From the NCBI GenBank assembly GCA_003696125.1, contig RFHZ01000673.1, positions 1 through 7,251 of the forward strand: a stretch of DNA of 7,251 nucleotides, written 5' to 3'. Below, in pieces: positions 1 through 7,251 of this stretch (position 1 is its first letter; each line of letters begins with the position of its first letter). The notes under the pieces are model-generated. The model searched no databases. It was given only the letters and a program-made list of their open reading frames with translations, and was not told where the DNA came from. Source of the DNA: Nitrospinota bacterium. Lineage in GTDB: Bacteria; Tectomicrobia; Entotheonellia; J063. Both the position numbers and the translations under genes were made by a program.

Positions 1-1
1 C

Positions 2-316
2 TATATCTCCTCCCCTTCCAACCCGAAAGGGGCGCTGGCCCTGGTCAGGCGGGTGTCTACCCTTCTCAATCGCCCCTTTGATCTGCGGGAACTGGAGGCG
101 GCAGCACGGGCCTTCGACGAGCAGATTGCAGAGATTGTGGCCAACGATTCGGCCATCGCCGATTATGTGCACCAGTTGGAAGAAGGGGTTGAGGAGGGGG
201 AAGAGGAGGCCGACTTCACCACGCGACCCGAGGAAGACTTTCCCAATATCGAAGGGCTGGCAGAAGAGGTCGAACGCTTCCTTCGCCAGCACCGGAAGGA
301 TAAGGGGGAGGAGTAG
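2..316 (+). CDS. PAC2-family protein, C-terminal end (partial)
   Basis: The gene enters from the left edge and ends with TAG at 314-316, leaving 104 readable residues. An internal GTG at 53 could be mistaken for a start, but the same frame is open to base 2 and the upstream residues (YISSPSNPKGALALVRR) fit the family, so this is a truncated longer protein. The pattern is a P-N-P-K-x-A-L-A-L segment, a helix with DLRELEAAARAFDEQIAEIVANDS, then Y-V-x-x-L-E-E and an acidic tail. It resembles the C-terminal region of bacterial PAC2 (proteasome assembly chaperone-like) proteins. Their bacterial role is poorly defined, and the archaeal/eukaryotic relatives assist proteasome assembly. The tail is strikingly acidic (EEGVEEGEEEADF) and ends in a basic-acidic helix. 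It is convergent with the zinc-ribbon gene. The family call is from memory of the motif; the N-terminal domain is outside the window. Confidence 0.72.
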   Translation, partial: YISSPSNPKGALALVRRVSTLLNRPFDLRELEAAARAFDEQIAEIVANDSAIADYVHQLEEGVEEGEEEADFTTRPEEDFPNIEGLAEEVERFLRQHRKDKGEE

Positions 317-329
317 AGTTCCCCTCTGC

Positions 330-354
330 CGCTGTAGGAGTGATTTCTACAGTG
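330..354. terminator. Hairpin between convergent genes, possible terminator
   Basis: An inverted repeat lies in the 63-base gap between the stop of the PAC2-like gene (+) and the stop of the zinc-ribbon gene (-). The arms are 330-337 (CGCTGTAG) and 347-354 (CTACAGTG), giving an 8-pair stem with one G-T pair and a 9-base loop. Position between two convergent stops suits a bidirectional terminator. No clear T-run follows on either strand, so intrinsic termination is only possible, not shown. Confidence 0.35.
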
Positions 355-379
355 ATAGCCCTTGCAAACGGGAAGGTTC

Positions 380-583
380 CTATTCCGCAATGATGATGAA
401 GGAGAGTCCTTTTTTGCAGTGAGGACAGAGGGGAACGATGGCCCCTTTCTTCAGGGGGACCTCGGTCCCGCACTTCTCACAGCGGAAAAGGCCGCTTGCC
501 GGTGCCACCTTGCCCACCTTGGCACGGGTGCCGCGCAGATTCGGGGATAACTTGCGGGGTCTTTCCTGGGCTTCTTCAGCCAT
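380..583 (-). CDS. Small zinc-ribbon protein
   Basis: This is a 67-residue protein. I chose the ATG at 583 because GAAAGGAG lies about 9 bases upstream of it; the in-frame GTG at 610 would place that ribosome-binding site inside the gene. Residues 1-30 are basic and probably disordered (ERPRKLSPNLRGTRAKVGK). Residues 33-60 form a two-knuckle zinc ribbon: C35-x2-C38, then a 14-residue spacer, then C53-x2-C56. The protein ends with a hydrophobic strand FIIIAE. Four cysteines in this spacing predict one structural zinc or a rubredoxin-like iron site. Small proteins of this kind are common as uncharacterised zinc-ribbon proteins in anaerobes. The gene stands alone, convergent with the PAC2-like gene. 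Specific function cannot be given. Confidence 0.8.
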   Translation of the reverse strand: MAEEAQERPRKLSPNLRGTRAKVGKVAPASGLFRCEKCGTEVPLKKGAIVPLCPHCKKGLSFIIIAE

Positions 584-864
584 AACCTGTTTCTCCTTTC
601 CTGTCACCACCTTACCTGTATCTCCTCCCCCTCTCCCTGACTTTCCCCAGCCGATGAGGATCTGTGATCCCCTATCTCAACTCACCGCATGAAGAGAGGG
701 GTCCTGCCTCTCTCAAGGTCTATCGTTATTTTACTACCAAAGCTGGGGGAGGGCAAGGGAAAGCCTCGTCCTGCTGCCATGCCAGGGTGTTGTCTCTCTA
801 GAGGTGACCAGGTTTTTCCTCTGGCCCTCCCAGGTGAAAATAAAGGAGCGCTCCTCCCCCTTAG
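584..864. other. Intergenic region without a supported gene
   Basis: I see no convincing reading frame here. The region lies upstream of the zinc-ribbon gene (-) and should contain its promoter, but I found no clear -35/-10 pair. Two symmetric elements are visible: an inverted repeat with 7-base arms at 693-699 (AGAGAGG) and 707-713 (CCTCTCT), and a perfect 12-bp palindrome AGGAGCGCTCCT at 844-855. Neither is followed closely by a T-run; a run of seven T lies at 871-877, 15 bases past the second. An open frame from 689 to 970 has low-complexity, non-protein-like content in its first two thirds. Confidence 0.4.
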
Positions 865-1095
865 GCATGGTTTTTTTGCTCAAGATATCACCAACGACTT
901 AGAAGAGGACCACCTGCTCTCAAGTTTGATAGATTTTATGACGAGAAGAAGTGTAAGGAGAGAGTCTTGAGCAGATCTCCCGAACAGTTTCAGGAGACCT
1001 TGACGCGCAGTCAGCATACCGAAGCGGCGTTACGTAAGATACTGGAGAAACAGGTACTTGTGGAGGCCGTTGAGGTCTATCTCTCCATTGAGTGA
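865..1095 (+). pseudogene. Degraded or frameshifted coding tail, unknown protein
   Basis: Two overlapping frames look protein-like where neither has a good start. One frame gives FAQDITNDLEEDHLLSSLID at about 874-934. The other gives YDEKKCKERVLSRSPEQF and continues as a helical, charged segment to VEVYLSIE before TGA at 1093-1095. Adding one T to the TTTT run at 934-937 joins them into a single continuous tail of about 72 residues ending at 1095. No ATG or strong ribosome-binding site precedes it. The joined segment is strongly amphipathic, with R/K/E spacing typical of helices. I do not recognise the family. It may be the end of a decayed gene or a small gene with a sequencing error. The composition argument is moderate, not decisive. 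Confidence 0.35.
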
Positions 1096-1125
1096 TTGTC
1101 TTTTTAGGCAAAAGTATGCTATATA
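1096..1125 (+). promoter_or_regulatory. Possible sigma-70 promoter
   Basis: TTGTCT at 1096-1101 and TATATA at 1120-1125 are separated by 18 bases, immediately after the stop of the preceding coding remnant and 16 bases before the first start codon of the sensor fragment. A second -10-like word, TATGCT, overlaps at 1115-1120. The predicted start of transcription near 1132 leaves little room for a leader if translation begins at the GTG at 1141. The true translation start could then be the TTG at 1168, or the promoter call is wrong. Confidence 0.3.
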
Positions 1126-1140
1126 AAGGGTAGAAGCGAG

Positions 1141-1478
1141 GTGAGGATTCTACAGCGGCATCTAAGCTTGTGCATTAAACGGATACTGGCCATTGTTGGT
1201 CTCCTTTTTTGCCTGCCCGATCATTCGCGGCCGGTACCGGATCATTGAAGAGTTGATGAGAGAGGCGGTCCTCAATAGTGTGCAGGGACTGGAGCACGAT
1301 TTTGTGGAAGCGATTACCCGTGCGGATCGCCAGGCGCTGGAAAAGCATATGGAGAGAGCGTTGCAAAGTCCCAGGATACTCTATCTCCAGGTGGAAGATA
1401 AGGAGGGACGGGTAATCGCCAGCCGGTTTACCCAGAAGGTTCCTGTGCTCCCTAAAGAGCGAAGCAAAGCCTCTCCGC
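1141..1478 (+). pseudogene. Membrane sensor N-terminal fragment, frameshifted and truncated
   Basis: This is the first part of a membrane-anchored signalling protein. From a GTG at 1141 the frame reads MRILQRHLSLCIKRILAIVG, a basic N-tip leading into a hydrophobic helix, then falls out of frame and stops at 1246-1248. The protein resumes in the next frame as RGRYRIIEELMREAVLNSVQ and continues through LEHDFVEAITRADRQALEKH to RILYLQVEDKEGRVIASRF. The layout of TM, helical stalk, then a V-x-D-x-x-G-x-V-I-A-S strand is that of periplasmic sensor domains of histidine kinases and chemoreceptors. Removing one T from the T6 run at 1205-1210 restores one frame. The recognisable sequence ends near 1465 just before a heptamer repeat and hemA. 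There is no second TM or output domain, so it cannot signal as a complete receptor. Confidence 0.6.
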
Positions 1479-1506
1479 ACTCATTACTCGTTACTCATTG
1501 CTCGTT
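1479..1506. repeat. Heptamer tandem repeat, four units
   Basis: Four consecutive 7-base units follow the pattern RCTCRTT: ACTCATT, ACTCGTT, ACTCATT, GCTCGTT. They begin where the sensor fragment loses sense and end two bases before the hemA Shine-Dalgarno GGAG (1509-1512). Short tandem heptamers of this sort occur dispersed in some bacterial genomes. They change copy number by slippage and may mark recombination boundaries. Here the array would lie in the hemA leader. Confidence 0.75.
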
Positions 1507-1520
1507 ACGGAGAAGAAACG

Positions 1521-2789
1521 ATGTCTATCCTGGTAGTCGGTCTCAGCCACAAAACCGCTCCTCTTGAAATTCGTGAACGCCTTGCCTTCTCTCCCCACCA
1601 GTGGCAAGAGGCGGTGGAGAAGCTGACGCAGTATAACGACATTGTCGAGGCGGTGATCCTTTCTACCTGTAATCGGGTAGAGATCTACGCCCGGGTGAAA
1701 GAGGTGGAAGCGGGAAGCGAACACATCATCCAGTTTCTCTCCGACTATCACGGGCTGCCGGTTTCCGCTTTTCGAGACCATCTGTACTGCCTGGCCGAGG
1801 AAGAGGCGATCCGACACCTCTTCCGTGTCGCCTCGAGTCTCGATTCCATGGTCATCGGCGAGCCCCAGATCCTGGGACAGGTGAAGGAAGCTTACCAGCA
1901 AGCCAAGGCTTATGGCCTGGTAGGGCGTCTGCTGGGCCCCCTCTTTGAGAAGAGCTTCACGGTAGCGAAGAAGATACGGACGGAAACGCGTATAGCCGAA
2001 AACGCTGTTTCTATCAGCTTTGCCGCCGTGGAGTTGGCCAGGAAGATCTTTGTCGATCTGCATACCCGCACCGCACTGCTGATCGGTACCGGGGAGATGG
2101 CAGAGCTGGCAGCCCAGCACCTGGTGCAACAAGGGGTAAGGAAGCTGTTGATCTGCAATCGCACCTTTGAACACGCCCAGACCCTGGCCGGGCGCTTACA
2201 GGGAGAAGCGATTCCCTATGAAGACCTCTTCTCGTCTCTGGAGAGGGTGGATATCGTGATCAGTTCCACGGCTGCTCCTCATCCCATTCTGACCAAGGCC
2301 ACCATGCAAGAAGTGGTACGGCGCAGACGCTACCAGCCGATGTTCCTGATCGATATCGCCGTTCCCCGTGATATCGAGGCTTCGGTCAACGAGATCGATC
2401 ACGTCTATCTCTACGATATCGATGATCTGCAAAGCGTGGTCGAGGCCAATCTGCGGGAGCGACAAAAGGAAGCGCTTGTGGCCGAAGAAGTGATCAAAAA
2501 GGAGGTGGCAGCCTTCCAGCGGTGGCGGGAAACCCTCCAGGTTACACCCACCATCGTTGCCCTTCGCCAAAAGGCCGAGACGATCCGCCAGCAGGAAGTT
2601 TCCAAAACCCTTCGCAAGCTGAAAGATCTTTCCGAAAAGGACCGGCAAGCCATTGAAGCGCTGACCATGGCCATTACCAACAAGCTCCTGCATGCCCCTA
2701 TCGTCAACTTGAAAAAGGGAGCCGAATCGGCCGAGGGGAATCTCTTCATCTCTGCCGTAAGGCAACTGTTTGAGCTGGATAAGGAATAA
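1521..2789 (+). CDS. hemA: Glutamyl-tRNA reductase
   Basis: This cytoplasmic enzyme reduces glutamyl-tRNA(Glu) to glutamate-1-semialdehyde with NADPH, the first committed step of the C5 route to haem, sirohaem and corrinoids. The product is 422 residues, full length for the family. The N-terminal catalytic domain has VVGLSHKTAPLEIRERLAF at residues 5-23 and LSTCNRVEIYA with nucleophile Cys50. SLDSMVIGEPQILGQVKEAY follows in the same domain. The NADPH-binding domain has LIGTGEM around residue 189 and DIAVPRDIEASV. YDIDDLQSVVEANLRER then leads into the long C-terminal dimerisation helices. The ATG at 1521 has GGAG eight bases upstream. Neighbours are unusual: genes often linked to it (hemC, hemX/ccsA, sirohaem synthase) are absent, and broken sensor genes lie on both sides. 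The gene itself shows no frameshift or missing motif. Confidence 0.98.
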   Translation: MSILVVGLSHKTAPLEIRERLAFSPHQWQEAVEKLTQYNDIVEAVILSTCNRVEIYARVKEVEAGSEHIIQFLSDYHGLPVSAFRDHLYCLAEEEAIRHLFRVASSLDSMVIGEPQILGQVKEAYQQAKAYGLVGRLLGPLFEKSFTVAKKIRTETRIAENAVSISFAAVELARKIFVDLHTRTALLIGTGEMAELAAQHLVQQGVRKLLICNRTFEHAQTLAGRLQGEAIPYEDLFSSLERVDIVISSTAAPHPILTKATMQEVVRRRRYQPMFLIDIAVPRDIEASVNEIDHVYLYDIDDLQSVVEANLRERQKEALVAEEVIKKEVAAFQRWRETLQVTPTIVALRQKAETIRQQEVSKTLRKLKDLSEKDRQAIEALTMAITNKLLHAPIVNLKKGAESAEGNLFISAVRQLFELDKE

Positions 2790-3808
2790 CCTGCCAACTC
2801 TGTCTTTGTCCTCTTCCTGCTCATGGTGGCCGGCGGGTATAGCTATCTGATCAGAAAGGACCTCATTGCCCATCGCGAAGCCTTTGCCGTTAAGATCGCC
2901 CAGAACCTGACCCAGCATCTGGAAGATCATCTCTCGCAACTTTCTCCTTCTTTCTCGCTGGAGACGCTGTTGCAAGATCCCCCCCTCCCGGTTCCTCCCT
3001 CTTCCGATTGATCGATCAGATCTTACGACGAGCCATTTATGGCCTTGATATCGGAAAGGTAAAGATCTTTAACGCAGACCAGAGAATCGTCTACAGTACC
3101 GATCTGTCGATTGTTGGAAAAAGGGATAGGGAGAACCAGGAACTGCAGGCTGTTTTTCAGGGGAAGATCTTCTCGAAGCTCCAGACCGAGGAGGAAGGGT
3201 GGGATATCGCTGGGGAAGAACACTTGGGGGCCGATATTATCGAAACCTACATCCCGATCCGCAGTCCAGGGGAAAGAGGAACGATCATCGGGGCTTTTGA
3301 GATTTACCAGGATGCCCGCCCCCTGTACGCCGAACAACGGGAAAGTCTTTACCGATTACTCATTGCCACCGGTTTTATCTTGCTGCTCCTCTTTGCCGTG
3401 CAACTCTTCATCGTGCGTAGGGCTGACCAGGTCATCGCTACCCAGGGGATAGCCCTGACTAAGGCAGAGGAGGCGTTGCGAAGCGAGCAGGAGAAGACGG
3501 CCTGGATCCTGGATAACATGACCGAGGCGGTGATTGTGGAGAACGCCAACCATGAGATCGAGTATATGAACAGGGCGGCCATGCAGATGCTGGGAAACCG
3601 GATCGGCAATCAGTGCTATAAGGTGTTGAATTTTGATGAGCCCTGCTCGTGCTGCACAGGTCTCTGGGAGGCGATAGAACGTGGAGAGACGGAACGGACC
3701 GCCTTTTCCACGGTGAACAAGGTGGGACGTTATGGGGAACTACATAACCAACCTGACCGTGTCGCGCTGGGATCAGAACAACTTTGCCCTCTGCTTCAAC
3801 TGCCATGA
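2790..3808 (+). pseudogene. PAS sensor (histidine kinase type), frameshifted and truncated at both ends
   Basis: The frame opens directly after the hemA stop with no start codon before the first membrane helix (NSVFVLFLLMVAGGYSYLI). A helical segment follows (AHREAFAVKIAQNLTQHLED). This frame stops at 3009-3011; the protein resumes at a TTG at 3008 in another frame. Adding one C to the C7 run at 2979-2985 joins the two. The second part has a periplasmic Cache-like domain (KIFNADQRIVYSTD and ETYIPIRSPGERGTIIGAFEIY, residues 18-100 counted from the TTG at 3008) and a second TM helix (115-136). A short coiled segment and a PAS domain (AWILDNMTEAVIVEN, 165-about 240) complete it, with cysteines C203, C213 and C216. 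No HisKA, HATPase, GGDEF or other output domain follows. Sequence stops making PAS sense near 3731 and the frame then overlaps the cytochrome gene. It was probably the sensor part of a two-component kinase. Confidence 0.75.
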
Positions 3809-4217
3809 TGTGAACAAACTCGTCCTGGCCAGGAGATGGGATGATGGGGCGAGTACCAACTTTTATGACGACATCGATGGGAAGGATAATCTCCACTGGG
3901 TCCATCTCGTAGACCGGGTAGACAAATCCAGGGCGGTGTGTCATAACTGCCACTACAACGTCCATAGCAATGTGGAAGCGACCAATACCCAATACCGCAT
4001 CGATGGGGTCCTGTATACGACACCACCTTCTCATGTTCATACGCACCTGATCAACTTCTCCCCCGACGTCCAGCCGTTCGGGGGACGCACCAAACCCGAG
4101 TGGTGGATCAACACCACGACCCGTGAACGCCGGTGTTACCTGCGTTGTCATGGCTCCGAAATGGATGGACTTCAGTACAGACCAGATCGGGGGGATGATA
4201 ACCCGACGTTTCCGTAA
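3732..4217 (+). CDS. Multiheme c-type cytochrome, C-terminal fragment
   Basis: The frame is open from 3717 and the first ATG is at 3732, giving 161 residues. There are haem-attachment motifs C21-F-N-C24-H25 and C70-H-N-C73-H74, plus C135-Y-L-R-C139-H140, which has three residues between the cysteines instead of two. Candidate distal ligands include H56, H59, H78, H101, H103 and H105. The run NNFALCFNCHD, then NLHWVHL and a second CxxCH, matches the doubled-CXXCH type of multiheme cytochromes of metal- and sulfur-reducing bacteria. There is no signal peptide, which c-type maturation in the periplasm requires, and no good ribosome-binding site. I therefore read it as the 3' end of a larger gene joined out of frame to the sensor. 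The beta-propeller gene follows 85 bases downstream on the same strand. Confidence 0.75.
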   Translation: MGNYITNLTVSRWDQNNFALCFNCHDVNKLVLARRWDDGASTNFYDDIDGKDNLHWVHLVDRVDKSRAVCHNCHYNVHSNVEATNTQYRIDGVLYTTPPSHVHTHLINFSPDVQPFGGRTKPEWWINTTTRERRCYLRCHGSEMDGLQYRPDRGDDNPTFP

Positions 4218-4302
4218 AGGGGAACCCTGCCTTCCGCCTTTTCCACCAGGGAAGAGAGGGGAAGGGACTTATAGACAACCACCATGCAAAGGGAGATAGT
4301 TG

Positions 4303-5355
4303 ATGGGGCAACAAGGTTGTAACTGCAGTGTTTTCGGGGGAGTATGGTTCCTGGTTTTTCTCCTGCTGTCCGTTTCCCCCAGGGCGATAGCAGGCTCTTC
4401 TCCGGACTTTACTATCATCAGTTATGAGGCCGGAAATGCTCCCTTCTTTATCCAGGTCGCCGACTTCGACCAGAATGGGAGCATCGATTTTTCCCTGGTA
4501 AACCGCGATTCGCATAACGTCACCGTCTTTCTGGTGACGCCGGATGGGCAGGGGGGAGTCAAGGTCGAGCAGTGGAGCTACAAGAGCGGCAGACACCCGG
4601 AGGGGCTCTTTGCCGGTGACCTGGATGGAGATGGGGATCCTGATCTGGTGACGGTCAATCTGGGGGAGAACTCCTTTACTACCCTCCTGAACAAGGGGAA
4701 GATCGAGGAGTACGGTATCCTCGATCTGGTACAGGGAACCCGTTATCCTGTCCAGGGGAATCCGCATGCCATCTGGGGAGGGGATTTTGACCGGGACGGA
4801 GACATCGATCTGGCTGTGGTGGTGGAGGAGTTTCATGCCAGCGGGAATCGCGGCCGGGTCCTCCTCTTCCACAACAACGGAACCGGGAAATTCCAGGCGC
4901 AGGCCGCGGTGACAGTAGGGACCGAACCCCACGCCCTTACAGGAGCCGATCTGGATCGAGATGGAGCACTCGATCTGATCGTCAGCAACAAGGGCTCCCG
5001 GACCCTTTCCCTCCTCTTTAACGATGGGAAAGGGGATTTTGCGCACATGACGACATTGGAGGTCGGGGATGCACCGCATGGAATCGGTGTGGCCGATCTG
5101 GATGGGGATGGAGACCAGGATCTGGCGATCACCAACATCTCTGCCCATACGGTCACCCTGGTTATCAACCGGGGAAAGCGACGCTTCGAGAAGGGGAAGG
5201 TGATCCCGGTACACGCCCGGTTCCCCTTTGCCGTGATCGGTGTCGATATCGATAACGACGGGGATAAAGATCTGGTCACTGCCAACCTGGTGGGGGACAA
5301 TATCTCCCTGCTCCGTAATGGTGGGAAAGGGGACCTGCGCTTTGCCCAGACCTAA
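4303..5355 (+). CDS. Secreted FG-GAP/VCBS beta-propeller protein
   Basis: A 350-residue protein. The ATG at 4303 is preferred over the adjacent TTG at 4300; AGGGAG lies seven bases upstream. Residues 13-30 form a hydrophobic signal sequence ending in AIA with likely cleavage before GSSP, so it is probably exported. Six calcium-binding D-x-D-x-D-G-x-x-D-L/F loops start near residues 54, 106, 161, 216, 265 and 315 (for example DLDGDGDPDL, DFDRDGDIDL, DIDNDGDKDL). Each is followed by a strand pair ending in a variant of L-L-x-N-x-G-K-G. This is the integrin-alpha-like FG-GAP/VCBS propeller fold, used for surface binding or adhesion; the ligand is unknown. The last blade stops soon after NGGKGDLRFAQT, so the C-terminus is short for a closed propeller. 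Loop residues are intact. It may have been co-transcribed with the upstream cytochrome. Confidence 0.9.
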   Translation: MGQQGCNCSVFGGVWFLVFLLLSVSPRAIAGSSPDFTIISYEAGNAPFFIQVADFDQNGSIDFSLVNRDSHNVTVFLVTPDGQGGVKVEQWSYKSGRHPEGLFAGDLDGDGDPDLVTVNLGENSFTTLLNKGKIEEYGILDLVQGTRYPVQGNPHAIWGGDFDRDGDIDLAVVVEEFHASGNRGRVLLFHNNGTGKFQAQAAVTVGTEPHALTGADLDRDGALDLIVSNKGSRTLSLLFNDGKGDFAHMTTLEVGDAPHGIGVADLDGDGDQDLAITNISAHTVTLVINRGKRRFEKGKVIPVHARFPFAVIGVDIDNDGDKDLVTANLVGDNISLLRNGGKGDLRFAQT

Positions 5356-5510
5356 TCCCGGATGATGTGACGGTCAATGATCTCGTACAGGCCAAAGCTG
5401 ACCAGGAGCAGTATGGCAACGGCACCCAGCAGGGACAGGAGCAGGAAGGTTTTCACCAGCCGGGCGTGTTGCCTGTCCGCGTACGGTGAGGAAAAGGGGG
5501 TGTCCTGCAT
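5352..5510 (-). CDS. Small single-span membrane protein
   Basis: A 52-residue protein. The ATG at 5510 is chosen because AGAAGGAG lies about ten bases upstream; an in-frame start at 5582 would overlap a promoter. Residues 1-20 are polar and basic near the membrane (RQHARLVK). Residues 21-42 are a strong membrane helix (TFLLLSLLGAVAILLLVSFG), and 43-52 (EIIDRHIIRD) would lie outside. The basic cytoplasmic tip and the stalk-like sequence after the helix resemble the first segment of a sensor protein, so this may be a truncated sensor rather than a true small protein. Its TAG at 5352-5354 overlaps the TAA of the beta-propeller gene at 5353-5355, end to end. A sigma-54-type promoter lies upstream, which argues that it is expressed. 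No family recognised. Confidence 0.6.
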   Translation of the reverse strand: MQDTPFSSPYADRQHARLVKTFLLLSLLGAVAILLLVSFGLYEIIDRHIIRD

Positions 5511-5577
5511 GGTGGGCTTGCTCCTTCTGTGTACTCCCGGACGAAAAACCCCTACCTGCGCTACTCTGCCCAGAGAG

Positions 5578-5593
5578 AGCAATTTTTATGCCA
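5578..5593 (-). promoter_or_regulatory. Sigma-54 (-24/-12) promoter for the small membrane protein
   Basis: Read on the minus strand, TGGCA (5593-5589), six bases, then TTGCT (5582-5578) matches the sigma-54 consensus TGGCAyr-N4-TTGCw at all the key bases, with the required GG-N10-GC spacing exact. The predicted transcription start is near 5567. That leaves a leader of about 57 bases that contains the ribosome-binding site of the gene at 5510. The region upstream lies partly in the 3' end of the toxin gene. Confidence 0.68.
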
Positions 5594-5663
5594 TGTTTTC
5601 CAATACCCCGGGTGCCAGGAACTATAGACTCGTATGCTCCTGAATCGAGAAGGTATTCTCATA

Positions 5664-6101
5664 TCATGGCCTCTCCCCAGGGAATACTTCAAGACCAGCA
5701 CGACGGGAGGCTTCCCAGAGTTGCCGATCATATGTTACCATGCAGACAGACTTTCCGAGCATTTCTTTCCAGAAAAGGGCACAAGCCAGATGGACCGCGT
5801 CATACCCTCGCAATCCTTGTTCCCAGGCCAGAGTACTCGCTTGGGCCACCACCTGCTCCGTGGGTTGCAGGCGGTTGAAGCGGATCCACTCGGCAGAGAA
5901 GTAATCCAGAGCTACCGCGGCTTCCTTCTGCGAGAGAGCACGCATCCGTACGGCTTGGGCGAGGGTTGCAGCAACCTCCACCCGGCTCACGATTCCTGTC
6001 CCTACCACCTCAGCCTTGGCCAGGAGTGCTTGCACCTCCTCAGAACCAGGCTCTGCCACGTAGCGCTTGACGATGGCGCTGGCATCGAAGTAGAGGATCA
6101 C
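5664..6101 (-). CDS. PIN-domain ribonuclease toxin (VapC-like)
   Basis: A 145-residue PIN-domain protein. The GTG at 6101 overlaps the antitoxin stop as GTGA, with GGAG about eight bases upstream inside the antitoxin gene. PIN acidic residues are all present: D6 (in YFDASA), E42 (in SRVEVAA), D101 (in GYDAVHLA) and D125 (in VTYDRQL). These coordinate magnesium/manganese, and members of this family cut RNA, often tRNA or rRNA. The length and LRGYDAVHLACAL motif suit the VapC-type subgroup whose partners are Phd-like antitoxins. The exact RNA target cannot be read from sequence. It is translationally coupled to the antitoxin, keeping the pair in balance. All catalytic positions are kept, so the toxin looks active. 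Confidence 0.9.
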   Translation of the reverse strand: MILYFDASAIVKRYVAEPGSEEVQALLAKAEVVGTGIVSRVEVAATLAQAVRMRALSQKEAAVALDYFSAEWIRFNRLQPTEQVVAQASTLAWEQGLRGYDAVHLACALFWKEMLGKSVCMVTYDRQLWEASRRAGLEVFPGERP

Positions 6102-6373
6102 TCTCGATTCTCCACGAGGATCTCTGCTACCGTTTTCCTCCCTTGCAGTCGGGCCACTGGTGGTCGTGGCTCCAGCTTCCCCTGGGCCCGGACGAGGTAC
6201 CCAAGTATTGCCATCGCCTCGAGACGATCCTCGAGGGGCTTTTCCACCGGCACGATCCGCCCAATGGGACGACCCCTCTCTGTGATCTCGATCGTCTGAC
6301 CCGCCTTGGCCAGCCGCAGGTAATGGTTCAAGCGACTTTTAAGCTCCCGAATGCTTACCGTGGTTTCTAGCAT
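6098..6373 (-). CDS. Phd/YefM-family antitoxin
   Basis: A 91-residue antitoxin. The ATG at 6373 has GGAGG five bases upstream; the longer in-frame start at 6424 would run through the probable promoter. The N-terminal DNA-binding and dimer domain reads MLETTVSIRELKSRLNHYLR and then GQTIEITERGRPIGRIVPVE at about residues 1-46, the typical Phd pattern. The C-terminal part (LEARGKL-type charged segment from LEDRLEAMAILGYLVRAQGK to EILVENRE) should wrap the PIN toxin and block its active site. The protein would also repress its own operon with the toxin as co-repressor. It overlaps the toxin gene by four bases. Confidence 0.9.
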   Translation of the reverse strand: MLETTVSIRELKSRLNHYLRLAKAGQTIEITERGRPIGRIVPVEKPLEDRLEAMAILGYLVRAQGKLEPRPPVARLQGRKTVAEILVENRE

Positions 6374-6424
6374 GTGTTCCTCCACATATGTTGACACTCT
6401 GACATTGTAATTCCATTCTACCAT

Positions 6425-6454
6425 ATTGTAGTTAGTTCATACTGAAAAATACAA
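6425..6454 (-). promoter_or_regulatory. Sigma-70 promoter of the toxin-antitoxin operon
   Basis: On the minus strand, TTGTAT (6454-6449) and TACAAT (6430-6425) are separated by 18 bases. Predicted transcription starts near 6418, about 45 bases before the antitoxin ATG. Between them lie an 8-bp palindrome ACATATGT and two TGTCA copies three bases apart, plausible operator elements for Phd autoregulation. The operator is inferred from position only. Confidence 0.5.
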
Positions 6455-6502
6455 TCTTTATCTGTTTCAGGTTAGTGGGATCACCGCTATGAGTAGGATG
6501 AA

Positions 6503-6540
6503 CTGTGCCCACCGACCGCTGGTGGACGGAGTCCACCCTA
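6503..6540. repeat. REP-like palindromic element
   Basis: A perfect inverted repeat has arms 6521-6527 (GGTGGAC) and 6531-6537 (GTCCACC) with a three-base loop. A third segment, CCACC at 6509-6513, can also pair with GGTGG at 6521-6525, so two hairpins compete. The GGTGGAC...GTCCACCCTA layout resembles dispersed extragenic palindromes that are mobilised by REP-associated tyrosine transposases. Only one copy lies in this window, so repetition in the genome is inferred. Confidence 0.5.
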
Positions 6541-6594
6541 CAAGGGATCAATGGATAGAATCCCCTTTTCCTTCAAATGGAGACAGATACGCTG

Positions 6595-6623
6595 TTGTAT
6601 ACCCCTTGCCAGAGTGGTATTAT
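6595..6623 (+). promoter_or_regulatory. Possible sigma-70 promoter, long leader
   Basis: TTGTAT at 6595-6600 and TATTAT at 6618-6623 are 17 bases apart. A transcript from here would have a leader of over 300 bases before the radical SAM gene and would pass through the 27-bp palindrome. The sigma-54 promoter nearer the gene is a much better match, so this is a secondary candidate. Confidence 0.3.
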
Positions 6624-6729
6624 GATAGCAGTAATGGTGTAAACCTGCAGACAGTACCGGGTTCTGGGGCAGAAACAAGCTCAAAATTTTGGTTATAGTT
6701 GCTTAGAGGGATGAGGTTCTCTGGCAGGA

Positions 6730-6756
6730 CAATTTGTCCCGAATCGAGACAAATTG
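6730..6756. promoter_or_regulatory. 27-bp palindrome, probable enhancer site
   Basis: The half-sites CAATTTGTC (6730-6738) and GACAAATTG (6748-6756) are perfect inverted copies. The 9-base centre is also symmetric except for one pair (6739/6747), so 26 of 27 positions fit a single dyad centred on 6743. This lies about 121 bp upstream of the predicted sigma-54 start, a usual distance for an upstream activating sequence of a bacterial enhancer-binding protein. No T-run follows on either strand, so it is not a terminator. The binding protein is unknown. Confidence 0.6.
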
Positions 6757-6836
6757 CCGCAAAAAAGGGGATGAAGAAGGACGGGCAGAGGCAGAGCGTG
6801 TTTCCGGTGAGGCCTGTCCACAGGATGGCTCTGGTT

Positions 6837-6853
6837 TTGGCACGGAATTTGCC
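6837..6853 (+). promoter_or_regulatory. Sigma-54 (-24/-12) promoter for the radical SAM gene
   Basis: TTGGCACG, four bases, TTGC (6837-6852) matches the sigma-54 core consensus at every conserved base; the GG-N10-GC spacing is exact (6839-6840 and 6851-6852). The predicted start is near 6864, leaving a leader of about 82 bases to the ATG at 6946. Sigma-54 promoters need an ATP-dependent enhancer-binding protein; the palindrome at 6730-6756 is at a suitable distance. Confidence 0.8.
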
Positions 6854-6945
6854 TCTGATCTCCTTAGAACTCTGGCTGATCCCTGGAGTGAAAAAACCTG
6901 GGGTGAGAATGGTGATGAGAGAATAGATCTGGAGAGGAGAGATCG

Positions 6946-7251
6946 ATGCGCTATTCAGGAGATTTCAACCAGGCTCCCTTTCTGCTCATCTGGGAGGTGA
7001 CGCGGAGCTGTGCCCTGGCCTGCCGTCACTGCCGGGCCGAGGCCATCGACTGGCGACATCCCAACGAGTTGACGCTGGAAGAAGGGAAGAAATTGCTCGA
7101 TGATGTGGCAGCCATGGGGACGCCTATCGTCATTTTCACCGGGGGAGACCCGCTGCAGCGGGAGGACCTGGAAGATCTGATCCGGTACGGTAAGCAGGTC
7201 GGTTTGCGTGTGGGGACCATCCCGGCGGCGACACCGCGGCTGACCCGGGAG
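6946..7251 (+). CDS. Radical SAM protein, N-terminal part (runs off the window)
   Basis: 102 residues are visible and the frame is open to the right edge. The ATG at 6946 has GGAGAGGAG starting about 15 bases upstream. Residues 1-20 read MRYSGDFNQAPFLLIWEVTR, followed by the 4Fe-4S cluster motif C22-A-L-A-C26-R-H-C29, the CX3CX2C hallmark. FTGGDPLQREDLEDLI at 64-79 contains the GGD/E SAM-binding motif. The start R-Y-x-x-D-F-x-x-A-P-x-x-x-x-W-E-V-T-R-x-C is shared by radical SAM/SPASM proteins related to the haem d1 and alternative-haem enzymes (NirJ, AhbC, AhbD) and by uncharacterised relatives such as the TIGR04053-type group. I favour the latter because the DFNQAPFL start fits best, but the C-terminal SPASM domain, which would decide, is not in the window. 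It is set apart from hemA by 4 kb. Confidence 0.88.
   Translation, partial: MRYSGDFNQAPFLLIWEVTRSCALACRHCRAEAIDWRHPNELTLEEGKKLLDDVAAMGTPIVIFTGGDPLQREDLEDLIRYGKQVGLRVGTIPAATPRLTRE

Follow-up and report, generated by a model that had tools for sequence, protein, structure and literature searches.

A probable sigma-54 promoter ahead of a TIGR04053 radical SAM gene, with tetrapyrrole chemistry as a possible role for the enzyme

Introduction

The closest described counterparts of the element reported here are the sigma-54 (-24/-12) promoters that work with NtrC-type activators. Our candidate shares their consensus, their GG-N10-GC spacing and their intergenic position, and it also resembles them in having a palindrome upstream (at about -121) and rpoN and activator genes in the same genome; it differs from them in the last base of the consensus, which is C, and in lacking conservation among orthologues. 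The enhancer sites of one activator, GlrR (QseF), read TGTC-N10-GACA. Both half-sites, TGTC and GACA, are also found in the palindrome of our locus, but there they are separated by N9 rather than N10 and belong to longer arms.

The gene downstream of the candidate promoter encodes a member of the TIGR04053 family of radical SAM proteins, for which the next best family is the heme b synthase AhbD (TIGR04545). In Chloroflexota, TIGR04053 genes adjoin ahbC/ahbAB as a gene for AhbD would, but full-length TIGR04053 homologues score 319-395 bits against the AhbD model, below its cut-off of 500 bits. The siroheme-dependent pathway in which AhbD acts includes AhbA/B, whereas the MAG studied here is without them. 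In the open-access literature that we searched, TIGR04053 is named in no paper, and we found no description of sigma-54/RpoN control of this radical SAM/SPASM group, in agreement with the initial annotation of this DNA, whose author knew of no such described arrangement for the group.

Results

The stretch of DNA that we analysed (the window) is a complete 7251-bp contig, C49, of a fragmented MAG (4.18 Mb in 990 contigs, 94.8% complete, 8% contamination). The radical SAM gene is open at its right end, as the contig stops at 7251, inside it (Table 1). For the 102-residue fragment that is present, the top NCBIfam family is TIGR04053 (E 6.7e-40), followed by AhbD and then by AhbC and NirJ. Its score of only 137.5 bits, against a full-length cut-off of 395, reflects the truncation of the gene by the contig end; the full-length orthologue at locus L075, which shares 86% identity with the fragment, reaches 458.7 bits. 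The CxxxCxxC radical SAM motif (C22, C26, C29) is invariant among the homologues, and both the motif and its flanking residues are conserved in the window protein. The description of the gene as radical SAM/SPASM-like was thus borne out for the radical SAM part, with a TIGR04053 match in addition; the SPASM part lies beyond the window.

Table 1. Features of the radical SAM locus, in window coordinates
Feature	Position	Strand	Basis
27-bp palindrome CAATTTGTC-CCGAATCGA-GACAAATTG, candidate activator (enhancer) site	6730..6756		inverted repeat
Candidate sigma-54 -24/-12 promoter TTGGCACG-GAAT-TTGCC; predicted transcript start ~6864	6837..6853	+	consensus match, enrichment, shuffles
RBS-like GGAGAGGAGAG ahead of ATG 6946	6931..6941	+	read from sequence
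TIGR04053 radical SAM (SPASM-class) protein, N-terminal 102 aa	6946..7251	+	NCBIfam match; cut by contig end

The same MAG contains a C-terminal copy of such a gene (C977:3-884) that matches TIGR04053 through to its end. We rejected it as the continuation of the window gene: where the two contigs overlap, about 10 of 49 bases differ (~80% DNA identity). All 16 residues encoded in this overlap are nevertheless identical, and we regard C977 as carrying a second, diverged copy; the comparison points either to a bin that mixes two related populations or to a paralogue. The next gene after this copy on C977 encodes a hybrid histidine kinase and is convergent with it. Elsewhere in the window, genes for a Phd-type antitoxin and a PIN-domain toxin (5664-6424, minus strand) diverge from the radical SAM gene. 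Further to the left, a PAS sensor-kinase-like ORF (2823-3808) has its start split across two frames (2823-3011 and 3008-3808) and stops where a multiheme cytochrome fragment starts, at about 3720-3810; this layout is possibly due to a frameshift, to decay or to a chimeric assembly join.

The candidate promoter reads TTGGCACGGAATTTGCC and departs from the sigma-54 consensus YTGGCACGRNNNTTGCW at one position, the last, where it has C for W. It is the best match to the consensus in the window, the runners-up having 3 mismatches. Exactly 10 nt separate the GG at 6839-6840 from the GC at 6851-6852, and the site lies 93 nt from the ATG. The near-consensus element, its exact spacing and its distance to the gene were therefore reproduced as the initial annotation had given them.

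One rival explanation is that this match arose by chance, that transcription starts instead from an upstream housekeeping promoter (for example, one with the TATTAT -10-like box at ~6617-6622) and that the palindrome serves as the operator of a repressor or else forms a hairpin within a long leader. On an approximate scoring matrix, built from general knowledge of the sigma-54 consensus, the site scores 16.7 out of a maximum of ~19.8, and just 3 of 5000 dinucleotide shuffles of the 521-bp intergenic region (6425-6945) reach that score, which argues against chance. So does the 8-fold excess of the exact core TGGCAC-N5-TTGC, found 16 times genome-wide compared with 2 for a reversed-pattern control; from this excess it follows that most perfect sites in the genome are probably real, although, since the control itself yields two, some of the 16 are expected to be chance matches. 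Of the other 15 perfect sites, nine are intergenic and precede a gene, as judged with a crude gene caller, and all nine have T or A after the GC. The C at this position in the window site favors the chance explanation, as does the lack of conservation described below. A gene that begins 93 nt past the site could also be served from further upstream, but the only sigma-70-like pair in a scan of 6300-7251 is at 6399-6427, and a search for Rfam elements in the leader gave none; both results count against this rival. Taking both sides together, we regard this rival as unlikely; the element itself is unlikely to be a chance occurrence.

Perfect sites are also found upstream of groESL, of an Hsp20 gene and of ftsH (C252:6311, C692:3139 and C128:2631), which suggests, from motif positions, that this lineage has sigma-54-driven heat-shock genes; chaperones under sigma-54 control have been reported in other phyla (PMC12316311). 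The window also has a second strong sigma-54-like site, ATGGCATAAAAATTGCT, on the minus strand at 5578-5594 (score 15.8). It lies 68 nt before a small minus-strand ORF (5352-5510, 52 aa) with an RBS-like AAGGAG and a membrane segment predicted by eye.

The machinery for sigma-54 transcription is encoded in the MAG. Absence of rpoN from the genome had been named at the outset as an observation that would speak against the promoter; the gene is present and intact on C633 (E 1.4e-64, full-length, with an open frame of 489 aa). There are also ~20 AAA+ domains of the sigma-54 activator type, many of them preceded by an apparent response-regulator receiver. The palindrome has 13-nt arms that are 92% complementary, and none of 300 mononucleotide shuffles equaled its score. 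Its center, ~121 bp upstream of the predicted transcript start, is about where one would look for the binding site of a sigma-54 activator, making it a candidate activator site. At ≤3 mismatches it occurs only once in the genome, and no similar dyad accompanies the other sigma-54 sites in the genome.

For the comparison with relatives, the nearest of which were of the same class only, we used 80 homologues from named genomes. The scan of orthologous upstream regions proposed in the initial annotation gave a mixed answer. Sigma-54-like sites stand directly before the gene in two Acidobacteriota loci, L076 (at -50) and L154 (at -44), but neither the closest orthologues nor most of the others share the site, and L080, a near relative of L076, is without one. 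At L075, where the radical SAM gene follows nrfA after a gap of 3 nt, the match falls inside the coding part of nrfA and was ruled out as a conserved site; the match at 4574 of L099 was set aside because it is so near the start codon that a normal leader would hardly fit. Three matches lie no more than 150 nt from the 80 starts, a frequency above that of the background (16 in 1.35 million positions) in a comparison made post hoc.

A link of another kind is seen in three Elusimicrobia loci (L095, L097 and L099), each of which has an NtrC-type activator gene just upstream on the same strand. In L097 and L099 a kinase gene precedes that of the activator, with different intervening genes in L099. 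The linked activators of L095 and L097 (gene end ~4243-4249) have no recognisable Fis-type DNA-binding helix, and that of L099 has one. Judged from these gene orders and motifs, a sigma-54 connection recurs around TIGR04053 genes, though the site itself is not conserved. Overall, we consider the element in the window to be probably a functional sigma-54 promoter for the radical SAM gene.

It had been suggested that the trigger of this promoter could reveal the substrate or role of the enzyme. We did obtain a clue to the substrate, but from gene neighborhoods in other phyla rather than from the promoter. In seven Chloroflexota-type loci (L103, L107, L109, L111, L114, L126 and L134), ahbC is beside or near the TIGR04053 gene, with ahbA/B following in five of them and a CysG-type dehydrogenase in four; this arrangement suggests that TIGR04053 proteins may replace AhbD as heme synthase in genomes of that type. 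At two other loci, which represent two lineages, the neighbors are nrfH and nrfA: at L075 the order is nrfH, nrfA and then the TIGR04053 gene, and at L106 nrfHA lies downstream.

The MAG itself is different. At 94.8% completeness, it gave no PF22451 match for the siroheme decarboxylase AhbA/B and no clear match for NrfA; among our searches of it for AhbA/B, NrfA, HemQ and HemN, the only clear positive was a HemQ-like match (49.7 bits). Because AhbA/B are absent, an AhbD-like role in this organism would rest on analogy, and the combination of no AhbA/B, no clear NrfA and a HemQ-like protein leads us to prefer a role as a stand-alone oxygen-independent coproheme decarboxylase. More broadly, we consider the chances about even that the TIGR04053 enzyme is an oxygen-independent enzyme of tetrapyrrole (heme) metabolism.

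A second rival accepts the promoter but makes the enzyme a peptide-modifying SPASM maturase, with a signal unrelated to heme or nitrite. Many SPASM proteins mature peptides, the genome is without AhbA/B, and a neighbor of the homologue at L079 matches an HvfX-type RiPP maturation protein, with a score below the cut-off. Against this, the AhbD, AhbC and NirJ types outrank peptide maturases once TIGR04053 itself is set aside, and both the ahbC/ahbAB neighborhoods in Chloroflexota and the nrfHA neighborhoods point elsewhere. We find a maturase improbable.

Discussion

Our preferred reading is activator-gated sigma-54 control of the TIGR04053 gene, with a tetrapyrrole role as the likeliest one for the enzyme, and we hold it with moderate confidence. 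RNA polymerase with RpoN would wait at the -24/-12 element as a closed complex. An AAA+ enhancer-binding protein, most likely an NtrC-type two-component activator, a kind frequent in this genome, would bind the palindrome and open the promoter on the signal of its kinase. The TIGR04053 enzyme would then carry out oxygen-independent chemistry on tetrapyrrole side chains, for example the conversion of coproheme to heme b. That sigma-54 gates the gene through an enhancer-binding protein, as originally proposed, is favored by the likely promoter, by rpoN and by the candidate enhancer palindrome; the lack of conservation of the site in the closest orthologues tells against it.

A more specific version is that a dedicated sigma-54/activator circuit turns on an oxygen-independent TIGR04053 coproheme decarboxylase (filling the AhbD role, as an alternative to an enzyme of the HemQ type) at low oxygen or during nitrite/NO respiration. 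We offer this version as speculative, and doubt that all of its parts will hold. If true, heme synthesis would here have a signal-gated final step of a kind not described so far.

Each element of the locus is of a known kind; their combination is apparently undescribed, plausible and not extraordinary. If our reading is right, the sigma-54 regulon gains a radical SAM gene of cofactor biosynthesis, and the activator and its kinase would provide a handle on when the uncharacterised TIGR04053 enzyme is needed. The evidence from Chloroflexota operons in which TIGR04053 occupies the AhbD slot makes the substrate of this family directly testable.
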